Origin: an uncultured Desulfatiglans sp.
GTDB lineage: Bacteria; Desulfobacterota; DSM-4660; Desulfatiglandales; Desulfatiglandaceae
Assembly: GCA_900498135.1 (NCBI GenBank)
Contig: LR026961.1
Span: 4,737,106 to 4,801,105 of the forward strand
DNA length: 64,000 bases
Direction of reading: 5' to 3'
Part shown: positions 1-64,000 of the stretch, in pieces
Layout of the letters: every line of letters begins with the position of its first letter
Position numbering within the stretch: the stretch's first letter is position 1
The notes under the pieces: model-generated
The model's database searches: none
Seen by the model: the letters and a program-made list of their open reading frames with translations, nothing else
Told to the model about the DNA's origin: nothing
Program-made: the position numbers and the translations under genes

Positions 1-70
1 CCTGCTCCCTCGCGATTCGGGCCACCGTTTCCTTCAGCATCAACTGCTCTTCCGTCAGATCGTACTGCAT
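1..70 (-). CDS. Acyl-CoA dehydrogenase, N-terminal fragment (runs off window)
   Basis: Only the first 23 codons lie in the window; the rest continues past position 1. The encoded start reads MQYDLTEEQLMLKETVAR, the typical opening of acyl-CoA dehydrogenases, where the first helix carries an L-T-E-E-Q motif. The two complete acyl-CoA dehydrogenases near 56 and 62 kb begin the same way. It probably oxidises an acyl-CoA to the enoyl-CoA using FAD and passes electrons to electron-transfer flavoprotein. Substrate class cannot be judged from this stub. Confidence 0.7.
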   Translation of the reverse strand, partial: MQYDLTEEQLMLKETVARIAREQ

Positions 71-240
71 CACCGGCCTCCTTGAGGATGAAAATAATGA
101 ATGGGCATTCACTCACCCTATATACAGGATATCTCTCGGCGATACAAGCCGTTTTTCGGCACTTTTCAGTTGACCGGCGCGGAGCGAGCTGGTAAATTCG
201 AAAATATTCAGGAATATGCTCCGTATGAGAACAGGAAAGC

Positions 241-1680
241 CTACCCTTTGATGACTCCCAAGGGGGTCAGTCGAGCGACTTTCCGGGCAAGGCCGGCCGC
301 ATGGACCACCTCTACGACCTGAGATGCGTCTTTGTATGCCTCCGGCATCTCTTCCGCCAGTGTTTTTTTGCCTTTGGAGTGCACAACGATCCCCTTGTCG
401 TCCATTTCCCGGCTAATCGACCTGCCTTTTGCCCGCTTGAGGGCCTGAGAGCGGCTCAACACCCGGCCGGCCCCGTGGCAGGTCGAACCGAAGGTCTCCT
501 TCATAGCACCTTCAGAGCCGACCAGCACGTACGAGTGGGTTCCCATGTCCCCGGGGATCAGGACGGGCTGCCCGACAAGGCGGTAGATTTCGGGAAGAAG
601 CGGATGCCCGGGCGGCAGAGCGCGTGTAGCGCCCTTTCGATGCACGCACAGCTCCATGCTCCGCCCGCCGAAGCGGTGCGTTTCGTGTTTGGCGATGTTG
701 TGGCACACGTCGAAGAGAAGCCGCATTCTCAAATCGCGGGGAGAAAGCCCCAGGGTCTTCATGAATGTTTCCCGCGTCAGATGCATGAGGATCTGGCGGT
801 TGGCCCAGGCATAGTTCGCTGCACAGGCCATGGCCGCGAGATAGCGGCGTGCCAGCTCGGACTGAAGGGGCGCACAGGCGAGCTGCCGGTCGGGCAGGTC
901 GAAGGGCAGCAGGTTGGATTTCTGGCTCATCATCTTCAGGAAATCGTCACAGATCTGATGGCCGAATCCTCTGGACCCCGTGTGGAGGAAAACGGTCACC
1001 TGACCTTCTTGCAGACCAAAGGCCGACGCGGTTTTCGGATCGTAAATCGTATCGACGACCTGAACTTCAAGGAAATGGTTACCTGATCCGAGGGTGCCGA
1101 GTTGATCGACGCCCCGCTTCAGGGCTCGTTCGCTCAGGACGGAAGGATCCGCCCCGGCCATGGTGCCGAGGTCTTCCGTTCTCTCCAGGTCCTCCGTCGT
1201 TCCGAAGCCCTGCTTGACAGCCCAGGCCGCACCTTCGAGCGCCACCCGGGTTTCCTCGGCCTTGGTGAGCACGACCGCCCCAGTGGATCCAACGCCGGTC
1301 GGGACATTCCTGAACAGGGAAAGAATCAGTTCTTTAATGGATGGGCGTACGTCTCCGATCGTGAGCGCCGTGGTCATGAGTCGGCAACCGCAGTTGATGT
1401 CGTATCCGACGCCGCCCGGCGAGACGACACCGGTTGCCGGATCGAAGGCCGCCACCCCGCCGATGGGGAAGCCGTAACCCCAATGGATATCCGGCATGGC
1501 GAGCGAGTGCCCCACGATTCCAGGCAGGGTGGCGACGTTGGCTACCTGCTGCAGACTTTGGTCACCCTGGACCTGCTTGATGAGTTCGTCGTTCGAAAAA
1601 ATCAGCCCGTCGACACGCATCGGACCGGTCCTGGGAATCCGCCATCGGCAGTCGTCGACCTTTTCGAGCTTGATATCCAT
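241..1680 (-). CDS. rtcB: RNA-splicing ligase RtcB (tRNA/RNA repair ligase)
   Basis: 479 residues, full length for RtcB, the GTP- and Mn-dependent ligase that joins 2',3'-cyclic-phosphate or 3'-phosphate RNA ends to 5'-OH ends. Visible signatures in order: GGVGYDINCGCR (89-100, metal-binding Cys), LGSGNHFLE (197-205), HTGSRGFGHQ (233-242), CHNIAKHE (326-333) and STCHGAGR (399-406), whose His 402 matches the residue that carries the GMP adduct. The archease gene lies 74 bp upstream on the same strand, so the two are probably cotranscribed; archease speeds guanylylation of RtcB. In bacteria the pair usually acts in RNA repair rather than tRNA splicing. Confidence 0.97.
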   Translation of the reverse strand: MDIKLEKVDDCRWRIPRTGPMRVDGLIFSNDELIKQVQGDQSLQQVANVATLPGIVGHSLAMPDIHWGYGFPIGGVAAFDPATGVVSPGGVGYDINCGCRLMTTALTIGDVRPSIKELILSLFRNVPTGVGSTGAVVLTKAEETRVALEGAAWAVKQGFGTTEDLERTEDLGTMAGADPSVLSERALKRGVDQLGTLGSGNHFLEVQVVDTIYDPKTASAFGLQEGQVTVFLHTGSRGFGHQICDDFLKMMSQKSNLLPFDLPDRQLACAPLQSELARRYLAAMACAANYAWANRQILMHLTRETFMKTLGLSPRDLRMRLLFDVCHNIAKHETHRFGGRSMELCVHRKGATRALPPGHPLLPEIYRLVGQPVLIPGDMGTHSYVLVGSEGAMKETFGSTCHGAGRVLSRSQALKRAKGRSISREMDDKGIVVHSKGKKTLAEEMPEAYKDASQVVEVVHAAGLARKVARLTPLGVIKG

Positions 1681-1754
1681 AGGGAAGCCTCCCTTTTTTG
1701 CGTTGGCAGTCGAAGACAGGCATCGAGCCCAAGGCCTTCCGGCGGATCCTGCCC

Positions 1755-2192
1755 CTAGACGTCAAAAATGATGCGGGATTCCCAGCGGCCTGCTCGTTCG
1801 CGAACCTCTATCTGGTGATAGGTCACTGCCTTGATCTCGCAGAGGACCTCGTGAACCTCGGCGTCGAAAGGGGTTCGCCTCACTACAGCTGAAAGAGACC
1901 AGGGAGAGAGCGCCTCGATGCGGACCGAAGTGACGATCTGCCCCTCGCCCTCGAAAAGATAGAGGATCTCCCCCAGCCATCGGACCATCAGGTCCTCGAG
2001 GTCCGAGGCCTCGACCCGTATCGCGAAATCATGGCCGATCCCTTCTTCGAAGGGGGCGACCATCATCTGCATCATATACCCGGCTGCATCTTCGAAGAGG
2101 GTTTGAAGATCAGGACTCTTTACGATGATGCCCAGGTCGGCCGTGTGATCCAGCACCTGGATCTCCGAGCGTCTGTAAGCGATCGTCTGCAT
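1755..2192 (-). CDS. Archease (RtcB activator)
   Basis: About 145 residues if it starts at the ATG at 2192 (MQTIAYRRSEIQVLDHTADLG); an upstream in-frame start at 2228 would add 12 residues unlike the family. The DHTADLG motif is the archease hallmark and its acidic residue takes part in the metal site. Archease loads GTP/metal onto RtcB and enables multiple turnover. It sits just upstream of rtcB on the same strand, the usual bacterial arrangement. Confidence 0.93.
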   Translation of the reverse strand: MQTIAYRRSEIQVLDHTADLGIIVKSPDLQTLFEDAAGYMMQMMVAPFEEGIGHDFAIRVEASDLEDLMVRWLGEILYLFEGEGQIVTSVRIEALSPWSLSAVVRRTPFDAEVHEVLCEIKAVTYHQIEVRERAGRWESRIIFDV

Positions 2193-2285
2193 GACGATGT
2201 CCCGTGATCTGAAGATCGAAGCGGCCAAACATCCGATTGAAACACCTGATTATCATAACGCAACGGTATCGATGGAGGATGGAAG

Positions 2286-2564
2286 ATGCGTTGTGCCTTC
2301 TGCAAAACGACCATCAAGACCCACGACAGGATCCTGCGCAGCGATACCTGCCCCCGATGCGGGCGGGATCTTCACTGCTGCAAACAGTGCAAATTTTATG
2401 ACACCCATGCGTACAACGACTGCCGAGAGGTCTCGGCTGAACGGGTCGTGGACAAGGAGCGCGCGAATTTCTGCGAGTATTTTCTCCCCCGCGGATCGAC
2501 CCGGGAGTCCGTCAACCCCGTGACCGAGGCGCGCCGTGCCCTTGAAGCGCTGTTCAAAAAATAA
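2286..2564 (+). CDS. Small cysteine-rich, zinc-ribbon-like protein of unknown function
   Basis: 92 residues with many Cys pairs: CAFC at 3-6, CPRCGRDLHCCKQC at about 22-35, then a conserved-looking KFYDTHAYNDCRE stretch and C-E-Y-F near 63. This pattern suggests one or two structural zinc sites. I do not recognise a named family beyond 'conserved hypothetical'. It is divergent from the archease gene, with 93 bp between the two starts, so the promoters share that interval. ATG follows a GGAGGATGG-type ribosome-binding sequence. Confidence 0.75.
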   Translation: MRCAFCKTTIKTHDRILRSDTCPRCGRDLHCCKQCKFYDTHAYNDCREVSAERVVDKERANFCEYFLPRGSTRESVNPVTEARRALEALFKK

Positions 2565-2592
2565 GGACGGTGGGGGCCGCTGCATCATGCAG

Positions 2593-3108
2593 CTAATAAC
2601 CCTCCCAGGACCTTGCGCCGCGGTCGAAGGGATAACGGGGCCACAGTTTGTAATCCGCCGGCGGCGCCATTGCCCAGAGGTACACCTCTTCGGAGTCGAT
2701 CATGAGGCAGCCTGAGGCGCAGTGACTGCCGTCATTTTTCTCCAGCCCGATGATTTTCCCGACCGCCGTTATCTCCTGATCCGGCCTGCTCAAAGGTTCC
2801 AGGGGCTTCCCATGGTAGGAAACCAGGAACACACCACCTGAATCCGTTTTGCAATGGGGACGGCCTTCATGATTCAAGGGGCATTGCTGCACGGTGATCA
2901 GGGTTCGAGCGGCTTCCGGCTGAATAGCAAGGACCTTCCCGCCCAAGAGAACGGTCTTTCCCTTATGGGCATCCGCTCCGGAAACCAGCGTCGCGAAGGG
3001 CACATCCAGCTCGGACGAATGACGGAGCTGCGGCGGGATGGGTGAACACGCTCCGAGCAGGAAAAGCGCCGCCACCAGAATCAATATCGTTTCCGTCTTC
3101 TTTTTCAT
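2593..3108 (-). CDS. slp: Slp-family outer-membrane lipoprotein
   Basis: 171 residues from the ATG at 3108, which follows GGAGGAATTTCC; an upstream in-frame start would put 37 unrelated residues before the signal. MKKKTETILILVAALFLLGAC is a lipoprotein signal with lipobox L-L-G-A-C, so Cys21 should be acylated. The mature part has the PPQLRHSSELDVPFATL opening and the G-G-K-V-L-A-I core of the Slp (starvation-inducible outer membrane lipoprotein) family. Role in the envelope is not well defined in any species. It converges with the upstream zinc-protein gene, with 28 bp between the stops. Confidence 0.85.
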   Translation of the reverse strand: MKKKTETILILVAALFLLGACSPIPPQLRHSSELDVPFATLVSGADAHKGKTVLLGGKVLAIQPEAARTLITVQQCPLNHEGRPHCKTDSGGVFLVSYHGKPLEPLSRPDQEITAVGKIIGLEKNDGSHCASGCLMIDSEEVYLWAMAPPADYKLWPRYPFDRGARSWEGY

Positions 3109-3307
3109 GGAAATTCCTCCATAAGGTGGATACGTGCGGCCAAAAAAGCCCCCATTCAGAACCACACCATTTTTTTGAATGATACGTTTTATCATCCGCT
3201 TTTTCAATATTTCCCACACCGCCTTTGCATGACCAGAGACGGCGCCTGCTGCCTTTCGCTTCTATCTACTTGACCTTCCGCTCCCCTTCTGATAGGAAGA
3301 TTCGCAC

Positions 3308-3496
3308 GTTCAGGTGCCCGCAAGGGCTTAAAAGGGAACTCCCTTGAAAACGGGGACGGACCCGCCGCTGTGACTCCGCTCCTTTTCCCCTATCCCGCAG
3401 GAAAAGGAAACCTCCCGGCCCAGAGAAGCCACTGTCCGATGCCTTCGGATGGGAAGGCCGCCGAGAGGGCGGAGGAGTCAGAAGACCTGCCTGAAC
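3308..3496 (+). promoter_or_regulatory. Cobalamin riboswitch
   Basis: The aptamer is closed by a P1 stem pairing GTTCAGG (3308-3314) with CCTGAAC (3490-3496). Between them are the conserved blocks of the B12 class in order: AAAAGGGAA near 3330, the CCCGCCGCTGTGA core near 3361, GCCACTG near 3428, and the B12 box AGAAGACCTGCC ending near 3491. The aptamer lies directly upstream of a TonB-dependent receptor and is followed by an intrinsic terminator, so B12 binding should favour premature termination. Confidence 0.95.
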
Positions 3497-3559
3497 AGGG
3501 GTACAAGACCCTCGTGGTACAGGGTCGCATCCCGGATCCCGTGGATAAAAAAGGGTCAT

Positions 3560-3592
3560 CCCCGGATCGCAAAGCGGTCCGGGGATTTTTTT
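3560..3592 (+). terminator. Intrinsic terminator of the cobalamin riboswitch expression platform
   Basis: CCCCGGATCGC and GCGGTCCGGGG form a stem around AAA (3560-3584), followed by a run of seven T after one A (3586-3592). It lies between the aptamer and the receptor start at 3635, where a ligand-controlled terminator is expected. Confidence 0.9.
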
Positions 3593-3634
3593 CTCCGGAC
3601 GCCGACTCATTTTCTACAGCGAAAGGAGAATAGG

Positions 3635-5647
3635 ATGAAACCCTGGATCAAGACATTTTACTGCAGCATGGCCGTTTTCGCTTTGGCGGCAGCCGGCAAC
3701 CGCGCGCCGGCCGCCGCCGAGGATGCGGTCCGGATGGAAACCGTCGTCGTTACCGGAACACGCACCGAGCAGGCCATTCAGGAGGTCCCGGCCCATGTGA
3801 CCGTCATCGACGAAGAAGCGATCGAGAACGCCAATGCCGAAAACGTGCCAGACCTGCTCCGCTCGGAGGCAGCACTCGTTGTGCGGGATCTCTATGGCAA
3901 TGGCAAAGCGGTACGGGTCGATCTGCGAGGATTCGGGGAGACGGGCCCGTACAACACGTTGGTTCTGGTGGACGGGCGCCGCGTAAACGAGATCGACCTG
4001 AGCGGCGTCGACTGGACGCAGATCCCTCTCGATCAGATCGAGCGGATCGAGATCGTCCGCGGGGCCGGGAGCGTCCTCTACGGCGACAACGCCTCGGGCG
4101 GCGTCATCAACATCATCACCAGAACTCCGGACAAGGGATTCAACGCTGCAGTGGGCGGCACGGGGGGGAGCTACGGGCGCGCGAAAGGCTGGGCGCGTGC
4201 AGGCGGCGGCACGGAACGGCTGGCGACTCTTTTATCAGCCAGCTATGAGTCGATGAACGGATACCGTGAAAACGGCTACCTGCGCACCCGGGACATCGGG
4301 GCCAAGGTGGCCTACGACGCCACGGATTCCCTGAGCTTCAACCTGAGCGGAGCCTATCACTCGGACGACTATGGTCTGCCGGGGCCGCTGACCGAGGAGG
4401 CCTATGCCCTGGACCGCCGTCAGGCGGACGCCCCGGATGACGGCGCCAGGAACACGGACCAGTACCTCAAGGCGGACACACGGATCGATTTCGGCGCGCT
4501 GGGGTATCTCGCCGCCGATTTAGGCTACCGGTACCGCGACACCGACGAAGCGTTCGTCAGCTACACCTTCTCGGCGGAACGGAAACTCGACACGTGGTCC
4601 TTCACACCGCGCTATGTCCTCGAAAAACCTCTCTTCTCGCGCCCGAATACCCTGATCGCGGGGGCGGACTTCTACTGGGCCGAAATGGATCTCGACACCC
4701 TGTACGGCGCCCCGCCGGCGCCGTCCAGCCGATCGAACGTCTCCCGGGACAGCTACGGGTTCTACCTCAACAACGATTTGTTCGTCCTCGACAACCTGAT
4801 CCTGTCTCTAGGGGCGCGCCGGGAATCGGTCGAATACGACATGAAGCAGGAGGACCTGACCGGCTACCTGGACCCCCTGGACGATACGGTCGACGACCAT
4901 GAGTACGCTTACAGCGCCGGACTGACCTACCTCTATCAGGGGGAGTCATCGGTTTTCGTGCGCGCCAACCGCAGTTTTCGTTTCCCTCTGACGGACGAAC
5001 TGGTGGTTTACGATTTCTACTCGGGCAGCATCAACATCAATCCGGACCTCCACCCGCAGCGCGGCGACCACCTCGAGACGGGCGTCCGCCATTTCATCAC
5101 CCGGGACATCGAGGCGAGCCTGACCCTTTTTCAAGCGAAGATCAAAGACGAGATCTTCTTCAACAAGGACACCTACACCAACGAAAACCACCCGGAGACC
5201 CTTCACCGGGGGCTCGAACTCGGCGCGAAGGCACGTGTATGGAGACATCTGACGCTCTACGGTAACTACACCTATGAAAAAGCCACGTTCGAGAAGGACC
5301 CCTACGAGGGGCGCGACATCCCGGCCGTACCGCGCCATCGGGGGAACCTCGGTTTTCGTCTGCAGGATTTCATCACCGGCATGGTCTTCTCGGCCGACTA
5401 CAACTATGTCGGCGAAAGCTACGCGATCAGCGACCAGGCGAACGCTTTCTCCAAACAGGGCAGCTACTACACCGTCAACGCCCGGCTTTCCTACACCTGG
5501 AACAGCATCAAGACCTTCGTGGGCGTCAACAATCTGACGAATCAGGATTACTCGGAATACGTCGTCATAGGCGGGTTCCCGGCCGCGCCCAACTACTACC
5601 CGGCGCCGGACCGGAATTACATCTTCGGTGTGGAGTGGGCCTTTTAG
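3635..5647 (+). CDS. btuB: TonB-dependent outer-membrane receptor, probable vitamin B12/corrinoid transporter
   Basis: 670 residues from the ATG at 3635 after GAAAGGAGAATAGG. A signal peptide ends near AAAAE (about 28), then a TonB-box-like METVVVTGTR, a plug domain (VLVDGRRVNEIDLSGVDW, IERIEIVRGAGSVLYGDNA, GGVINIITR) and a 22-strand-type barrel ending in the aromatic VEWAF, expected for BAM-dependent insertion. The riboswitch directly upstream is the main reason to assign corrinoid uptake. The stop overlaps the stop of the convergent adenosyltransferase gene by four bases. No btuCDF genes are in the window. Confidence 0.9.
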   Translation: MKPWIKTFYCSMAVFALAAAGNRAPAAAEDAVRMETVVVTGTRTEQAIQEVPAHVTVIDEEAIENANAENVPDLLRSEAALVVRDLYGNGKAVRVDLRGFGETGPYNTLVLVDGRRVNEIDLSGVDWTQIPLDQIERIEIVRGAGSVLYGDNASGGVINIITRTPDKGFNAAVGGTGGSYGRAKGWARAGGGTERLATLLSASYESMNGYRENGYLRTRDIGAKVAYDATDSLSFNLSGAYHSDDYGLPGPLTEEAYALDRRQADAPDDGARNTDQYLKADTRIDFGALGYLAADLGYRYRDTDEAFVSYTFSAERKLDTWSFTPRYVLEKPLFSRPNTLIAGADFYWAEMDLDTLYGAPPAPSSRSNVSRDSYGFYLNNDLFVLDNLILSLGARRESVEYDMKQEDLTGYLDPLDDTVDDHEYAYSAGLTYLYQGESSVFVRANRSFRFPLTDELVVYDFYSGSININPDLHPQRGDHLETGVRHFITRDIEASLTLFQAKIKDEIFFNKDTYTNENHPETLHRGLELGAKARVWRHLTLYGNYTYEKATFEKDPYEGRDIPAVPRHRGNLGFRLQDFITGMVFSADYNYVGESYAISDQANAFSKQGSYYTVNARLSYTWNSIKTFVGVNNLTNQDYSEYVVIGGFPAAPNYYPAPDRNYIFGVEWAF

Positions 5648-6198
5648 TACTCGATCCCTCTGCGGGCGCGCACCCCTTTGTAGTATGGATGCTTGACCTG
5701 GATCAGCTCCGTCGCGTAATCGGCGGCATCGATGATCTCAGGGGGTGCGTGCCTCCCGGTCAGAACCAGATCGACCCGGTCCCGGCAGCGCGTGATCAGG
5801 TCCATGATGGCTTCCTCCGGCAGGAGATTGAAGATCAGGGTGTTGAGGATCTCGTCGCAGACCAGGATCTGGACGGAATCCTGAAGCGTGCCTATGGCGT
5901 GCTCGAGCGACAGCTCGGCGTGCCGGTAGTGGACCGGCTCGGGGCCCCTGGACAGGATGAACGGGTGCTTTCCGGGGCAGTAGTAGGCAATGTTCGGAAT
6001 CTGCCGGAAGATCTTCACCTCGCCGGAGTCTCCGGATTTCATGAACTGAATGAAGGCCACCCTCAGGCCCTCGCCGGCCGCGCGCGTTGTCAGCCCGATC
6101 GCCCGGGTGGTCTTGCCGACCCCTTCACCGTAGTAAACATGGATATAGCCGAAGCGCTCCTCGGCGACAGGCCCTTCCGGTTTACGTTCGTAGTAAAT
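5644..6198 (-). CDS. cobO: Cob(I)yrinic acid a,c-diamide adenosyltransferase (BtuR/CobO type), probable ATT start
   Basis: The enzyme adenosylates reduced corrinoids using ATP. From the proposed start it has 184 residues, normal for the family. The P-loop YYGEGVGKTTRAIGL (about 23-37) and the LVCDEILNTL and LVLTGRHAP motifs are clear. No ATG, GTG or TTG lies between the P-loop and the in-frame stop six bases upstream of the proposed start; a GTG at 6060 would delete the P-loop. The codon ATT at 6198 is preceded at the right distance by AAGGAAGGTGAG, a near-perfect Shine-Dalgarno, so I place the start there. A sequencing error (ATG to ATT) is the alternative. It fits with the B12-controlled receptor next door and the B12-dependent mutase at 59-61 kb. 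Confidence 0.85.
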   Translation of the reverse strand: MYYERKPEGPVAEERFGYIHVYYGEGVGKTTRAIGLTTRAAGEGLRVAFIQFMKSGDSGEVKIFRQIPNIAYYCPGKHPFILSRGPEPVHYRHAELSLEHAIGTLQDSVQILVCDEILNTLIFNLLPEEAIMDLITRCRDRVDLVLTGRHAPPEIIDAADYATELIQVKHPYYKGVRARRGIEY

Positions 6199-6324
6199 GG
6201 CTTCTCACCTTCCTTCGCTTAGACGTTCACTCTCCTCATGGGCCCTTTCCAGGACCCTCCTCCTTCTGCAGGACCGGCTTCCTCAGCGGACAAGCGGGGA
6301 GCGGGACCGCCTCTCCCCGGCCTG

Positions 6325-7197
6325 TCATTCACGGACCTTCTGCTCGCGGTATTGGTTGTAAGCATCCCGCATCGCCACGTAGGGGTCAAGAGCGGCCCGT
6401 TTGAAGCTCTCATACTCGCCCAGGGAGAGCGACGTCTCATTCACCCGATCATAAACGGAAACCCCCGCCCTTTCAGGCCAGTCCGAAAGGATATAATTGG
6501 CGGGGTTCAGGAACCCGTCCCCGACCCTCCCGATGGTGTCCCTGACGCTCGAGGGCCCGAAAATCGGCCAGTTGATGAAAAGCAGCGGTTTCATGCCGGC
6601 CCGTCCGAGCGTCTGCCCGAAGTCCTCGTCCCCGGGTTCGAGATGGAACACGATCTTCGCCGCATCCCCGAACCCGGCTACGCCGATCGTGCTGTTTATC
6701 AGGAATCGTGCGATTTCGTTGCCAAAATCCTTGAACCTGCCCTGCAGGAGGCAGTTCACGGCCCGAATCGGCATCTCGATATTCCTGAAAAAATTGTCGA
6801 AACTCGAACGCAGCTCCGCCGGCAAGGCATAATCATAGGCGGTCGCCAGCGGCTTGAAAAACCAGAAGTAGAGCTTGTCATTGACATGGAACATGGCGCG
6901 GTTGAAGGGCTCCAGGGGGTCCGGTATGGGTTCGGGCTGAAGCGCCCCGCCCTCCTCTTTCTCCCAGGGGGGCAGATCGGCTTCGTCTAAGGGCGGTTCC
7001 TCATTCGCTTCGACGACCGCCGCCTCAGAGGTTCCGTCACCGGCCGGAATCTGAGCGGTCTGATCGGAGAACGCTGCGGCCGGCGCAAAGAACAGAAACC
7101 CCAGCAGCACCATCGCCCCGCCACAGAACAGCACCTCTGAAAAGCGCGCTGATGCGGATGCCCTTTTTTTCGATCCCCTCCGGAATAACCCGCTCAC
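6325..7197 (-). CDS. mlaA: MlaA-like outer-membrane phospholipid transport protein (VacJ family)
   Basis: 290 residues. MlaA sits in the outer membrane with porins and extracts mislocalised phospholipids for retrograde transport. The family core is present: DPLEPFNRAMFHVNDKLYFW (about 92-111), RAVNCLLQGRFKDFGNEIARF and the GLGEDFGQTLG-like EDFGQTLGRAG. It has a long basic N-terminus and one hydrophobic segment (LFCGGAMVLLGFLFFAPAAA), but no cysteine at a lipobox position, so unlike the E. coli protein it may not be a lipoprotein. It is the last gene of the Mla operon and overlaps the stop of mlaC by four bases. Confidence 0.93.
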   Translation of the reverse strand: MSGLFRRGSKKRASASARFSEVLFCGGAMVLLGFLFFAPAAAFSDQTAQIPAGDGTSEAAVVEANEEPPLDEADLPPWEKEEGGALQPEPIPDPLEPFNRAMFHVNDKLYFWFFKPLATAYDYALPAELRSSFDNFFRNIEMPIRAVNCLLQGRFKDFGNEIARFLINSTIGVAGFGDAAKIVFHLEPGDEDFGQTLGRAGMKPLLFINWPIFGPSSVRDTIGRVGDGFLNPANYILSDWPERAGVSVYDRVNETSLSLGEYESFKRAALDPYVAMRDAYNQYREQKVRE

Positions 7198-7811
7198 GAA
7201 AGCTCCTCCACTTTCCTTTTCAATTGCTTCAACAGATCATCGAAAGAAGACTTCGCGAGGATGCTGTTGAACTGGATCCGGTAGTTATTGACCAGGCTCA
7301 CACCTTGGATGGAGATGTCATAAACGAACCACTGGTCATCCTTCCGAATGAGGCGGTAGTCGACAGGGATATCGGTGCCTCGCGGGCTGTTGATCGTCAC
7401 CTTGACCATGCCGTATCTTCCGTCGATCATCTCGTCGTCGTAAGAGACTTCTTCACCGGAATAGTTTTCGACCTTGTCGAGATAGGTCCTTTCGAGCAAC
7501 TTGGCGAAGAGTGCGGTGAATTTTGCGCGCTGCTCCTCCGTCGCCCTCGCCCAGTATCGCCCGACGGTACGCCGGGAGATCTCATCCCAATCGAAACGCT
7601 CGTCCACCGCGGCCCTGATCCGTTGCGCCCGTTCGTCGGACAGCTCCGGGCCTTTCAGCTCCGGGGCGCTCAAAATTTGAATGATCTTGTCCGTCGTCGC
7701 CCTGATCTGTTCGGTCGCCTGTCCGGCCGGCGCCGGCGCAGGAAACGCCAGAAGCACCGGAATCAAAAGCAAAACCAGTCTTACCCCAATCCTGCCGAGA
7801 CCCATTTGCAA
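7194..7811 (-). CDS. mlaC: MlaC-like periplasmic phospholipid-binding protein
   Basis: 205 residues with an N-terminal signal peptide (VRLVLLLIPVLLAFPAPAPA). The mature part matches the MlaC/Tgt2 family: FDWDEISRRTVGRYWARATEEQRAKF, then YLDKVENYSGEEV and the C-terminal DIPVDYRLIRKDDQWFVYDI, the lipid-cradling NTF2-like sheet. It shuttles phospholipid between MlaA and the MlaFEDB complex. The gene lies between mlaD and mlaA in the same operon. Confidence 0.95.
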   Translation of the reverse strand: MQMGLGRIGVRLVLLLIPVLLAFPAPAPAGQATEQIRATTDKIIQILSAPELKGPELSDERAQRIRAAVDERFDWDEISRRTVGRYWARATEEQRAKFTALFAKLLERTYLDKVENYSGEEVSYDDEMIDGRYGMVKVTINSPRGTDIPVDYRLIRKDDQWFVYDISIQGVSLVNNYRIQFNSILAKSSFDDLLKQLKRKVEELS

Positions 7812-7860
7812 ACGCTCCTCACCCAGGCAAAGGCCTTTGCCTCGCGCAAAGGCCTCCCAA

Positions 7861-8301
7861 TTAAACCTTGCCGAAAACGAAATTGGAAATCAGCTCTTCG
7901 AAATCGAGGGCGGGCTGCGTGTCCCTGATGCGTCCGCCCGGCTCGATGAGTGTTTCGGAGGCGCCGGGGGAGATCTCAACGAATTTTTCGCCGATCAACC
8001 CCTTGGTCTTGATGGAAACGATGGCGTCGTCCTGTACAGCCAACCCCTTCGGCAACTGCATGACAACGCAGGCGAAGTAGTCCTCCAGTACAATGGATTT
8101 CACACGGCCCACCTCCACGCCGCTGATCGTCACCGCTGCGCCGGTCTTGAGTCCGCCTGTGTTGGTGAAACAGGCCTCGATTTCATAGCCTGACCCGCCT
8201 GTAATTTCCATCCGTGCCAATCGAACCGACAAATAGGCGAGGCAGATGATCCCCGCGATGACGAATAATCCAACCGTGAACTCGAGATCGAACTTTTTCA
8301 T
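7861..8301 (-). CDS. mlaD: MlaD-like MCE-domain protein
   Basis: 146 residues. One N-terminal membrane helix (FTVGLFVIAGIICLAYLSVRL, about 9-29) is followed by a single MCE domain (GYEIEACFTNTGGLKTGAAVTISGVEVGRVKSI) and a short tail. MlaD forms a hexameric ring in the periplasm on top of the permease. Length is normal for the single-MCE form. The spacing to mlaF upstream is 114 bp with nothing recognisable in it. Confidence 0.95.
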   Translation of the reverse strand: MKKFDLEFTVGLFVIAGIICLAYLSVRLARMEITGGSGYEIEACFTNTGGLKTGAAVTISGVEVGRVKSIVLEDYFACVVMQLPKGLAVQDDAIVSIKTKGLIGEKFVEISPGASETLIEPGGRIRDTQPALDFEELISNFVFGKV

Positions 8302-8415
8302 GCCTTATCCTGATGCTGCCGCACTTGGACCCGATAGACCCAGGAAAGGCGTCCACGGGTCGGGTAAAACGCTCACAGCAAGTGCCAATTCTTTTCCCTA
8401 TGGGCTCGGGCCGAT

Positions 8416-9180
8416 TCAGGAACCCTCGCTCCCTGTGGAAGTATCCTCCACCCCCTCCAGGCTGTGACCGACAAACGCCTGCACCAGCGGATCCGCTGAC
8501 TCCATAAAATCCTTTGGCCGCCCCTGGAGTTTTATCCTTCCCTCGTGAAGCATGACGACCTTGTCGACGATCGCGAATACCCTCGGGACGGCGTGTGTCA
8601 CGATGATGCCGGTAAAATGAAGCCGCTTTCGGCAGGCATCGATCAGGCGGATGATATTCAACCCCGTGACCGGATCCAGACCCGTGGTCGGTTCATCGAA
8701 CAGCATGATCTCCGGATCGGTGACCAGGGCCCGCGCCAGGGCCGCGCGCTTGGCCATCCCGCCGCTGATCTGGGAGGGGAACTTGTTCTCCGCGCCGGCG
8801 AGGCCGACGTTTTCGAGCTCTTCCAACACCCGCGCCTCGATCCGCTTCTCGCTCAGGCGGAACTTTTCCTTCAGAGGAAACGCAACGTTCTCGTAGACCG
8901 TCATGGAGTCGAAAAGGGCGCCGCCCTGGAAAAGGAAACCCAGGCGGGCCCTCAACGCGATCCGTTCCTTGCCCTTCAGCGCCGCCATGTTCTTGCCGTC
9001 GACCGAAACAGCCCCGCGGTCCGGCTTCAGCAGGCCTGCCACATGCTTGATCAAGACGCTCTTTCCGGACCCGCTGCCCCCGATCAAGGCCACGACTTCG
9101 CCCTTGCGGATCTCCAGGTCGATCCCCTTCAGAACGGCGTGCCCATCGAAGGCCTTATGTAAATTTTGGATCCTGATCAT
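8416..9180 (-). CDS. mlaF: MlaF-like ABC transporter ATPase
   Basis: 254 residues with Walker A GGSGSGKS (34-41), Q-loop LGFLFQGGALFDSMTV, signature SGGMAKRAALARAL, Walker B IMLFDEPTTGLDP and the switch His in ITHAVPRVFAI. The divergent MAKR after SGG is typical of the Mla/Ttg2A ATPases. It drives lipid transfer by the MlaE permease. The start at 9180 is 16 bp after the mlaE stop. Confidence 0.96.
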   Translation of the reverse strand: MIRIQNLHKAFDGHAVLKGIDLEIRKGEVVALIGGSGSGKSVLIKHVAGLLKPDRGAVSVDGKNMAALKGKERIALRARLGFLFQGGALFDSMTVYENVAFPLKEKFRLSEKRIEARVLEELENVGLAGAENKFPSQISGGMAKRAALARALVTDPEIMLFDEPTTGLDPVTGLNIIRLIDACRKRLHFTGIIVTHAVPRVFAIVDKVVMLHEGRIKLQGRPKDFMESADPLVQAFVGHSLEGVEDTSTGSEGS

Positions 9181-9196
9181 CCTTTATATCGCCGTA

Positions 9197-9976
9197 TCAG
9201 AACAACAAGGCCGTCATGAAGTAATCCCATACCAGGATCAGGACGGAGGACAGGACGACGGCCTCTGTCGTGGCGCGGCTGACGCCTTCGGCCCCAAAAC
9301 CCGTATAGATGCCCGTGTAAAACCCTTTGAAACAGCAGACCCAGACGATGATGACGCCGAAGCTCAGGGATTTGTAAAGCCCTTCGAGAACATCGGAGGC
9401 CTCCACATAGGCGCTCATCTCTCCGAAATAGGTCCCGGCGCCTACGCCGAGGAGTTTCCCGCCGACCGCATATCCGCCGAAGATACCCACGACATCGAAT
9501 ATCGCCGTCAAAAGGGGCATGGCGATCAGGCCCGCCAGCAGACTCGGGACGATCAGGTAGCGAAAAGGATTCAGGCCCATCAATTCGAGGGCGTCGACCT
9601 GCTCGGTCAGGCGCATGATGCCGATCTCCGCCGCAATGGCGGATCCCGCGCGCCCGGTGACCATCAGGGCCGAAATGACCGGCCCGAGTTCCTTGATCAG
9701 CGCCAGCCCCACCATGGGCCCCAAAAACGCCTCTGAGCCGAAACGGCTCAGGCTGTAATAGCCTTGGAACCCAAGCACCATCCCGGAAAACGCCCCGGTC
9801 AGAATAATCACGAGCATCGACTGAAAGCCGATAAACCGGATCTGCTTCATGACGCGCCGCAGCTTGATAGGCGGAATGAAGCAGAAGAGGACGGCTTCCA
9901 GCAGAAACAGGAGCATAACCCCCATCCGCCTCACGTATTCGATGCTCCTGCCCCCTATTGCACGGATTGCCAACAT
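9197..9976 (-). CDS. mlaE: MlaE-like ABC transporter permease
   Basis: 259 residues from the ATG at 9976; a TTG at 10012 would add 12 residues and cannot be excluded, as neither start has a strong ribosome-binding site. Five or so hydrophobic segments and the MlaE signature GLALIKELGPVISALMVTGR followed by AGSAIAAEIGIMRLTEQVDAL are present. This is the integral-membrane component of the phospholipid transporter and the first gene of the operon mlaE-F-D-C-A. No STAS-domain MlaB is encoded nearby. Confidence 0.94.
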   Translation of the reverse strand: MLAIRAIGGRSIEYVRRMGVMLLFLLEAVLFCFIPPIKLRRVMKQIRFIGFQSMLVIILTGAFSGMVLGFQGYYSLSRFGSEAFLGPMVGLALIKELGPVISALMVTGRAGSAIAAEIGIMRLTEQVDALELMGLNPFRYLIVPSLLAGLIAMPLLTAIFDVVGIFGGYAVGGKLLGVGAGTYFGEMSAYVEASDVLEGLYKSLSFGVIIVWVCCFKGFYTGIYTGFGAEGVSRATTEAVVLSSVLILVWDYFMTALLF

Positions 9977-10135
9977 GGGCGCAAGTCTCGCAAAACTTGC
10001 GCTGGAAGTCAAAAAAATTTAAGGTGTCAGAAAGGTGCGGAAACGGAAAACGAGCCCGGACGAGCCTGCGGCTTTCCGAGCGGATACAGGCATCGGCTTG
10101 CATCATGTGAACATCTTAGAAAGGGAGGGATGTCT

Positions 10136-10873
10136 ATGGACCTGTTATGGAGCAGGCGCGAAATGATGAAAGGCATCGGCATGGCTACGCTGACCTTAGG
10201 GCTTCCTGGCATTTACGGCAAGGCCTTCGCCGGCACGGCGGAGGAGGCCAAACCGGCACAGAGCGGTGCCTGCATGCTGCCGCCGCTTCCCTATGCCTAC
10301 GATGCCCTCGAACCCTACATCGATGAACAAACCTTGAGGATTCACCATGACAAGCATCATGCCGGCTACGTGAAAGGCTTCAACCTTGCCATGGAAAAAC
10401 TCGCGGAGGCGCGGAAGTCGGGCGACTACAGCCTAATCAAGCACTGGTCCCGCGAATTCGCATTCAACGGCGCGGGGCACGTCCTGCATGCCCTGTATTG
10501 GGGCAATCTCGCCAAAGAGGGCGGCGCGCCCGGCGGTGAATTCCTGCAGGCCGCCGTACGGAGTTTCGGCTCCGCCGACGCCATGCTCGCCCAGTTCGCA
10601 GCCGCAACCAAGGCCGTAGAAGCGAGCGGCTGGGGAATCCTCGCCTACGAGCCCTACATGGGGCATCTCGTCATCCAGCAGGCCGAAAAGCATCAGGACC
10701 TGGCGATCTGGGGCGTCTATCCCCTCCTGGTGTGCGATGTCTGGGAGCACGCCTATTACCTGAAATACCAGAATAAACGCGGGGATTACGTCGATCGGTT
10801 CATGAAAATTATCAACTGGAAGGTCGTCGAGGAACGCTACGAAAGGGTCAAAGGCATCCGCGGCTATCGCTGA
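10136..10873 (+). CDS. Fe/Mn-family superoxide dismutase with twin-arginine export signal
   Basis: 245 residues from the ATG at 10136 (GGAGGGATGTCT precedes it). The N-terminus WSRREMMKGIGMATLTLGL resembles a Tat signal (S-R-R-x-x-x-K then a hydrophobic core) with a likely cut near A-F-A-G. The mature enzyme has all four metal ligands: His in LRIHHDKHH, His in AGHVLHALYW, and Asp and His in CDVWEHAYYLKYQ. The GAGH context looks more like Mn forms, but KHQD leaves the metal open. A periplasmic or cell-surface dismutase would protect an anaerobe from external superoxide. It is divergent from the Mla operon. Confidence 0.93.
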   Translation: MDLLWSRREMMKGIGMATLTLGLPGIYGKAFAGTAEEAKPAQSGACMLPPLPYAYDALEPYIDEQTLRIHHDKHHAGYVKGFNLAMEKLAEARKSGDYSLIKHWSREFAFNGAGHVLHALYWGNLAKEGGAPGGEFLQAAVRSFGSADAMLAQFAAATKAVEASGWGILAYEPYMGHLVIQQAEKHQDLAIWGVYPLLVCDVWEHAYYLKYQNKRGDYVDRFMKIINWKVVEERYERVKGIRGYR

Positions 10874-11004
10874 AAGGCCGACAACCGGTGACAAGGGATG
10901 AGGGATAAACCGCTTCACTTGAAAAAGGCCGTCAACCCCCATCAAGGAAACAGGGGAAACGGTCGGGCCACTGCCGCCGCAAGAACCGCACGCATGAAAA
11001 AAAA

Positions 11005-11032
11005 CCCGCATCTTCTGCGTTGAAGATGCGGG
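11005..11032. terminator. Bidirectional intrinsic terminator between sod and hsp20
   Basis: CCCGCATCTTC and GAAGATGCGGG form an 11-bp stem; eight A precede it and five T follow it, so it can end transcripts from both convergent sides, the dismutase gene and the small heat shock genes. Confidence 0.9.
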
Positions 11033-11073
11033 TTTTTCGCTCCCAGCTCAGAGAGGCTGCACACCCGTTGTCA

Positions 11074-11481
11074 TCAGCCGGCCTTTACGGCGATCTGACG
11101 CGGTTTTGCCGTTTCGGCCTTCGGCAAGGTCAGCTTCAAAACGCCATCCTTGATCGCCGCTTCGATCCGGTTCTGATCGATCATATTGGAGAGGGTGAAG
11201 GACCGATAGTAGTCACCCGTCCTGTATTCGCTGTAGACCGCGGTCTTATCCGCACCTTCCTCCGCGACTTTTCCTCGGATCGTGAGCATATTCTCCTCGA
11301 GATGGATATCGACACCGCTCTGATCCACCCCCGGCATATCGGCCAGCACGACAAGGGCGTCTTTGGTTTCATAGATATCGACAGCCGGCGTGAACACCGG
11401 GCGGGAGTAAGTCAGTTCGGCCTTCGGCTCGACCTGTTTCTTGACAGTGCTCTGAAGTTCCATATCTGCCACTGCGATCAC
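11074..11481 (-). CDS. Small heat shock protein, Hsp20/alpha-crystallin family
   Basis: 135 residues. The alpha-crystallin domain runs from about 28 to 125: PAVDIYETKDALVVLADMPG, then ENMLTIRGKV, RSFTLSNMIDQNRIEAAIKDGVLKLTLPKAE. Members hold unfolding proteins in a refoldable state, independent of ATP. It lies 11 bp downstream of a second Hsp20 gene and is cotranscribed with it. The C-terminal tail lacks a clear I-x-I motif (it has RQIAVKAG). Confidence 0.95.
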   Translation of the reverse strand: MIAVADMELQSTVKKQVEPKAELTYSRPVFTPAVDIYETKDALVVLADMPGVDQSGVDIHLEENMLTIRGKVAEEGADKTAVYSEYRTGDYYRSFTLSNMIDQNRIEAAIKDGVLKLTLPKAETAKPRQIAVKAG

Positions 11482-11492
11482 CCCCTTTGCTC

Positions 11493-11948
11493 TCAGGAAA
11501 GCTTGATTTCAATCTTCTTGGGTTTGACCTCTTCCGCCTTCGGCAAAACCAGATTCAACACTCCGTTGCGCGTCTCGGCCGCGGCCTTGTCCGCAACGAT
11601 CCGGACCGGCAAGGCAATGGTGCGGCTGAAGGATCCTGCCCCTCTTTCCCGTCGGTGATAGCTCACATCCGGCTCGACGACATCGGTCTTGCGATTGCCC
11701 TTGAGGATCAGGTTGTCGTCCTCGATGGTCACATCGATGTCGCCGGGAGCCATTCCCGGCAGCTCAGCCTTCAGATAGATATGGTCGTCGTCCTGGGTCA
11801 TGTTGATCGGGGGGTAGACGCCCGCTGCCGAAACGGCGGAGCCCTTTCCGAAAAAGCGGTCAAACAACGTGTTCATCTCTTCCTGCAACCGGCTCAGTTC
11901 CCCGATAGCGGGCGTCTCCGAGGGATAACGCCATCTGATGATCGCCAT
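11493..11948 (-). CDS. Small heat shock protein, Hsp20/alpha-crystallin family
   Basis: 151 residues from the ATG at 11948 after AGGAGGTGATATCT, a strong ribosome-binding site. The N-terminal arm MAIIRWRYP and LSRLQEEMNTLFDRFF is typical of class A Hsp20s; the crystallin domain contains LKAELPGMAPGDIDVTIEDD, the peak motif ENLILKG-like DNLILKGNRK, and NGVLNLVLPKAE; the tail ends KKIEIKLS, with an I-x-I motif. First gene of a two-gene operon. A dispersed repeat lies in its 5' leader. Confidence 0.96.
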   Translation of the reverse strand: MAIIRWRYPSETPAIGELSRLQEEMNTLFDRFFGKGSAVSAAGVYPPINMTQDDDHIYLKAELPGMAPGDIDVTIEDDNLILKGNRKTDVVEPDVSYHRRERGAGSFSRTIALPVRIVADKAAAETRNGVLNLVLPKAEEVKPKKIEIKLS

Positions 11949-11976
11949 AGATATCACCTCCTCGAAACATCCTTAG

Positions 11977-12167
11977 ATTCCATCCGGAAATGGTCTTTTT
12001 TGCCAATCTCGGCGTCAATCTGCACGTTTGCTTGTGCGGCGACCTGCAGGTCGCCTCCGCGCGAGCGCTTGATTTCCCTGATATTGGCCAAACCGGGACC
12101 CGCCCCGCAGGGGTGGGACCGAGCACCCGAAGGATGTAAAGAAAACCCTCATTTCCGGATGGAAACT
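11977..12167 (+). mobile_element. MITE-like dispersed repeat, copy A (near-complete, 191 bp)
   Basis: Ends are inverted repeats: ATTCCATCCGGAAATG at the left and CATTTCCGGATGGAAACT at the right. The interior has a perfect 18-bp palindrome GGCGACCTGCAGGTCGCC (12038-12055). The hexamer CCTTAG occurs immediately on both sides (11971-11976 and 12168-12173), as a target duplication would. Four near-complete and several decayed relatives occur in the window. It carries no coding capacity and sits in the 5' leader of the hsp20 operon. Confidence 0.8.
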
Positions 12168-12250
12168 CCTTAGTAGATCTTTGTCCTGCCGATTTCCACC
12201 CTTGGCCCATTCGCGATCCCGGGACTCGCAAACGGGCGAATTTTTGAAGA

Positions 12251-12279
12251 TTATTTAAGTCGCAAATCCTGTTTGTCAA
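12251..12279 (-). promoter_or_regulatory. Sigma-70-like promoter for the hsp20 operon
   Basis: On the minus strand a perfect -35 TTGACA (12274-12279) is followed after 17 bp by AAATAA (12251-12256). It points at the hsp20 pair, about 300 bp downstream, with repeat copy A between. I saw no CIRCE element. Confidence 0.5.
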
Positions 12280-12488
12280 GGGGCGATGGCTGCGACTTCG
12301 AAAAACAGGGAATCGAGCCTTTTCAGCCCTGATGAAAGATCGGCTGGGAAGATGCGAGGTCATCTGCAACGGCACCCACACCCTTGATGGTATGGACTGC
12401 ACCGCCGCCTTTGGGACCAAGGTGTTTCCGGATGGGGAGCAGCCGGCTGCTACAGGGGCTCGATGGAAGCAGATACCGGCTGAACACG

Positions 12489-12514
12489 AAAAAAGGGGCC
12501 GAAGCCCCTTTTTT
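12489..12514. terminator. Intrinsic terminator after fhs
   Basis: GGGGC and GCCCC pair around CGAA, flanked by six A on one side and six T on the other, so the extended stem is A-rich to T-rich and works in both directions. It lies 22 bp beyond the fhs stop. Confidence 0.85.
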
Positions 12515-12535
12515 CGTTCGGTTGAAACTCGGTTT

Positions 12536-14548
12536 TTAGAACAGGCCGGAGACCTTGCCGGTCTTCGTATCGACGTCGATGCGGCGGAAGGCCGGGTTCG
12601 AACCCGTGCCGGGCATCAGGCTGATGGTGCCGGCGCAGGGGCAGAGGAACTTGGCGCCCGAGTAAATGAGGACGTCGCGGATCGGGAGGCTCCACCCCTT
12701 CGGCACACCCTTGACCGTCGGATCGTGGCTCAGGCTCAAGTGGGTCTTGACCATCATGGTTGCGTAGTCGGCATAATTGTGGTCAAGACCCACTTGAGCC
12801 TCTCTCATGATCCAGCCCTTGGGCACACCCTTTAGTGTTGGTTCATGAGAGAGGCTCAAGTGGGTCTTGACCATCATGGTTGCGTAGTCGGCATAATTGT
12901 GGTCAAGACCCACTTGAGCCTCTCTCATGATCCAGCCCTTGGGCACACCCTTTAGTGTTGGTTCATGAGAGAGGCTCAAGTGGGTCTTGACCATCATGGT
13001 GGCGAAATCCGCATACTTCGGATCGCTTTCGAGCATCTTGGCCTTGGCTTCGGCCTCGGGGGCCCAGGCGACGCCGTCGGCACCGTAGACTTCCCTGGCG
13101 ATCAGGTTGACGCGGTCGCGCAGTTTCATCTCGGTCGGATACAGGAACTTGAACTCGTTCTCTTCGTTGCAGGCGTCGATGACGGCATCGGCAAACTCCA
13201 GTGCGCCTTCGCCGCCCTTTTCCCAGTGCTTGGACTCGGCGCAGCGGGCGCCGGCCGCCTCGGCCGCCTTGCGGACCAGGGCGCACTCAGCGTCCGTATC
13301 CGTGTAGAAGCGGTTGATGCAGACGACCGGATTGATGCCGGACTTCCGGATCACGCCGATCATGTGGATCATATTCTCGCAGCCCTTCTCGACCAGTTCC
13401 AGGTTCTCCTTGGTGTACTCTTCGGGCAGAGCGATGCCGGGGACGACCTTGGGACCGCCGCCGTGCATCTTGAGCGCACGGATGGTGGTGGTCAGAACCG
13501 ACACGTGCGGCTTCAGGCCGCTGAAACGGCACTTGACGTTCCAGAATTTCTCGAATCCGATATCGGCCGCGAACCCGCTCTCCGTCACATGGTAATCGAA
13601 GAGCTTGAGGCCGACGCGGTCGGCGATGATGGAGGACTGCCCGACAGCGATGTTGGCGAAGGGGCCGGCATGCACCATGCAGGGGTTGTACTCGGCGGTG
13701 CACATCAGGGTCGGGTTGATGGTGTTGCGCATGAAGGCCGTCATGGCATTGCCGACCTCGAGGTCGCCGGTGGTCACCGGTTTGCCGCTCTTGTCGAAGG
13801 CCACGGTGATGTTGTTCAAACGCTCTTTCAGGTCGGCCAGGTCGCGGATGACGGCCAGGATCGCCATACACTCGGAGCCGACGGCGATGCCGAACTTCGA
13901 CTGCATGGTATAACCGTCCTGACGCCCGCCAAGGCCGATCACGATGTTCCTGAGCGACTGGGCGCAGAAGTCCATGATCCAGCCCATTTCGACGCGGGTG
14001 GGGTCGATTTCCAGACGGCGCATCCCGGTCAAGCGCTTCAACTGTTCGTCATTGTAGTTCCGCTCGTGCTGCATACGGGCGGTCATGGCCACCATCGCGA
14101 GGTTGTGGGCGTTCATGATGTCGTTGATGTCGCCCGTCAAACCCAGCGAAAACTCGGTCATCGGGATCAGGAGGGAATTGCCGCCGCCTGCCGCCGTGCC
14201 TTTGACGTTCATGGTGGGGCCGCCGGAGGGCTGCCTGAGGGCGCCGCCGACACTCACACCCCTCTTGCCGAGGCCTTCCATCAACCCGCACGAGGTGGTG
14301 CTCTTGCCTTCACCCAGCGGCGTCGGGGTGATGGCCGTCACTTCGATGTACTTCCCATCGGGCTTGTCCTTCAACCTGTCGATGATCTTCAGGAAGTCCA
14401 GTTTGGCAAGCCTCCCCATCGGAAGCATCTCTTCCTTCTGCAAGCCCAGTTTTTCCTGCCACTCCTCGGGAGTCGGCATGTTCTTTTCCGCGGCTTCGGA
14501 AATCTGCCAGTCAGCCATGTTTACCGCATCATAAGCCATCTTTTGCAA
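12536..14548 (-). CDS. fhs: Formate-tetrahydrofolate ligase with a two-fold 40-residue internal expansion
   Basis: 670 residues; the family is about 555-590. It activates formate to 10-formyl-THF with ATP, for C1 biosynthesis or the methyl branch of the Wood-Ljungdahl pathway. The ATP site [20 protein letters not shown] (about 70-89) and the family core are intact. The excess is explained by a 28-residue segment ([19 protein letters not shown]... to KGW) that occurs three times, at 512-539, 552-579 and 592-619, joined by two copies of a linker [12 protein letters not shown]. Removing 80 residues gives the normal 590 and restores a normal C-terminus ([15 protein letters not shown]...). Whether the expanded protein folds is unknown; an assembly error is possible. 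Confidence 0.93.
12732..13000. repeat. Exact 120-bp tandem repeat with 31-bp inverted repeats inside fhs
   Basis: Bases 12732-12880 are identical to 12852-13000 at an offset of exactly 120 bp, so reading frame is kept. Each unit also holds a perfect inverted pair: 12780-12810 with 12843-12873, and 12900-12930 with 12963-12993, each 31 bp. The linker [10 protein letters not shown] is the antisense reading of the neighbouring codons for [10 protein letters not shown], showing that part of the gene was copied in inverted orientation and then duplicated. Confidence 0.97.
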
Positions 14549-15270
14549 TCCTCCTTCTCACGTTAATGTTCCTAGTCCTTCAAAAACCCAACTCTTGTCC
14601 ATTCACACGACCGCCGGTCGGATCTTCGCGGCCCCGCCCCGGTAATCCCCCCTCGGAGCCGCCAAACCGGCGCCACTCAAGGACTCCGGATCTCCAGGAC
14701 ATCTTGTCCGCACCGTCGTCTTACACACAACTACCCGGTTTCAAACGAAAAACCAGTCTTTCAAGCCCGCCTCTGCGTCGATCCGTAAGGCGACTGACAC
14801 AACCGGCGGGTCTTTTCCGCACCATGTCTCGTTTCCAGGATCTCAGCCGAAGCGGAACCCGGCCCAGAGGGATAAAGGCGAGCGCGCGAAACCGGGAAGC
14901 GGCACCCTGCTGCCGGATTGCAAACTTCCCAGAACCTGATAGGCATCTCCGGCAGGATTCTGCTTAAAGGTCTTGGTATTTAAGCAGGACTCTGCCTATC
15001 ACAAAAAAATAACAGGGTCAAGCGTAATCATGTTCATTATTTCACGAGCAACGCGTCGATTTTCGGTTTGCCCATCCACTCCGCAAAGTGGTATGTCTGA
15101 AGCGGTCTGTCGTCCAGGGAAACCCGTCCGGCGACGAGCTCAGGCCCGCTGCCGGGTCTTGGCCGGCGGAGCCTGCAGGAACCTTATAGTATCCTTCATA
15201 CCTGTCCATCCAGCATAGGCAGGTTTCGCCATGAGCCGTGGAAGCGGCTCATTCCTCGGAGGAACAACGA
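14549..15270. other. Non-coding interval between fhs and proC
   Basis: Open frames here have no recognisable products or start sites. The interval holds the fhs leader, the long hairpin at 14937-15001 and the proC leader with its GGAGGAACAACG ribosome-binding site. I see no tRNA or other RNA gene. Confidence 0.6.
14937..15001. repeat. Long imperfect palindrome (hairpin)
   Basis: TGATAGGCA and TCTGCTTAAA on the left are matched by TTTAAGCAG and TGCCTATCA on the right around a short loop, with about ten unpaired bases in the left arm. It could be a stem-loop in an RNA or a remnant of a small palindromic element; A-rich sequence follows it, so for minus-strand transcription (the fhs direction) a T-run precedes rather than follows the stem. 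Confidence 0.6.
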
Positions 15271-16086
15271 ATGCTGCAAGATCTGACGCTCGGTTTCATC
15301 GGCACCGGAAACATGGCCCGTGCACTGATCAAAGGTCTGACCGGAGCCCGCGTCCTTCCGCCTGAAAGGATCTGCGTCTTCGACAAGGCGGCCGGCTGCC
15401 TCGATGCAGCGGCTGAAGCCTTCGCGGTCCAGCGGTGCGCCGGCAACCGGGAGGTCGTCCAGAAAAGCGACCTTTTCGTGCTCGCGGTCAAACCTCAAAA
15501 CATCCGTGACGTGCTCACCGAGATCCAGCCCGTGGTCAGGGAGGGACAGCTGGTCGTCTCCATCGCAGCCGGCATTCCGCTGCGCCTCATCCAGACCCTG
15601 CTGGCCAAGGACCTTCCGGTCGTCCGCGTCATGCCCAACACGCCCGCCCTGGTCCAGGCCGGCATCAGCGCCATCGCAGGCAATCCCCGGGCCGGGCAAA
15701 CCCATCTGGACCTGGTGGAGCGGATCTTCCAGGCCGTTGGACAAACCGTCATCGTGACCGAGGACCTGATGGACGCCGTCACGGCCCTTTCAGGCAGCGG
15801 GCCCGGCTATGTGTTCCGTTTGATGGAGGCCATGGTGGCGGGAGGCCGCGCCGCCGGCCTGAGCGAAGAGACCGCCCTCGCCCTCGTGGTGCAGACCTTC
15901 GCCGGTGCGGCCCAGTTGGCGGCTTCGTCCAAGGAACCCCTCGCCCGGCTGCGCGAGATGGTCACCTCGCCGGGCGGAACCACAGCGGCCGGTTTGAACG
16001 TCCTGAACGAACGTGGGGTGGAGGCCATCATCGTCGAGGCTATCCAGGCCGCATGCAGCCGTTCGCGCGAACTGGGAAAGGCCTGA
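15271..16086 (+). CDS. proC: Pyrroline-5-carboxylate reductase
   Basis: 271 residues from the ATG at 15271, seven bases after GGAGG. Last step of proline synthesis, reducing pyrroline-5-carboxylate with NAD(P)H. The N-terminal Rossmann motif GFIGTGNMARALIKGL (about 8-23), VKPQNIRDVL, VVRVMPNTPALV, the catalytic-region ALSGSGPGYVF and the C-terminal ProC signature LREMVTSPGGTTAAGLNVL are all present. Length is normal. It is followed by a NlpC/P60 gene on the same strand, 142 bp on. Confidence 0.97.
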   Translation: MLQDLTLGFIGTGNMARALIKGLTGARVLPPERICVFDKAAGCLDAAAEAFAVQRCAGNREVVQKSDLFVLAVKPQNIRDVLTEIQPVVREGQLVVSIAAGIPLRLIQTLLAKDLPVVRVMPNTPALVQAGISAIAGNPRAGQTHLDLVERIFQAVGQTVIVTEDLMDAVTALSGSGPGYVFRLMEAMVAGGRAAGLSEETALALVVQTFAGAAQLAASSKEPLARLREMVTSPGGTTAAGLNVLNERGVEAIIVEAIQAACSRSRELGKA

Positions 16087-16228
16087 ACGTCAGGCCGAGG
16101 TCTAACGCAGCCCGCACATCGGCCGGCATTTCATGAGGCAACGACCACCTACCCGCAGCAAGGCCCGATTCCGAGGCATCCCAAGGAGGGTTTCCGAAGG
16201 CGGATGCGCAGCCCCGGCCACCGGATGG

Positions 16229-17650
16229 ATGCGCATTGGTCCTCCGGCAAGGCCCGGATCGCGCCTCTCCACCCTCCTCGGACTCCTCGCGGCGATCTGC
16301 ATAGCGGGTTTCTTCGCCGCCTGCGCGAAGCCGGAAGGGATGCACGCGGCAGCAGACTACCCCCTTCCCGGCGTCGAGCGCACCATGAAGACGGCGGGGT
16401 TCTGGATTGCACGGCATCCCTCTCCGGATGCCGTTATCCTGACGCCTCCCGAGATCGAGGCCTTCAACCGGCACATACGCAGCGAATTGAAGGGGGCGGA
16501 AGACCTGGCATCCTTTCCCGATCCCTACCCCGGATCGCGTCTTCGAAAGACGCTCAAGACCGCGCTTCGCAAGCACCAGATCAGGATCTTTTACCTCCCG
16601 GACGGGTCTGCGGCGCCGCCCGGCTTTTTCGAGTCGATCGAGCAGGCCATGAACCTGGAGGGGATCCCCGAGCGAGTCACGCCCCGCTATGGTGTAACGG
16701 TAAAATTGGCCGATCAGAGGGTTTTACCTACGCACACGGGGCTTTTTCGCTCGCCGGGGGGGCGGATGTTCGACCAGCTGCAGAACAGCGCCCTCGACCT
16801 CGGAACCCCGCTGATCCTGCTGCACGAAAGCCGCTGCGGCGGCTGGCTTTATGCAATCTCCGAGCTTTGCGCGGGCTGGATGGAAGCCTCTGAAATCGCC
16901 TTGTGCACCCCCCTGGAATGGGAGTCCTTCCTGCACCCGGAAGCCATGGTGATCGCATGCCGCTCAAAGGTCGATGTCTTTCTCGACCCGTCCGGAACGG
17001 TCTTCTACGAGTACCTGCGGATGGGGGCAAGGCTGCCAATGACCGGGGCGGATCCGGACATGGCGTCGGTCCTTCTGCCGATCCGGCGCCCGTCGGGCCG
17101 CCTGCAGGCCCAGGTGGGGTTCGTGCCCTCGAGTGCGGTGCATCCGGGCCCCCACCCCTTCACCGCCCGCCATGTCATGCAGCAGGCCTTCGAGATGCTG
17201 TACGAACCCTACGGCTGGGGCGGGCTCGACGGAGAACAGGATTGTTCGCGGTTCATCCAACAGATCTTCGCCACGGTAGGGGTCCATCTGCCGCGCAACT
17301 CGGCCGATCAGGCCCGGGTGGGCGAACCTCTGGAGGGGTTCGACGCGTCGCTCCCGGCCTCCGAAAAGGAGCAGTCGATCGCCGAAGGCGCCGTCGGCGG
17401 CGCCGCCCTCCTCTACATGCGCGGCCACATCATGCTCTACCTCGGGAGCGTCGGGGGGCGTGCGTATGCAATCCACAACGTTTGGGCCTACCGCGAGCCC
17501 GACACGCCACACGACCCGAGCCGCATCATTGGACGTGTGGCGGTCACAGACCTCCGCCTCGGCGGAGGACCGGGCGCCGGATCCTGGCTCGATCGCCTGC
17601 GGGTGGTCCGGATTGTAGCCCCGGTTGCCGGTGGAGCGATAATGAAGTAA
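16229..17650 (+). CDS. Exported NlpC/P60-family peptidoglycan hydrolase with SH3-like regions
   Basis: 473 residues from the ATG at 16229; an earlier in-frame ATG at 16133 would add 32 residues before the signal. The N-terminus LSTLLGLLAAICIAGFFAAC ends in a lipobox-like F-A-A-C, so it is probably a lipoprotein. The middle region resembles the tandem SH3-like arrangement seen in this family (VLPTHTGLFRSPGG...). The C-terminal domain has the catalytic Cys in DGEQDCSRFIQQIF and the catalytic His in MRGHIMLYLG. It likely cuts the stem peptide of murein in the periplasm. Confidence 0.88.
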   Translation: MRIGPPARPGSRLSTLLGLLAAICIAGFFAACAKPEGMHAAADYPLPGVERTMKTAGFWIARHPSPDAVILTPPEIEAFNRHIRSELKGAEDLASFPDPYPGSRLRKTLKTALRKHQIRIFYLPDGSAAPPGFFESIEQAMNLEGIPERVTPRYGVTVKLADQRVLPTHTGLFRSPGGRMFDQLQNSALDLGTPLILLHESRCGGWLYAISELCAGWMEASEIALCTPLEWESFLHPEAMVIACRSKVDVFLDPSGTVFYEYLRMGARLPMTGADPDMASVLLPIRRPSGRLQAQVGFVPSSAVHPGPHPFTARHVMQQAFEMLYEPYGWGGLDGEQDCSRFIQQIFATVGVHLPRNSADQARVGEPLEGFDASLPASEKEQSIAEGAVGGAALLYMRGHIMLYLGSVGGRAYAIHNVWAYREPDTPHDPSRIIGRVAVTDLRLGGGPGAGSWLDRLRVVRIVAPVAGGAIMK

Positions 17651-17773
17651 ACGAACCTTCACCATGGATGCGGCCGAATTCCTTGCAGCCCCCCATTCAG
17701 CCCGCCGACGGCCTTTTTCGACAGTTCACGTCATCCTTCAGAAACGCAGGGTCTTTGTGTTCATGCGGGCCGT

Positions 17774-19123
17774 TCAACCGTCCTCGAGTTTTTTGAGGAG
17801 CTGATTGGCCGCCACGAGCGTCGGGTCCCAGGTCGGGCCGAACGGGGGCGCATAGGCCAGGTCGCACTGGCTGTAGGCCGCCACGGTCATTTGCTGGTGC
17901 AGCGCGACCGCCGGGCCGTTGACGCGATGCGCGGCCCCCTCACGCCCTACGATCTGAGCGCCGAGCAGCCGCCCGGACGCCCGGTCACCCACCATTTGAA
18001 CCAGCAGCGGGGACGCACCGGAATGGCTGTGCGCCCGCGAAGAGGCCTCGATCGCCACCTCGACCGGATCGAAACCCGCCTTGGAAGCCTCCTTGGCCGT
18101 AAGACCCGTCCGCGCCACCTGCATGTCGAAGACCTTGAAGACGGAGGTGCCGGCAACCCCGTCGAGGGAGACCCTCTGCCCGCTGACATGGTCGGCCACA
18201 GCCCATCCCGCTCGGTTGGCCCGGAGCGCCAGGGGAATCCAGGTCTTTTCCCCGGTGACCACATGGTAGGCGTCCGCGCAGTCTCCGGCGGCATAGATGT
18301 CCGGGGCGGACGTCCGCATGCTGCGGTCGACCGCGATGGCCTCCCCCGGGCCGAGTTCCAGCCCGGCCTCGGCTGCAAGCTCGCTGCAGGGCTTCACGCC
18401 GATGGCGACCAGCACGAGATCGACGTCGACGACATCCTCTGTGCAGTGGGCCTGCAGCGCCCCGTCTTCTGCCTCGATGCGGAGAACCTCCTGCCCCAGA
18501 ATGAGCCGCACCCCGTTTTCTTCCACCTCTCTCTGAACCCTCTCCGCCAGCTTGCGATGCGCCCAGGGCAGAAAGACCGGCCGCGGCTTCACCATGGCGG
18601 TGTCGATCCCCAGGGTCCGCAGGGTCTCGCACATCTCGAGGGCGATGTATCCCATGCCGACGATCAACGCCCTTTCAACATGCTGTTCCCCCAAGAAGCG
18701 CTTGAGCTTCCGCCCGTCATCCAGAGTCTTGAGCACCATGACGCCGGGCAGATCGAACCCCGGCAGATCGGGGACGACCGGTGATGCGCCGGTCGCCAGC
18801 AGGAGCTTGTCGTAGTCGACTTCAAACCGGCCGCCGTCTGATCGTACGCCTGCCACCCGCCTCTTTGCCGGGTCGATGCGGTCCACCCGATGCCCGGTCC
18901 GCAGATCGATCCCCTGCTTTTCCCGAAAGACGTGGGCCTCCCGCACCACCAACTCTTCTATCCCGCGCTCTGGCTCCGCCAGATTGTAGGGGATGCCTCA
19001 GGCCGAAAAGGATACGTCCGACGTCTGCTCAAGCACGATTACCTCTAGATCGGGGACCTGCCGCTTGGCCCGGCTTGCGGCGCTCATGCCGGCCGCATCC
19101 CCGCCAATGACCACGAATCTCAT
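17774..19123 (-). CDS. CoA-disulfide-reductase/NADH-oxidase-family flavoprotein with predicted selenocysteine at the catalytic position (in-frame TGA)
   Basis: 449 residues if the TGA at 18998-19000 is read as selenocysteine (Sec42). The start ATG at 19123 follows GGAGGGATTTTT. The N-terminal FAD motif VVIGGDAAGMSAASRAKR leads to TSDVSFSA-TGA-GIPYNL; in CoA-disulfide reductases the single redox Cys (position 42-43) sits exactly there, before G-I-P-Y. After it the frame continues without break through a second Rossmann motif (LIVGMGYIALEMCETL), the FAD-binding IYAAGDCADAYHV and the C-terminal YAPPFGPTWDPTLVAANQL. A hairpin with a GGA loop follows the TGA at SECIS distance. The enzyme would reduce CoA disulfide or a polysulfide with NAD(P)H. 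Standard annotation would call two fragments or a late start. Confidence 0.9.
18960..18994 (-). promoter_or_regulatory. Predicted bacterial SECIS element of the CoA-disulfide reductase gene
   Basis: Starting 14 nt after the TGA, TCTGGC and GCCAGA pair around the loop GGA (18969-18983). An outer pairing of ATCCC (18990-18994) with GGGAT (18960-18964) can extend it. A short apical loop opening with G, some 20 nt past the UGA, is what SelB-dependent bacterial SECIS hairpins show. Confidence 0.8.
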
Positions 19124-19557
19124 AAAAATCCCTCCCTCTGCTTCTCTGAGCCATGCATCGCTTAAGCAGGGATGCAGAAAACCCCTCTTGCACCTCCGCA
19201 ACAGCGGTCTGCCCTGTTTCATCCTCCTGCGGTTCCGCTGAACACCACACGGGCCTTCATGGGTGCCATCGCCGTTCGAACAGCGGCCTCAATACTCCAT
19301 CATGTCGCATGAACAGATGCACCGGCGGATATGGGACAGACCACCCCGGCGGACGGACGCACCAGGTCATCAGGCCCCTTGACCCATCGGCCTCCCGATT
19401 CTCCGCTGCATTTGCCGGCATTGCAAGATTTTTGAGCAGAATTGAACCGAGAGCCCCCCCTTGATGCTGCAAACGTGCAGATTGACGCCGAGATCGGCCA
19501 AAAAGACCATTTCCGGATGGAAACAGGCCTATGAACCGAAGGCGCTTCAACAGGCCG
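19124..19557. other. Non-coding interval between the flavoprotein gene and the cyclase gene
   Basis: Upstream leader of the flavoprotein gene, with a fragment of the dispersed repeat (19469-19524) close to the stop of the cyclase gene. No credible gene is visible in either strand. Confidence 0.6.
19469..19524 (-). repeat. Dispersed repeat, copy F (56-bp end fragment)
   Basis: On the minus strand it begins GTTTCCATCCGGAAATGG and continues through TTTTGGCCGATCTCGGCG and the CGTCAATCTGCACGTTTG block of the full-length copies, then stops. It lies 33 bp beyond the stop of the cyclase gene. Confidence 0.85.
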
Positions 19558-22500
19558 CTAACCGGCGGGACACCTTTCGGCCATGGCCTCCCGGATCCGC
19601 TCCTCGAACAAGACCGTGCCCATTTTCGACGCCAGTTCCAGGGCCTCTCGAAGCGATTTCGCAGCGGCCTTACGGCGCGACCCGCAAAGCAGCGTCCCCC
19701 TCACCAGAAGCGCCCGGGCCTGATGGCGCCGCGCCCCGGTTTTTTTGGCCATGCGGAGCGCCTGAGCGACATACCCGGCAGCCTCTTTATGCTCACCAAG
19801 CCTTCCGTAAAGCTCGCCAAGGGCAATCAGGAGCCGCGTCTTGTAGCGCCAGCGCGTATAAGAGATACCCGGCTTGCGAAGTTCACTCCAGACCTCGTCC
19901 AGAATCTCCCGGGCAGCGCCGAGATCGCCCATCTGCAGAAAATTCTCTCCCATGTTGATCCGGGCGTTGTAAATTGTCTCTGGGTCGCCTGTCACCAGGG
20001 CATCCTTCCAAGCCTCGGTGTTCAGATCCAAGGCCTCTTTCAATTCACCCCCCTCTGCATGGACCCAGCCGAGGGTGTTCATGAACCGCGGCCTCCAGAA
20101 GCGGCCGTCGCCCTCCTCCAGGCTTTTTAACCCCGAGAGCAGAGAATTCCTGCTCTTGTCCAGATTCCCCAAAGCTCCATGGATCAATCCGCTCCGAAAA
20201 AGAGACAGGATTCTGAAATAGGGGCTCTTGATCTTTTCGTTGAAGGCTGCCAGGGATTCGTTCAATTCGAGCGCCGCCTGGTAGTCGCCGGTCCAGTTGT
20301 AATACTGCACGAGGTGGGCTGCAGCCCAGGCCCGGGACTCTAGATCCTGCTCCCGCTCACTGTCTTCGAGCGCCTTCAGCAGCAGCGGACGCGCCTTTTC
20401 GAGTCTGCCCAGAACCGCATAGACAAACCCCAGGAAACTTCGAGCCTTTAAAACCAGGAGGGGCCATCCGCCCTCCCGGCCCGCCTCGATGGTCGCGAGC
20501 AGAAACCTCTCGGCCGAACGTGGACGGTGGAGATAAAAGGAAATCCAGCCCAGCCGGAAAAGGGCTGTCGTCTCCAAGAAACGGTCACCGGTCCGCTGAG
20601 CTTCATTGCGCATCCTCTCGAAGGCGCCGCGGGCCTCTTCCATCTGCCCTACGCAATAATGCATCCGGCCTTTCCAATGGAAGATCTCGGCGATCTTGAC
20701 CGGCGGGGTTTCGAAGCGGGCCCGCCTCAGGATGTCGAGGGAACGTTCGAGCGAGGCGAGCGCTTCATGGCAGGCGTAAGAATAACGCGCCTGCCTTCCG
20801 GCCTTGAGGGTGTAAGTGAGCGCTTTGTCCCAGACACCGGCATAATGGAAGTGATAGGCCATCTTCGCTATCCGGCCGGCAGGGTCCTGTGTAGGCATGT
20901 TCTCCAGGGCTTCGCCCGCCAGACGGTGCAGATGGACCCGCTCCCGACGCATAAGGGTATGGTAGGCCACCTCCCACATCATCGGATGAACGAAACGGAA
21001 TGCAGCACCACCACGACCTTCCCCTTTGACCAACCGTTCGAAAATGCCCTCCCTTTCCAGATCCTCGAGCCGGCCATCCAGCTCGGCCCCATCCTGTCCC
21101 AACACCTCGAGCATGCGCCTGGAAAAGTCGTGTCCGAGAACGGAGGCGACCTGGACGGTCCACTTCAAACCGCCTGCCAGTGCATCGAGCCGCGCCGCAA
21201 GGACGCCATGGACATTGTCCGGGATATCGATCGAATCGACCGGCAGCTTCAGGACACAGCGGTCGGGGCCGCAGACCATGAGATCACGCCGCAGCAGCGT
21301 GCGACCCATCTCGACCACGAACAATGGATTGCCGCCGGCCTTGGAAACCAGGTCGCGCGTGAGACGCTCTTCAAGGAGCCGGGTCTTGAGGACTGAAACC
21401 AACAGATCCTCGGCGTCGCGATCCGACAGCGGCCTCAGATGGAGGGAATGCCTGACAAGCGTTGTCATCCAAGGAAACGGGGTGGAACGCCCCGTGCAGA
21501 TCACCAGGATCGGCGAACGAGAGCGGGACTCCAGAAGAAATGTCAGAAATTCGCGAGTGGTACCATCGACCCACTGCATGTTGTCGATGTATAAAATCAG
21601 GGGTCTCAGGGCGGCAACAGCTTCGAAAACAGCCTGTATCTCTCTGAAAAGAATTCTTTTCCTCCCAGCAAGGGCGGTCTCGGATTCGCCCTCCACCCTT
21701 TGAATCATCCGGAAGCGGGCCAGCACTTCGCGCAGCCTCCGTCTTACCGCCTCATCCATCACCCGCAAATCCACCAAGGCGTCCAACTCCCCCTCAGACT
21801 CCTGTCCAGAGAGCTTGAAATAAGTCCTGAAGGCGGACAGCAGCGGGTGAAACGCGGCAGTTTCTCCGTAGGGACGGCACACGCCCCTCAAGACCATTAT
21901 GCCTTCTGCCTCCCTCGCACGGCAAAAAGCCCCAACGAAACGTGACTTGCCGACCCCGGCCTCGCCGGTCACGAGGATCAGGTGCGGGCCTTTCTTACAC
22001 GCCTCGGCAAAGGAAGATTCCAGAACCTCCATCTCTCTCTTACGATCCAGAAAGGGGGGAGTGTCTTTCCCCACCGAAGCACCCTGGGTTTCCTCCAGTT
22101 CATCCAGGAGTTGAAAGACATGAACGTCCTCAGCCTTGCCCTTAACCGGCAAGGGCCCCATATCCAGAAAGCGGAAATAGGGCTGGACACTCTCCCAGAC
22201 TCGCTCCGATACGAGGATCCCTCCCGGCGGCGCCAGAGACTGCAGCCGTGCCGCCAGATTCGTGGTGTCTCCGAGGGCGGTGTAGTCCAGTCGCAGATGG
22301 TCGCCGATGGCCGCCACCACTACCAGGCCCGTATGAATGCCAATGCGCATCCTGAAGAGGACCCCGTGGCGATCCTCGACATCCCGCCCATATAACTCCA
22401 GCGCACGCTGGATTTCGATCGCCGCCCGACACGCCTGCCGGCTGTGATCCTCATAGGCGACCGGCGCGCCGAACAGGGCCATGACGCCGTCGCCCGTATA

Positions 22501-22908
22501 CTGATTGATGGTGCCTCCTGCCCCATGGATGGCCTTTCCCAGGATCTCGAAGCACCCATCCATGATCTGATGGACATCCTCAGGATCGAGCTGTTCCGAG
22601 ATGCCGGTGAAATTCGCCACGTCAGCGAAGAGAACGGAGACCCGCTTTCTCTCCCCCTCCTTCAGATAGTGTCCCCTGAGGATCTTTTCCATAAGAAAGG
22701 GAGGGGTGTAGCCGGACGTCTGTCCGTCTGCATCGCGGCTGTTCGATGCAGGCGAGCCCAGCGGCGCCCCGCACCTTCCACAGTAGGCGAATCCCCCCGG
22801 CACTTCTGCCCCGCATCGCTCGCAGCGGCGCGGAAGCGCCTTCCCGCAGCGGGTGCAGAACCGCACGTCGTCGGCATTTTCAAATTGACACTCCGGGCAC
22901 TTTATCAT
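19558..22908 (-). CDS. Zinc-ribbon / class III nucleotide cyclase / AAA-type ATPase / TPR multidomain protein
   Basis: 1116 residues. Domains in order: two zinc ribbons (Cys 4, 7, 18, 21 and 29, 32, 43, 46); a class III adenylate/guanylate cyclase domain from about 86 to 265 with metal Asp in LFADVANFT (95-101) and YTGDGVMALFGAP (137-149); an ATPase domain with Walker A GEAGVGKS (315-322) and ILYIDNMQWVD as Walker B; and a long helical TPR-rich region from about 650 to the end. This is a known bacterial signalling architecture whose ligands are unknown. It may sense a signal through the TPR part and make a cyclic nucleotide. It stands alone, with a repeat fragment just beyond its stop. Confidence 0.9.
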   Translation of the reverse strand: MIKCPECQFENADDVRFCTRCGKALPRRCERCGAEVPGGFAYCGRCGAPLGSPASNSRDADGQTSGYTPPFLMEKILRGHYLKEGERKRVSVLFADVANFTGISEQLDPEDVHQIMDGCFEILGKAIHGAGGTINQYTGDGVMALFGAPVAYEDHSRQACRAAIEIQRALELYGRDVEDRHGVLFRMRIGIHTGLVVVAAIGDHLRLDYTALGDTTNLAARLQSLAPPGGILVSERVWESVQPYFRFLDMGPLPVKGKAEDVHVFQLLDELEETQGASVGKDTPPFLDRKREMEVLESSFAEACKKGPHLILVTGEAGVGKSRFVGAFCRAREAEGIMVLRGVCRPYGETAAFHPLLSAFRTYFKLSGQESEGELDALVDLRVMDEAVRRRLREVLARFRMIQRVEGESETALAGRKRILFREIQAVFEAVAALRPLILYIDNMQWVDGTTREFLTFLLESRSRSPILVICTGRSTPFPWMTTLVRHSLHLRPLSDRDAEDLLVSVLKTRLLEERLTRDLVSKAGGNPLFVVEMGRTLLRRDLMVCGPDRCVLKLPVDSIDIPDNVHGVLAARLDALAGGLKWTVQVASVLGHDFSRRMLEVLGQDGAELDGRLEDLEREGIFERLVKGEGRGGAAFRFVHPMMWEVAYHTLMRRERVHLHRLAGEALENMPTQDPAGRIAKMAYHFHYAGVWDKALTYTLKAGRQARYSYACHEALASLERSLDILRRARFETPPVKIAEIFHWKGRMHYCVGQMEEARGAFERMRNEAQRTGDRFLETTALFRLGWISFYLHRPRSAERFLLATIEAGREGGWPLLVLKARSFLGFVYAVLGRLEKARPLLLKALEDSEREQDLESRAWAAAHLVQYYNWTGDYQAALELNESLAAFNEKIKSPYFRILSLFRSGLIHGALGNLDKSRNSLLSGLKSLEEGDGRFWRPRFMNTLGWVHAEGGELKEALDLNTEAWKDALVTGDPETIYNARINMGENFLQMGDLGAAREILDEVWSELRKPGISYTRWRYKTRLLIALGELYGRLGEHKEAAGYVAQALRMAKKTGARRHQARALLVRGTLLCGSRRKAAAKSLREALELASKMGTVLFEERIREAMAERCPAG

Positions 22909-23067
22909 ATCTCAGCATCTCGCGCGTCGGCAGCCCGCCGGTCTGCGTTTTCGGACTGAAATGGTCTGGAACAAAAAAACTGAATCCAGGCTGGGTGAGG
23001 GCCCGGATCCAGTCCTCAGGAGGTCAGAGTGATGCCAAGGCACCCTCTGGAAGAGGCACGACAATCT

Positions 23068-24837
23068 TCAGCGAAGCGCCTCCAGCGCATATCCGTCCGC
23101 ATCCCGACACAAAATCAGGATGCGGTCCGGCGTTTTCAAAAAAGTGAAATCGATCAGGTCCTTTTCATATTTGTCGGATTCCCATGTCTGGAGGATGCGT
23201 TCTCCCACCCATTTGACAGCCACCACCTGATCGAAATCCCGCCGACCAGGCAATAGCTTTTCCGCAACGCTCGAAAACGCACCACCCCGGCCCTTGTTGA
23301 TCGTGAATATTTGTCCGTCAAAATCGGTCCGCAGCTCGAGCCTTCTCGCTGTAAAGACCTCGTCATATGTCCTGCGATCGAATCCTCCAAGAAACAAATC
23401 CTGCTCCCGCCTAAGAGGGTAGCCAGTGACCTTGTACTCTCCTGCATCGCGCTCTCCAAAAGCCGCCAAACGCCCTTCCGGCGTGACATAGCCATGCAAC
23501 TGACCCCCGCTCTCCAGAATGACAAGCCGGCCCTCGGCCTCGGGAATTTCGCTGAACTGATAAAGAGAATAGACCCCTGCCGCCGGTGCATAGACCTCAT
23601 TCACCTTCGGCGCGACGCCGGATTTGTCCCACTCCACCCGGTAGATCGGCCCTTCATATTGACGGAAAGCGCCCTGTCTCTGAGCCAAAGGCACCGGCCT
23701 GCCCTTTCGGTCCCGAATCACTCGAAAGTAGAACGGTAGGTCCTCGGCCAAGGACTCCAGCCCCCCACCCTGGAGCGCCACGATCCAGGAGCTCAGTCGA
23801 TTATCCTGGTTGTCTAAAATCTTCACCGGCCGCGTCAAGGTGACGAGCAGTTCCTCCCCTCCGTCCCCATCCAGGTCAGCGCAATGCAAATGAAGCGGAA
23901 TGCTATCCGTGTGCGGGTAGGCCAGCCGGCTTACCTCGTTCAGAGCCGCGTCCGCCAACTCATACAGGATCAACCCCTGCTCGCCCAAACAAGCCAGCAC
24001 CGTTCCGTCCGCCCCTTTTCGGCGGCAAGCAACGACTCGGCTGACCGGCTCCTGGAGCCGGAAATGCTCCTGGCTGCGAGCAGGCTTCGAATGTTGGAAG
24101 GAAGGGCCTGAATCAGCAGCAGGGGGAGCCTCCGCTCCAGACTGAACGACCGTCCCAGCCGCCAAAGGGATCTTTTCAGAGGAAGGCACCGCCGCCCTAT
24201 GGGAGGTTGCTTCTGCCGTCCGATAATAAAGCACCCGCTCCCCCTCGATCGTGCTGAGCCGACAAACCAGAATCTTCTCTCCCCGCAGCAGCTCCAATTT
24301 CAAGTCATGCCGCTCAGCAGATACGCCATCTTTCCCTTTCGGGTCCATATCCAGATGATATCCCTTCTCGAGAAGCTCCCTCACCAGACCTTCGAAAAGG
24401 GGAGCCGCGTCGGGCTGCAGTGCGTCCCCTTGGACATGAATGCGGGGGGGAGGTGGCGTGACCACGCGGTCTCCCGGCGAGAGGGGGGCGGCAGGGGAAT
24501 CCGCAACGCGCGCCAATGCCGTTTCAGGGAACAGCGCCTCTACGATGATCCACGCGGCCGGGGATTTCAGGGCAGGAGAACCCTCTGGGTCTTCCTTCGA
24601 AACGCACAACCACTCTCCCACCTTCAGCGAGACGGTCCCCTTCTCAAAGAGGAGGCGTCCTTCACCGACCTCTTTCACGCGTCCAACGACACGGAACGGG
24701 GTCCCGGCGTAGTCATCGAGGAAACCGACCAACGAAGAGAAAGGATTTTGCTCCGGCGCACCCCAGGCAGGCACCCACAGAAATGACACCAGCCCCCATA
24801 GCACCAGCAGTACCCAACGTTTCCTGTGCAATTTCAT
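23068..24837 (-). CDS. Exported protein of unknown function with an FG-GAP/EF-like calcium motif
   Basis: 589 residues from the ATG at 24837; an upstream in-frame ATG at 24882 would put 15 residues before the signal peptide (WVLLVLWGLVSFLWVPAWG). The N-terminal third includes a small beta-rich segment (VGRVKEVGEGRLLFEKG) seen in envelope proteins. Around residue 330 HCADLDGDGGEELLVTL matches the DxDGDGxxEL loop of VCBS/FG-GAP repeat proteins; the rest is beta-rich. Such proteins are periplasmic or surface-attached. I do not recognise a specific function. It lies between the cyclase gene and a porin gene on the same strand. Confidence 0.75.
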   Translation of the reverse strand: MKLHRKRWVLLVLWGLVSFLWVPAWGAPEQNPFSSLVGFLDDYAGTPFRVVGRVKEVGEGRLLFEKGTVSLKVGEWLCVSKEDPEGSPALKSPAAWIIVEALFPETALARVADSPAAPLSPGDRVVTPPPPRIHVQGDALQPDAAPLFEGLVRELLEKGYHLDMDPKGKDGVSAERHDLKLELLRGEKILVCRLSTIEGERVLYYRTAEATSHRAAVPSSEKIPLAAGTVVQSGAEAPPAADSGPSFQHSKPARSQEHFRLQEPVSRVVACRRKGADGTVLACLGEQGLILYELADAALNEVSRLAYPHTDSIPLHLHCADLDGDGGEELLVTLTRPVKILDNQDNRLSSWIVALQGGGLESLAEDLPFYFRVIRDRKGRPVPLAQRQGAFRQYEGPIYRVEWDKSGVAPKVNEVYAPAAGVYSLYQFSEIPEAEGRLVILESGGQLHGYVTPEGRLAAFGERDAGEYKVTGYPLRREQDLFLGGFDRRTYDEVFTARRLELRTDFDGQIFTINKGRGGAFSSVAEKLLPGRRDFDQVVAVKWVGERILQTWESDKYEKDLIDFTFLKTPDRILILCRDADGYALEALR

Positions 24838-24968
24838 CGATAGAAAGCCCCCCGCGCTGAGATTCAAGTTCAGGAGATACACTCTCAGCCTCAGCGCAAT
24901 CCTGGCTCAGGTCCAGCCGGATGGCGGCGGAGCGGACGGCAAGGCGCACCGCACCGCCGCCACGCTCG

Positions 24969-26474
24969 TTACCACACCCACGTAAATTCGATCGTGTTGA
25001 TGATCGCCGTTTCGTCATTCCCGTTTCCCGTGATCGGATCCCAGATGTCCTGAACCGCTTGACCCGGGTCAAACACGGTAAAGCAGTTGCCGATGCTGAA
25101 GTGTTTGCCGAAATTATAGGTTAGAAGGAGGTCGAACTCAAGCCCAACCTCATCATCGATGGGGCGTCCAAGCAGCGTCTGTAAACCATCCGCGGTGTCG
25201 AACATCAGATACATCCCCTGTGCCTTGTAGGAGAGGGCTCCGAAGGCGCCTTTGGCGCCGGCACCCAGCATCACGAGGCCCGGGGCATCGCCCGATGAGC
25301 TGTTACTGATGCCGCCGTAGCCAGGTGTCCGGGAGATGCCCAGCAGTTTCGGCAGCCAGTTGAAGTTGCCGCTGTAAAGGTGCGTCCCGAGGGTCGGCAC
25401 CAGGCGGTAGAGGAATGCGTTTTCCATCCCGAAAGTGGGTGTGTACCGGGCGATGTCACCGATCGAGTTGAAGGCGTCGATGTCCTGATCCGTCGGATCA
25501 TCATCCCCTTGCTCCCATTTAAAACCGGCGTAGGGGATGAATCGCGGATCCACCTCGAAATCCACAGACCCATAGGCGGCGAAGGCATTGATATCATAGG
25601 CGCGCCCCTTAGCATCCTCATGGGTGTCGCCGGTCGCCCAGACAACCTCGAAGCGGGGGGTAAACCGGCCTACTTTGCCGTACATCTCCGCCCCGACATA
25701 ATGCACCTGCGCGTAAAGGGTATCCTTGTTGTTGTCGCTGAAGGCATAGAATGGCGAAATCGACAGAGGCCCCCACTGATAAATTCCTTTCAAGGCATAG
25801 ACGCGCCAATCGAGGCTGTCCGCGTCCAGAGGACCGATCACCCTGCCCTTCTCCATATTCTCGATATTGTCGAAGATGCTGAGGAAGAGCGCCTGCCACC
25901 TGAAGTCGGGTCCAACCTTGCCGTTGAAGCTGATGTAGGGATGATCGTCCCCGTATAGCAAACCGCCGGTATTGATGTCCAACTGCTGGGTGTTCCAGCC
26001 CGTGCTGACCGCAAAAGGTCCGAAGTCGTAGCTGACATCGAGTTTCTCGATCCCGAAATCCTCGCCGGTCATGCCGCTGTCGGCCGGACTGGAGATGTCA
26101 GCCCCGCGGTCGGTGTTCTCCTTGGTCAGGTTGAAATCCCCTTCCAAAATAATCATGAAGCCCCATGCTCTGTCGTTGATTTTCCCTTTCCCCAGCCATC
26201 CCAGACGGATCTCGTTGCGGATCGTGAAATCGGACATAGGGCCGTTTTCATCCAAGATGTAGTCGCGTGTCGTGTCCTTCTCGTTGAAATCGAGGTTATC
26301 CATAAAAGTAGGGTACATTTTCAAACTACCGAAAAAATCGATCTCGATGTCCTTGCTTTTGGGCGACATATCACCAATTCCCGCTGAAACCGTCCCAGCG
26401 AGGCTGAAAACAAGCCACGCGGAACAAGTCAATGCAGCCAGCCACCCAACCATTCGATTTCTCCTCTTCATCAC
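24969..26474 (-). CDS. Outer-membrane beta-barrel porin
   Basis: 501 residues with a signal peptide (WLAALTCSAWLVFSLAGTVSAG). The mature chain is rich in alternating aromatic/polar strands, for example IRNEIRLGWLGKGKINDRAWGFMIILEGDF, and ends NTIEFTWVW, an aromatic C-terminus expected for outer-membrane insertion. It resembles the large anaerobe porins of the alginate-export or DUF1302-like kind, but I cannot fix the family. A GC-rich hairpin (24923-24961) lies just beyond its stop. Confidence 0.8.
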   Translation of the reverse strand: MMKRRNRMVGWLAALTCSAWLVFSLAGTVSAGIGDMSPKSKDIEIDFFGSLKMYPTFMDNLDFNEKDTTRDYILDENGPMSDFTIRNEIRLGWLGKGKINDRAWGFMIILEGDFNLTKENTDRGADISSPADSGMTGEDFGIEKLDVSYDFGPFAVSTGWNTQQLDINTGGLLYGDDHPYISFNGKVGPDFRWQALFLSIFDNIENMEKGRVIGPLDADSLDWRVYALKGIYQWGPLSISPFYAFSDNNKDTLYAQVHYVGAEMYGKVGRFTPRFEVVWATGDTHEDAKGRAYDINAFAAYGSVDFEVDPRFIPYAGFKWEQGDDDPTDQDIDAFNSIGDIARYTPTFGMENAFLYRLVPTLGTHLYSGNFNWLPKLLGISRTPGYGGISNSSSGDAPGLVMLGAGAKGAFGALSYKAQGMYLMFDTADGLQTLLGRPIDDEVGLEFDLLLTYNFGKHFSIGNCFTVFDPGQAVQDIWDPITGNGNDETAIINTIEFTWVW

Positions 26475-26610
26475 TCTTCCTCCCTTTTAAAGATGTAATA
26501 CAACCATGTGCAACACTCACCCTTACTCCACGCACGCCACACGCCGACACCTGGCTGCGCCTGAGGAAACCCCATTCTCGATCCCCTCGGGTCAGAAGGC
26601 GCGGGGTCCA

Positions 26611-26997
26611 TTAAAGCGAGATGACGGTGGCCCCGGTGGCCAACTCAAAAAGGAGCGTAGCAGGAGCCATGCTCACCCCCTCCAGCAGATCTTCGGCCGA
26701 TATCTGCCTGGACTGGGCGCAGGGCGCGCACGCATAAATGGGCACCTCGAAATCCTGCAGATAGGCGACGATATCGTCGGCTACATCGCCCGTAGGCGCC
26801 CGCAGATGATCCATGATGCCCTTTCTGGCAAGGTAGACCGCCTCATCCATGAGGAATACCGAGACCTGCTTCCCCATCTTGTGGGCCACCTGGGCCAGGT
26901 GCAACGCCCGCACAGAGCGATTTGGGTTATTTGTTCCGCACGCCAGGGTAATCAGGACCCGGTCCGCCTTGCCTTCACCAATCGTCTCTTTACCCAT
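26611..26997 (-). CDS. DsrE/DsrF-like family protein
   Basis: 128 residues from the ATG at 26997 after AGAGAGGAATTCT; an upstream in-frame start at 27033 is less likely. The fold is indicated by VLITLACGTNNPNRSVRALHLAQVAHKMGKQVSVFLMDEAVYLARKG and the later IYACAPCAQSRQI, where two Cys in C-A-P-C sit at the position of the sulfur-carrying Cys of DsrE/TusD relatives. Members relay sulfur or act in unknown redox roles. It lies 136 bp downstream of the start region of the porin gene on the same strand. Confidence 0.85.
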   Translation of the reverse strand: MGKETIGEGKADRVLITLACGTNNPNRSVRALHLAQVAHKMGKQVSVFLMDEAVYLARKGIMDHLRAPTGDVADDIVAYLQDFEVPIYACAPCAQSRQISAEDLLEGVSMAPATLLFELATGATVISL

Positions 26998-27944
26998 AGA
27001 ATTCCTCTCTCGATCTGTCTCCAAATTGAGCACTCCCCGTAAAGGCCCCGTTCAGACGTTCCTACGTTCATCCTCCATCATCAGTGAAGAAATCTCTTAA
27101 ATGCAGGTTCATGGGAGATTCGTTTCCATCCGGAAATGGGCTTTTTGGCCGATCTCGGCGTCAATCTGCGCGTTTGCTTGTGCGGCAATCTACAGGCCGC
27201 CTCAGCGCAAACGCTTGATTTCATCGATATTGACCAAACCGGGAACCCGCCCCGCAGGGGTGGGATTGAGCACGCGCAGCGTGTGAAGAAAATTCCTCAT
27301 TTCCGGATTGGAAACCGGGTTCTACCGGGAAATCATTTCCGGGTGAGAACACGTTAGAAAGGAGCTGGAGCAAGATAGATGCCGTGCACAAGAAAATTTT
27401 CGGACTGGATACCGAGATAAATGAAAGATAGGCTAACAAGCTGTTGAAACATAATTTTTCATGAAGCAGTCTGATTTTGTCCATTGTGCTTCAATCTAAA
27501 ATTGTCAAAAAATTAATTATACATATGTTTACTTTTTAACACTTGTTGATGATTTGCGCTCATAAAAGTAAACAAGAAATACATCTTGTTCCCGTCCAAA
27601 AGTGGCCTTTTAGTGGATTTCGACGTGAAAAGGCGCCCCGCCTATGCTGCGGTTTCCGGATAGTCACCACATAAACGCCTGTTTTTCTCGATATGAGCAG
27701 ACCGACACACGCTGCGAAGGTGTGGAACCGAGCAGCAGGATCTTGTTCTGGCGCTGACGGGGGAGAGTTTCGCACACAGTAGAAAGGTGCCCTGCTCAGG
27801 GGCCGGTCTTGCGGCCAGACCCCCATGCAGGTCGGTCGGCGGGGAAACGGACGGGATCAAACAGAGATAAACTGAAAAATCAACATGATATCCTCAGGCA
27901 TCTAGTCGCCGTATTCCGATCATTCATCATTTTCGAATAAATCA
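26998..27944. other. Non-coding interval with repeat copy B and an AT-rich stretch
   Basis: Holds repeat copy B (27122-27315) and its end-to-end remnant (27317-27350), then an AT-rich stretch near 27430-27600 that contrasts with the GC-rich surroundings. In it GTTTACTTTT (27527-27536) is inverted as AAAAGTAAAC (27564-27573). No credible gene is visible. Confidence 0.6.
27122..27315 (+). mobile_element. MITE-like dispersed repeat, copy B (near-complete, 194 bp)
   Basis: Begins GTTTCCATCCGGAAATGG and ends CATTTCCGGATTGGAAAC, the same inverted ends as the other copies, with the shared interior (CTCGGCGTCAATCTGCGCG, GGGAACCCGCCCCGCAGGG). The internal palindrome has one decayed arm (GGCAATCT against AGGCCGCC). 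Followed at 27317-27350 by two ends fused head to head with no interior. It lies 125 bp upstream of the DsrE-like gene. Confidence 0.85.
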
Positions 27945-28892
27945 CTAAAAAGGAATGATGATACGGAAGACAACCTTTTCGCCTTCCGGGCGATTTTCTA
28001 CTTCGCTTTCAAAGTAGGTCTTCAGGCTGAAGATCATCCCTTTGTGAATGTAATGCAATGCAGGCCCAATGGCAAAAACTTCCTCTTCCGAGTTCTGGAG
28101 TTTAACCCCGTCAACTTCATCTTCACTCAATTGTTGACCGTAATAACCTACAACGCCAAACCGAAGATTGGGGTTAATAAAATCAAGCGTTTTCATCAGT
28201 GAGTAGTTGAAATGCCACAGTTCCCCTGCTTCCAAATCATGATCGTTGAAATCACCCGTTACACCCGGATTCACGTACTCATCGTTCTTGCTATTGAATG
28301 TCAAGTGCTGCCGCGTACTAAACGTAAACCCATAAGGCATTTGAAGCGTCATTGTAACCCACGGTTCAAAGGTCCAGAAGTTCGCGCTGGGATTGATCGC
28401 CTTGTTCTTATCATACGCACCGACCGGGAAGTAAACATCAAATTCGAAAAACCAATGAAAAACCAAATCCTTTGCCAGCGGAATCGCACTGCCTATAAAT
28501 GGACCCATACACGGATCGCCTAAGATGCCGCCTCCCGAATCGAGGCCCAAATCGGAATTGACATCGAAACCGAACATGGGCCAAAGCGCCTGCGCCCCCC
28601 ACCTGAGCCCATGCGGCAGTTCCTTCTTCGAAACCCAGATAAACTGCGGGGCGTAGACAACCAGATCCAGCTCATTATTCATCGGAAAGCTTTCACCATT
28701 GCCGTCCTTGAACTCGTCTGCGCTGTAAAAAACCATATAGTTGCTCATATAAAGCCCCGGCGGTGGAAGCATTGCATCGATGATATTGGTGTTACCGTAG
28801 TTCAGATTCGGGTTCTGATTGTAAGCCACGGCAGCCGAGGAAAACATAAAGGAAAATATGCAACCCAGCAACAATGCAGTCCTTCTTGACAT
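27945..28892 (-). CDS. Outer-membrane channel, MetA-pathway (Phenol_MetA_deg) family
   Basis: 315 residues with a signal peptide (LLLGCIFSFMFSSAAVAYNQ). The mature N-terminus and the strands FTFSTRQHLTFNSKND, LEAGELWHFNYSLMKTLDF and the final VVFRIIIPF match the channel family named for phenol-degradation clusters; members form beta barrels for hydrophobic solutes. The aromatic end fits an outer-membrane protein. It lies downstream of the solute-binding protein and octaheme cytochrome on the same strand and may belong to that transcription unit. Confidence 0.85.
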   Translation of the reverse strand: MSRRTALLLGCIFSFMFSSAAVAYNQNPNLNYGNTNIIDAMLPPPGLYMSNYMVFYSADEFKDGNGESFPMNNELDLVVYAPQFIWVSKKELPHGLRWGAQALWPMFGFDVNSDLGLDSGGGILGDPCMGPFIGSAIPLAKDLVFHWFFEFDVYFPVGAYDKNKAINPSANFWTFEPWVTMTLQMPYGFTFSTRQHLTFNSKNDEYVNPGVTGDFNDHDLEAGELWHFNYSLMKTLDFINPNLRFGVVGYYGQQLSEDEVDGVKLQNSEEEVFAIGPALHYIHKGMIFSLKTYFESEVENRPEGEKVVFRIIIPF

Positions 28893-28945
28893 ACCCTGTT
28901 CCTCCTGTAGGAATATTGTGAATGACCAGCCCCAGTCGACCGCTA

Positions 28946-29011
28946 CTTCCCACCCGGAAATGGAACTCGGAGACAGGCCCGTGCCTCACATGCGCATTTC
29001 CGATTGAAAAC
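28946..29011. repeat. Dispersed repeat, copy J (ends only)
   Basis: CTTCCCACCCGGAAATGG at the left and CATTTCCGATTGAAAAC at the right are the two inverted ends of the family with only about 30 bp of unrelated sequence between. It starts three bases beyond the TAA of the solute-binding protein gene. Confidence 0.65.
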
Positions 29012-29014
29012 GCT

Positions 29015-30703
29015 TTATTTTTCCGTCTTCGCAGGTCTCACCATCAAGAAAGACCAGAGGTTGCCGACTCCACCCGGCTGAGGCACCCATCCCGTCAACC
29101 GGTCAATCCGTACTGCATCGATCTTCTTCTTGGAATAAAGCGGGATATACGGCAATTCCTTTGCGATCAGCCGCTGCATCCCGACCACGTGTTCTTTCCT
29201 TTTCAACGGATCGACTTCCCTTTGCGCCGATTCCGCCAGGCGATCGAATTCGGCGTTCTTGAAGCCCGGGTAGTTCTTACCCCCCAGCCGGGCCTCGCGG
29301 CTGTGGAAGAAGGTATTCAGATAGGCCGGCTCGTCGGAGAGGTTGGTCCACCCCATCAGGTAGACGTCGAATTCACCGGCGGAAAGGGCCTTCAAGAGAT
29401 CCTGCAGTGCCAGCATCCGGATTGTGACCTGAACTCCCAGCCGGGCCAGCCATTTCTTCAGCAGCAGAGCCGCCGCGAACCGGTCGGGGCGGCAGCCCGC
29501 CGGAGTCGTCAGCAGTTCCATCGGAGGCATCTTGTCTCCCGTCGGCAGCACCAGCGAATTCTTCTCCCAGGTATAACCCGCCTTCCGAAGCGATTCCCTG
29601 GCCGCATCCAGCCGTGCGTCATCATCGGCGAGGCCGTCACCCGGCAGTTGCAGCTGCGCATCGCACCAAAAGGCATTGTGCGGCGGGATGACGCTCCTTG
29701 CAGGCGCGACATCCCCCGCGAACGCTTTGTCGATCATGGCCTCCCGATTGATCAGTGCAGCCACAGCCTGCCGAAAAACACGGTCATGGTATGGGGAGCG
29801 CCGCAGATTGAAACCCAGATAATCATACCCCCTGCGGTCGGTACGGAAGAACTGAAGCCCCGGTTCGTTCTTCAGTTCCTCTACAGATTCTTCGCAGACA
29901 TCCCCGGCATAAAAGTCGATTTCACCATTCTTCAAAGCCGCGAGCGCCTCCCCGACGTTCCGGTAAACATGGAAAACCACCCAGTCGACATAGGGGCCGA
30001 CCTGCATCCCCGCAATATCTTCCCCCTGTGCAAAGAAGTGTGGATTGCGCTTCATCAACACGAAATCGTGCGAGGGATCGTTCACGATGCTGAAGGGACC
30101 GCTGCTCGGCACCCTGTCCGGCTTCAAACCGGTCAAACGCCGGGCGGCATTCTCCGTTCCCTCCAACGGCTGGATCAACGGCGCCCACGCCTTCTTCTGC
30201 AGGAACGGCGTCAAGAGGGTCTCGTTGAAAAAGGCGGCGCTGGGCTCCTTGAGGATAAACCGGATCGTACGCGGATCGAGCGCCTCCACGCGCTCCACCA
30301 TCTGCCAGTGCTCCACGTGACCGGGAACATTGAATCGTCGGATCACCTCCCAGGTATAGAGCAGGTCGTCACTCGAGATCGGGGTGCCGTCATCCCAGTG
30401 CGCCTCCTTGAGCCTGACCGTTACGATGAGGCCTTTTGGATCGGATTCCGGCTTCCGTTCCGCAAGCCAGGGAAGAACCGAGCCGTCGCGGGGGTCTCTG
30501 ATATATAGCGGCATGTGGATCAGCCGCAGGACTCTCCTTGACCAGACGTCGGTCGCCCCCAGGAAATTCATGGACTTAGGACCGCTCAGAACACCGACGT
30601 GCAGGGATTCCCCCTTGGGCGATTCCCCGGCCTCCGCCGGTTTCAATATCCCGGCCCACAACGCGACGACTGCCGTAAGAATCATGCATGTGAGCTTTTT
30701 CAT
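29015..30703 (-). CDS. ABC transporter substrate-binding protein, family 5 (peptide/nickel/oligopeptide type), orphan
   Basis: 562 residues with a signal peptide ending near LKPAEAG. Family 5 features are clear: SLHVGVLSGPKSMNFLGATD at the start, VRLKEAHWDDGTPISSDDLLYTWEVI (about 97-122), then GFNLRR-type core and the C-terminal EHVVGMQRLIAKELPYIPLYSKKKID. It binds a peptide, metal-chelate or similar in the periplasm. No permease or ATPase genes are adjacent, so its partner is elsewhere or it acts with another system. It starts 45 bp after the octaheme cytochrome gene and is probably cotranscribed. Confidence 0.9.
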   Translation of the reverse strand: MKKLTCMILTAVVALWAGILKPAEAGESPKGESLHVGVLSGPKSMNFLGATDVWSRRVLRLIHMPLYIRDPRDGSVLPWLAERKPESDPKGLIVTVRLKEAHWDDGTPISSDDLLYTWEVIRRFNVPGHVEHWQMVERVEALDPRTIRFILKEPSAAFFNETLLTPFLQKKAWAPLIQPLEGTENAARRLTGLKPDRVPSSGPFSIVNDPSHDFVLMKRNPHFFAQGEDIAGMQVGPYVDWVVFHVYRNVGEALAALKNGEIDFYAGDVCEESVEELKNEPGLQFFRTDRRGYDYLGFNLRRSPYHDRVFRQAVAALINREAMIDKAFAGDVAPARSVIPPHNAFWCDAQLQLPGDGLADDDARLDAARESLRKAGYTWEKNSLVLPTGDKMPPMELLTTPAGCRPDRFAAALLLKKWLARLGVQVTIRMLALQDLLKALSAGEFDVYLMGWTNLSDEPAYLNTFFHSREARLGGKNYPGFKNAEFDRLAESAQREVDPLKRKEHVVGMQRLIAKELPYIPLYSKKKIDAVRIDRLTGWVPQPGGVGNLWSFLMVRPAKTEK

Positions 30704-30748
30704 TCCGTTCCTCCCTTCCTCCCCCGGACGATGGACCCTGTCCGCGGG

Positions 30749-32170
30749 TCATGGACCTTTCCGCTCCTTCGGGCTATCAGAACCGGGGCCGAATCGCCCG
30801 CCCGCAGCAGCGGGATCTTCCGGGTATCCAAGAGCCTCGAAGTCCATCAAAGCCTTTGCACCGTGGCAGTCCATGCATCCCAGCGCCTGCTCCTTGGGGA
30901 CCACCCCATGGTTCAAGCGCCAATGCATGACGGTCGTCACGAAGATAGACTTTCCGCTGTAAGGCAGTTCCGCCTCTTTCATCCCCGACCGGATGGCCCT
31001 TTCCCAATCGAAGTGCTCCCAGTACCCCCCCCACAACTTCGGAATGAGCAGGTACTGGAAGGTCGCGTCGGCGGGCTGAACGCCCGTGTGGATCTTGAAA
31101 GGGGTGATCTTCGCCTTGGGATCCTGGATGCCCCCAGCCGGAGGGTTGAGGTACGTCGTTCCGGTCACATCGACCCGCTCCCCCATGCGGTACCGCTCGT
31201 GTCGGCCGTTATACCATGCATAGGCCGGCGCAACGTTCGCCTTCTTGATGAAGAGGCCCTTTTTGCGGTGCTGGGTGGTGATGCAATAGGGCGAGTTCTC
31301 CAGCTCCTTGGTATCCCTTCCTGCAAGGGCCCAGTTCCAGAAAAGCAGCGTCGGCTTGGCCTTCGCAAACTGAGGGATGTGGCAGGTCTCGCAGGCGATG
31401 GCATCACAGTGATCGTTCAGCGTTTTCTGGACCGCGTGGCGGTCGGTGGCATGAGGCCGTTCATCATGGCAATCCGTACAGGACACCCGCCCCTCGCTCA
31501 CGCAGGTGGTCATACTGGCTCCCGCAATACGATGCCCGTTCGTGGTGTGGCAGTCCTGGCAGGCGAAATCCAACCCGCCCATGTGGACATCCAACTCGCG
31601 GGGAGGATCGATGAGAGCCTCGCTCAGGTTGCCGTGCTTGATGGCGTCCCCACCGCCTCCGCAAAAATGACAGGACCCGCAGTTGGCCCGTGTCGGACGC
31701 CCGACACCGCGGGCGATCTTCACCAGGTCGAGCCCTTTTTTTTCATCGCCGCAGCCCGCCGGTGCCTTTTCGTAAGTTCCAGTGCGGTCGTGGCACACCA
31801 GGCAATCCACCCTCGATGGATCCTTGAAATCAAACGTGTTGTCCTTCCAACCGTAACCCACATGACAGCTGGTGCAACTGCACCAGTTCGCAATCGGGGA
31901 TATTCAAAAGTTGTTGATAACTTTTACCTTTCCCAAGGGCTCTTTCGCCTCGCCCTCGAGGTGTGGGTTGGGGCCCTTCCACTGCCAGTGGGCCGTCTGC
32001 ATGACCTCTGACGCAGCCTCCTCGTGGCAGCCGAGGCACGTCCGGGTCACAGAGGGACCGTCCGGGAACGGACCTTCTATGTCCTGATGAGACGAGGCCT
32101 GTGCGCAGACCGCCAAAAGAACACCCGCAACGCCTCCAAAAACCGCGGCCTTGAAAGACAAACTGAACAT
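30749..32170 (-). CDS. Octaheme cytochrome c, tetrathionate-reductase (OTR) family, with predicted selenocysteine in the active site (in-frame TGA)
   Basis: 473 residues if the TGA at 31904-31906 is read as selenocysteine (Sec89). Start ATG at 32170, followed by an export signal (FGGVAGVLLAVCAQA). Eight CxxCH motifs are present: CLGCH, CTSCH, CLVCH, CGSCH, CQDCH, CTDCH, CETCH, CMDCH. The TGA sits in KVINNF-TGA-ISPIANW; in this family a Cys follows N-N-F. CHFCGGGGDAIKHG carries the Lys that replaces His as a ligand of the catalytic heme. With a 25-residue signal removed the Sec is residue 64 and the Lys residue 153, which agree with the Cys64/Lys153 I recall for the Shewanella enzyme. A strong hairpin follows the TGA. 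The enzyme probably reduces a sulfur or nitrogen oxyanion in the periplasm. A sigma-54 promoter lies upstream. Confidence 0.92.
31869..31886 (-). promoter_or_regulatory. Predicted bacterial SECIS element of the octaheme cytochrome gene
   Basis: Starting 17 nt after the TGA, CTGGTGC and GCACCAG form a perfect 7-bp stem around the loop AGTT. The loop has G in its second position and lies about 25 nt beyond the UGA, within the usual 16-37 nt. The upper stem and loop resemble the fdhF SECIS of E. coli (GGTGCA/TGCACC arms). Confidence 0.85.
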
Positions 32171-32389
32171 ACCGAGTTCCCGATCCTTTCTGCATAACCC
32201 ATCATCGGCGGGCCGTTTTGCAATCCAGCCACAACCCATGATGGACAGCCAAACGGAACCGCCGGCCCGCGGCCCCTTCATCCTGTCATAGCTCCCTGGG
32301 GGTTTCAGACCGTGGGTATCGAACATCGCCAACCCGGTCGTACCGCATCATCCTGCCCGGCAGACGCCAGTGATTCAACGGTCTTTGTG

Positions 32390-32404
32390 GCAAAATCAAT
32401 GCCA
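32390..32404 (-). promoter_or_regulatory. Sigma-54 (RpoN) -24/-12 promoter for the octaheme cytochrome operon
   Basis: On the minus strand TGGCATTGATTTTGC has TGGCA at -24 and TTGC at -12 with exactly ten bases between GG and GC, a close match to the RpoN consensus TGGCAC-N5-TTGC. It lies 220 bp upstream of the cytochrome start, and a sigma-54 activator is encoded divergently, supporting the call. Confidence 0.75.
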
Positions 32405-32739
32405 ATCCCCTGCCCGCCACACTCCTGTTTCGTCCCCGGGAGGATCCGAAAACCAGGAGCCAGTCCTGCAAAAAGCCCCGATCCCTTTGATAAGACGTAT
32501 AAAACCGATTCCTGCGGGCTGATCTGCACCTTTATTCCTCAAGCGCGAATGCGGGCGTAGGCCTTGACAGAGCGGAAATAGTCCCTGGGGGGGGCAGTGA
32601 AGGTGAAACCGGAATGGGCAGGCCGGGTTTAGACCTCTTTCCACGGCAACGCCAAGGTCTTTCGGCCTGAAACGTATTCAAACCAAACGGTTTCGGTTGC
32701 CGAAAGCGATTTAAAGGAGTAAACTTTTAAAATTAACAG

Positions 32740-32767
32740 TTGTTCATTTTTAAACACTCATTATATT
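32740..32767 (+). promoter_or_regulatory. Sigma-70-like promoter for the sigma-54 activator gene
   Basis: TTGTTC (32740-32745), 16 bp, then TATATT (32762-32767), in an AT-rich stretch about 205 bp upstream of the activator start. The near-palindrome TGTTCATTTTTAAACA overlaps it and could be an operator. Confidence 0.4.
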
Positions 32768-32972
32768 GCGGGTGGCATCCGGCGCACAACCCTCGCGTCC
32801 TTCAGGCGGGTTGGATCGGTTTTCCGGGATGAACCTTTTCACCCCGTGACGCTGGGACACTTGACCTTTGCCGGTCGCCCGGGCCTGCCGACCCCGGCGA
32901 AGTTGTCCCCCGTACACGTTTTATCTTCCATGACCGGCAAAAAGGCCACCAACTGCCCCGGGAAAGGATTCC

Positions 32973-34358
32973 ATGAACGGATTGGATCTGAACAGCCATT
33001 GGAAAACGGTCGTCAGCACCATCCAGGACGGGCTGATGATCGTCGACCGGACGGGAACCATCCGGTTCGTCAACCCTGCCCTAACCAAAATGACCGGTTA
33101 TGCACCGAAGGAAATGATCGGCATGCCCTGTTCCTCGCTCAATTGCGATGTCTGCGAGATTGCGCGGGCCCCGGGACGCGGGTCCTGGTGCGTCCTGTTC
33201 CAGGAGGGCGCCATCCCGCCCCACCGCTGCACCCTGCGCAGAAAAGACGGAACGATGGTTCCGGTCCTGAAAAATGCAGCGCTTCTGAGGGATGCAGAAG
33301 GAGCCGTCATCGGGGCGGTCGAGACACTCACGGACCTGACCGAGCTCAAGCGGCGCGATCTGCAGATTCAGTCCTTTACGCGGGAATTGGCGGATCAGAA
33401 AGGTTTTCAGGGGATCCTGGGGGTCTCGGTGCGAATGCAGAAGGTCTTCGATCTCCTGGCAAACGCCGCGAGCTCCGATGCGCCGGTCCTGATCCTCGGT
33501 GAAAGCGGCACGGGGAAGGAACTCGCAGCGAGGGCCATCCACCGCCTGGGGCCGCGGCGTGACAAACCATTCATCAAGGTCAACTGCGCCGCGCTGAACG
33601 AGGCCCTTCTCGAAAGCGAGCTGTTCGGGCACGTACGAGGCGCCTTCACGGGGGCCTACCGCGACCGGGAAGGCCGCTTCGAAGCCGCCCACGGAGGCGA
33701 CATCTTCCTGGACGAGGTCGGCGATTTGTCTTTTTCGACCCAGGTTAAACTCCTGCGCGTCCTCGAGGAGAAAACCATCGAAAAGGTGGGGGATCAACGG
33801 TCGATCCGAGTCGATGTCCGGATCATTTCGGCCACGAACCGTGAGGTCGCGCAATTGGCTGCGGAAGGCAAAATCCGACAGGATTTTTTTTACCGGATCA
33901 ACGTGATCCCGATCCGCCTGCCTCCCCTTCGCAAGCGCATCGAAGACATCCCGATCCTTGCGGAACACTTTCTCGAGAGGCTGCGGAAAAAAAGCCGAAA
34001 ACCGGTCCAGGGGATCAGCAGCACCGCCCTGGAGTGCCTGATGGACTATTCCTGGCCCGGCAACGTGCGCGAATTGAAAAGCGCCTTCGAGTACGCGTTC
34101 ATTTCCTGCCACGAAACGCTCATCCAGCCCGAACATCTTCCGTCGGAAATCTCAGCCGGGAAGAAGAAGGCCTCTCCACCCGCCACCCCGAAGCGAGGCA
34201 CAAGGAACGATCAGAAGCGGCAACGGCTTCTTGAGGCCCTTCAGGCCGCGGACGGGAACCAGTCCGAGGCCGCACGCATCCTCGGCGTTTCTCGTGTGAC
34301 GGTCTGGAACCGGATCAAGAAATACGGGATCGATCTCGAGAAGAAGGTCTCAGGTTAG
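32973..34358 (+). CDS. Sigma-54-dependent activator with Cys-rich PAS sensor, AAA+ and Fis-type HTH
   Basis: 461 residues. PAS domain about 1-125 with five Cys (53, 58, 61, 73, 86) in the pattern [13 protein letters not shown]...WCVLF, suggesting metal or redox sensing. AAA+ domain 150-385 with Walker A GESGTGKE (176-183) and the RpoN-contact loop GAFTGA (223-228), and Walker [12 protein letters not shown]-terminal Fis-like HTH (about 420-455, [24 protein letters not shown]). It likely switches the divergent octaheme cytochrome operon through the -24/-12 promoter. No histidine kinase is adjacent, so it probably senses directly. Confidence 0.93.
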
Positions 34359-34398
34359 ACAACGAAATGAAAAGGCACCGCATGGGATGAGCCCGCCT

Positions 34399-34830
34399 CT
34401 AACCCTCGTGATCGGCCACGCGGGTGCGCATCCGCTTCTTGACAGCGCGGCGGCGCTTGTCCTCCAATCTGCGGCGGCGAGCGGCCGCCGAGGGTTTTGT
34501 CTTCAGACGGTTCTTCGGGCTCCTCGCCGCCTCGCGCACCAGGGCCTTGAGGCGGTCCAGGGCGTCCTGGCGGTTCATCTCCTGACTGCGGAAGCGGCGG
34601 GCATCGATAAGGATGACGTCCTCGCTGGACAATCGCTGTCCGGCCAGCCGCCTGAGGCGCTCCCGCAGATCCGCCGGGAGGTAATCCGCCGCCCCTAGAT
34701 CGAAGCGGAGCTGAACCGCCGTCGAGACCTTATTGACGTTCTGCCCACCCGGGCCCGAGGACCGGACAAATTCCAGCCGGATGTCCTTTTCGTCCAGCGC
34801 GATATCGGCGGTAACAGAGATCATGCCCAC
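34399..34830 (-). CDS. arfB: Peptidyl-tRNA hydrolase ArfB (ribosome rescue)
   Basis: 143 residues starting at GTG 34830, seven bases after GGAAGG; an ATG two codons later (34824) is possible. The release-factor-like GPGGQNVNKV motif (GGQ at about 28-30) catalyses ester hydrolysis, and the basic tail (AARRRRLEDKRRRAVKKRMR) enters the empty mRNA channel of stalled ribosomes. There is no stop-codon-recognition domain, which separates it from RF1/RF2. It is convergent with the sigma-54 activator. Confidence 0.93.
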   Translation of the reverse strand: MGMISVTADIALDEKDIRLEFVRSSGPGGQNVNKVSTAVQLRFDLGAADYLPADLRERLRRLAGQRLSSEDVILIDARRFRSQEMNRQDALDRLKALVREAARSPKNRLKTKPSAAARRRRLEDKRRRAVKKRMRTRVADHEG

Positions 34831-34955
34831 CTGCGTGCCTTCCTTTCACTCTTTTTTTCCATCGCCGATCAGCTTCCGCTTGCCCTGCAACGCCATCCGG
34901 CATCGTAGAGTCACATCTGGCATCCCTGGAAAGGCGCTGTTCTCTCACAAATGAG

Positions 34956-34985
34956 TTGACATTTTGTGGAGAATGAACGTATATG
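34956..34985 (+). promoter_or_regulatory. Sigma-70-like promoter for rpsT
   Basis: TTGACA (34956-34961), 18 bp, then TATATG (34980-34985); the rpsT start is 36 bp downstream. Strong -35 and reasonable -10. Confidence 0.6.
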
Positions 34986-35021
34986 TACGGTTTAAAACTC
35001 AAATGAACGGAGGTTCCGGTA

Positions 35022-35309
35022 TTGGCCAACCATGCATCAGCCCTCAAAAGGGCCAGGCAGAGCGAAATCCGCCGACTTCGCAACAAAACCTATAAAACAA
35101 GGGTCAAAGGCGCCGTCAAAGACGTCCGCAGCGCTTTGGATAGTGGGGCGACATCGAACCTGGAGGAAACCTTTCGCAGCGCCGTCTCCATTATCCAGAA
35201 AACGGCCGGCAAGGGGATCATCCACCGGAAAAAGGCCGCACGGAAGGTCGCCCGCCTCGCACGGCGCGTCCAACAGGTAACCGCTGGACAGGATGCCTCA
35301 GCAGCATAG
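35022..35309 (+). CDS. rpsT: Small ribosomal subunit protein bS20
   Basis: 95 residues, starting at TTG 35022 after GGAGGTTCCGGTA. The sequence opens ANHASALKRARQSEIRRLRNK and contains KGIIHRKKAARKVARLARRV, standard for S20, which binds 16S rRNA early in assembly. It overlaps the stop end of the convergent holA gene by 12 bp. Confidence 0.97.
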   Translation: MANHASALKRARQSEIRRLRNKTYKTRVKGAVKDVRSALDSGATSNLEETFRSAVSIIQKTAGKGIIHRKKAARKVARLARRVQQVTAGQDASAA

Positions 35310-36311
35310 ATTGATCAACAGGTTTTCGAACACGCTGCGCGCGTCCGAGGAGCCCGTCTTGGTCAAACCGTCAGCCTGATAGAGAAGTTCCAGCCCCTGC
35401 TCGAGGCTCTCCGGGGTCCACAGCCGTGATTGATCGAGCAGCTTTTTGGCTAGAAAGGGAGGGAGGCGAAGAGCGCTTGCCGCTTGACCGGTGGTGCCTC
35501 CTTCCCTGGCGATCGCCCCGGCCTGCCAAAGCAGGCGCAGCTGTCTGTGAAGCATCCCCGTTATCCGTAGCCCCGCCTCGCGGTCCTCATCGAAAAACCG
35601 GTTCAGAATGACGAGCGCCTCGCTGCATCGGCGCGAGGAAACGCTGTCCATCAACTCGAAGATGGTGTGCGCCCGGCTGTGAACGACCAGGCGTTTTACC
35701 TCCTCCACACCGATGGGCTGTTCTTTGCTATGCGAAACGGACAGCTTTTCGATTTCATTATGCAGTTCCCGCAATCCATTCCCCACAACCTGTTGCAGAT
35801 AAGCGCAGGCCTCGCCGCTCAGCCTCAAACCGAGATCCTTTGCAAGCGAGCGCATCCAGGGGATCACCTCCCTGTCCTGCAGATTCTTGAATTCGACCGC
35901 ACAGCCCATGCTGCGCAGCGATTTGTAGAAGACCATGTTGAAGTTGGTCTTGCCGGATACAAAGACAAGGCAGGTGGATGGGAGCGGCTTTTCGAGGTAG
36001 GGCAGGAACCCCTCCAGCTCTTTCACCGACAGGGACTCCGTACGCTTGACGATCACCAGCCGTCTGTCAGACATGAAGGGATAGGATCGGACGGTGTCCA
36101 GGATCCGTCCAACCGTTTCCTGATCGTTGTCATCCCCGTAAAAGGTATGCAGGTTGAAATCGGCGGCCCCCTCCGCCACCGCCTTTTCCTGAAGCCGCCG
36201 AACGGCGTGCTCGATCCTGAAATCATCCTGTCCATAGAAGAGATAGACGGGGCGTACACGCCCCTTCTCCAACTCCCCCAGGACCGTTTCGGGTTTGAGC
36301 GCCTCCGCCAT
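35298..36311 (-). CDS. holA: DNA polymerase III delta subunit
   Basis: 337 residues, normal for the family. It opens the beta clamp in the clamp loader. The N-terminal fold is RPVYLFYGQDDFRIEHAVRRL, followed by RLVIVKRTESL and KTNFNMVFYKSL. The three-domain clamp-loader organisation is expected; the P-loop is degenerate, as in all delta subunits. It starts with ATG overlapping the TGA of lptE by one base, so translation is coupled. It closes the long housekeeping unit. Confidence 0.93.
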   Translation of the reverse strand: MAEALKPETVLGELEKGRVRPVYLFYGQDDFRIEHAVRRLQEKAVAEGAADFNLHTFYGDDNDQETVGRILDTVRSYPFMSDRRLVIVKRTESLSVKELEGFLPYLEKPLPSTCLVFVSGKTNFNMVFYKSLRSMGCAVEFKNLQDREVIPWMRSLAKDLGLRLSGEACAYLQQVVGNGLRELHNEIEKLSVSHSKEQPIGVEEVKRLVVHSRAHTIFELMDSVSSRRCSEALVILNRFFDEDREAGLRITGMLHRQLRLLWQAGAIAREGGTTGQAASALRLPPFLAKKLLDQSRLWTPESLEQGLELLYQADGLTKTGSSDARSVFENLLINLCC

Positions 36312-36883
36312 CAGAACCTTTCCATGGTTGCCTGAAACATCCGCTCCGCGAGTCTGCGGGCGATCTCCTCGATCGCGGAACGCTCGTAGGCGCGGTTGGC
36401 CAGAGGATCCGTGCCAACCGGGTAGGTCGCCTTGTCTTCCATGCCATTCACCTCCCAGAGCGTTTTTCCCGTCGAGGACTCGACGAGCTTCGCATCCATC
36501 GTGACGTAGAGCCAGCGGCTTCGCGTGACCGGGTAGTTGCGTGAAGCCCCCTGCACCTCCGTTTTGTTCAAGGCGTAGCTGTAAGGCTCGGTCCTGATCT
36601 CGTGAATCCGGCCGATCAGCACGGCCGCCGCTCGCTCGCGCGGCACCAGCGGCACCTGCGAATACCGGATGAACTCATCCCGGACGATCGTGGTAAACTC
36701 CGCTTCGAAACCGATGGTGGACGAAGTGCTTTCCATGAGCGGTATAGCCAGACTCGTCAACTCGGTCCCCATCGGCTGACTGCTCTCCCGCAGATGATAG
36801 CCGCAAGCTGCAAGCGAAAGGCACACGGCGGCGGCAGCCGCCAGCACCGCGATGCCCCTCGCCACCGTTCGATTCGAAGGCAT
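36311..36883 (-). CDS. lptE: LPS-assembly lipoprotein LptE
   Basis: 190 residues from the ATG at 36883. Signal and lipobox IAVLAAAAAVCLSLAAC give a lipid-modified Cys followed by GYHLRE, the usual LptE opening. The body (TSLAIPLMESTSSTIGFEAEFTTIVRDEFIRY) has the family's IP-F-N-like pattern. LptE plugs the LptD barrel that inserts lipopolysaccharide. It stands between leuS and holA, a common order in this phylum, and overlaps holA by one base. Confidence 0.9.
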   Translation of the reverse strand: MPSNRTVARGIAVLAAAAAVCLSLAACGYHLRESSQPMGTELTSLAIPLMESTSSTIGFEAEFTTIVRDEFIRYSQVPLVPRERAAAVLIGRIHEIRTEPYSYALNKTEVQGASRNYPVTRSRWLYVTMDAKLVESSTGKTLWEVNGMEDKATYPVGTDPLANRAYERSAIEEIARRLAERMFQATMERF

Positions 36884-36905
36884 ATCAAAGCCCTTTCCCT
36901 GGGAA

Positions 36906-39482
36906 TCAGACCACGACATTGACGAGTTTCCCCTGGACGACAACCACCTTCTTGACAGGCTTCCCGGCCACGAACTGCTGAACGCGCTCGTCGGCAAGCG
37001 CCATCTCCTTCAGATCCCCGTCGGTCATCGAAACCGGAACTTCTTTCCGATTGCGGACCTTTCCATTCACCTGAAAGACCACCAGCCGACTTTCCACCTT
37101 CAGGGCATCGGGATCATAAGCCGGCCATGGCGTTTCAAGCAGCGGCGTCTCGTGCCCGAGCCTGTGCCAAAGCTCCTCGGTGATATGGGGCACCACGGGG
37201 GATAGCAAAACGATCACGGCGTCGACGCCCTCCCGCAGCACCGGCCAGGCCGGATCCCCCGAGGATGGCGGTTCGTTCAGGAACGACACCAGATCGTTCA
37301 CCAGTTCCATGACCGCCGCGATGGCGGTGTTGAAATGGAAACGATCCTCCACATCGGAGCTGACCTTGCGGATCGTCCAATGCGTCTTGCGGCGCAGGTC
37401 CTTGAGACCCCCCTCGAGCGGCGTCTTGCCGTCATACGCCGACACCCCGCGAAGGGCATCCAGATTGTCCACCACCAGACGCCACACGCGGTTCAAAAAG
37501 CGATAGGATCCTTCGACGCCCTGATCGTTCCACTCGAGATCGCGCTCAGGCGGCGAGGCGAACAGGCAGAACATCCGGACCGTGTCGGCGCCGTATTGAT
37601 CGATCAAGACCTGCGGATCCACCACGTTCTTCTTGGACTTGCTCATCTTGAGCGTGTTGCCGGTGACGATCTCCGACCCGCAGCGCCGGCATCGGCCGTC
37701 CTCCACCTCGTAGGGGTAAAGGTAGCCGTGCTGCGGACAGGACTGGATCTCCTTGCAGACCATCCCCTGGGTCAGGAGGTTCGTGAAGGGTTCGTCGACC
37801 GAGAGGTACCCCAGATCCCTCAGAACCCGCGTGTAGAAGCGGGAGTAAAGCAGGTGCAGGATGGCATGCTCGATCCCCCCGATGTACTGATCGACCGGCA
37901 TCCAATAGGCGACCCTCCCGGTGTCGAGGACCCCCCGGTCGTAGTCGGGGCACGCGTAGCGGTCGAAATACCAGGACGATTCCACGAAGGTGTCCATGGT
38001 GTCGGTCTCGCGCCGGGCCTTCCCCTTGCATTTCGGGCAGGTCGTTTCATAAAAGGACGGTTCGAAGGGCAGCGGCGAGCCGCCGTTCGGGCGCATGTTC
38101 ACATCGAGCGGCAGAACGACCGGCAGATCCTCCTCCGGCACCGGAACCATCCCGCAGGTCTCGCAGTAGATGACGGGAATCGGTGCGCCCCAGTAGCGCT
38201 GGCGCGAGATGTTCCAGTCGCGGAGCCTGAAATTGACCGTCTTGTGGCCCTTTCCATGCTCCTCCAGGTATTCGGCGATCCGCTCGAGGGCCTCTAGATT
38301 CCCCTGGCCGTCGAACGGGCCGGAATGGACGAGGATCCCTTCATCGACATATGCCTCGGTCATGGTCTCCGCGCTGATCTCACGATCGGGCGGCCGGATG
38401 ACCACCTTGAGCGGGAGGCCGTACTTCTTGGCGAATTCGAAGTCCCGCTGGTCATGGGTCGGGACGGCCATGATGGCGCCGGTCCCGTAATCGAACAGGA
38501 CGAAATTGGCCACGTAGATCGGAATGCGGTCGCCGGTGACCGGGTTCAGGCAGTAGCGCCCCGTAAAAACCCCCTCCTTCGCGGTGAAATCCGCCGTCCG
38601 CATGTACTTTTCCATCTTGAGGGTCTTTTCCACGAAGGCCAGCACCTCGGACTCCTCCGGCAGGCCCTTGACCATCTCCCGCACCATGGGGTGCTCGGGG
38701 GCGAAGCAGAGAAACGTCGCCCCGAAGACCGTGTCCTGACGCGTGGTGAACACCTCGATGACCTCGTCCGAATCCGCCATGGGGAAGCGGATGATGGCCC
38801 CGTAGCTCTTGCCGATCCAGTTCCGCTGCATCGTCAGGACCCGCTCCGGCCATCCCGTCAGACGATCGCAGGCATCCAGGATCTCGTCGGCATAAGCAGT
38901 GATCCGCAGAAACCAGCTGTCCATCTCCTTCAGGACGACCTCCTGGTCGGTGTGCCGCCAGCAGCAGCCGTTTTCCACCTGTTCGTTCGCCAGCACGCTC
39001 TGGCACTTGGGGCACCAGTTGACGAGCGTCCGCTTCTTGTAGGCCAGGCCCTTTTCGAGCATCTTCAGGAAGACCAACTGCTCCCAGCGGTAGTAGGACG
39101 GGTCGCAGGTCGCGATCTCCCGGTTCCAGTCATAGCTGAACCCCATCCGCTTCAGCTGCGTCTTCATCGCCTCGATGTTGCTGTAGGTCCAGCGGGCCGG
39201 ATGCGTGTCGTTTTCGATGGCGGCATTCTCGGCCGGCAGCCCGAAGGCGTCCCACCCCATCGGATGGAGCACGTTCTTCCCGCTCATCCGCTTGTAGCGC
39301 GCCACGACATCGCCGATCGTGTAGTTGCGCACGTGCCCCATGTGGATCTTGCCCGAGGGATACGGAAACATCTCGAGCAGATAATATTTTTCACGAGAGG
39401 GGTCTTCTACGACCTTGAACAGCCCTTCCCGTTCCCAGCGTTCCTGCCATTTGACCTCGAGGTCTTGGGGATTGTATTTCAT
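36906..39482 (-). CDS. leuS: Leucyl-tRNA synthetase
   Basis: 858 residues from the ATG at 39482; upstream in-frame starts would add 24 residues unlike the family, which opens [18 protein letters not shown]-type motif is HMGH (47-50); the editing (CP1) domain is in the middle ([19 protein letters not shown]); the KMSKS loop is [13 protein letters not shown]. The C-terminal domain is complete ([13 protein letters not shown]). Charges tRNA-Leu. Second-largest gene in the housekeeping run. Confidence 0.97.
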
Positions 39483-39586
39483 TGGATGATATTCCTTCCA
39501 AACGACTATCGTTCCTGTCTCCATCGGGGATTGCGAACTGTCTGAACCAGTCATCCCGGAGAGATACGATTCTGTGTTCTGTCACA

Positions 39587-40033
39587 TTATGAAGAAACAT
39601 CCGAGCCGACATTCTTCAACCGGCCATCCTTCAGCAGATCGTTGTATATCTGATCGAGAACGCCGTTGATGAAGGCTCCCGATTCCTTGGCGCCGAATCG
39701 TTTGGCCAGCTCCAACGCCTCGTCGATGGCCACTTTGGGCGGCACGTCCTCCAGATGCAGCATTTCATAAACCGCCAGCCGCAGGATGGACCGGTCCACC
39801 ATGGCCATCCGCTCGAGGCGCCAGTGTTTCGATGCCCTCCTGATCAGAAGGTCGAGATCGGACTTGGTGCGCTGAACGCCCAGCACCAGCTTCCGGGCGA
39901 AATCGACCCGGGCCTCGGCCCAGTGCATGCTCTCCCTCAGGCTGTCGAAGGCCTCCATGGGATCCCGGGGATCGCACTCGAGCTGGAAAAGCGTCTGAAG
40001 GGCCATCTCTCTGGATTTTCTTCGTTTACCCAT
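39587..40033 (-). CDS. nusB: Transcription antitermination factor NusB
   Basis: 148 residues from the ATG at 40033 (MGKRRKSREMALQTLFQLE). The helical NusB fold shows in ALQTLFQLECDPRD, LDLLIRRASKHWRLERMAMVDRSILRLAVYEM and VAIDEALELAKRFG. With NusE it binds boxA RNA in rRNA antitermination. It lies upstream of leuS on the same strand and downstream of ribH; this ribH-nusB order is common, though here a nuclease gene is inserted on the other strand. Confidence 0.95.
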   Translation of the reverse strand: MGKRRKSREMALQTLFQLECDPRDPMEAFDSLRESMHWAEARVDFARKLVLGVQRTKSDLDLLIRRASKHWRLERMAMVDRSILRLAVYEMLHLEDVPPKVAIDEALELAKRFGAKESGAFINGVLDQIYNDLLKDGRLKNVGSDVSS

Positions 40034-40522
40034 ATCAAACACACCGTCCAGGCGCTCCGCGCCTGCCGGCAGCCGCAAAACAGGGGCGGACCCCCTGGTT
40101 CGATGCTGATTCCTCCGCTATTTTCAACGGACCCATAGATCGATCGATTCTAATAGATTCTAAAGGATAATAAGCGCTGCCGGCCCTTCCGTGACCGGCG
40201 CGGCCGAGGCTGAAATCGACCCGAAAAACGCCGCTCCAGCAGTACTGATCTATTACTCAAACCCGCCGTCCGAAGTCAAGGGAAGAAAGGGACGTGCACA
40301 GACAGCAACCCTCGCCTTCCACTGCGGCTTGACTTCCAGCCGTCATCGTTCGATGATGGGCCAATGGAACAGAGGGCGGAATCCGAATACAGCCAGGAAG
40401 CATCCCGGCTTATCGTCAACGGCCGCAGGAAACGCGAGGCCGCAAGGGTGCTTTTTCATCTGGCCGCCAAGGTCCCGCGCCACAAACTCTTTCGTCTCCG
40501 ACGCCCCGACCTTAACCGGGCG
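40034..40522. other. Non-coding interval between nusB and the nuclease gene
   Basis: The divergent leaders of nusB and the thermonuclease-family gene. A short AT-rich patch lies at 40138-40175. No RNA gene or motif recognised. Confidence 0.5.
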
Positions 40523-41029
40523 ATGCGGCGGCTGTTGTTGGTTCCCCTCGTTTACCTGTGCGCATGTCATGCTGCAGACACGACGGCGAACAGCGCATTC
40601 CGGGTGATTGCCGTCCTGGACGGGGATACTATACGGGTTGCGCGGGAGGGCGCGGTCATCCCCATCCGTCTGATCGGCATCGACGCCCCGGAAAGCTCGA
40701 AAAGGGACGGTAAGCCGGGCCAGCCTTACAGTAGAGCGGCGAAAAAACACCTCGCCCATCTCGTCCTGCAAAAACCGGTCGAGTGGGTTTCGTACGGCAC
40801 GGATGACTACCGTCGGGTTCTAGGCGTAGTGCATCTGGGCGGAGTGAATGTGAACCTCGAGATGGTGCGCGCGGGGCTCGCCGAGGCCTACCGCGGCCGG
40901 TTGCAGCCTGGCTTCGATGATTCCCCTTACAGGCAGGCGGAGAAAGAAGCGCGTCAAGCCCGACGGGGGATGTGGGCGCAGGGCCATCAATATGTCAGTC
41001 CCTATGAATGGAGAAAAACCCATCCGTGA
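40523..41029 (+). CDS. Exported thermonuclease-family (SNase-like) nuclease
   Basis: 168 residues from the ATG at 40523; an earlier in-frame ATG at 40364 would add 53 residues before the signal. The N-terminus MRRLLLVPLVYLCACHA is a signal peptide with Cys at a possible lipobox. The OB-fold nuclease core has the catalytic pattern VLDGDTIRV...PIRLIGIDAPESSK and the second Arg in DDYRRVLGVV, with YGTDDYRR matching the RYLAE/GR-type motif. It would cut DNA and RNA outside the cytoplasm. It is inserted opposite in strand to the surrounding housekeeping genes. Confidence 0.88.
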   Translation: MRRLLLVPLVYLCACHAADTTANSAFRVIAVLDGDTIRVAREGAVIPIRLIGIDAPESSKRDGKPGQPYSRAAKKHLAHLVLQKPVEWVSYGTDDYRRVLGVVHLGGVNVNLEMVRAGLAEAYRGRLQPGFDDSPYRQAEKEARQARRGMWAQGHQYVSPYEWRKTHP

Positions 41030-41277
41030 ATCTTGCGCCTGGATTTCTGCGGCCGCTACGGGATCCCCGCACCTCCACGAGAGGAATCCGGGCCTTTGAC
41101 CATCCAAGCGCCAGCGCCTCTGCGGGGAAAACGGGTCCGCAGAAACCCGGTTCGCCTCCATGCGGATTGAATTCCGAGGTGGCGAAGGAGCCTTCAATCC
41201 AAAAACGAGGACGGTCCACCGATGCCGCTGAACCGGGCGTTTAGCCGCAGAAGGACCTGAAGACGGCGCTGCGCATC
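41030..41277. other. Non-coding interval downstream of the nuclease gene
   Basis: GC-rich spacer between convergent genes. No terminator with a T-run and no gene seen. It ends in a decayed copy of the dispersed repeat. Confidence 0.5.
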
Positions 41278-41332
41278 CAAACGTGCCATTCGACGCCAAA
41301 ACCCCGGAAGAGACCTTGGCCGGATGGCAATC
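41278..41332 (-). repeat. Dispersed repeat, copy K (decayed end fragment)
   Basis: On the minus strand it runs GATTGCCATCCGGCCAAGG, then TTTTGGCGTCGAATGGCACG, the end-plus-interior order of the intact copies with substitutions. It begins at the TGA of ribH. Confidence 0.5.
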
Positions 41333-41798
41333 AGCCGGCCGCCCGGATGACATCGACCATTTCGATCGCCGCCATCGCCGCCTCGAACCCCTTGTTGCCC
41401 GCTTTGGAGCCCGCCCGCTCGATGGCCTGCTCGATGCTGTCGGTCGTCAACACCCCGAAGGCGATAGGCACCCCGGTCTCGAGGCTTACATGGGCGATTC
41501 CTTTGGAGACTTCCGCCGCGACGTAGTCGAAGTGCGGGGTAGCGCCCCGGATGACGGCCCCCACGCAGATCACCGTATCGTATTTGCCGCTCTGCGCCAG
41601 CCGCTTCGCCATCAGGGGGATCTCGAAGGCCCCCGGCACCTTTACAACGCTCAGGTCCTCCTCCGAGGCCCCGTGGCGCCGCAATGCATCGAGCGCACCG
41701 TCGACGAGCCTTGCACAGATAAAGTCATTGAACCTGCTGACAACAATCGCGACCCTCAGCCCTTCGGCGGACAGCCGCCCTTCGATGATCTTCGCCAT
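41331..41798 (-). CDS. ribH: 6,7-dimethyl-8-ribityllumazine synthase
   Basis: 155 residues. It condenses the ribityl pyrimidine with dihydroxybutanone phosphate. Motifs: [64 protein letters not shown] with the catalytic His in T-P-H-F-D-Y, and the C-terminal G-N-K-G. Last gene of the riboflavin set, following ribD-ribE-ribBA. Confidence 0.97.
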
Positions 41799-41829
41799 GG
41801 TTCCCCCATCAAAAGCGTCGGTTCAATCC

Positions 41830-43062
41830 CTAGCATTGCTCGGTTTCATGGATTTTTTCGCCCAGGGCCCGCATCATGTGCCCCAGCTTCTCGCACTTCG
41901 TGCTCAGATAGCGGAGGTTCTCGGGCCGTGGTTCGATCTCGATCGGAACCCTGTCCACGACTTGCAGACCGTAGCCCTCCAGCCCGATGATCTTCTTCGG
42001 GTTGTTCGTGATAATGCGCATCTTCCTCACCCCGAGGGCTGCAAGGATCTGTGCGCCGACACCGTAATCCCGTAAATCGGGCGAGAAGCCGAGCTGTTCG
42101 TTGGCCTCGACCGTGTCGAACCCCTGGTCCTGAAGGGCGTAAGCCTTGATCTTGTTCGCCAGGCCGATGCCGCGGCCTTCCTGCTGCAGATAGAGGATCA
42201 CCCCCAGACCCTCATCCTGCACCATCTGCATGGCCTTCTGCAGCTGCTCCCCGCAATCGCAGCGATAGGACCCGAATACGTCCCCCGTCAGACACTCGGA
42301 ATGGACCCGGACCAGAACCGGCTTCTCCGGGTCGATCTCGCCCTTCACAAGAGCGATATGCTCGTAATCATCGATATCGTTGACAAAAACAACCGCCTTA
42401 AACTCGCCGTGGGGCGTGGGCAGGACGGTGGTTGCCGCCTGGTGCACGAAAGACTCTTTCCGCATCCGGTAGGCGATGATATCCGCGACGGTCGCGATCT
42501 TCAGCCCATGCTCCTCGGCGAAGACCTCGAGGTCCGGCAGACGGGCCATGGTCCCGTCATCCTTCATGACCTCACAGATCACCCCCGCAGGCTTGAGTCC
42601 CGCCAGCCGCGCCAGGTCCACCGAGCCCTCCGTCTGCCCGGTCCGGAAAAGCACCCCGCCCCTCCGGGCCCGCAAGGGGAAAACATGCCCGGGCTGGATG
42701 AGGTCTTCGGGCCTGGCATCGTCTGCGACGGCCGTCAGGATCGTATGCGCCCGGTCGGCGGCCGAAATCCCGGTCGTCACCCCGGTCCGCGCCTCGATCG
42801 AGACGGTGAAGGCCGTCCTGTAGGGGGACCGGTTGTCATAGACCATCGGGTTCAGTTTCAGCCGGTCGATGATGTCCGGGTGAAGCGCCAGGCAAATCAG
42901 TCCCCGGCCGTGTTTCGCCATGAAGTTGATCGCCTCTGGCGTAACCTTTTCGGCCGCGATGGTCAAATCCCCTTCATTTTCGCGATTCTCGTCGTCGACG
43001 AGAATGATCATCTTTCCTTGTCGGAGGTCCTCCAGGACCTCTTCGATCTTCGAAATAGGCAT
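41830..43062 (-). CDS. ribBA: Bifunctional RibBA: dihydroxybutanone-phosphate synthase / GTP cyclohydrolase II
   Basis: 410 residues from the ATG at 43062. N-terminal RibB domain: [27 protein letters not shown] and [13 protein letters not shown]-terminal RibA domain: [21 protein letters not shown], with the three Cys of the zinc site, and [18 protein letters not shown]. The two domains feed both halves of the riboflavin branch. The ATG begins one base after the TGA of ribE (GGTGACTGAGATG), so translation is coupled. Confidence 0.97.
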
Positions 43063-43063
43063 C

Positions 43064-43738
43064 TCAGTCACCAAATCCGTTCTGATAGAGCATTTCCAAT
43101 GTAATGCCCGGCCTCTTCTCATCCCTCGGCTCCCGCACCCGAGCGGTCTTTCCTCTGAGGAAAAATTTTTCGACATATTTGCCGATGAGGTCGGTCTCGA
43201 TATTCACCAGGTCTCCTATGCGACGCTCAAGCAGCACCGTTTCCCTTCCCGTTTGAGGGATGATGTTGCACTCGAAAAAATCAGGGCCGGTGCGGTTGAT
43301 GGTCAAGCTGACCCCGTCGACCGCCACGGACCCCTTGTCGATCATGTAGGCCGTCAGGAGCGCATCCACCGCCACGTGCAACAGCCAGGACCGCTCCCGC
43401 CGGTCCTTGGCGCGGATCGTTCCGATGCCGTCCACATGCCCGGCCACCAGATGGCCCCCCAGCCGGTCTCCCAGCCGCAGGGCCCGCTCGAGATTGACCG
43501 CATCCCCCGTCTTGAGGCGGCTCAGGGTCGTGCAGCGGAGCGTTTCGGTGGAAACATCCATCCCAAGGACCCCCGCGGCGATGTCGGTTACCGTCAGGCA
43601 GGCGCCGTTCACGCTGACGCTGTCGCCGATCCGGCAGTCGTCCATGGGAAAACCGGGGCGCACCCTCAGACGCACGTCGCCTCCCATGCGGCTGATTCCT
43701 ACGATCGTTCCGATCCCTTCCACCAATCCGGTAAACAT
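43064..43738 (-). CDS. ribE: Riboflavin synthase alpha subunit
   Basis: 224 residues from the ATG at 43738 ([16 protein letters not shown]). Two homologous half-barrels are visible: the MFTG start, [11 protein letters not shown] in the first half and [11 protein letters not shown] in the second. It dismutates two lumazines into riboflavin. It sits between ribD and ribBA; a spacer of about 70 bp separates it from ribD. Confidence 0.96.
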
Positions 43739-43807
43739 GAGCCCGTCTTCCTGGAACGGCTGCACAGGCGTACCCCTGCACAGTCTGCCATCCACGTGCG
43801 GCCGGCC

Positions 43808-44956
43808 CTACCGGTAATCCGGATAGCCTGCCACCATGATGTCATCTCCGAAGCGCTGCACATCGATGTCCCGCAGCACGAGGCAAGCCGCCATATCCTG
43901 AAACCCCGGCCCGGCTACCATCGGGATGCCATCATCCCCGGCCAGGAGCTTCGGCGCCTTGAACAGATAAAATTTATTCACCAACCTCTGCCGGATCAGG
44001 CTGCCGGCGACACGGCTGCCGCCCTCCACCAGAATGCTGGTGACCATCTTCGAACCAAGCCAGTCAAGCAGCGCAGGCAAATCGATCAGGCCGTCAACCG
44101 AGGGAAAGTGATGGACGACCACCCCCTTTTTCTCGAGCGCAGCGGGCACCTGCCCCCGCAGCGCCTCCGAAGCCGCGAGCCACGTCTCGGCATCGGAGTC
44201 CTGATTCAGGATCCTGGACTCCGGCGGCGTCTTCAGGTGGGCATCCAGAACGATCCGCAAGGGATCCTTCCCTTTGTTCCGTTCGAGCCGGGTCGTCAGC
44301 TGGGGGTCGTCGCTAAGGACCGTTCCCACACCGACCATCACGGCATCCACACGATCGCGCAGACGATGGACAAACGCACGCGACGCCTCTCCGGTCACCC
44401 ACCTGGAGCTTCCGGTCGCCGTGGCGGTCCAGCCGTCCAGGGTCATGGCGCTCTTGAGGACCACAAAGGGGCGCCCGGTGGTGACAAAGGCATTGAAATC
44501 CTCGTTCAACCGCCGGCAGTCCTCCTCGAGAACGCCGGTGGTGACATCCAGGCCGTTGGCTACCAAGTAGTCGCATCCGCCCCCGACTACATTCGGGTTC
44601 GGGTCCATCGCGCCCACGACGACGCGCCGAATGCCGCTCCGAAGAATGGCGGCGGTGCAGGGCGGCGTCCGCCCCTGGTGGTTGCAGGGCTCCAAGGTGA
44701 CATATAGGGTGTCGCCGGGCGCCCGGCCGCCAACCTTGCTCAAGGCCTCGATCTCGGCATGCGGCAAACCGGCTTTGCGATGGTAGCCCGTTGCGACGAT
44801 CTTGCCGTCCCTGACGATCACGGCGCCCACCGCCGGGTTGGGCGAGGTGCGCCCCAGCCCCTTCCGGGCCTCGCGCAGCGCGATCCGCATGAACCTCACA
44901 TCGAGCGGTCCGGTTCCGCCCACGCCGCTGAAACGGTTTTTTCGAGAAGATTGCAT
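43808..44956 (-). CDS. ribD: Bifunctional RibD: pyrimidine deaminase / reductase
   Basis: 382 residues. The N-terminal zinc deaminase has HAEIEALSK and [14 protein letters not shown]; the C-terminal reductase has [25 protein letters not shown] and [14 protein letters not shown]. Two steps of riboflavin synthesis. First of the rib genes in this run, 84 bp downstream of nrdR. No FMN riboswitch is seen between nrdR and ribD. Confidence 0.97.
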
Positions 44957-45040
44957 GATCGGCTATCGCCTTTTTCCCGGCCCCTGTTTCAGCCCGGGTG
45001 TTGATTCAATGGCCGCATCCTCGGCAGGCATTCATTCCAC

Positions 45041-45514
45041 TCACTCCGCCGGCGTCTCCTGTCGGGACTTCAGCATCCGCTCCAGTTCACTCATGAACTC
45101 GTTGATATCGCGGAACTGCCGGTAGACCGAGGCGAATCGGACATAGGCCACTTCATCCCAATCCCTCAGCTCGTTGATCACCCGCTCCCCGATATCCGTG
45201 CTGGACAACTCCTTCTTGCCCGACTCCTGGAACTGCAGCTCCAGGGCGTCGACAAACTCTTCGATCCGGGTCATGCTGATGGGCCGCTTCTGGCAGGCCT
45301 TCCGGATGCCCGAGATGATCTTTTCGCGGCTGAAGTTTTCTCTCCGGCCGTCCTTCTTCACCACCATGGGCAGAAGCTCTTCCAGCTTCTCATAGGTGGT
45401 GAACCGCCGTCCACACGCCAGGCACTCCCTGCGGCGGCGGATCATCCTCCCGTCCTTGCTCAGACGGGAATCGATGACTTTGTTGTTGATCTTTCCACAG
45501 TAGGGGCATTTCAT
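45041..45514 (-). CDS. nrdR: Ribonucleotide reductase transcriptional repressor NrdR
   Basis: 157 residues. Zinc ribbon [17 protein letters not shown]...[20 protein letters not shown], then an ATP-cone ([20 protein letters not shown]). It senses nucleotide pools and represses nrd genes. Starts at an ATG that overlaps the stop of the dCMP deaminase gene by four bases. Its placement between glyA and rib genes is frequent across the phylum. Confidence 0.97.
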
Positions 45515-45957
45515 CGCTCGACCTTGGTCATCCTCACACCGGCCTCGGCCAGCATCCGGTCCGCCAGTTCGTCGTCATACCCCTCTCGGTAATAGACCTC
45601 GCGGATTCCTGCGTTGATGATCATCTTGGAGCAGATCACACAGGGCTTGTTGGTGCAATAGAGGGAGGAGCCGGCAATGGCGATCCCGTGGCAGGCCGCC
45701 TGCACGATGGCATTCTGCTCCGCATGCAGCCCGCGGCACAACTCATGCCGCTGACCCGAGGGAATGGAGGTGTCGCTCCTCAGGCAGCCGACCTCCGCGC
45801 AATGCGCGAGCCCCGCAGGAGCTCCGTTGTACCCGGTGGCCAGAATGCGCTTGTCCTTCACCAGGACGGCCCCGACATGGCGCCGCAGGCAGGTCGAGCG
45901 CGTCGCCACCGTCTCCGCGATGGTCATGAAATACTCCGGCCAGGAAGGCCGCGTCAC
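45511..45957 (-). CDS. dCMP deaminase / ComEB-like cytidine deaminase
   Basis: 148 residues from the GTG at 45957, which overlaps the glyA TGA in the arrangement GTGA; an upstream start at 46077 would add 40 residues within glyA. The zinc site is [16 protein letters not shown] (His-Ala-Glu) and [11 protein letters not shown] (Cys-x-x-Cys), and the N-terminal [24 protein letters not shown] fits the dCMP deaminase group. It supplies dUMP for thymidylate synthesis, which pairs sensibly with GlyA (folate C1 units) and NrdR. Confidence 0.93.
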
Positions 45958-47219
45958 GCCACGCCCCCCTCGAGATGGGCGTAAACCGGGAAGCGGCGGC
46001 ACAACTCCCGCACCTCCCTGCCGACGGCCGCAAGCGTCATCTCCGATTCCGGGTGCTCGAGCACGTTGCGGATCCAACCGGCGATCAGGCGCATTTCTTC
46101 GGCTCCCATCCCCCGCGTGGTCAGCGCCGGCGTCCCGAGCCGCAGGCCGCTCGTGATCTTCGGGCCGCGCCGGTCATAGGGGATGGCGTTCTTGTTGGCG
46201 ACGATGCCTGCCCTGACAAGGGCGGCCTCCGCATCCTTGCCCGTCAGGCTCCGGTTGCTCAGATTGAGCAAAAGCAGGTGGTTGTCGGTCCCTCCGGAGA
46301 CCAGATCGAAGCCGAACCCCGTCAGTGCCTCGCCCAGCGCCTTCGCGTTCTGGATCACCTGCTTCTGGTAGGCGGTGAACTTCGCGCCGAGCGCCTCCCC
46401 CAGGGCCACCGCCTTGGCGGCGATCACATGCATCAGGGGGCCTCCCTGAATCCCCGGAAAGATCCCCTTGTCGAGTTTTTCCCCGTATCTTGCATCCGAC
46501 AGGATGAGTCCGCCGCGAGGCCCGCGCAGCGTTTTGTGGGTCGTGGTGGTCACGAAATCCGCCCGGCCGATCGGCGTCGGGTGCAACCCGGCCGCCACGA
46601 GGCCGGCGATGTGCGCCATGTCGGCCATCAGGTAGGCGTCGTTTTCGTGGGCGATTTCAGCGAAGAGATCGAAATCGATGTAGCGGGGATAGGCGCTCGC
46701 GCCGGCGATGATCAGGCGCGGTTTGTGCCGCCGGGTCAGATCGCGCACTTGGTCGTAATCGATCCGGTGCGATTCGGGGTGCACGCCGTAGGATATCGCA
46801 TTGTAAAGTTTTCCCGAAAAACTGACTGCGCTCCCGTGCGTCAGATGCCCCCCCTGGGCCAGCCCCATCCCCAGGATGGTGTCCCCCGGCTCGAGAAAAG
46901 AGATATAGATGCCCATGTTGGCCTGCGAACCGGAATGCGGCTGGACATTGGCGTATTCCGCCCCGAACAGCGTCCGGGCACGCTCGATGGCGAGGTGCTC
47001 AACCGTGTCGACGTATTCGCATCCACCGTAATACCGCGCTCCGGGGTAGCCCTCCGCATACTTGTTGGTCATCACGGAGCCCTGCGCCTCCATGACGGCC
47101 CGGCTCGCATAGTTTTCGGACGCGATCATGACGAGCCCGTCCTGCTCGCGCGCAATTTCCCGTCCTATGGCCTCGAAGACCTCACTGTCCGCTTCCTTCA
47201 AAGATCTGTCCCGCAACAT
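45954..47219 (-). CDS. glyA: Serine hydroxymethyltransferase
   Basis: 421 residues from the ATG at 47219, after GAGGGGCGG. PLP enzyme exchanging serine and glycine with methylene-THF. Signature: [20 protein letters not shown] with the PLP Lys in T-H-K, upstream [15 protein letters not shown] and [13 protein letters not shown]. Complete. It overlaps the deaminase gene downstream by four bases and follows rpiB by seven. Confidence 0.97.
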
Positions 47220-47226
47220 CCGCCCC

Positions 47227-47655
47227 TCAATCGAACTGCGACACCCGCAGCGCATGCCGACCCCCTTCGAAGGGGGTCTCGAGAAAAAGGTCCACCATCT
47301 CGAGGGCGATCCCCTCGCCGGTCACCCGCCCACCCATGGCGAGGATATTCGCGTCATTGTGCATACGCGCCATCTTGACCGTATAAAGGCCGTGGCACAG
47401 GGCCGCCCGCACCTTCCGATAGCGGTTGGCCACCATGCTCATCCCGATGCCGGTGCCGCAGATCAGGATGCCCCGCTCGTATTCGCCGTTCGCCACCGCC
47501 TGCGCCACCTGGTGAGCGATCCGCGGGTAATCTATGGAAGCGCAGTCGAAGGTCCCCGCATCCACGACGCGGTGGTTCGACGTTTCGATCAAATGGCGTC
47601 TGCAGGCCTCTTTAAGCCCGAAGCCGGCATGGTCTGAACCGATGATAATATTCAT
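47227..47655 (-). CDS. rpiB: Ribose-5-phosphate isomerase B
   Basis: 142 residues. [22 protein letters not shown], the active-site [29 protein letters not shown] and [22 protein letters not shown] are diagnostic. It interconverts ribose-5-phosphate and ribulose-5-phosphate, giving the latter to riboflavin synthesis among other routes. It lies between fabF and glyA. Confidence 0.97.
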
Positions 47656-47721
47656 GATATCCGTCTTTTTTCTGCAGAGGGAAAGCGCGGCGCCGCCCCC
47701 TGCCTAAAAGGATCGACCCCC

Positions 47722-48972
47722 TTATCGAGCCTCGGGCTCGTAACGTTTGAAAAGCAGAGAGGCGTTGGTGCCTCCGAAGCCGAAAGAATTGGACATGACA
47801 GTCCGCACCGCCGCTTGGCGGGCGACGTTCGGGACATAATCGAGGTCGCACTCCGGATCGGGGTTCTCATAATTGATCGTCGGGGGAATGACGCCCTCCT
47901 TCAGGGTCAAGGCCGAAAAGATGGCCTCCACACCGCCCGCCCCGCCCAGCAAATGGCCGGTCATCGATTTGGTCGAACTGACGGCGATCTTCGCGGCATG
48001 CTCCCCGAAGACAGCCTTGATCGCCCGGTTTTCCGCGGCATCGTTCAATTTCGTGGAGGTGCCGTGGGCGTTGATGCAATCGATTTCCTCGGGCCTCATG
48101 CCGGCGAAGGCGAGTGCCATCCGCATGCAGAGAATCGCTCCCGCCCCGTCCGGATGCGGCGCGGACACATGGTGGGCATCCCCGCTGAGCCCGTAGCCGA
48201 CGAGCTCGGCATAGATCGGCGCGCCCCTGGACTTGGCGTGTTCGAGTTCTTCGAGGATCAGGATCCCCGCGCCCTCTCCCATGATAAACCCGTCCCGGTC
48301 GAGCTCGAACGGACGGGAGGCCTTCTCGGGTTCGTCGTTGCGCGTGGACAGTGCCTTCATCGAACAGAATCCGCCGAGCGCGAGCGGGGTGACCACCGCC
48401 TCGGCCCCGCCGGTGATCATGGCATCGCACACACCCTCACGGATCATCCGAAAGGATTCCCCGACCGCGTGGGCACTCGCCGCACACGCGGTCTCGATCG
48501 AAAGGTTCGGCCCCATGGTCCCGAATTCGATGGCGATCTGGCCTGGAGCCATATTGGCGATGATCCCTGGAATGAAGAAGGGGCTGATTCTCCGAGGCCC
48601 CTTTTCCAGCAGAACCTGGTGATAATGCTCCAGCATGGCCAAGCCGCCCAGGCCGGAGCCGGTAACGCAGCCCACACGCCCGGCATTGGATGAATCGACC
48701 TTGAGGCCCGAATCCGCCATCGCCATCTTCGCCGAGGCCACGGCATAATGGATGAACACGTCGAACCGCCTGATTTCCTGCTTATCCATGAAATCGGACG
48801 GATCGAAATCCTTGACCTCTCCAGCAATCTGGCTTGCAAAAGGTGACGGATCGAATTTCGTGATCCGGCCGATGCCCGATTTCCCGGCGATGACCGCCTC
48901 CCAATTTTTCTGTACGCCGGTTCCGAGAGGGCTCACCATGCCCATGCCCGTTATGACTACCCGCTTGGCCAT
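47722..48972 (-). CDS. fabF: Beta-ketoacyl-ACP synthase II
   Basis: 416 residues. The thiolase-fold elongation enzyme has the active-site Cys in SIETACAASAHAVGESF, and catalytic His in NAHGTSTKLND and SSTKSMTGHLLGGAGGVEAIF. Elongates acyl-ACP by two carbons. The glycine-rich end FGFGGTNASLLFKR is intact. It directly follows acpP on the strand. Confidence 0.98.
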   Translation of the reverse strand: MAKRVVITGMGMVSPLGTGVQKNWEAVIAGKSGIGRITKFDPSPFASQIAGEVKDFDPSDFMDKQEIRRFDVFIHYAVASAKMAMADSGLKVDSSNAGRVGCVTGSGLGGLAMLEHYHQVLLEKGPRRISPFFIPGIIANMAPGQIAIEFGTMGPNLSIETACAASAHAVGESFRMIREGVCDAMITGGAEAVVTPLALGGFCSMKALSTRNDEPEKASRPFELDRDGFIMGEGAGILILEELEHAKSRGAPIYAELVGYGLSGDAHHVSAPHPDGAGAILCMRMALAFAGMRPEEIDCINAHGTSTKLNDAAENRAIKAVFGEHAAKIAVSSTKSMTGHLLGGAGGVEAIFSALTLKEGVIPPTINYENPDPECDLDYVPNVARQAAVRTVMSNSFGFGGTNASLLFKRYEPEAR

Positions 48973-49068
48973 CGTCTGCCTCCATCTGACTCTTGGTTCA
49001 GCCCCACGGAGGCTCCGTGCTCCTGGAAGACCTCGCCCGCAGGGCCTGGACGGTAGAATCCGGAGGAA

Positions 49069-49305
49069 TCAACCGATCGTTTTCTTGATGTAGTTGATGG
49101 CGTCCTGAACCGTGGCGATCTTTTCCGCGTCTTCATCCGGAATCGAAATATCGAACTCTTCTTCCATCGCCATGATCAGTTCGACCTGATCCAGGGAATC
49201 CGCCCCGAGATCGTCCACGAAAGAGGCCTCGGGAACCACGTCTTCCTCGGGCACATCCAGCTGCTCACAGATGATCTTCTTAACCTTTTCTTCCACCTGA
49301 CCCAT
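49069..49305 (-). CDS. acpP: Acyl carrier protein
   Basis: 78 residues from the ATG at 49305 after AAGGAGGTAACGCAATA. The phosphopantetheine Ser is in [19 protein letters not shown]. Acidic four-helix protein carrying growing acyl chains. It lies between fabG and fabF. Confidence 0.98.
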
Positions 49306-49433
49306 TATTGCGTTACCTCCTTGAAATCGTAAAGGAACCCGTAATCTCACCCTGCCGCAGGCCAGCCGGCCCTGCCGGCCGGGCCCGCCCAATGTACCCG
49401 AAGCCCCGCCCAAAAGCAATGGCTCTCGGAATT

Positions 49434-50183
49434 TTACATGTACAACCCGCCGTTGACGTGGATGACCTGCCCCGTCAGATAGGCGGCCTTGATCGAACAG
49501 AGCCAGTAAACAGCGTTGGCCACATCGTCGGACTGCCCCATCCTGCCTAGAGGAATCTGCTCGATGAAGCTTGACTTCACCTTCTCGGGCAGGACCGCCG
49601 TCATATCCGTCTCGATGAAACCTGGGGCCACCGCATTGACTCGGATCGCACGGGAGGCCACCTCACGCGCCACGCTCCGGGTAAACCCCAGGATCCCCGC
49701 CTTCGAAGCAGCGTAGTTGCCCTGTCCGAAATTGCCGCGTTCGGCCACGACCGACGAGATGCTGACGATGCAGCCCGCCCGCTGCTTCATCATCGGCTTC
49801 AACACGGCCTGCGTGCAGTTGAAGACACTCTTCAGGTTCACCCGGATGACGGCGTCCCATTCCTCTTCGCTCATCCGCACGAGGATCTTGTCGCGGGTGA
49901 TGCCGGCGTTGTTCACCAGGACATCGACACGGCCGAACCGTTCGACGATGTCATCGATCAGCGCCGCCGCTGCAGAGTAGGAAGAGATGTCGACACGGTG
50001 GCTCTCCGCCTCGACCCCCCGCGACTTCAACACGGCAAGGGTCTCGTCGGCGGCTGTCTCGTCCGGATCATAGTGGGCCAGGACCAGACGGGCGCCTTCT
50101 TCCGCAAAGGCATAGGCCGTAGCCCGGCCGATTCCCCTGGATCCTCCTGTAATCAATACGATTCGGGAAGCTACTTCTCCCAT
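49434..50183 (-). CDS. fabG: 3-oxoacyl-ACP reductase
   Basis: 249 residues, short-chain dehydrogenase fold: cofactor motif [39 protein letters not shown], catalytic [21 protein letters not shown] (Ser, Tyr, Lys), end VNGGLYM. Reduces beta-ketoacyl-ACP with NADPH. The expected fabH and fabD between plsX and fabG are not here, so they must be encoded elsewhere. Confidence 0.97.
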
Positions 50184-50245
50184 TCTCTCACCTCGATGAC
50201 TAGGCTCCGACCGCCGGCCGCCCCGGGCCCCGGCAGAAGAGCGCG

Positions 50246-51271
50246 TCAGGAAACCAGCTGTTTCTCATCGCCGTGGTTCAGGGAACTGACCGACACCAAC
50301 TGCTCGGCCATCTTATCCAGCACCCGGTTTTCGGCATAACGGGCCGCCAGGATGACGGCATTCTTGATGGCCCTGGGCGGCGACCCGCCGTGGCAGACCA
50401 TGCCCACGCCCTGAATCCCCAGAAGCGGCGCCCCGCCGTACTCGGCATAATCGAGCACCCTGCGCGCCCGCGCCAGGGCGCGCCCCCCAGCCAGCAGCAA
50501 CAGGCGGCCCGCCGCCGACCGGCGCAGTTCGTCCCGCATCAACTCCTCCATCTGATCACTCAAGCCTTCGATCAGCTTCAGGACCACGTTGCCCACAAAG
50601 CCATCGCAGACGATGACATCGGCCGCGCCCGAAAGGATGTCCCGCCCTTCGACATTCCCGATGAAATGGAGGGGACTTCGCCTGAAGAGATCCCAGGCCG
50701 CGCGCACCTGCTCGTTTCCCTTGCTGACCTCTTCACCGATGTTCAGGAGGGCGGTTCTCGGCCGATGGACCCCGAAACAGGTCGCGGAAAACGCGTGCGC
50801 CATCAAACCGAACTGCAGGAGATGCGACGGCCGACAGTCCACATTCGCACCAGCGTCGATGAGGACTACGGGACCTGATGGCGAAGGAAGCAGGGTTGCG
50901 ATGCCCGGCCGATCGACGCCTTCGAGCTTGCCGAGCGTCAGAAGCCCCGCAGCCAGCGTAGCGCCCGAGTTGCCGGCGCTGACCACCGCCTGTGCCTTGC
51001 CCGCCTTGACAAGCTCGAACGCTACACGGATGGAGGCGCTCTTCTTGCCGCGGACCGCCTTCAGCGGCGATTCGCCCATCTCCACGACATCCTCGCAGTG
51101 ATGGACGGAAACGCGTGACTCGCCGCGCTGAGAACGGAGGGAACGGCGGATCTCCGGTTCACGGCCCACCAGGAGCACCTCGATGCCGCGTTCTTTGGCC
51201 GCCGCAACGGCCCCCTCGACAACGGCGTCCGGTGCAAAATCCCCGCCCATGGCATCAACCGCTACGATCAT
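50246..51271 (-). CDS. plsX: Phosphate acyltransferase PlsX
   Basis: 341 residues. MIVAVDAMGGDFAPDAVVEGAV, TLLPSPSGPVVLIDAGANVDC and GFVGNVVLKLIEGL are diagnostic. It makes acyl-phosphate from acyl-ACP for PlsY. It follows rpmF by about 100 bp, a spacer filled by a repeat fragment. Confidence 0.97.
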   Translation of the reverse strand: MIVAVDAMGGDFAPDAVVEGAVAAAKERGIEVLLVGREPEIRRSLRSQRGESRVSVHHCEDVVEMGESPLKAVRGKKSASIRVAFELVKAGKAQAVVSAGNSGATLAAGLLTLGKLEGVDRPGIATLLPSPSGPVVLIDAGANVDCRPSHLLQFGLMAHAFSATCFGVHRPRTALLNIGEEVSKGNEQVRAAWDLFRRSPLHFIGNVEGRDILSGAADVIVCDGFVGNVVLKLIEGLSDQMEELMRDELRRSAAGRLLLLAGGRALARARRVLDYAEYGGAPLLGIQGVGMVCHGGSPPRAIKNAVILAARYAENRVLDKMAEQLVSVSSLNHGDEKQLVS

Positions 51272-51307
51272 GCCAGCCCGTATCCATGCTTACAAACGCG
51301 TTTCCCT

Positions 51308-51369
51308 GCAAGCGTCCTTGCCCTCAAGGCGCGCCGAGATTGCCAAACAAGACCTTTTCCGGATGCAAA
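51308..51369 (-). repeat. Dispersed repeat, copy G (end fragment)
   Basis: On the minus strand TTTGCATCCGGAAAAGGTC, then TTTGGCAATCTCGGCG, matching one end and adjoining interior of the intact copies. It starts directly after the TGA of rpmF and fills the space before plsX. Confidence 0.75.
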
Positions 51370-51552
51370 TCAACTCTCTTCTTTGGCGATCACCACCCTG
51401 CCTTTATAGGTGCCGCACTCAGGGCATACCCGATGCGGAAGCACCGGCTCATGGCACTGCGGGCACGTCGAAAGGTTGGGAAGGTTTACATGGTCATGCG
51501 CCCTGCGCGTATCACGCTTCGCTCTGGATTTCCGTTTCTTGGGGACAGCCAT
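51370..51552 (-). CDS. rpmF: Large ribosomal subunit protein bL32
   Basis: 60 residues: [19 protein letters not shown] then a zinc ribbon with CPQC and CPEC (30-33 and 43-46). The four-Cys form. It lies 8 bp downstream of yceD; yceD-rpmF-plsX is one of the best-conserved bacterial gene orders. Confidence 0.98.
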
Positions 51553-51560
51553 ATCGTTTA

Positions 51561-52094
51561 TCAATCTCCTTGGATCTTTAAGGTTTTCAATTTCGCAAAG
51601 GCCGGATTCGTCCGGTCTTCCTTGCAGCGGCAAGCCGCTTCGTTCAGGTTCACCCCGCAGCGGGGGCAGATCCCCCGGCAGTCTTCCCGGCAAAGCAGTT
51701 TCATCGGCAGAGACAGATAGATCTGCTCCCGAACCAGCTCGGCCAGATCGATTTCGTTGGTGGTGATATAATCGGTGGCGAGGTCCTCCTCGGTCAGCTC
51801 GACCTCCTCTGCGTCCTCGCCGGCCGGAGGCAGCACCAGGAACAAACGGAACGAGGCATCGACCGGAAGGCTGTAGGTCTCGAGGCATCGGTCACAAGGG
51901 ACCTTCAGCCTCCCGCTCACACGCCCTTCCAGGACGAACTTGGTGCCCAATCGGGCCAGAGTCGCCGAGACGGAAACGGGTCCATCCAGCCCCAGAATAG
52001 GATCGTCCGGGCCTTCGGACCGCCACCAGCCCGGCGTCAGCTCAAAGCTGAACTCCCGGTGGGGTGCAGTCATGGTTCGCAGATCGATGATCAA
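51561..52094 (-). CDS. yceD: DUF177/YceD-family protein (large-subunit rRNA accumulation)
   Basis: About 177 residues if it starts at the TTG at 52094 (LIIDLRTM...), which is preceded by AAAGGATCCAGCCCG; an ATG at 52211 is possible but adds 39 atypical residues. The family core [24 protein letters not shown] has the Cys pair, and the C-terminal [29 protein letters not shown] is the DUF177 zinc tail. The protein takes part in 23S rRNA and L32 homeostasis, in line with rpmF next door. Confidence 0.88.
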
Positions 52095-52375
52095 CGGGCT
52101 GGATCCTTTCCGGCCGCCGCCAGGCAGCTGTTTCCGCTGGACGAGCCCCGCTCGTTCGACGGCCATATTAACCGCATCGACACCATGCGGATTCTTCCAT
52201 CCGGTTCCCATCCGAAACAGCCTGCGACGAGCAGGCTTCCATCAGGAAACCATCTCTTTTCGCGCCGCGCGAAGAACCTACGGGCAGGGCTCCATGGGGC
52301 GCTTTTCCGGACCTGACCAACCGTCTTCCCGGGCACCCCGGCGGCCCGGCACTCCATCAAAAAAATAAAAGATTT

Positions 52376-52403
52376 AGTATATAAATAGACTTACCATTGT
52401 CAA
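52376..52403 (-). promoter_or_regulatory. Sigma-70 promoter for the yceD-rpmF-plsX-fab operon
   Basis: On the minus strand a perfect TTGACA (52398-52403), 16 bp and TATACT (52376-52381), with AT-rich sequence downstream. The best promoter match in the window. The leader to yceD is about 270 nt. Confidence 0.7.
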
Positions 52404-52479
52404 GAATTTAATTCCTACAGCCCCATCACAGGTTATTTTAACAATATTAAACATGTTTTTTTCATTTTTTATTTTTTTA

Positions 52480-52508
52480 TTGACGTTTGCCATATATTTG
52501 TGATATTT
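52480..52508 (+). promoter_or_regulatory. Sigma-70-like promoter for the unknown gene at 52.6 kb
   Basis: TTGACG (52480-52485), about 17 bp, then ATATTT. It would put the transcript start after the TTG at 52487, which supports the later ATG at 52580 as the translation start. Confidence 0.4.
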
Positions 52509-52579
52509 ATCGAAGCCAAGATTTTCATAGGTCGAAACGCGCAATCGTGCTCGCTTTAAACCCCGCCCTGAAATCATCT

Positions 52580-53665
52580 ATGTGGAAGCCGCGCCAAAAT
52601 CTCAATTATTATGAAAAACTCCGACGTTCTCTCTATGAAATCCTCCGAGACTCTCTCGAGCGGCAGCTCATGAAGACCGCCCTGGTCGATTCCTTCTACA
52701 ATTATGAGAGGGAAGGCATCGAATACCCGTTCGTCGACCGAAGCGAACTCAAACCCAAATCCAAGCGGATGGAAAAGGAATCCGCCCTCGACAACACCTT
52801 CATCGTCATCTTCTGCGAAGGGAAGCTCCAGCCGCAGCACAAGACCTATATCCGGTTCTTCCCTGAAAACACCGTCATCAAGAAGAATCTATCCTATCTG
52901 GCCAATTTCGCTCTTTACAAGCGATTTCACCGGAACCTGCGCTATTTTGAAACGCCCGGCTTCTTCGACCTCGTGGAGGGGCTGCTCAACATCGACTACG
53001 CCCTGTTGATCCAGCAGGACCCCACCGTTGTGAAGCGCAACCGGTACGCCCTCACGCATTTTCATGTCAAGATCGACTGGCCGATCGCCGAGGCCGCCCA
53101 GGATCTCGCTAAGGGGCTTCGCTACATCCAGAACCACCTGTACGAAAACGGCGACAAGCAGGGGCGCATCCTGCAGAACAAACTCTTCGAATACTACGGG
53201 TGCCACCACAGCGTCGGGGGGAGGCGCACGGCCGGGCTCATCGCCGCGCAGCTTCTCCGATCCCTCGATTGCATATCGACCGTGTTCGTCTCCAGTTCGG
53301 AATCCCGCAGCATGTATAAATACTCGGAGTCCGGGATCTCCAAGTTCTTCCTCGTCCAACTCAACGACCGGCAGATCGAGGAGCTCAGCGGGAAGGTGGG
53401 AGGAGCCCCGGACACCTTCAAAACCGGCTACCTCTATCCAGCCGGGGGTTTCTCCATCGGCATCGCCGAGGCCCGTTACAGCCATACCGTTTATAGCCGC
53501 CCCCCGGAAGACGGCAAGCTCCGCAAGCTCAAACCGGCCTACAATTGGCTGCGGCTGGAAGACGAGTTCCTCCATCCGCGGATCACAGCCCTCAACGCCC
53601 AGCCGATCAGCTACAACTGGGTGTACAGCGGCAGCCCCGAATCGTCCCTTAGGCCGTCTTCCTGA
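52580..53665 (+). CDS. Conserved-looking protein of unknown function, about 361 residues
   Basis: From the ATG at 52580 (MWKPRQNLNYYEKLRRSLYEIL). No signal peptide or membrane helix. Rich in aromatic and basic residues (RFHRNLRYFETPGFFDLVEGLLNIDYALLIQQDP; HFHVKIDWPIAEAAQDLAKGLRYIQNHL), ending in a beta-rich part (FSIGIAEARYSHTVYSRP). I do not recognise a family; it may be a cytosolic enzyme or regulator. Base usage matches its neighbours. Convergent with a small gene of a known DUF type, 21 bp on. Confidence 0.65.
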   Translation: MWKPRQNLNYYEKLRRSLYEILRDSLERQLMKTALVDSFYNYEREGIEYPFVDRSELKPKSKRMEKESALDNTFIVIFCEGKLQPQHKTYIRFFPENTVIKKNLSYLANFALYKRFHRNLRYFETPGFFDLVEGLLNIDYALLIQQDPTVVKRNRYALTHFHVKIDWPIAEAAQDLAKGLRYIQNHLYENGDKQGRILQNKLFEYYGCHHSVGGRRTAGLIAAQLLRSLDCISTVFVSSSESRSMYKYSESGISKFFLVQLNDRQIEELSGKVGGAPDTFKTGYLYPAGGFSIGIAEARYSHTVYSRPPEDGKLRKLKPAYNWLRLEDEFLHPRITALNAQPISYNWVYSGSPESSLRPSS

Positions 53666-53686
53666 GCGATGCGCCGCACAAGATCT

Positions 53687-53917
53687 TCATCTTTCGAGCG
53701 CCAGAAACCACACCCCTGGTCCCCGCCGGCACCGCAGGATGTGCACATCGCGCTCCTCGGTGCGAACCTTGAAATAATCATCCTGCTCCCCATACCAGCG
53801 GTCCAGGATCTCCACGATCCGGTGCTCCCTCCCCTTGTACTCGAAGGCGGTGGGCCGCTCGTCAGCCTTGTACCCCGAGTAGGCCTTCACCTGCACCGAC
53901 AGCCATAACGATGTCAT
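53687..53917 (-). CDS. Small protein, DUF6504-like
   Basis: 76 residues from the ATG at 53917 after GGGGGAAGGGAC. The composition VQVKAYSGYKADERPTAFEYKGREHRIVEILDRWYGEQDDYFKV and ILRCRR matches a widespread small family of unknown function with a short beta fold. No signal peptide. The longer frame through 53992 is unlikely, as its upstream part has no family match. Confidence 0.75.
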   Translation of the reverse strand: MTSLWLSVQVKAYSGYKADERPTAFEYKGREHRIVEILDRWYGEQDDYFKVRTEERDVHILRCRRGPGVWFLALER

Positions 53918-54090
53918 GTCCCTTCCCCCGGCAGGGGCCGCTCGAGCATGCCCCGCGCAAGATCCGCCGATCATTGCCGTGCTCCGCATCAAGATCCGCT
54001 TGTTTCTTTCGGATTATTTATATTATATTCAACGTTCGTTTTGATCCAGAAACAAGTGGATCATGGCAACCCATGCGGCCGACTTATCTG

Positions 54091-54283
54091 GTTTCCATCC
54101 GGAAATGGTCTTTTTGGCCAATCTCGGCGTCAATCTGCACGTTTGCTTGTGCGGCGACCTGCAGGTCGCCTCCGCGCAAATGCTTGATTTCCTTGATATT
54201 GGCCAAACCGGGACCCGCCCCGCAGGGGTGGGACTGAGCACGCGCAGCGTGTAAAGAAAAATCCTCATTTCCGGATTGGAAAC
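54091..54283 (+). mobile_element. MITE-like dispersed repeat, copy C (complete, 193 bp)
   Basis: Ends GTTTCCATCCGGAAATGG and CATTTCCGGATTGGAAAC, interior as in the other copies. The internal palindrome GGCGACCTGCAGGTCGCC is perfect at 54153-54170. Next to copy D with a few bases between, so the two form a tandem pair upstream of gltX. Confidence 0.9.
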
Positions 54284-54287
54284 CAGG

Positions 54288-54478
54288 TTTTATCGGAAAT
54301 GGTCTTTTTGGCCAATCTCGGCGTCAATCTGCACGTTTGCTTGTGCGGCGGCCTCCAGGCCGCCTCCGCGCAAAGGCTTGATTTCCTTGATATTGGCCAA
54401 ACCGGGACCCGCCCCGCAGGGGTGGGACTGAGCACACGCAGCGTGTAAAGAAAAATCCTCATTTTCGGATTGGAAACC
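54288..54478 (+). mobile_element. MITE-like dispersed repeat, copy D (near-complete, tandem with copy C)
   Basis: Left end decayed (TTTTATCGGAAATGG), right end TTTTCGGATTGGAAACC. Its palindrome is GGCGGCCTCCAGGCCGCC, with A-to-G on the left and T-to-C on the right against copy C, so both arms changed together and still pair. Followed by GTTTCCGGATGGAC, another end remnant. Confidence 0.85.
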
Positions 54479-54545
54479 GGCTGGTACCGGGACATCGTTT
54501 CCGGATGGACACCATCTGAATATTCCCTGGAGGCTTTCCTATCTC

Positions 54546-55955
54546 ATGACCGAACAGAAGATCGTCACCCGTTTCCCCCCGAGCCCCACCGGTTATCTGC
54601 ACATCGGCGGCGCCCGGACAGCCCTCTTCAACTGGCTCTTCGCCCGCCGGCACGGCGGGACGTTCATCCTGCGGATCGAAGACACCGACCAGGCGCGATC
54701 CACGGACGAGGCCGCACAGGCGATCATCGAATCCATGGAGTGGCTGGGGCTCGACTGGGATGCCGGCCCCTATTTCCAGTCCCGGCGCTATGACCTGTAC
54801 AACCGCGCCATCGATCAACTGCTCGCCGAGGGCAAGGCCTACCACTGCCACTGCTCCCCCGAGCTCCTGGAAGAAAAGCGCAGCGCCGCCAAGGCCAAGG
54901 GCCTCAAACCCAAATATGACGGCACCTGCCGCGATCTCGGGCTCGGACCGGCCCCGGGCTCCGTCGTCAGGCTCAAGTGCCCCACCACAGGGACTACGCA
55001 TTTCGACGATCTCATCAAGGGGCCGATCCGCATCTCGAACGAGGAACTGGACGACCTCATCCTGCGCCGCTCCGACGGCAGCCCGACCTATCACATGGCG
55101 GTGGTGGCCGACGACATCGACCTCGGAATCACCCATGTGATCCGCGGCGACGACCACGTGAACAACACCCCCCGTCAGATCCAGATCTACAACGCCCTCG
55201 GGGTACCCACGCCCTACTACGCCCACGTCCCCATGATCCTCGGCCCCGACAAGACCCGCCTCAGCAAACGCCACGGCGCCATGTCGGTCCTCGCCTACCG
55301 CGACATGGGCTATCTGCCGCATGCACTTCTGAACGCCCTCGTCCGCCTGGGCTGGTCCCACGGCGACCAGGAGAAATTCACGCGGGAAGAACTCATCGAA
55401 ACATTCTCGCTCGAAAACGTCGGCAAGTCCGCCGGCGTCTTCAATCTCGAAAAACTCATCGACCTGAATGCACAGTACATCCGCGAAACGTCCGACCAGG
55501 ACCTGTCCGGACTGCTCGCCCCCTTTCTGGACGCCATCGGCATCCGGGATGTACCGGCCCGACAGCTCGAGGCGGCGGTCGCCACCCTCAAACCACGCTG
55601 CAGAACCCTGGTCGAGATGGCTGAGGCCGCCCGGATGTATTTCGATGAAGCGCTGGCCTATGAAGAGAAGGGGGACAAGAAATTCCTGGTCCCCGAGGTC
55701 CTGCCCCATCTCGAGGACCTCGCGCGGAGGCTGAAAGTCATGGAGACCTTCACGGAGGCCGCCTTGGAGGACGTGTTCAGGGCCTACCTCGAGGAGCGCG
55801 GCATCAAGCTGAAGGAAGTCGCCCAGCCGCTCCGGCTGGCCCTGACCGGCCGAACGGCCAGCCCGGGCCTGTTCGAAGTGATGGCGGTCCTCGGCCGGGA
55901 CGAGGTGCTGCGGCGGATCGACCGCGTCCTGCGGCATATCGAGGCCAAGCGGTAG
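54546..55955 (+). CDS. gltX: Glutamyl-tRNA synthetase
   Basis: 469 residues. HIGH-type FPPSPTGYLHIGGARTALFNW at the N-terminus and KMSKS-type DKTRLSKRHGAMSV in the middle; the anticodon-binding helical domain follows, ending RIDRVLRHIEAKR. It charges tRNA-Glu. The leader region contains two repeat copies. Convergent with the acyl-CoA dehydrogenase at 56 kb, with seven bases between the stops. Confidence 0.97.
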   Translation: MTEQKIVTRFPPSPTGYLHIGGARTALFNWLFARRHGGTFILRIEDTDQARSTDEAAQAIIESMEWLGLDWDAGPYFQSRRYDLYNRAIDQLLAEGKAYHCHCSPELLEEKRSAAKAKGLKPKYDGTCRDLGLGPAPGSVVRLKCPTTGTTHFDDLIKGPIRISNEELDDLILRRSDGSPTYHMAVVADDIDLGITHVIRGDDHVNNTPRQIQIYNALGVPTPYYAHVPMILGPDKTRLSKRHGAMSVLAYRDMGYLPHALLNALVRLGWSHGDQEKFTREELIETFSLENVGKSAGVFNLEKLIDLNAQYIRETSDQDLSGLLAPFLDAIGIRDVPARQLEAAVATLKPRCRTLVEMAEAARMYFDEALAYEEKGDKKFLVPEVLPHLEDLARRLKVMETFTEAALEDVFRAYLEERGIKLKEVAQPLRLALTGRTASPGLFEVMAVLGRDEVLRRIDRVLRHIEAKR

Positions 55956-55962
55956 GGCGGCT

Positions 55963-57105
55963 TCAGCGTCCGAAGATGTACTTGGCGATGACGCGGCGCT
56001 GGATCTCGGAGGTCCCCTCGTAGATCGTCAGGACCCGCGCGTCGCGGTAGTAGCGCTCCACCGGGAAGTCTTTCATGTACCCGTACCCGCCGTGGACCTG
56101 GATGGCCTTGTAGGCGGCACGGTTGGCCATTTCCGAGGCGTAGAGCTTGGCCATGGAGGCCGCCGCACCGAAGTTCTCACCCCGGTCCCGCATGGCGGCG
56201 GCGTTGAAGGTGAGCAGCCGCGCAGCCTCGATCTCGAGCGCCATATCGGCGATCATCCAGCGGATCCCCTGGAACTGCGAGATGCTCTTGTTGAACTGGA
56301 CCCGCTCCCGGGCATAGCTCACGCTGGCCTCGAGGCAGGCCTGAGCGACCCCGACCGACTGTGAGGCGATCCCGATCCGGCCGCCGTCGAGAGACGCCAT
56401 GGCGATCAGGAACCCGTCCCCTTCCTGGCCGAGGAGGTTCCCGGCCGGCACGCGGCACTCATCGAAGATCAGCTCCACGGTGTCCGAGGCCCTGAGGCCC
56501 ATCTTCTCCTCTTCCTTCCCGACCGAAAAGCCCGGGGTCCCCTTTTCGACCACGAAGGCGCTGATCCCGCGGTGGCGCTTGCTCTTGTCGGTGTAAGCGG
56601 TCACCACCGTGACATCCGAGTTCTTGCCCGTGCTGATGAAGATCTTGTTCCCGGTGATAACATAGCTGTCCCCGTCCCGTACGGCCTTCGTGTGCTGATT
56701 CGCCGGGTCGGATCCCGCCGAAGGCTCCGTCAGGGCGAACGAGCCGATCTTCCTGCCGGCGGCCAGCGGTTTGAGGTAGGTCTCCTTGAGGGAATCCGAC
56801 CCGAAGAGGTAGATCGGCCCGCAGGCGACCGAGTTGTGGACGGACATGATGACCGCCGTCGCAGCACAGGCATAGGCGACCTCCTGCATCGCCGCCGAGT
56901 AGCTGACGGTGTCGGCCCCCGCGCCCCCATACTCCGCCGGGACGTTCATCCCCATCAACCCGAGTTCCCCCATCTTGCGCAGATTCTCCCGCGGAAACTC
57001 GCAGGTGCGGTCCCGCTCGGCCGCCGTCGGCAGCAATTCCTCCCGGGCGAAATCCCTGACCATCGCCTGGATCATCCGCTGTTCTTCCGTCAACTGGTAG
57101 CCCAT
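55963..57105 (-). CDS. Acyl-CoA dehydrogenase (short/medium-chain type)
   Basis: 380 residues. N-terminal helix MGYQLTEEQRMIQAMVRDFAR, FAD-binding FALTEPSAGSDPANQ and IFISTGKNSDVTVV, and the catalytic Glu region RVLTIYEGTSEIQRRVIAKYIFGR at the C-terminus. Oxidises a short-chain acyl-CoA, electrons to ETF. It lies next to a cupin regulator and the mutase cluster. Two more family members are in the window (one partial), so substrate division is likely but not readable. Confidence 0.95.
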   Translation of the reverse strand: MGYQLTEEQRMIQAMVRDFAREELLPTAAERDRTCEFPRENLRKMGELGLMGMNVPAEYGGAGADTVSYSAAMQEVAYACAATAVIMSVHNSVACGPIYLFGSDSLKETYLKPLAAGRKIGSFALTEPSAGSDPANQHTKAVRDGDSYVITGNKIFISTGKNSDVTVVTAYTDKSKRHRGISAFVVEKGTPGFSVGKEEEKMGLRASDTVELIFDECRVPAGNLLGQEGDGFLIAMASLDGGRIGIASQSVGVAQACLEASVSYARERVQFNKSISQFQGIRWMIADMALEIEAARLLTFNAAAMRDRGENFGAAASMAKLYASEMANRAAYKAIQVHGGYGYMKDFPVERYYRDARVLTIYEGTSEIQRRVIAKYIFGR

Positions 57106-57167
57106 GCTTCATCCTCGCTCAAACGGTTGGAATCAGAGAACCATCCATGCCAGCGGGCGGACTCGCC

Positions 57168-57716
57168 CTAGGGGGTATAGAGCACCACCAGGAGTTCGGC
57201 CCGCACTTCGCTCAGATTCCTGAGCTTGTGCACGATGGACGAATCGAAGTGGACGTTTTGCCCCGGGGCGAGGACATTCCGGTTCTCGCCCACCATGACC
57301 TCCACCTCTCCCTGAAGCACGTAGACGAACTCTTCACCGGGGTGCTGGTAGCTGACGCCCTTGTGCTCCGATCGCGGATCGATGAAGATCCGGAAGGCCT
57401 TCAGGTGCTTGTGCCGAGCCTCGGGGGTCAGGTTTTCGTAGGTGTAGTCCTCCGTGCGTTTGCGGTAGTCTTCCGCGGACTGTTCGTCCGCCCGCTTCTT
57501 CTCCTCCTTCAGGAGGATGCTGGAATCGACCTCGAGGGCCTTCGAAAGCTGGAGAATCACCGCGACCGGGGGGATGACCTCCCCCTTCTCGACCTGGGAG
57601 ATGTATTTGGGCGCCAGCCCCGTCTCGTTGCCGAGATGTTTGAGGGTCAGGCCTTTTTTCTTCCGCAGCGCCGCGAGGCGCTTGCCGAAAGGCTTGCTCG
57701 ACTGTTCTTGCGGCAT
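57168..57716 (-). CDS. XRE-type HTH plus cupin transcriptional regulator
   Basis: 182 residues. N-terminal HTH about 10-65 (LAALRKKKGLTLKHLGNETGLAPKYISQVEKGEVIPPVAV), linker, C-terminal cupin (GEEFVYVLQGEVEVMVGENRNVLAPGQNVHFDSSIVHKL). The metal-binding His/Glu pattern is weak. Such regulators commonly sense small acids or CoA-linked metabolites. It lies just upstream of the acyl-CoA dehydrogenase at 56 kb, so it may control that gene. Confidence 0.93.
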   Translation of the reverse strand: MPQEQSSKPFGKRLAALRKKKGLTLKHLGNETGLAPKYISQVEKGEVIPPVAVILQLSKALEVDSSILLKEEKKRADEQSAEDYRKRTEDYTYENLTPEARHKHLKAFRIFIDPRSEHKGVSYQHPGEEFVYVLQGEVEVMVGENRNVLAPGQNVHFDSSIVHKLRNLSEVRAELLVVLYTP

Positions 57717-57785
57717 GGGGTTTCCCTCCCTTGAATCCGTTTACGGGTATTGAGCCGAAGGCCCCGCCACATCCGCATCAGGGCC

Positions 57786-58037
57786 TCAAACCACCGGTCC
57801 GTCCGGCCGATCTCCATTTTCGGATTTCTTGAAAACCTTGAACATCTGAAAGACAAAGCCTGCCAGAAGGGCAAGACTGATCAGGATCATCAGGTTGGAC
57901 GCGAAAAAGGTCATGACAAAGGAAAAGGGGTCGTTCAAATGGTAGGCAGCGATGAGAACATAGACGCCGAAGAGGAGGAAAAACAGCGCCGCCAATGCCA
58001 TCACGCCCTGACGCAGCCACCAGAGACCTTTATGCAT
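57786..58037 (-). CDS. Small integral membrane protein of unknown function
   Basis: 83 residues from the ATG at 58037 after GGGGAGGGCTTCC. Two hydrophobic helices (VMALAALFFLLFGVYVLIAAY and FASNLMILISLALLAGFVF) with a charged cytoplasmic tail (KVFKKSENGDRPDG). A longer frame to 58235 would read into repeat sequence and is unlikely. No recognised family. Confidence 0.75.
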   Translation of the reverse strand: MHKGLWWLRQGVMALAALFFLLFGVYVLIAAYHLNDPFSFVMTFFASNLMILISLALLAGFVFQMFKVFKKSENGDRPDGPVV

Positions 58038-58073
58038 GGAAGCCCTCCCCGGCCGCCCTGCGCATGCCCATTC

Positions 58074-58213
58074 GCTTCCAACCCGGAAATGAGGATTTTG
58101 GGGCAATATCAGGGCGATCAGGCCTCTGCGCGGAGGCGGCCCGTCGGTCGCCGCGCAAGCGAACGTGCAGATCGACGCAGGGATTGGGCCAAAAGACCAT
58201 CGCCGGATGCAAA
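58074..58213 (-). repeat. Dispersed repeat, copy E (internally deleted, 140 bp)
   Basis: Minus-strand copy: TTTGCATCCGGCGATGG at one end and CATTTCCGGGTTGGAAGC at the other, with the conserved interior ATCTGCACGTTCGCTTG. About 50 bp are missing. The palindrome arms are partly mispaired (GGCGACC against GGGCCGCC). Confidence 0.85.
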
Positions 58214-58252
58214 CCAGCGATGAACGGGACTTCACCCGATCGAGGGCCTCCG

Positions 58253-59212
58253 CTAGATCTGAAGGTGCGGCAGGACAAGGTCGTCACAGGCGGAATAGGG
58301 ATCGAGCGACCCGTCGGCGATTCGATCCACCGCCTGATCGAATTCACCCGAGGCGATCAGGCGCCCGATCATCTCCTCGACCAGCCGATCCTTGATCAGC
58401 TGAGCCAGTTCCTCGCGCACATACCTTCGTTGCTGCCGGAACCGCAGGGTCCCGCACGTCTCTTCGATGTAAGCCCGGTGCCGGTCGATCGCCTCGATCA
58501 GCTCTACCACCCCTTCGTCGAAGACCGCCTGGGCCTTGAGGATGGGGGGTTTCCAGCGGCCCTCGGCGTACTTCTTCTGGTCCATGTCGATCATCAGCCG
58601 AAGGTCCGTCATGGTCTTGTCGGCCCCGTCCCGATCGGCCTTGTTGATCAGAAAGATGTCGCCCACCTCGAGGATCCCCGCCTTGATGGCCTGGATGTCG
58701 TCCCCCATCCCCGGAATCACGACGATCACCGTCGTGTGGGCGCTTTTGACCACATCCACCTCGTCCTGCCCCACACCCACGGTCTCGACGATGATGTAGT
58801 CCTTCCCCATGGCATCCAGGACGTCGATGGCGCTGCGGGTCGATTGGGTCACGCCGCCGAAGTGCCCCCGCGTGGCGAGCGACCGGATGAAAACACCCTT
58901 GTCCATGCTGTGGCGCTGCATCCGTACACGGTCCCCGAGGATCGCCCCGCCGCTGAAGGGGCTGGTGGGATCGACGGCCAGAACACCGACCGTCTTTTCC
59001 CGCTGGCGCAGGTGGCTCACCATCCGGTCGACGAGGGTGCTCTTCCCCACGCCCGGCGCGCCGGTGATGCCGATCACGTAGGCCCGGCCGGTGTAGGGGT
59101 AAAGCGCCTTGAGGATGTCCCTCACGTGCGGCATCCGGTCATCGATATCCCGAATGAGCCGCGCTACGGTGCGTACATCCCCGGCGATCACCTTCTCGAC
59201 GATTTCCTTCAT
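58253..59212 (-). CDS. meaB: MeaB/ArgK-type GTPase (mutase chaperone)
   Basis: 319 residues. Walker A GITGAPGVGKSTLVDRM, then VDPTSPFSGGAILGDRVRM and VETVGVGQDEVDV, the G-protein switch motifs, and the MeaB-type C-terminal helices. It protects and reloads B12-dependent acyl-CoA mutases by GTP-gated cofactor delivery. It directly follows the mutase subunits, which supports its role. Confidence 0.95.
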   Translation of the reverse strand: MKEIVEKVIAGDVRTVARLIRDIDDRMPHVRDILKALYPYTGRAYVIGITGAPGVGKSTLVDRMVSHLRQREKTVGVLAVDPTSPFSGGAILGDRVRMQRHSMDKGVFIRSLATRGHFGGVTQSTRSAIDVLDAMGKDYIIVETVGVGQDEVDVVKSAHTTVIVVIPGMGDDIQAIKAGILEVGDIFLINKADRDGADKTMTDLRLMIDMDQKKYAEGRWKPPILKAQAVFDEGVVELIEAIDRHRAYIEETCGTLRFRQQRRYVREELAQLIKDRLVEEMIGRLIASGEFDQAVDRIADGSLDPYSACDDLVLPHLQI

Positions 59213-59218
59213 CAGGCC

Positions 59219-59629
59219 TCAAACCTCCCTCGGGGTGACGTGGTCCTTCACCCACTGAACAATCTGCTCGAGCGGCGTGCCGGGTGTGAAGATCTCCTTG
59301 ATGCCGGCGGCCTTCATCTTCGGGATGTCGTCCTCGGGGATGATCCCGCCCCCTACGACGATGATGTCGTCGATTCCGTTATCCTTCAGCAGTTCAACAA
59401 CACGCGGGAAAAGATAGCGGTGGGCCCCTGCGAGGCTCGAAAGCCCGATCATGTCCACATCCTCCTGGATAGCGGCCTCAACGATCTCTTCGGGGCTCTG
59501 ATGAAGGCCGCTGTAGACCACCTCGAAACCGGCGTCGCGATAGGCCCTCGCAATGATCCGCGCCCCCCGGTCGTGACCGTCAAGCCCCGGCTTCGCCACC
59601 ATGACCCGAACCCTTCTACCGCCTGTCAT
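59219..59629 (-). CDS. icmB: B12-binding small subunit of acyl-CoA mutase
   Basis: 136 residues from the ATG at 59629 after AGGAGGACAAG; an upstream start at 59689 would add 20 residues. The corrinoid motif [20 protein letters not shown] carries the base-off His in D-G-H-D-R-G, followed by [17 protein letters not shown] and [12 protein letters not shown]. Size equals the separate small subunit of isobutyryl-CoA mutase. Its stop is 6 bp before meaB. Confidence 0.9.
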
Positions 59630-59878
59630 CTTGTCCTCCTCACGCTGACCTTGGAGACAAACCGCTGCGCACCTGCAGCATCTCTTCAAGGCGCCGGCAG
59701 CCCGTCACGCCGAGCCCCGCATCCAATCCGGGTGAATTTCCCCAAACCCCCGGCCGCGGCCGGGACACTCGCTCCGTCCTGTTCGCCAAACCAGGGCGGC
59801 CCCCGATCCAACCCCGCTCCGCCTTCGAGCGCACCCCTCTTTGCAGCGTCGGGGCCGGGTGCTTCGCCGCCTTCGACC

Positions 59879-61564
59879 TCAATATATGCCCGGGTCCCGA
59901 TAAATGCCAAACACGGATCGGTAGACGTCGCAAACCTCCTGTAGGGTGGCTTGGGCCTTGACAGCCGCGATCACCGATTCCATGACGTTGGTGCCGGCCG
60001 CACACGCCTCGCCCACCCGCTCGAGGCACTCCGCCACCCTGGCCTGGTCGCGCAGCGATTTCACGCGGTTGAGCTTTTCGATCTGGAGCCGCTCGAGCTC
60101 CTCGTCGATCTCCAGGATCTCGACCGGGACGTCCTCCTCGGTGACGTATTTGTTGACCCCCACGACGGTCTTTTCCCTTGCGTCGATCTGCCGCTGGTAA
60201 TGATAAGCCGCGTCGGCGATCTCCTGCTGCGGATAATTGCGCTCGATCGCCGCCAGCATGCCGCCCATGTCGTCGATCTTTTGGATGATCTCGAAGGCGT
60301 CCCGCTCCATCTTGTCCGTGAGCGCCTCCACAAAGTAGGAACCGCCGAGCGGATCGATGGTATTGGCCACGCCGGACTCCTCCGCGATGATCTGCTGAGT
60401 CCGGAGTGCGATCGTGGCGGCCTCTTCGGTGGGAATGGCAAGGACCTCGTCGAGCGAATTGGTGTGCAGAGATTGCGTTCCTCCCAGGACCGCCGCAAGG
60501 GCCTCCAGCGCCGTCCGCACAACGTTGTTGTAAGGCTGCTGGGCCGTCAAGGAGCAGCCGGCCGTCTGGGTGTGGAACCGGAGCCACCAGGAGCGCGGGT
60601 TCTGCGCCTTGAAGCGCTCGCGCATGATCTTGCCCCACATCCGCCGGGCAGCCCGGAACTTGGCGATCTCCTCGAAGAAATCCAGGTGGGAGTTGAAGAA
60701 AAAGGAGAAGCGCGGCGCGAACGAGTCGATCGGCAGGCCGCGCTTCAAGGCCTCTTCGGTGTAAGCGATGCCGTCGGCGAGCGTGAAAGCCAGCTCCTGC
60801 ACCGCCGTCGAGCCCGCCTCCCGGATGTGATACCCGCTGATGCTGATCGTGTTCCAGCGCGGGACCTCGCGGGTGCCGAACTCGACGGTGTCGGTCACAA
60901 GCCGCACGGAGGGCCGCGGCGGGCACATGAAGGTCTTCTGGGCGATGAATTCCTTCAGCATGTCGTTCTGGATGGTGCCCCCAATCACATTGCGCGGGAT
61001 CCCGCGGTTTTCCGCCATCGCGATGTACATGGCCCAGACGACGGAGGCTGGGGGGTTGATGGTCATGGAGGTGGTGATCTGATCGATCGGCAGACCGTCG
61101 AAGAGGTCTTCCATGTCCTTCAGGGTGTCGATGGCGACCCCGCAGCGGCCGCATTCACCGCGCGCCTTGGGGGCATCGGAGTCGTAGCCCATGAGGGTCG
61201 GCATGTCGAAGGCCGTCGACAAACCGGTCTGGCCGGCGTTGACCAGCACGTGAAACCGGCGGTTGGTGTCCCTGGCGCTGCCCAGCCCGGCAAACATGCG
61301 CATCGTCCACAGCCGCCCGCGGTACATGGACGGCTGCACGCCGCGGGTGAACGGGTATTCGCCCGGAAAGCCCAGGGCATCCATGTAGCGCTGGTCCCGG
61401 ACATCGAGCGGGGTATAGAGGCGGTCGATCTCGACGTCCGAAACGGTCGAGAACCGCTCCAGCCGCTCGCCGTGCTGCCTGAAGATCTTTTCCAGCTCTT
61501 TACGCCAGCGTTCTTCCGCCTTTTCGATGTCCCCGAACACCTTCGGGTTGAAGGTCGTAGACAT
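59879..61564 (-). CDS. icmA: Large subunit of acyl-CoA mutase, with isobutyryl-CoA mutase-like active site
   Basis: 561 residues without a fused B12 domain. The substrate TIM barrel is clear: FTRGVQPSMYRGRLWTMRMFAG, STAFDMPTLMGYDSD, SISGYHIREAG (His246) and RFHTQTAGCSLTAQQPYNN. Aligning to methylmalonyl-CoA mutase with a constant offset of +2 puts Phe91 where MCM has Tyr89 and Gln209 where MCM has Arg207, while Gln199 and His246 match Gln197 and His244. Phe plus Gln is the isobutyryl-CoA mutase pair; the Arg that holds the methylmalonyl carboxylate is absent. It thus probably isomerises butyryl- and isobutyryl-CoA. Standard tools would name it methylmalonyl-CoA mutase. Confidence 0.87.
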   Translation of the reverse strand: MSTTFNPKVFGDIEKAEERWRKELEKIFRQHGERLERFSTVSDVEIDRLYTPLDVRDQRYMDALGFPGEYPFTRGVQPSMYRGRLWTMRMFAGLGSARDTNRRFHVLVNAGQTGLSTAFDMPTLMGYDSDAPKARGECGRCGVAIDTLKDMEDLFDGLPIDQITTSMTINPPASVVWAMYIAMAENRGIPRNVIGGTIQNDMLKEFIAQKTFMCPPRPSVRLVTDTVEFGTREVPRWNTISISGYHIREAGSTAVQELAFTLADGIAYTEEALKRGLPIDSFAPRFSFFFNSHLDFFEEIAKFRAARRMWGKIMRERFKAQNPRSWWLRFHTQTAGCSLTAQQPYNNVVRTALEALAAVLGGTQSLHTNSLDEVLAIPTEEAATIALRTQQIIAEESGVANTIDPLGGSYFVEALTDKMERDAFEIIQKIDDMGGMLAAIERNYPQQEIADAAYHYQRQIDAREKTVVGVNKYVTEEDVPVEILEIDEELERLQIEKLNRVKSLRDQARVAECLERVGEACAAGTNVMESVIAAVKAQATLQEVCDVYRSVFGIYRDPGIY

Positions 61565-61680
61565 GCGGCACCCTCCTTTTTGGACCGACGATCCCTCGAA
61601 CCGGCCGACGGGTCGACGCCGGTTCAGTCAGCATGTTCAGGGAATGGTTATCCAGCCCGACCCCGTTTCCAGTCAGGGAG

Positions 61681-62829
61681 CTATTTCCCCTTCAGGAGGT
61701 TTCGCGCCACCACCAGGCGCATGATCTCATTGGTTCCTTCGTAGATCTGGCAGATCTTGGCATCCCGCATGTGCCGCTCCATGGGATACTCCCGGGAGTA
61801 GCCATAGCCGCCGAGGATCTGAACCCCCTCGATCGAGGCCCGCATGGTGATGTCCGAAGCGAACATCTTGGCCATAGCGGCCTCTTTTTCATAAGGCATG
61901 TGGTGGTCTTCGAGCCACGCCGCCCGAAGCGTCAGGAGCTCCGCGGCATCGAGCTCGGTCGCCATGTCGGCCAGCTTCCACTGGATCGCCTGGAAGCTCG
62001 AGATGGGCTTGTTGAACTGCTCGCGCGTCCTGGCGTAGACGAGGGACTCCTCCAGCACCGCGCGGCCGATGCCGATCGCCTGGGAGGCGATCCCGATGCG
62101 GCCGCCATCCAGGGTGCTGAGCATCTGCTTGAACCCTTCCCCCTCCTGCCCCAGCAGGGCATCGACGGGCAGGCGGGCGTCCTCGAAGACCAGTTCGGCC
62201 GTGCCGGAGGCGAGGATGCCCAGTTTTTCCTCCACGCGCCCCACCTTGAAGCCGGGCGTGTTTTCGAGATCGGCCACGAAGGTGCTGATGCCCTTGTAGC
62301 CCTTGCCCTTGTCGGTCACGGCGGCGAGCACGCAATAGGAGGCGACGTTCCCGTTGGTGATGAACTTCTTCTCGCCGTTGATGATCCATTCATCCCCGTC
62401 CCGTAACGCGGTCGTGCGCATCGCGGAAGGGTCGGAGCCGGCCCCGGCCTCGGTCAGCCCGTAGCAGCCGAGCCTCTCCCCCGAGGCGCAGGGTTCGAGG
62501 TATTTTTTCTTCTGTTCATGGGTCCCGTAGGCCATCACCGGGAAGCAGTAGAGCGAGTTGTTGACCGACATGATGACGCCGGTCGATGCGCAGGCCTTCG
62601 ACACCTCGATCAGGGCCAGCACGTAGCTCACGTAATCCATCCCGCCGCCGCCGTATTCTTCGGGCACGGCAATGCCGAGCATCTTCAGTTCGCCCAACTC
62701 CCGAACGATCGCGGCCGGGTGGGCGTGGGTGGCATCCAGTTCGGCGGCCTTCGGCTTGATCTCCGCTTCAGCGAAGCGGCGTGCCATTTCACGGACCATC
62801 TGCTGTTCGTCGGTCAGTGCAAAATCCAT
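61681..62829 (-). CDS. Acyl-CoA dehydrogenase (butyryl-CoA dehydrogenase-like)
   Basis: 382 residues: MDFALTDEQQMVREMARRFAEAEI, YGLTEAGAGSDPSAMRTTA, KKFITNGNVASYCVLAAV and the catalytic Glu region AKICQIYEGTNEIMRLVVARNLLKG. Short-chain specificity is likely from the overall resemblance to butyryl-CoA dehydrogenases. It lies upstream of the mutase on the same strand and downstream of enoyl-CoA hydratase, so a butyrate/isobutyrate route is plausible. Confidence 0.95.
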   Translation of the reverse strand: MDFALTDEQQMVREMARRFAEAEIKPKAAELDATHAHPAAIVRELGELKMLGIAVPEEYGGGGMDYVSYVLALIEVSKACASTGVIMSVNNSLYCFPVMAYGTHEQKKKYLEPCASGERLGCYGLTEAGAGSDPSAMRTTALRDGDEWIINGEKKFITNGNVASYCVLAAVTDKGKGYKGISTFVADLENTPGFKVGRVEEKLGILASGTAELVFEDARLPVDALLGQEGEGFKQMLSTLDGGRIGIASQAIGIGRAVLEESLVYARTREQFNKPISSFQAIQWKLADMATELDAAELLTLRAAWLEDHHMPYEKEAAMAKMFASDITMRASIEGVQILGGYGYSREYPMERHMRDAKICQIYEGTNEIMRLVVARNLLKGK

Positions 62830-62837
62830 AGCTGGCT

Positions 62838-63011
62838 CGTCTCCATCCGGAAAAGATTACGAAACCCAAGGTTTCCAGACCGAAAGCGGGGCTTTCGGCA
62901 GATGCCGGAGCCAGGGCGTCTGCCCGCGGAAAAGCCGACGGGCGGCATCCCGCGGGCGGCCTCTCCGTTCGCTCCCCGGAGTCGGCCGAAAAGCCCCCTT
63001 GCGGATGGAAA
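62838..63011 (-). repeat. Probable decayed copy H of the dispersed repeat
   Basis: The end at the hydratase stop (minus strand) reads TTTCCATCCGCAAGGGGGC and TTTTCGGCCGACTCCGG, and the other end CTTTTCCGGATGGAGACG; both match the family. The interior is diverged and holds a perfect hairpin CCGAAAGC-GGG-GCTTTCGG (62880-62898). Confidence 0.5.
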
Positions 63012-63800
63012 TCAGCTCAACTCCCCTTTGAAATCGGGCTTGCGTTTTTCCAGAAACGCCTTCATGCCTTCACTGCCATCCGGACTCGCCATGCACAGCG
63101 CAAAGGCGTCGGACTCGAGGTAGCAGCCGGTCCGCAGATCCACATCGAGTCCGCGGTCGATGCAGTGTTTGATCCCGCGCATGGACACCTTGCCCTTGGA
63201 GGCGATCAGTTTCGCGGTCTTCATGGTCTCTTCCCACAGCGCATCGGCCGCAAAGACCTTGTTGACCAGTCCAATCTGCCGGGCCTCCTCTGCGCTGATC
63301 ACGTTGCCCGCCATGCAGAGTTCCTTGGCCATGGCCTTCCCCACGAGCCGTGCGAGCCTCTGCGTGCCGCCGAAGCCCGGGATGATCCCCAGATTGCTCT
63401 CCGGCTGCCCGAACTTCGCCTTCTCCGAGGCGTAGATGAAGTCGCAGGCCATCGCGAACTCGGTCCCGCCGCCCAGGGCGAACCCGTTGACGCAGGCGAT
63501 GACCGGGATGGGCAGCTTTTCGATCCGCAGCAGCAGGTCCTGCCCCTCGCGCGAGAACTTCCGCCCTTCGAGCGGCGAGAGATTCGCCATGTGGGCGATG
63601 TCTGCGCCGGCGATGAAAGACTTCTCTCCTTCGCCCGTGAACACCAGGACCCTGACCGCCCGGTTGGCCTCGATCTCGTCCAGGGCCGCGCTGACCTCAG
63701 CCAGCACCGCCGGGTTGATCGCGTTCAAAGCCTTCGGCCGGTTGAATTTGATCACAGCGATATGTTCCTGAATCTCGAAGATGATGTTTTCGTATGCCAT
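63012..63800 (-). CDS. Enoyl-CoA hydratase (crotonase family)
   Basis: 262 residues. Oxyanion-hole motifs: GEGEKSFIAGADIAHM and CVNGFALGGGTEFAMACDF; catalytic Glu in LGIIPGFGGTQRLARLVGKA, and the second Glu in the following helix. Adds water to enoyl-CoA. It precedes the thiolase end and follows the acyl-CoA dehydrogenase, forming three of the four beta-oxidation steps locally; the 3-hydroxyacyl-CoA dehydrogenase is outside the window. Confidence 0.95.
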   Translation of the reverse strand: MAYENIIFEIQEHIAVIKFNRPKALNAINPAVLAEVSAALDEIEANRAVRVLVFTGEGEKSFIAGADIAHMANLSPLEGRKFSREGQDLLLRIEKLPIPVIACVNGFALGGGTEFAMACDFIYASEKAKFGQPESNLGIIPGFGGTQRLARLVGKAMAKELCMAGNVISAEEARQIGLVNKVFAADALWEETMKTAKLIASKGKVSMRGIKHCIDRGLDVDLRTGCYLESDAFALCMASPDGSEGMKAFLEKRKPDFKGELS

Positions 63801-63835
63801 CGTGAACTCCTTGAATGCGCTTAAATGAGAATGGT

Positions 63836-63895
63836 CGCCTCAGGAAACGGCTCTTTTGCCAATCTTGGCGTCAATCAGCCGGTTCGCCTGCGCGG
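63836..63895 (+). repeat. Dispersed repeat, copy I (partial, decayed)
   Basis: CTTTTGCCAATCTTGGCGTC and AGCCGGTTCGCCTGCGCGGC track the interior of copies A and C in the same order, but both terminal inverted repeats are degraded. It lies between the hydratase start and the thiolase end. Confidence 0.65.
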
Positions 63896-63942
63896 CGAAC
63901 CGCGGGGCGGGTCTTCAATCCTGATCGCCTTCCCTCCCCAGG

Positions 63943-64000
63943 TTATGCACGTTCAATCACCATCGCCATGCCCTGACCGCCCCCGATGCAGAGCGAGGCC
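63943..64000 (-). CDS. Acetyl-CoA acetyltransferase (thiolase), C-terminal fragment
   Basis: Only the last 18 codons are in the window. The encoded end SLCIGGGQGMAMVIERA is the classical thiolase C-terminus, with the active-site Cys of the C-x-G motif. It would cleave 3-ketoacyl-CoA or make acetoacetyl-CoA. Its place fits the beta-oxidation cluster. Confidence 0.88.
   Translation of the reverse strand, partial: ASLCIGGGQGMAMVIERA

Follow-up and report, generated by a model that had tools for sequence, protein, structure and literature searches.

How is a cytochrome gene to be read when a stop codon stands inside its frame? Such a gene lies in the window, which is the whole 64,000-nucleotide stretch analysed here, taken from a genome that is a single contig of 4.80 Mb. 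An earlier note, made from the letters alone, took its one in-frame TGA for a selenocysteine (Sec) codon in a cytochrome c of the octaheme tetrathionate reductase (OTR) family. The features discussed below are collected in Table 1.

The coding strand, on which the earlier note was silent, is the minus strand, so the gene runs from 32170 to 30749. With TGA translated as Sec, the frame gives 473 residues, as had been claimed, and U89 is its only inner TGA. The terminal stop is also TGA (30749-30751). Residue 89 stands in the context INNF-U-ISPIANWCSCTSCH. Membership of the family follows from a score of 522.8 bits against the NCBIfam profile TIGR04315, whose cut-off is 375. The N-terminus is signal-like, and all eight CxxCH heme motifs that the note had described can be read in the translation. 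Together with a putative axial lysine outside these motifs, they give the predicted protein the make-up of an octaheme cytochrome.

Table 1. Positions of the Sec gene, its parts and its neighbours in the window.
Feature	Position	Strand	Basis
OTR-family cytochrome c gene, 473 residues with U89	30749..32170	-	translation and NCBIfam profile
In-frame TGA, residue 89, predicted selenocysteine	31904..31906	-	aligned with Cys64 of Shewanella OTR 1sp3
Predicted bacterial SECIS hairpin CUGGUGC-AGUU-GCACCAG, 7 bp (loop 31876-31879)	31869..31886	-	fold, relatives
Cys97 codon TGC in the hairpin's 5' arm, two residues ahead of the heme II motif	31880..31882	-	alignment, hairpin
Second CxxCH of the protein (heme II), C99-T-S-C-H103	31862..31876	-	translation, 1sp3 alignment
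Cys140 codon, present only in forms with Cys97	31751..31753	-	alignment
Codon of Lys178, aligned with Lys153 of Shewanella OTR	31637..31639	-	1sp3 alignment
Family 5 extracellular solute-binding protein, next gene, 45-bp gap	29015..30703	-	SBP_bac_5, 206 bits
PAS, sigma-54 activator and Fis-type HTH regulator, divergent, with Cys-rich PAS region	32973..34358	+	neighbour analysis

The only solved relative found is the OTR of Shewanella oneidensis (PDB 1sp3), which matches residues 26-454 with 445.7 bits. Its Cys64 falls on Sec89, so the TGA does sit at the cysteine that follows N-N-F, and its Lys153 falls on Lys178, the lysine said to be preserved after the TGA. Lys153 presumably serves as the axial lysine of the active-site heme. 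The Shewanella enzyme differs in having Cys for Sec, and also Pro72 and an Ala where the window's protein has Cys97 and Cys140. Since it has Cys, there is no UGA to decode. Sec89 lies ten residues upstream of the CxxCH of heme II. A passage of PMC4484225 names this heme, counted in motif order, as the catalytic one of Shewanella OTR, and a passage of PMC12285233 gives the active-site heme of that enzyme a lysine ligand although every motif is CxxCH. An AF2 model built on alignment A1 was set aside; its mean pLDDT is 56, and most of residues 1-231 fall below 50, which may reflect the truncation of 14 of the 25 alignment rows.

The same genome has a second OTR gene, outside the window (L035, C1:651317-652657). 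It is a Cys form with Pro97 and is adjoined by a cytochrome b561-type gene (blast cluster). These two genes are the OTR matches of the genome at E 1e-60 or better.

Relatives were gathered in a class search of 85 genomes, in a species-level scan with one genome per GTDB species (the best 80 of 96 relatives being retained as loci) and in an evenly drawn phylum sample of 395 genomes. In this sample 69 genomes have a match. It gave 78 matches, of which 73 were read; the five unread ones are all listed without an inner stop. Distinct rows from all searches were joined, with the window's gene and 1sp3, into a set of 134 rows. This set leaves out the non-Sec loci L135, L140, L142, L143, L145, L153, L154, L191, L192, L194 and L195, as well as 16 of the loci L130-L195 that have a stretch identical to an included row. 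Loci L033 and L107, which do not cover the column, and five near-identical duplicates were dropped before the counts, and L037 was removed from the trees as a long branch.

The column of residue 89 holds TGA in 60 of the 134 rows, Cys in 71, and Gly, Thr or Leu in one row each. The earlier note had asked whether relatives have Cys there throughout: 71 of the 74 non-Sec rows do, and the other three do not. These three (L025 with Gly, L026 with Thr, L028 with Leu) stand in the same region of the tree, so Cys or Sec can apparently be lost there. Lys178 is retained in all 60 Sec forms and in 73 of the 74 others. The phylum sample has 30 genes with TGA at the column and 43 without, and the 30 have no other stop before the gene end. 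It has Lys178 in 30/30 Sec forms and in 36/36 of the non-Sec rows first read. The remaining seven of the 43 were read from sequence stretches; they have Cys at the column and no Cys97, and two of them have Ala140. Bacterial selenoproteins are recognised by an in-frame UGA that falls on the Cys of homologues and is conserved in relatives, and this is the pattern found. Candidate pyrrolysine codons or extra inner stops in L134, L136, L140, L148 and L152 were rejected, as these stops are terminal or lie upstream of the gene.

Some relatives are long proteins with the OTR domain at the C-terminal end (L022, L023, L024, L025 and L027). Their column holds Sec in L022 and L024, Cys in L023 and L027, and Gly in L025. 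In L022, an NrfD-like membrane part and extra hemes are joined to the Sec OTR (Pfam).

Could the TGA be a true stop, left by a pseudogene or a sequencing error, or followed by a translation restart? Fourteen of 24 database rows, near relatives partly chosen for shortness, do start one to three residues past the TGA. However, the next codon in the window's gene is ATA, which is no usual start, and a restart past the TGA would cost the protein its signal peptide and heme I. The same codon is TGA, with the frame open on both sides, in 30 of the 73 phylum matches read, and the eight heme motifs are retained in the window's gene. This bears out the argument that the note had made against a pseudogene, and a true stop is very improbable.

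The genes needed for decoding are present. The tRNA-Sec scores 71.7 bits against a gathering score of 47, and ARAGORN calls it tRNA-SeC with anticodon tca. The matches for selA (624.9 bits, cut-off 267.9), selB (386.8, cut-off 242.25) and selD (369.4, cut-off 125) complete the set of selA, selB, selC and selD for which a check had been proposed, each above its cut-off. The selD gene itself (L119, G000:C1:3059355-3060272) has one in-frame TGA, and so has each of three FdhA-family matches (L122, L123, L126), two of which are above cut-off.

A reassigned or leaky UGA, with Trp or another residue inserted, is scarcely credible. Nothing in this analysis was found to support it. The same gene terminates with TGA, the column is Cys in nearly all non-Sec rows, and the genome has the full Sec machinery.

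Among the relatives, a tRNA-Sec of at least 59 bits occurs in 43 of the 48 genomes with a Sec form, compared with 27 of the 42 genomes with other forms. Sec forms thus occur in Sec-decoding genomes, yet many Cys forms do too. Within the 42 genomes without a Sec form, none of the seven Vibrio genomes has a match of at least 59 bits. The five Sec-form genomes without such a match are G058, an assembly of 810 contigs, and the MAGs G086, G087, G091 and G115. Locus L020 of G058 does not differ from the NaphS2 locus L043 in any of the 200 residues compared, and G058 is probably NaphS2, a cultured strain. The window's genome probably belongs to the same family, of which G058 is a member.

The next question is what would direct Sec to this codon. 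According to passages of PMC13188914, a bacterial SECIS hairpin stands 16-37 nt after the UGA and has G in the first two loop positions, and a GG or GU loop is “mostly” preferred. The window's hairpin starts 17 nt past the TGA, and its loop, AGUU, at a spacing of 24 nt, agrees with these rules. The 7-bp hairpin with a G-containing loop at the proper distance is therefore as the earlier note described it. An Rfam scan at the hairpin gave no match to a SECIS family. When the next 20 codons of the window's gene are recoded synonymously, 123 of 300 versions satisfy loose SECIS rules and 21 of 300 are equally stable; the fold z-score of a 61-nt stretch is -1.48. Taken singly, then, the hairpin of this gene is not clearly above chance.

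Across the relatives, the hairpin goes, to judge from the aligned genes, far beyond chance. All 60 Sec forms have a register with a GG or GU loop just past the TGA, fully paired in 55, and three types can be told apart. Type 1 (54 rows) is CUGGUGC-AG[G/U]U-GCACCAG, with the loop 24 nt past the UGA. Its seven pairs are complete in 51 rows, while one row has six and two have five; the loop is AGGU in 44 and AGUU in 10. Type 2 (L061, L174, L184 and L190) is GCAACGA-GGC-UCGUUGC, with 7/7 pairs and the loop 20 nt past the UGA, identical in sequence across its four rows. Type 3 (L022 and L024) is GCAACUG-GUC-CAGGUGC, with 6/7 pairs and the loop GUC. A type 1 register with six or more pairs is found in none of 39 non-Sec genes. 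The rules of PMC13188914 are satisfied in 45 of 48 TGA rows (44 at spacing 24; the three that fail are L022, L024 and L046), compared with 9 of 46 non-TGA rows, none of them at 24.

Codon choice in type 1 follows the same pattern. Arg98 is AGG in 36/36 rows, a codon that makes up 17% of Arg elsewhere in the same genes, and Ser98 is AGT in 10/10, against 11% elsewhere in the same genes. Covariation is also seen: where Asn95 is AAT it is paired with Lys101 as AAA (6/6 rows), which keeps the outer pair as U-A. The window's hairpin is very probably the SECIS of the Sec codon. Because the TGA column recurs, a GG/GU hairpin is present in all 60 Sec forms and the Sec genes are there, selenocysteine at residue 89 is, as a sequence-based prediction, nearly certain.

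A further feature of the Sec forms is found not at the Sec codon but within the hairpin, at residue 97. The 74 non-Sec rows have Pro here in 61, a gap in six, Ala in three, Ser in two, and Val and Asp in one each, so that 13 of them do without Pro97 with no Sec involved. The 60 Sec rows have Cys in 54, Ala in four and Ser in two, and never Pro. Residue 140 behaves in a similar way. It is Cys in 54 Sec rows and Ala in six, and among the non-Sec rows it is Ala in 66 and Ser in eight. All 54 rows with Cys97 have Cys140, and 0/80 of the remaining rows do. One of the two seeds of the species scan, NWC[RS]CT[SK]C, itself contains Cys97, which biases the Cys97 counts of that scan, and a recount was therefore made on the evenly drawn sample. 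In its 66 rows, Cys140 accompanies Cys97 in 27/27 and is found in 0/39 of the rest; both residues occur in the same 27 of 30 Sec forms and in none of the 36 non-Sec rows.

In type 1 hairpins, residue 97 is encoded in the upper part of the 5' stem; in types 2 and 3 its codon extends into the loop. When any Pro codon is placed there in silico, type 1 loses its stem, the mean core energy going from -10.5 to about -2 kcal/mol. In types 2 and 3, the loop loses its GG or GU but still starts with G, and the stem remains wholly or mostly paired; with the Pro codon these loops would still pass a looser loop rule. Three replacement residues thus go with three hairpins, and in types 2 and 3 the case depends largely on the preference for GG or GU. 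Since Pro97 is absent from Sec forms and a Pro codon spoils the hairpins, the decoding signal may have altered the protein itself. The G that remains in the loops of types 2 and 3 makes a reading in which the RNA came first slightly weaker. That the SECIS hairpin dictated residue 97 is put at a little under an even chance, and that Cys140 came as a consequence of this is slightly less likely still.

Another model is that Cys97 and Cys140 came first, for catalysis in a Sec-Cys-Cys centre, and that the hairpin merely used their codons. The Cys140 codon lies about 130 nt beyond that of residue 97, outside the hairpin, and yet its Cys occurs in exactly the Cys97 rows, a hint that both thiols are important for the protein. 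They are also found together in two separated parts of the tree. On the other hand, the four Ala97 and two Ser97 Sec rows all have Ala140 and have hairpins of their own, from which a Pro codon removes GG or GU while leaving a G, and Pro97 is kept in 0/60 Sec rows. These Ala97 and Ser97 rows make a purely catalytic cause for Cys97 insufficient. Neither Cys forms with the Cys97-Cys140 pair nor Sec forms with Pro97 occur in the 134 rows. A catalytic origin of the pair, with the hairpin not dictating residue 97, is a serious contender that falls somewhat short of probable. The two residues would probably form a disulfide or resolving pair, or a Sec-Cys-Cys redox site.

The tree shows how often these traits arose. 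A single clade of Sec-Cys97-Cys140 rows is rejected (AU p 2.9e-57, on a careful tree of 95 rows with the trait columns removed). Block A, 17 rows including the window's gene, is far from block B, and Cys forms lie between them. Block B has 29 rows in one clade, and 37 rows in the 134-row tree, where its inner forks are poorly supported. On the quick tree of 134 rows the Sec label changes six times, Cys97 twice and Cys140 twice; Ala97 forms stand in two places. Among independent pairs, Sec goes with non-Pro97 in 4.6/5 and never against it (p 0.06), and Cys97 goes with Cys140 in 2/2 (p 0.5). With two origins only for Cys97 and for Cys140, their linkage rests on two events. As the tree is unrooted, the Sec changes fit gain, loss or transfer alike. 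The full sequence of events, in which a hairpin over the heme II motif repeatedly expelled Pro97 and chose Cys, Ala or Ser by its type, and Cys97 with Cys140 then built a Sec-Cys-Cys site, is a tentative proposal.

The process may be pictured as follows. SelB with Sec-tRNA would bind the mRNA hairpin, so that Sec is inserted at the UGA, and the Sec protein would then be exported and receive its eight hemes. Next to heme II, the selenolate, a stronger nucleophile than a thiolate and ionised to a greater extent, would attack the S-S bond of a polythionate or persulfide. The Se-S adduct would be cleaved by two electrons arriving via the heme chain. Cys97 and Cys140 of the main Sec type would form a probable disulfide, or serve as resolving thiols for Sec. 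The most likely course is that the hairpin displaced the Pro97 of Cys forms and that Cys140 was fixed along with Cys97. That the UGA is read as Sec via the downstream hairpin, with Sec replacing Cys beside the Lys-ligated catalytic heme II, is judged likely, mechanism included. For the reaction, reduction of S-S bonds by Sec acting at heme II is a best guess that may well be wrong.

Alternately, Sec could serve a reaction on nitrite, hydroxylamine, selenite or another oxyanion, or tune heme II as a ligand. Passages of PMC4484225 report that Shewanella OTR reduces nitrite and hydroxylamine besides tetrathionate. Some gene neighbourhoods lean instead to sulfur or thiol redox, which is no proof: thioredoxin genes lie near some Sec genes (L044 by Pfam; L039, L046, L064, L077 and L097 by blast cluster), and CoA-disulfide-reductase-like genes near others (L042 by NCBIfam, below cut-off; L041, L046 and L077 by blast cluster). 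A function other than S-S reduction is a possibility to be taken seriously, without being the expected one.

Neighbouring frames were called mechanically, and cluster 1, which mixes sigma-54 regulators with antisense OTR frames, was not counted. In four other genomes (L019/L040, L020/L043, L021/L042 and L041), relatives of the window's solute-binding protein are encoded immediately upstream of the Sec gene. The divergent PAS-sigma-54 protein is a possible regulator of the Sec gene. A search for the sigma-54 promoter pattern gave no match near the Sec gene, and the total of matches was below chance. L064 has a similar Cys-rich PAS-sigma-54 regulator upstream of its Sec gene. The third gene downstream of the window's Sec gene (26611-27033, minus strand) encodes a DsrE/DsrF-like protein (51 bits), possibly a sulfur carrier.

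The 29 loci of block B have a different arrangement. A cytochrome b561-type gene follows the Sec gene in 22 of them and an ArsR-type regulator precedes it in 12, both assignments coming from Pfam on one representative of each. Small ArsR-type HTH proteins are encoded about 290-770 nt upstream of the UGA in L078, L080, L082 and nine further block B loci, and the stretch ASFCGIFSS occurs in those of L078 and L104. The ArsR-type protein of block B may sense sulfur or a metal and so control the Sec gene. The 22 loci resemble the OTR of Thermosulfurimonas dismutans, for which passages of PMC4911364 describe a nearby cytochrome b subunit; “selen” has no occurrence in the text of that paper. The window's gene differs from it, having no cytochrome b neighbour but the solute-binding protein and the sigma-54 regulator instead.

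Is the Sec form itself new? The earlier note knew of no described one, and here it must be corrected. A table in a 2026 review, PMC13188914, lists “Tetrathionate reductase family octaheme c-type cytochrome” under TIGR04315, as GenBank annotated, with the accession WP_331457571.1. A Sec form of the family is therefore already on record there. The entry is a single accession of the same family annotated with Sec, with the Sec motif given as not available and with no description of SECIS, site or evolution; “octaheme” and “tetrathionate” do not occur again in the review text. The accessible parts of the open-licence literature yielded no description of the Sec form's SECIS, site, partners or repeated origin. 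What is new here is the relation of residue 97 to the hairpin and the link with Cys140 in Sec forms. Another multiheme c-type cytochrome with a predicted Sec is the ExtKL selenoprotein of Geobacter (NF040886), treated in passages of PMC5877670 and PMC13188914; it belongs to a separate cytochrome family.

Gene finders may cut genes of this kind, as the aligned short database relatives start just past the UGA. TGA forms occur in Desulfocicer vacuolatum DSM 3385 (L050), Thermodesulfatator autotrophicus (L083) and delta proteobacterium NaphS2 (L043). A tRNA-Sec is present in the genomes of the first two (G093 and G101). All three are taken to be cultured strains, which would make the Sec form experimentally testable. 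If the reading is true, selenium would here be paired with a heme that carries out multi-electron chemistry, an uncommon combination in catalysis. If the hairpin dictated residue 97, the family would show plainly how an RNA signal can shape the active site of an enzyme; such remodelling by a decoding signal would then have happened repeatedly, in different branches of the family.
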